A stretch of 7,352 bases of DNA from NCBI GenBank assembly GCA_025774615.1, contig JALGVQ010000151.1, positions 1 to 7,352 of the forward strand. The letters run 5' to 3'. Positions 1-7,352 of this stretch are shown here, piece by piece. The stretch comes from a bacterium. GTDB taxonomy: Bacteria > Blakebacterota > Blakebacteria > Blakebacterales > Blakebacteraceae. How positions within the stretch are numbered: the first letter of the stretch is position 1; each line of letters opens with the position of its first letter. The position numbers were made by a program, and so were the translations under genes. The notes below the pieces were generated by a model. The model was given only the letters and a program-made list of their open reading frames with translations. It was not told where the DNA came from and did no database searches.

Positions 1-280
1 CATGCGCACGGAATCTGGCTCTGTTCTTCTAACGGTTATGAAGGGCTCCGGGGGAGCCCATCGATGATACCGACAGGCTCCTCCAACAAGCCGGAAATTA
101 GCCCAGCCCTCTGACGCACTACCTCCGGGACGGGCACTGAGCGACCATCCGATCATCTGATTGAACGACTCCCACCCCCTGCCGGTTCCGCGCAGTGCAC
201 CGGAATCTGGAATGGAGGCTCTTTCGCCAGTGGTTCATCGGTGGTTCGTCAGAGGATCTTCAGGGGAGAACGGGGAGCTG
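1..280. other. non-coding stretch downstream of the histidine kinase
   Basis: I see no supported gene here on either strand. On the minus strand a frame opens with ATG at 156 and stays open to the window edge (52 codons), but its translation has no recognisable motif and no good ribosome binding site. A 39-codon minus-strand ORF starting near 238 is equally featureless. A sigma-54 response regulator often follows NtrY-type kinases, but none begins here. The stretch contains one short GC-rich hairpin (43-59) and an imperfect direct repeat (6-18 and 197-210). It may hold the 3' untranslated region of the kinase transcript. Confidence 0.5.
43..59 (-). other. GC-rich hairpin, possible weak terminator
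   Basis: A perfect 7-bp inverted repeat (GGGCTCC / GGAGCCC) with a 3-nt loop lies about 220 nt downstream of the kinase's original stop. No T tract follows it in either direction, so it does not meet the usual intrinsic terminator pattern. It could be a remnant terminator, an RNA structure or chance in GC-rich DNA. Confidence 0.2.
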
Positions 281-373
281 TCAGCTGATGGGGAAGCGGG
301 CCGTCATGGTCGTCCCTTCACCCGGCTTACTGTCGACCGACAGGGTTCCACCATAGGCATCCACGATCGAGCG
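281..373 (-). pseudogene. out-of-frame 3' end of the histidine kinase (end of HATPase domain)
   Basis: Read on the minus strand from 373, this frame encodes RSIVDAYGGTLSVDS, then KPGEGTTMTARFPIS, and stops with TGA at 283-281. This is the expected end of a HisKA/HATPase_c kinase: the helix after the G2 box (xxRSIVDAYGG), the beta hairpin carrying S-x-P-G-x-G-T, and a final F-P-I/L strand. It continues the kinase reading at 327-4544 but is offset by one frame. Typical kinases have two residues between GLGLA and the Arg (GLGLAxxRxIV). Here only one base (374) separates the Ala codon from the Arg codon, so the simplest lesion is loss of 5 nt. It has no start codon or ribosome binding site of its own and is not an independent gene. 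Confidence 0.85.
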
Positions 374-3300
374 TCGCCAGGCCGAGCCCTGTTCCTTCGG
401 TCTTGGTTGAGAAGTAGGGTTCGAAGAGCCGTTCCTGCACCTCGGGGGCGATCCCTTCACCGGTATCCTGCACCTGGAGCCAGACGTATTCCTCATCGTG
501 ACCGGTCCGGACCGTGAGGGTCCCCTCCTCTCCCATCGCGTCGAGAGCGTTCCGGATCAGGTTGATGATGAGCCGCCGGATCTGCTCGGTATCGAGCATG
601 ACGACGGGAAGATCGGCGGCGAGTTCCCGGATCATGGTCATCTCTACCGGAAGCGCCGGCTCGAAGAGGTTCAGCGCGTCCTCCACGGGCGCGTTCAGAT
701 CGGTCGGTTCCCTCTTCACGACCGGCAGGCGGGCGTAGGCGGCGAATTCATTTGCTATCCTGCGGAGTCCCTCCACCTGCTCAACGATGGTGTCGGTGCA
801 CTCCGCCACGATCGAGTCGAGATCGTCGGCTTTTTCTTCATACGCCCGCCTGAGGAACTGCGCAGAGAGCTGCATCGGCGTGAGGGGGTTCTTGATCTCG
901 TGGGCAACCTGACGGGCCATCTCCTGCCAGGCCCGTTCCCGCTCCGCGCGGGCCAGTTCTTCCCGATTCTCCCTCAGCGCGATAACCATCTGCCTGAAGG
1001 CCTTCTGGAGGCCACCGACCTCATCCCCCCGGGTCACCGGGATCTCCACGCCGAGATCCCCGCCAGCCACGCGCACGGCCGACCTGGTGAGATCCCCGAT
1101 CGGCTGCGAAATACGGCTCGCTACCAGCAGTGCTACCAGCGTCACCGCCACCACCAGCAGCAGATAGATGCTGGCTACCGTCGTGAAGAGCTGATTGAGC
1201 GCCGGGTCGTTCAGACCCCACAGACCGAACCTCCGCCTGGCGATCGTGCCCACTGCGGTGCCGGTATGATCGGTCAGCGGCCGGTAGGCGTAGAGGTAGT
1301 GAAGCCCGCTGAGTTCCCCCCAGCGGAAGGCACCGACCTCACGGCCCCGTAGTCCCTGCCAGTCGGCTTCCCTCGGCAGGAGTGTCGGCAACAGCCCGGC
1401 CGCGTACGGTCCCGGCCCGGTCGAGGATTGCAGACGGCCATCGATCAGGAGATCGACCTGCCACTGAGATCCGCGTGCCGCCTCCCTGAGCAGATGCTCC
1501 GTGAATGGTCTCACGACGATCGCCGCGCCTTCGGAATAGCGTTCACCCACCGGAGCGATGGCCACCGCCCACAGACCGTCAGATCTGAACAGGAATGAGC
1601 CAGGACCTCGGGCATGGACAGCGTCGCGCAGGGGGATGCGCTGGGCAAGGGAGTCTGGAACGGTCCCGGCCAGACGGAAATAGTTCTCATCGAAGATCGC
1701 CCAGAGGGCCTCCGGGCCGAGATCCACGGCACCCGTCCTCCACTCCGTCATCTGCTCCAGGATCCTCACCAGCTCTTCAGCCTGGTCGCCGGTCTGCTCG
1801 AGTACCCCCTGCTGTACATCTCTCACACTCTGTTCAAGGCCCGCCTCCCATGAAGACCGCTCCCTGTTCAGGATGAACCCCCTCGTGAGCAGCCAGAGGG
1901 CCACCAGAGGCACCAGCGCCACCACCAGCAGAGGGATCAGAAGTCTTGTCTTGAACGAGACCCGCCGAAGCATCCGTCCTACGGGTATGCCGGTCCCGGC
2001 GACCACCGCCGCCGGCAACCACCCCAGCAACAGCAACGCCGCGGTGAATAATATCACCACATTCAGCACATCCACGATCCTGCCCCACAACCCGGGGAGC
2101 CGGACACCGAGACAGGCGACCCGCTCCACCACATTCTCCTCAACCAATACACCACCCGGCATCAACGGACCGGCCGATGCGGTCGCCAGATGGAAGAAAT
2201 ATTCATCAGAGCCGGTGCCGATCCGGCCTCCCCTGCGGAGCCAGACACCCCGCGTGCCTCCCTCCCTGATCCGCTGGACGACCGAGCGTGGTACCTGCTC
2301 GGGCGCTTCAACAAGCGTCGGGTTCAACGGCAGGGCCAGCAGTCCATAGGTCTCATCGTAGAGACGGAGGAACAGATCTCCCCCCAGCCTTCCCTCGCGT
2401 TCGGCATGCCCAGCCCGGTCGAAGCGTGTCCATATCCTGTTCTCACCACCGGCCATGACACCGAGAAGCCTCCTGCGCACACCGAGCAGGAGTGAACTCG
2501 CCCCCTCCCCTCCCGGAACGCCTATCAGGAGCGTCTCCACACCGAACTCTCCCGGTGACCCGGCCGTCAGAACCAGGCGCCCCTCTCCACGAGCAAGCAT
2601 ACTCCTCACCTTCTCGATCACCGGGACATCGAAGAGATCGGATACGGTCTCGAAATGGCCCGTGACCTCTCCTGTCTCATCCACTACCTGGACACCTCCG
2701 GCCAGCATCTCCTCATGCAGATCGAGCTGTCTCCAGACCAGGTATGCCCGGCGGTCATCCATGTTCGTGAACGGGTGCAGACCGGCAGGCTGCCTGTTGT
2801 CATCTGCAGCGACGGCGGCTCTGAGTTCATCAGTGATCCCGGCAACTTCCATCGATGTCAGTCCGACACCGGTTCCGGCCATGCTCGCCGCTGAATCTTC
2901 AACCACGTTGCGGATGATGACTCTGCCCAGCTGTCCCTTGATGGGCAGCAGCACCATAGCCCCGATCATTCCCAAACCAAGAAGCGCGGTCAGGGGGGTG
3001 GCTTTCCCGCTCCCCTTCAGCCAGAGAGAGGCGCCGATCGTACCCACAGCCGCCGCGCACATTCCGGTCAGAAGTGATCCGTCCCAGGCGCCTGAAACGC
3101 CCGCCAGGAAACCACCAACCAGCGCTGCGGTGACAGCCGCAGCGAACCCTTTCCACTGATATCGGGAGCGCAGGATCGCGGCCGATCCTCCAGAGACACT
3201 GGTCAGGATCATGATCATTGCGATCGCGATGAGCCATCCAACGAGATCGGACAGAGGCGGCAGGAAGCTGACGTTGGCCCAGAACCAGCCGGGCGCGAAT

Positions 3301-4544
3301 CGGAAGAGGTCCTGCAGAAGCGCCAGACCGATCGGCCAGAGTACCAGGATGAGGAGTCCCGAACCCACTCCCGAAGCGGTTGTAAAACGGTTTCTCTCCC
3401 CATCCTTCAGTCCCGCTCGGATACCGAGCGCGAACCAGAGCGCGAGTCCTGCCCCCGCCACGGCCAGGAATGCCTGATTGATGAGCTGGTGTCCCGTCCA
3501 CGAAGGAGCTATCAGGTCGAGTGTCAACGGTCGGCCGGCCACCCCGAGTACCAGCGGCACGACCGAGGCATATATCACCGGAGCCGCAGACAACCCCCTC
3601 ATCACCGAGCTGTCCTTGCTGAGCAGGAGCAGGCTGAGCAGGAGGATCGAGAAGAGCAGGGTTACCTGGATCACCCCCCTGCCCGGATGGGGGAACGTCT
3701 CTTCGGTCCATGGCCCCGGCTCGATCGTGACCATCCACGCCCGACCCTCATCGGGCACTATCCGCAGCCGCGACGCGATATGCCCGGGGAGCATCTTCTC
3801 GAGGATCGGTTCTGTGCCTGGCGCCAGATCGGTATGGACCCTGTTGCGTGCCAGGAGACCGGCCACCACAAGCGTGCCCTCGGGCAGGGCCGCGATCGAG
3901 TACGCTGCCGCCGAAAGGCTGTCCCCTGCGGTGAAGAACCACTGCGACCCCGCTCCGATCGAACCTCCCCATTCATTGTTCTCCAGGACATGCGCGGGCA
4001 CCATGTAGGGGGAACCGGCCCATGCGATCTGCACCCCTTCATCCCTGAAGAGAGCGATCGCTACCCCCTCTTCGATCATGGATGGCAGGTCGGGAAGAAC
4101 ACTCTCCAGTCTCTCGCGCGTCCCCAGGCCGCGAGACGGGTCTGCAAGCGCTTCCGTAGCGGATCCAAGCGCGTCCTCCAGATATCCCCGAACAGTCTGA
4201 AGCGTCTCTGCGACCCGTGCCCGATCTCCACTCTCCCGATCGGCAAGCAGTCGTTCTGATGGTCTCAGAGGCAGGAGAATGTTCCCGACAGCACAGAGGA
4301 TCGCCAGCGACAGGAACGCCCATTTCCATTGCCCGAGAGGATCCGCCGCCGCTGATCTGCCGGCCGAACGCACCGCCAGCCAGGCCGGTACGAGCGCGAG
4401 GAATCCCCACAGCTTCCATCCCCCCAGACCGAGATACAGGGCCAGGAGCACAGTCGCGGCAACAAGCCAGCTCATACGGAATGTCGTGGAACGGAGCCGG
4501 GCGATGCCGCCCGGTCGCGCCGGTGATGTCAGCGAGGCTCTCAT
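327..4544 (-). CDS. giant multi-sensor NtrY-like histidine kinase, frameshifted near its C-terminus
   Basis: Membrane sensor kinase that would autophosphorylate a His and pass the phosphate to a response regulator. As read it has 1405 residues, far more than the 700-800 of typical NtrY. Hydrophobicity suggests 14 membrane helices: about 24-42, 43-59, 73-92, 290-308, 317-337, 353-376, 391-412, 428-450, 466-485, 488-509, 516-535, 822-850, 866-890 and 1119-1143. They leave three extracytoplasmic regions (about 93-289, 540-815, 891-1115). The short loops predicted inside are Arg/Lys-rich, which supports this topology. Next come HAMP (1144-1196), HisKA with phospho-acceptor His1215 in AHEIKNPLTPMQLSA (an NtrY-style motif), and HATPase_c: N box NLIRNALDAM (about 1328-1337), G1 box DTGEG (1360-1364), FEPYFST (1374-1380), GTGLGLA (1385-1390 region). 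No PAS is evident between HAMP and HisKA. After Ala1390 the frame is lost; 15 aberrant residues precede the stop at 327-329. The true C-terminus is in another frame (281-373). ATG 4544 is the first start; ATG 4475 (Met24, just before the first helix) is the alternative. Neither has a clear Shine-Dalgarno. The signal sensed and the partner are unknown. Confidence 0.9.
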   Translation of the reverse strand: MRASLTSPARPGGIARLRSTTFRMSWLVAATVLLALYLGLGGWKLWGFLALVPAWLAVRSAGRSAAADPLGQWKWAFLSLAILCAVGNILLPLRPSERLLADRESGDRARVAETLQTVRGYLEDALGSATEALADPSRGLGTRERLESVLPDLPSMIEEGVAIALFRDEGVQIAWAGSPYMVPAHVLENNEWGGSIGAGSQWFFTAGDSLSAAAYSIAALPEGTLVVAGLLARNRVHTDLAPGTEPILEKMLPGHIASRLRIVPDEGRAWMVTIEPGPWTEETFPHPGRGVIQVTLLFSILLLSLLLLSKDSSVMRGLSAAPVIYASVVPLVLGVAGRPLTLDLIAPSWTGHQLINQAFLAVAGAGLALWFALGIRAGLKDGERNRFTTASGVGSGLLILVLWPIGLALLQDLFRFAPGWFWANVSFLPPLSDLVGWLIAIAMIMILTSVSGGSAAILRSRYQWKGFAAAVTAALVGGFLAGVSGAWDGSLLTGMCAAAVGTIGASLWLKGSGKATPLTALLGLGMIGAMVLLPIKGQLGRVIIRNVVEDSAASMAGTGVGLTSMEVAGITDELRAAVAADDNRQPAGLHPFTNMDDRRAYLVWRQLDLHEEMLAGGVQVVDETGEVTGHFETVSDLFDVPVIEKVRSMLARGEGRLVLTAGSPGEFGVETLLIGVPGGEGASSLLLGVRRRLLGVMAGGENRIWTRFDRAGHAEREGRLGGDLFLRLYDETYGLLALPLNPTLVEAPEQVPRSVVQRIREGGTRGVWLRRGGRIGTGSDEYFFHLATASAGPLMPGGVLVEENVVERVACLGVRLPGLWGRIVDVLNVVILFTAALLLLGWLPAAVVAGTGIPVGRMLRRVSFKTRLLIPLLVVALVPLVALWLLTRGFILNRERSSWEAGLEQSVRDVQQGVLEQTGDQAEELVRILEQMTEWRTGAVDLGPEALWAIFDENYFRLAGTVPDSLAQRIPLRDAVHARGPGSFLFRSDGLWAVAIAPVGERYSEGAAIVVRPFTEHLLREAARGSQWQVDLLIDGRLQSSTGPGPYAAGLLPTLLPREADWQGLRGREVGAFRWGELSGLHYLYAYRPLTDHTGTAVGTIARRRFGLWGLNDPALNQLFTTVASIYLLLVVAVTLVALLVASRISQPIGDLTRSAVRVAGGDLGVEIPVTRGDEVGGLQKAFRQMVIALRENREELARAERERAWQEMARQVAHEIKNPLTPMQLSAQFLRRAYEEKADDLDSIVAECTDTIVEQVEGLRRIANEFAAYARLPVVKREPTDLNAPVEDALNLFEPALPVEMTMIRELAADLPVVMLDTEQIRRLIINLIRNALDAMGEEGTLTVRTGHDEEYVWLQVQDTGEGIAPEVQERLFEPYFSTKTEGTGLGLATLDRGCLWWNPVGRQ

Positions 4545-4552
4545 CTCACTCA

Positions 4553-4581
4553 GGAGTACAGGTCGGGTAATCGTCCGTCAA
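4553..4581 (-). promoter_or_regulatory. possible sigma-70-type promoter for the histidine kinase
   Basis: On the minus strand TTGACG (4581-4576) and TACTCC (4558-4553) are separated by exactly 17 nt, matching the layout of a -35/-10 pair; the -35 is 5 of 6 to consensus, the -10 weak. It lies between the upstream terminator and the kinase ATG. Initiation about 7 nt past the -10 would fall within a few bases of the ATG at 4544, giving a leaderless or near-leaderless mRNA, which fits the lack of a Shine-Dalgarno there. If translation starts at 4475 instead, a leader of about 70 nt results. Sigma-factor preferences of this organism are unknown. Confidence 0.35.
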
Positions 4582-4612
4582 CATGAGCCTGTTGGAGAAA
4601 CGCTCGTGTCGC

Positions 4613-4652
4613 AAAAAAAACATGGCCCGACCCGCGTGCTGCGGGCCGGGCC
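4613..4652 (-). terminator. intrinsic terminator after the outer-membrane protein gene
   Basis: Reading the minus strand, a 12-bp stem (arms 4652-4641 and 4635-4624) with a 5-nt loop (4640-4636) is followed after 3 nt by eight T residues (4620-4613). The pair at 4646/4630 is a G-U wobble in minus-strand RNA but an A-C mismatch in plus-strand RNA, and the long T run is on the minus-strand side, so the terminator works for leftward transcription. It begins 25 nt past the barrel gene's stop and should separate that unit from the kinase gene. Confidence 0.9.
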
Positions 4653-4677
4653 TTTTCATCCGGCTTCGGGAGAGGGG

Positions 4678-5973
4678 TCAGAACCGATAGCCGAACGACA
4701 TTATGAACTGGCCGTGACTCCAGACCTCCGAGGTCGCGCCCAGTCCGGTCTCCCACTGCGCGGTGCGATAGGTCAGGTCGAGATGGATCAGGTCACCCAT
4801 CGGCAGGCCTATCCCTGCGCTGTATATCTCACGATTTCTGACGATCTCCTCACCAACAGCCCGGAATACGAGCGGTGACCACTGATAACCGGCGCGGACT
4901 GCCAATCCGCCGGGAACAGCGAGTTCCATGCCGCCGCCCAGTTTCCACTGTGGTTCGTAGTTGTTGACGAAGAAATCAGGGTCGAACCCGTCGTACGGGG
5001 ACTTCGAGTACCAGGCCTGCGAATAGTCGGTGAAAGAGGCACTGCCGCTCATGGTGACTCCCGCGATCGAGAGCGCCGCCCCCATATCGAACTCAAAGGG
5101 GATCCGCAGGGCGTAGGAGTAGAGCCCATCGTCGTCGTAGGTCACTTCCGAGGTCTCGTCGTCGTAGTAGAGTATCTCCGACTGGTACCACTCCTCGGTG
5201 ATCTCGATATCTGTCGGCATGCGGATCGTTCCACCGAACGAGAGCCCCTGTACCGGCATCCAGAGCGTACCGACCGACATGCGGAGACCTTTACTCTGAT
5301 ATGAGTAGTCGATCCCGTCATCCCACCGATGACCATCGTAGGGAGTCCAGACATCATCGGTATCGTACGCGTCCAGCAGGTAGGTGTAGCTGTTGGAGCC
5401 ACTGATCGCCTCGAGGCTGAACCCGATGTAGGTACTCTTCGAAACCTCTACCGCTACTCCCGCCGCGTATCCATAGAGCGATCCGCGATCGGAGTCATTG
5501 GCCTCTATCCAGGTCTCCCCCAGATCGGGATCATCGGAGGTGTTGTACCCTTCGAGCCGGTACCGGTTGTCCAGATCCCTGAGCCGATGGGCACCGATCG
5601 CGAAGACGAGGCTGCCCCGGTCTGTGGGTATGGAATAGACCAGGCCCAGGTTGTCCAGACCGGTGCTGAATACCTTCGAATTCGATTCTGTGCCGAAATA
5701 GCTCGTGTTGAGAACGGTCGAACGGTGGGAGATACCCCCTTCGATACTCAGCCCCTTCACCAGCCCGAGTCCTGCCGGGTTATAGTAGAGGCTGTGGATG
5801 TCCCCCCCGATCGCGTGGTATGCCTCACCCATGGCCAGAGGTCGCGCGCCGGTCCCTGTGGGAACGACTGCAAGGATCTCCGCGCTCTGGGCGAATGTCG
5901 CGACCGGTGAAAGGAGCAGAAGCACTGCTCCCCCTGCGACCGCGTTCCGGATCCTCATTCCCATGCTGTTCAT
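4678..5973 (-). CDS. OmpP1/FadL- or PorV/PorQ-like outer-membrane beta-barrel protein
   Basis: Predicted exported outer-membrane beta-barrel of 431 residues from ATG 5973. The N-terminus is a clear signal peptide: a basic stretch (MRIRN), a hydrophobic core (AVAGGAVLLLLSPVA) and likely cleavage after TFA or AQS-A. The mature start has GARPLAMGEAYHAIGGD and SLYYNPAGLGL, the family hallmark (GARxxAMGxA...D...YNPAGL) of the OmpP1/FadL and PorV/PorQ superfamily. Alternating-residue strands follow, including a late block (WKLGGGMELAVPGGLAVRAGY) typical of these barrels, and the chain ends in Tyr-Arg-Phe, the terminal aromatic used for barrel assembly. Two stretches, about residues 201-225 and 280-298, are rich in Asp/Tyr and are probably loops. 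FadL relatives move hydrophobic compounds; PorV relatives serve type IX secretion; the sequence does not decide between these. A longer reading from GTG 5997 overlaps the upstream stop by 4 nt but has no Shine-Dalgarno and adds charged residues before the signal peptide. The gene follows the repeat-protein gene by 20 nt and ends at a terminator. Confidence 0.85.
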   Translation of the reverse strand: MNSMGMRIRNAVAGGAVLLLLSPVATFAQSAEILAVVPTGTGARPLAMGEAYHAIGGDIHSLYYNPAGLGLVKGLSIEGGISHRSTVLNTSYFGTESNSKVFSTGLDNLGLVYSIPTDRGSLVFAIGAHRLRDLDNRYRLEGYNTSDDPDLGETWIEANDSDRGSLYGYAAGVAVEVSKSTYIGFSLEAISGSNSYTYLLDAYDTDDVWTPYDGHRWDDGIDYSYQSKGLRMSVGTLWMPVQGLSFGGTIRMPTDIEITEEWYQSEILYYDDETSEVTYDDDGLYSYALRIPFEFDMGAALSIAGVTMSGSASFTDYSQAWYSKSPYDGFDPDFFVNNYEPQWKLGGGMELAVPGGLAVRAGYQWSPLVFRAVGEEIVRNREIYSAGIGLPMGDLIHLDLTYRTAQWETGLGATSEVWSHGQFIMSFGYRF

Positions 5974-5976
5974 GAT

Positions 5977-5989
5977 CTTCCTGTCCTTT
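5977..5989 (-). promoter_or_regulatory. ribosome binding site deciding the barrel-protein start
   Basis: Minus-strand AAAGGACAGGAAG lies just before ATG 5973; the AGGA core at 5982-5979 leaves 5 nt to the start. The alternative upstream GTG (5997) has no comparable purine-rich site. This favours ATG 5973, which also places the signal peptide close to the N-terminus. Confidence 0.7.
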
Positions 5990-5993
5990 CCTC

Positions 5994-7349
5994 TCACATT
6001 CCCGGAGGTGGACGTGATGTCGTCGTCCTGGCCCGTGAACTCGATGTGGTCGGTGGACGCGACGTTGTGGTGCGCGAACTCGTACTTCTCGGCGGTGGAC
6101 GTGACGTCGTTGTGCGCGAACTCGTACTTCTCGGCGGTGGACGTGACGTCGTGGTCCGTGAACTCGTACTTCTCGGCGGTGGACGTGACGTCGTGGTCCG
6201 TGAACTCGTACTTCTCGGTGGCGGACGTGACGTCGTGGTCCGTGAACTCGTACTTCTCGGCGGTGGACGCGACGTCGTGGTCCGGGTGCGCGAGCTCCTG
6301 GTCGGTGGACGCGACGTTGAGGTCCGGGTGCGCGAGCTCGTGGTCGGCGGACGTGATGTCGTGGTCCGGGTGCGCGAGTTCGTGGTCGGTGGACGTGATG
6401 TCGTGGTCCGGGTGCGCGTACTGGTGCTGCTCGAGCCGGTCCGGGTGCTCTCGGTCTTGTTGCGCGAGCTGGTCCTGGCCGTCGATGAGCTCGACCCGAC
6501 GCTCCGGCCGGTGTACCGCCGGATCAGTTCGTTCCCGACCGCCCTTGCCGTTTCACGGAGCCGGCTGGTGCCGCTTCTGGCCGGTGGTGTACTCCTGATC
6601 TTCGAGTCCCCGACCGTCGGCCTCTCGGTACGGGTCGTGGTACGATCCGTATTCCCGGTTGTCGTCCGCGCGTCACCGACATCTGTTCTGGTCCTGGTAT
6701 CGGTGCCCGCACGGGTCCGGGAATCACGCCGTGTGTTATCTTCAGTTCCGTCGGCAACCGTGACTGCGGCCCTGTCGGCCGCCGTTCCGATCGGTCTGCG
6801 CGCGTCACGCAGATCGGTGACTCCCCGTCGCCGATCGGCTGGACGCCGCGCGTAATCCTCGACAATCACCACACCCCGGGATCTCCCCCCGTACCACGGG
6901 TCATCGTAGTAGTGGTAGGGACCCCAGTAGGGATCGTAGTAGCCGTAGTGGTAGGGACGGTGCCAGTCCCATGGATTCCAGTACGCGAAGTAGGGCTGGT
7001 AGTGGTAGAAGGGATCGCTCCAGTAGTAATCCCAGTAGAACGGATCGTACCAGTAGGATTCGTAACGACCCCAGGAGACACCGAAACCGCCCCAGCGCCA
7101 TCCGACACTCCAGACCGAACCGTACCGGCCGTACCGGTGTGGCCAGCGGTTCCATCCGTAGCAGTTGCCGTAGTACCAGTCGACAGAGAGTCTACGTATC
7201 CACGGCCGGCGATATCCGGCGACATAGACACCGGGCTGGCTGACCCATCCATACCCGTCGTAGTACTGATCCCCATACCCGGCATCGCTGTAATAGTCAT
7301 CACCGTAGTATTCGTAATCGCTTCGGTACCTGACTCCGACCGCGTCCAC
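5994..7349 (-). CDS. Tyr/Trp-rich protein with Arg/Thr/Ser/Pro tandem-repeat tail, 5' partial
   Basis: Function unknown; no enzyme motif is visible. At least 451 residues are encoded. The GTG at 7349 sits at the window edge, the frame stays open through the edge and no signal peptide is seen, so the true start is probably upstream. Three regions differ sharply. Residues 1-155 are dominated by Tyr, Trp, Gly and Asp: between 96 and 155, 30 of 60 residues are Tyr, Trp or Phe, with recurring D-P-F/Y-Y/W motifs (DPFYW, DPFYHY, DPYWGPY). Residues 156-285 are charged (RRPADRRRG, then many Arg-Thr-Asp), with one possible short helix at about 260-282. Residues 286-451 are almost only Arg, Thr, Ser and Pro, organised from about 308 as ten 14-residue repeats around TTTSRPP. 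This tail is likely disordered and strongly basic. Aromatic, low-complexity proteins of this kind occur in envelopes of Bacteroidetes and related phyla, mostly uncharacterised. The close downstream barrel gene suggests an envelope role (inference). A secreted or surface adhesive or scaffold protein is one possibility, not shown. Confidence 0.75.
   Translation of the reverse strand: MDAVGVRYRSDYEYYGDDYYSDAGYGDQYYDGYGWVSQPGVYVAGYRRPWIRRLSVDWYYGNCYGWNRWPHRYGRYGSVWSVGWRWGGFGVSWGRYESYWYDPFYWDYYWSDPFYHYQPYFAYWNPWDWHRPYHYGYYDPYWGPYHYYDDPWYGGRSRGVVIVEDYARRPADRRRGVTDLRDARRPIGTAADRAAVTVADGTEDNTRRDSRTRAGTDTRTRTDVGDARTTTGNTDRTTTRTERPTVGDSKIRSTPPARSGTSRLRETARAVGNELIRRYTGRSVGSSSSTARTSSRNKTESTRTGSSSTSTRTRTTTSRPPTTNSRTRTTTSRPPTTSSRTRTSTSRPPTRSSRTRTTTSRPPPRSTSSRTTTSRPPPRSTSSRTTTSRPPPRSTSSRTTTSRPPPRSTSSRTTTSRPPPRSTSSRTTTSRPPTTSSSRARTTTSRPPPGM
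6007..6429 (-). repeat. 42-bp tandem repeat array, ten units, inside the partial CDS
   Basis: Units begin (plus-strand GGTGGACG or GGCGGACG) at 6007, 6052, 6094, 6136, 6178, 6220, 6262, 6304, 6346 and 6388. The step is 42 bp throughout except the first, which is 45 bp (in-frame insertion). Each unit encodes 14 residues with the core TSRPP. There are two subtypes: the units from 6262 upward encode an R-T-R-T-T-T-S-R-P-P-T-x-S form, and those between about 6052 and 6261 encode S-R-T-T-T-S-R-P-P-P-R-S-T-S. The units at 6136, 6178 and 6220 differ from one another at only about two bases, pointing to recent duplication or conversion. Length changes in whole units keep the frame. Confidence 0.95.
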
Positions 7350-7352
7350 CCC

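Follow-up and report, generated by a model that had tools for sequence, protein, structure and literature searches.

A large membrane sensor histidine kinase with about 14 transmembrane helices and three extracytoplasmic sensing domains

A textbook sensor kinase possesses one extracytoplasmic sensor. The DNA stretch of 7,352 nucleotides analyzed in this study, hereafter the window, contains an ORF that had been described from its letters and translations as a histidine kinase with three such domains separated by bundles of membrane helices. This raises the questions of whether this layout belongs to a single genuine protein, how widely it occurs and what a kinase could gain from three sensors.

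Topology and cytoplasmic core of the kinase

The kinase ORF spans positions 327–4544 of the window (all features reported here are on the minus strand). As read from its ATG at 4544, the ORF encodes 1405 amino acid residues, the last of which are frameshifted, while the orthologues in three genomes of the window's phylum are 1422–1425 residues long. Hydropathy analysis and a positive-inside HMM written for this analysis predicted 14 transmembrane (TM) helices, arranged as three helices, a loop of 196 residues, eight helices, a loop of 287 residues, two helices, a loop of 236 residues and one helix that leads to HAMP, HisKA and HATPase domains. TM1–TM3 are at positions 4266–4475 (residues 24–93), TM4–TM11 form an eight-helix bundle at 2940–3677 (residues 290–535), TM12–TM13 form a hairpin with an R/K-rich cytoplasmic loop and the conserved F864 at 1887–2078 (residues 823–886), and TM14 at 1122–1178 (residues 1123–1141) continues into HAMP. 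The second helix (about residues 45–59) is short and weak, and the automatic calls gave 13–14 helices depending on settings.

The sidedness of the loops exceeds chance. In the loops taken from a predictor blind to charge, Lys and Arg accounted for 19 of 70 residues of the short inner loops vs. 5 of 61 residues of the outer ones (Fisher p = 0.006). The same excess was found in the three orthologues (Fisher p = 0.005–0.05), and Lys and Arg were also denser inside in all 21 homologues called with 14 helices. The AlphaFold model of the window protein, for which four sequences (itself and the three orthologues) were used, had a pLDDT of only 33.6. The model of homologue L066, whose identity to the window protein is about 17%, was built with 78 aligned sequences and reached a pLDDT of 86.0 and a pTM of 0.85. 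It contains 14 TM helices, including the three at the N-terminus and the eight-helix bundle. The preliminary description had proposed the same order of helices, sensors and cytoplasmic domains, with sensors of about 195, 275, and 225 residues and with the Arg/Lys-rich short loops inside. The hydropathy/HMM analysis, the L066 model and about 85 homologous ORFs agree with that proposal, and no large domain was placed inside the cell. These results confirm a large membrane sensor kinase with about 14 TM helices and three extracytoplasmic sensing domains.

In the cytoplasmic part, HAMP (969–1127, residues 1140–1192; Pfam PF00672, E = 1.3e-12) is followed by HisKA (726–929, residues 1206–1273; PF00512, E = 8.1e-10) and HATPase_c (363–593, residues 1318–1394; PF02518, E = 8.8e-17). 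The H-box ARQVAHEIKNPLTP in HisKA was invariant in the 31-sequence family alignment. It is of the NtrY type (HEIKNPLTPxQLS), and its phospho-acceptor His1215 is encoded at 900–902. With HisKA, its phospho-acceptor histidine and HATPase_c, the window protein is a two-component sensor histidine kinase. In NCBIfam, the kinase core was closest to the LIC_11548 family (E = 1.4e-57) and AtoS (E = 6.7e-45). These matches scored 195.8 and 153.6 bits, far below the respective curated cut-offs of 750 and 646 bits, and only the C-terminal parts of these models, which are 589 and 616 positions long, were matched. Pfam did not find any PAS domain between HAMP and HisKA in the window kinase or its orthologue G001, and in the window kinase TM14 is about 71 residues from the phospho-acceptor His. 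A PAS domain was matched at this place in homologue G239 and, weakly, in G027, and the TM-to-His spacing suggests that most other homologues also have one.

Three sensors and an eight-helix bundle

Sensor 1 (3678–4265, residues 94–289) carries the family motif AWxG at residues 174–177, of which W175 was kept in 95% of 85 family sequences. This motif and further columns were conserved from the window protein through to remote family members. Sensor 2 (2079–2939, residues 536–822) shows a double-Cache-like order of helices and strands, and sensor 3 (1179–1886, residues 887–1122) is dCache-like. The evidence for Cache folds in sensors 1 and 3 comes from homologues of the window protein. In the L066 model, residues 107–266 of sensor 1 matched 5is1 (best match, Z = 11.1, rmsd 3.5 over 115 residues), whereas sensor 3 matched LuxQ (2hje, Z = 10.0, rmsd 5.7 over 185 residues) as well as PctA-type structures. 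Thus, the predicted structure of this homologue shows Cache folds in both sensors. Moreover, sensor 3 matched the dCache_3 profile in 4 of 31 homologues (best E = 4e-7), while sensor 3 of the window protein itself matched no dCache profile. The structure-comparison matches listed for the L066 model fall on sensors 1 and 3. For sensor 2, we infer a double Cache from the helix/strand order and the long N-terminal helix of the homologue model, which fit this fold; Pfam searches of the 31 homologues and PDB profile searches did not reveal any convincing sequence match to Cache.

When the sensor profiles were compared with PDB sequences, the matches were at chance level, and no PDB chain was found by sequence. 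Comparison of the profiles of sensors 1–3 did not reveal any convincing internal duplication (best probability 6.6%). The Cache fold that sensors 1 and 3 of the homologue model share with LuxQ, DctB, KinD, and WalK is found in those kinases as a single region between two TM helices. Different from them, the window family threads three regions through a 14-helix protein.

The eight-helix bundle is a compact and confidently predicted 8-TM unit in the L066 model. No curated Pfam family above cut-off and no transporter family was found for it in the 31 homologues. Its extracytoplasmic loops TM5–TM6 and TM7–TM8 contain strongly conserved stretches, which are DPxYFATP/ADxLLT and NANARLIG in one clade and PSWTGxQLxNQAF and DLxRFAPxWFWAxVSFLP in the window's phylum. 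As judged by these searches, most of the input half of the kinase seemingly lacks a curated family model.

Distribution of the family and its gene neighbourhood

In the window's phylum, each of the four genomes has a single copy of the kinase. In five other phylum-level groups, relatives of its sensor half were identified in 7 of 7, 51 of 80, 7 of 8, 1 of 1, and 67 of 199 genomes. The layout was checked in about 85 of these relatives, and about 85 kinase ORFs from at least six phylum-level groups have the three-sensor layout. The remote members were found by profile and within-phylum searches. Since its seed peptides were phylum-specific, a scan of genome contigs yielded no members beyond the three orthologues already known. 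Outside the kinase, the orthologue profile had no clear homology to the G027 sequence taken alone; the window orthologues were linked to G027 only by a profile with many members. The 91 family kinase cores fell on one side of a branch with an SH-aLRT of 95, separated from the 25 closest other kinases, which shows a single origin of these cores. The window kinase shares with the family the layout 3-[S1]-8-[S2]-2-[S3]-1-HAMP-HisKA-HATPase and the AWxG motif, and its kinase core groups with those of the members. The family is old, usually present once per genome and widespread over bacterial phylum-level groups. A literature search found no description of a three-sensor 14-helix architecture, and the family is apparently so far undescribed.

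Upstream of the window kinase is a gene for a PorV/PorQ-like outer-membrane protein (4678–5997; NCBIfam PorV_fam, E = 6.3e-10, below the curated cut-off), separated from the kinase by an intrinsic-terminator-like hairpin of 12 pairs followed by a T-run (4624–4652). In all three relatives, a PorV-like gene is at the same place, the kinase is located between it and a codirectional gene for a TPR/YbgF-like protein, and beta-barrel, ExbB, ExbD and TonB-type genes follow to the contig limits. In other phylum-level groups the neighbours are different, including SecDF, DUF4159, and DUF4175. A gene for a secreted or exported DUF4783-like protein was directly upstream of the kinase in 53 of 83 family loci. 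No such gene was found upstream of the window kinase or detected in the four genomes of its phylum, which are 63–85% complete; thus, a model with this partner does not carry over to that phylum. The literature search found no mention of DUF4783. No response regulator was found beside the kinase in the window or in the loci of the relatives. In homologue L117, an NtrC-type regulator gene directly follows the kinase, and the window's own genome encodes 16 full-length sigma-54 activators.

Possible signal integration and alternative explanations

Similar to NtrY, including PlrS of Bordetella, the family has an NtrY-type H-box, a HAMP domain and a periplasmic PAS-like (PDC/Cache) domain, and most family homologues have a gene for a small exported protein just upstream, as in plrP-plrS (PMC13001219). 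PlrP is a periplasmic third component of NtrYX systems (PMC13001219), and the envelope is under NtrYX control (PMC7240162). Different from NtrY/PlrS, which has few helices and one sensor, the family has 14 TM helices and three sensors, as the preliminary description had noted for the window protein, and in the window's phylum it lacks a PAS domain between HAMP and HisKA and an adjacent NtrX. The partners also differ, that of PlrS being of the DUF4390 type and that of the family DUF4783-like. This comparison suggests that NtrY-like kinases more generally have a periplasmic third component, which has so far been reported for proteobacterial NtrYX systems, and the conserved neighbourhood assigns DUF4783, a domain of unknown function, a named candidate partner.

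The preliminary description is thus partly supported: its structural reading holds, and its functional suggestions, the integration of several signals or a transporter-like bundle, are possible. Signal integration, interaction with partners, a role at the envelope and the type of response regulator are inferred. The protein is probably an NtrY/AtoS-like single-polypeptide kinase in which 14 TM helices and three Cache-type sensors serve to sum envelope states into one output. Sensor 3, which as a double Cache is inserted between TM13 and TM14, would act on the kinase directly via TM14 and HAMP. Sensors 1 and 2, seated on the eight-helix bundle, would most likely modulate this output by shifting the bundle or by contacting periplasmic partners and sensor 3; several envelope states would thereby converge on a single decision to phosphorylate. 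The DUF4783-like exported protein encoded directly upstream is probably the first partner in most homologues, and outer-membrane or TonB-type envelope parts may take its place in the window's phylum. A sigma-54 activator, of the NtrC or NtrX type, would probably receive the output. More tentatively, the family might be an ancient class of envelope-surveillance kinases, single-copy across phylum-level groups, whose three Cache sensors on a 14-helix body were co-inherited with a DUF4783-like periplasmic regulator and couple transcription that depends on sigma-54 to outer-membrane assembly, secretion or TonB-type machines. Such a widely retained, single-copy family has three sensors built into a polytopic membrane body where the textbook kinase has one. 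If the inputs are integrated, it would be a natural system for studying how periplasmic signals merge ahead of one HAMP.

Alternatively, sensors 1 and 2 could be scaffolds at an envelope machine (PorV-like, TPR/YbgF-like, ExbB-ExbD-TonB), with sensor 3 alone sensing. The neighbourhood conserved in all three relatives and the position of sensor 3, the only one coaxial with HAMP, are consistent with this doubtful explanation; however, sensors 1 and 2, with motifs such as AWxG, are retained where the neighbours differ, which fits a role in recognition equally well. It is rather less probable still that the bundle is a transporter or an ion- or lipid-binding module fused to the kinase, as in the transporter-kinase fusion CbrA, with transport or occupancy as the main signal. 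The compactness of the bundle and its conserved extracytoplasmic loops would suit such a module, but neither a transporter family among the 31 homologues nor a PDB chain was matched by sequence. With polytopic kinases, such as the intramembrane-sensing DesK and the Amt- and SLC5-type transporter-kinase fusions, the family shares many TM helices and possible intramembrane sensing; different from them, it has large extracytoplasmic domains between the helices, and no transporter family was matched in the 31 homologues.

An assembly chimaera or a fusion of unrelated genes, for which nothing speaks beyond the unusual length, is extremely improbable and was rejected: three independent assemblies from the phylum contain the same full-length ORF, as do many genomes from other groups, the layout is conserved there as one gene, and the kinase core, of common origin, was inherited with it. 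A separate observation, missed in the preliminary description, is a frameshift near the end of the HATPase domain. Relative to three orthologues, 5 bp are deleted at 373–374, shifting the frame near residue 1391. The HATPase_c match of the window kinase, complete in G001, covers only profile positions 2–82 of 111 because of this frameshift. The deletion could mark a decaying copy whose ATP-binding lobe is disabled, leaving the three-sensor protein of this genome unable to signal. This is unlikely, as an error in the consensus or assembly of a metagenome-assembled genome accounts for the deletion more simply, the ORF is otherwise intact over 1,390 codons, and past the deletion the frame is open and conserved as far as the normal stop.

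Topology and reading frame of the kinase

The three-sensor kinase observed in the window is real, and it belongs to a large, apparently undescribed family within a known kind of protein. Unusual about this family are its three-sensor, 14-helix input and its conserved DUF4783-like neighbor. The window is the entire contig C218 of a metagenome-assembled genome that is 82% complete. The kinase ORF (327-4544, minus strand) encodes 1405 amino acid residues, in which Pfam recognized C-terminal HAMP, HisKA and HATPase_c domains and nothing else. Hydropathy and a purpose-written HMM predicted 14 transmembrane helices in a 3-8-2-1 grouping, the intervening loops being 196, 287 and 236 residues long; the automatic count varied between 13 and 14, because the second helix is short. 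Sidedness was tested with a charge-blind predictor whose orientation was anchored by the cytoplasmic HAMP. The K+R content was 19/70 in the short inner loops versus 5/61 in the outer ones (p = 0.006), and the enrichment had the same direction in the three orthologues from the same phylum and in all 21 of the 21 homologues called with 14 helices. Given this enrichment and the HAMP-fixed orientation, all three large loops are predicted to be extracytoplasmic. The three extracytoplasmic domains of the preliminary description were thus borne out by both helix grouping and charge statistics.

The three orthologues run on as GLGLAITRAIVDA, whereas in the window 5 bp are missing between 373 and 374, where the frame is lost and the final part of the HATPase domain is frameshifted. 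Past this deletion, the remaining HATPase codons are conserved in another frame as far as the normal stop. The deletion is most simply explained by a consensus or assembly error, with a real mutation as the less likely alternative.

Distribution and ancestry of the family

Full-length orthologues were single-copy in each of the other three genomes of the phylum, with identities of 75, 58 and 57% over the whole protein. Public records of close relatives of the window (L042-L044), grouped here into one phylum with the window, are labelled inconsistently as unclassified bacterium, Zixiibacteriota and Latescibacterota. Outside the phylum, a single-sequence search reached kinase cores only. A profile of the sensor part, however, reached a kinase of 1,631 amino acid residues in genome G239 (E 1.7e-10), with an identity of 25% across 911 columns of the alignment (hhalign probability 94.7). 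Within-phylum searches, each with query sequences from the phylum searched, found family members in 7/7 genomes of the phylum of G239, 51/80 of that of genome G027, 1/1 of that of G060, 7/8 of that of G137 and 67/199 of the phylum of G085 and G438, mostly with one copy per genome; the tie of these remote members to the window kinase rests on profile A2, the common layout and the tree.

The modal predicted layout of about 85 ORFs, among which single automatic calls drop or gain helices, was 3-[195-260]-8-[245-305]-2-[about 150 or 240]-1-HAMP-(PAS)-HisKA-HATPase. Among the columns conserved from the window to the remote members, sensor 1 contributes A174-W175-x-G177, sensor 2 A600/W604/F631, the cytoplasmic hairpin F864 and sensor 3 G1050. 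Family members were chosen by their sensor halves, and a tree of kinase cores served as an independent test. In this quick tree, a branch with an SH-aLRT support of 95 separated the family cores from the 25 nearest non-family kinases of the same genome search. Thus, the input and output halves were most likely inherited together.

Predicted sensor structures

The alignment of four sequences was too shallow for predicting the structure of the window protein. Homologue L066 was modelled from 78 aligned rows, window included (mean pLDDT 86.0, pTM 0.85); it is about 17% identical to the window protein, and the alignment is the basis for carrying its structural features over to the window. The model comprised, in order, three transmembrane helices, a PAS-like domain, eight helices, a two-module alpha/beta domain, two helices, a second two-module domain and one helix. 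In VIA-align comparisons, its sensor 1 was a Cache sensor domain, matching WalK/YycG (5is1; Z 11.1, rmsd 3.5, 115 residues), KinD (10.7) and DctB (9.6), and its sensor 3 was a double Cache, matching LuxQ (2hje; Z 10.0, rmsd 5.7, 185 residues), PctA and RsbU. Sensor 3 of some homologues also matched dCache_3. Foldseek on its own returned zero matches at E <=0.001 for the model; its top rows were nonetheless Cache receptors. Sensor 2 contained a long helix (residues 531-572) continuing the preceding transmembrane helix, a hallmark of Cache domains (PMC4822843), followed by two strand-rich modules, and none of the searches gave a match confirming its Cache identity. Sequence searches also gave no convincing match for the 8-helix bundle.

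Gene neighborhoods and proposed signalling

In the three relatives, the gene order up to the contig ends was PorV-like outer-membrane protein, kinase, large TPR protein of the YbgF/BamD kind, beta-barrel, ExbB, ExbD and TonB-type protein. The genes downstream of the kinase, including the giant TPR gene, were all codirectional at L050 (6737-13502), L049 and L051. The window carries a PorV/PorQ-like gene at 4678-5997, which scores below the model's cut-off and has a counterpart at this position in the relatives. A strong terminator-like hairpin with a T-run (4624-4652) separates this gene from the kinase, and they are therefore probably transcribed as distinct units in the window. At 5994-7352, a Trp/Tyr-rich protein without a Pfam match is cut at the contig edge; its repetitive Ser/Thr/Arg/Pro tail is encoded by a 42-bp tandem repeat (6051-6410, 8.6 copies). 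Tyr-rich proteins were also found beside the PorV-like gene and kinase at the remote locus L114. In other groups, the kinase adjoins SecD/SecF, DUF4159 and DUF4175 genes, and repeatedly has SecD/SecF on its upstream side and DUF4159 and DUF4175 on its downstream side (L047, L118, L120, L199-L211).

Of the 83 distinct family loci with sufficient upstream sequence, 53 had a gene for a small exported DUF4783-like protein immediately upstream of the kinase and codirectional with it. The assignment was slightly under the Pfam cut-off in the three proteins tested. Only two other DUF4783-like matches were found, both overlapping the 5' end of the kinase frame. The secreted protein has an invariant Gln and Trp (L114, L118, L160-L212 and others). 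This gene was not found in the incomplete genomes of the window's phylum. In G060, the order Tyr-rich protein, PorV-like, Tyr-rich lipoprotein-like, DUF4783-like and kinase joins the PorV-like and DUF4783-like contexts in one locus.

The best-supported model is that of an envelope-integrating, NtrY-like kinase, whose steps past anatomy, linkage and ancestry we infer. Sensor 3 could signal like ordinary Cache kinases, via TM14 and then HAMP. No helix leads directly from sensor 1 or sensor 2 to the kinase, and these two sensors would have to act via the bundle, the TM12-TM13 hairpin, sensor 3 contacts or periplasmic partners. A precedent for an upstream-encoded periplasmic protein acting on an NtrY-type kinase is PlrP, which is encoded just upstream of the kinase. 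According to genetic evidence, PlrP restricts the phosphatase activity of this kinase, and it probably does so via the PDC (Cache-type) domain (PMC13001219). The cell envelope is under NtrYX control (PMC7240162). An NtrC-type regulator gene was directly 3' of the kinase in one homologue, and the window's genome encodes 16 full-length sigma-54 activators.
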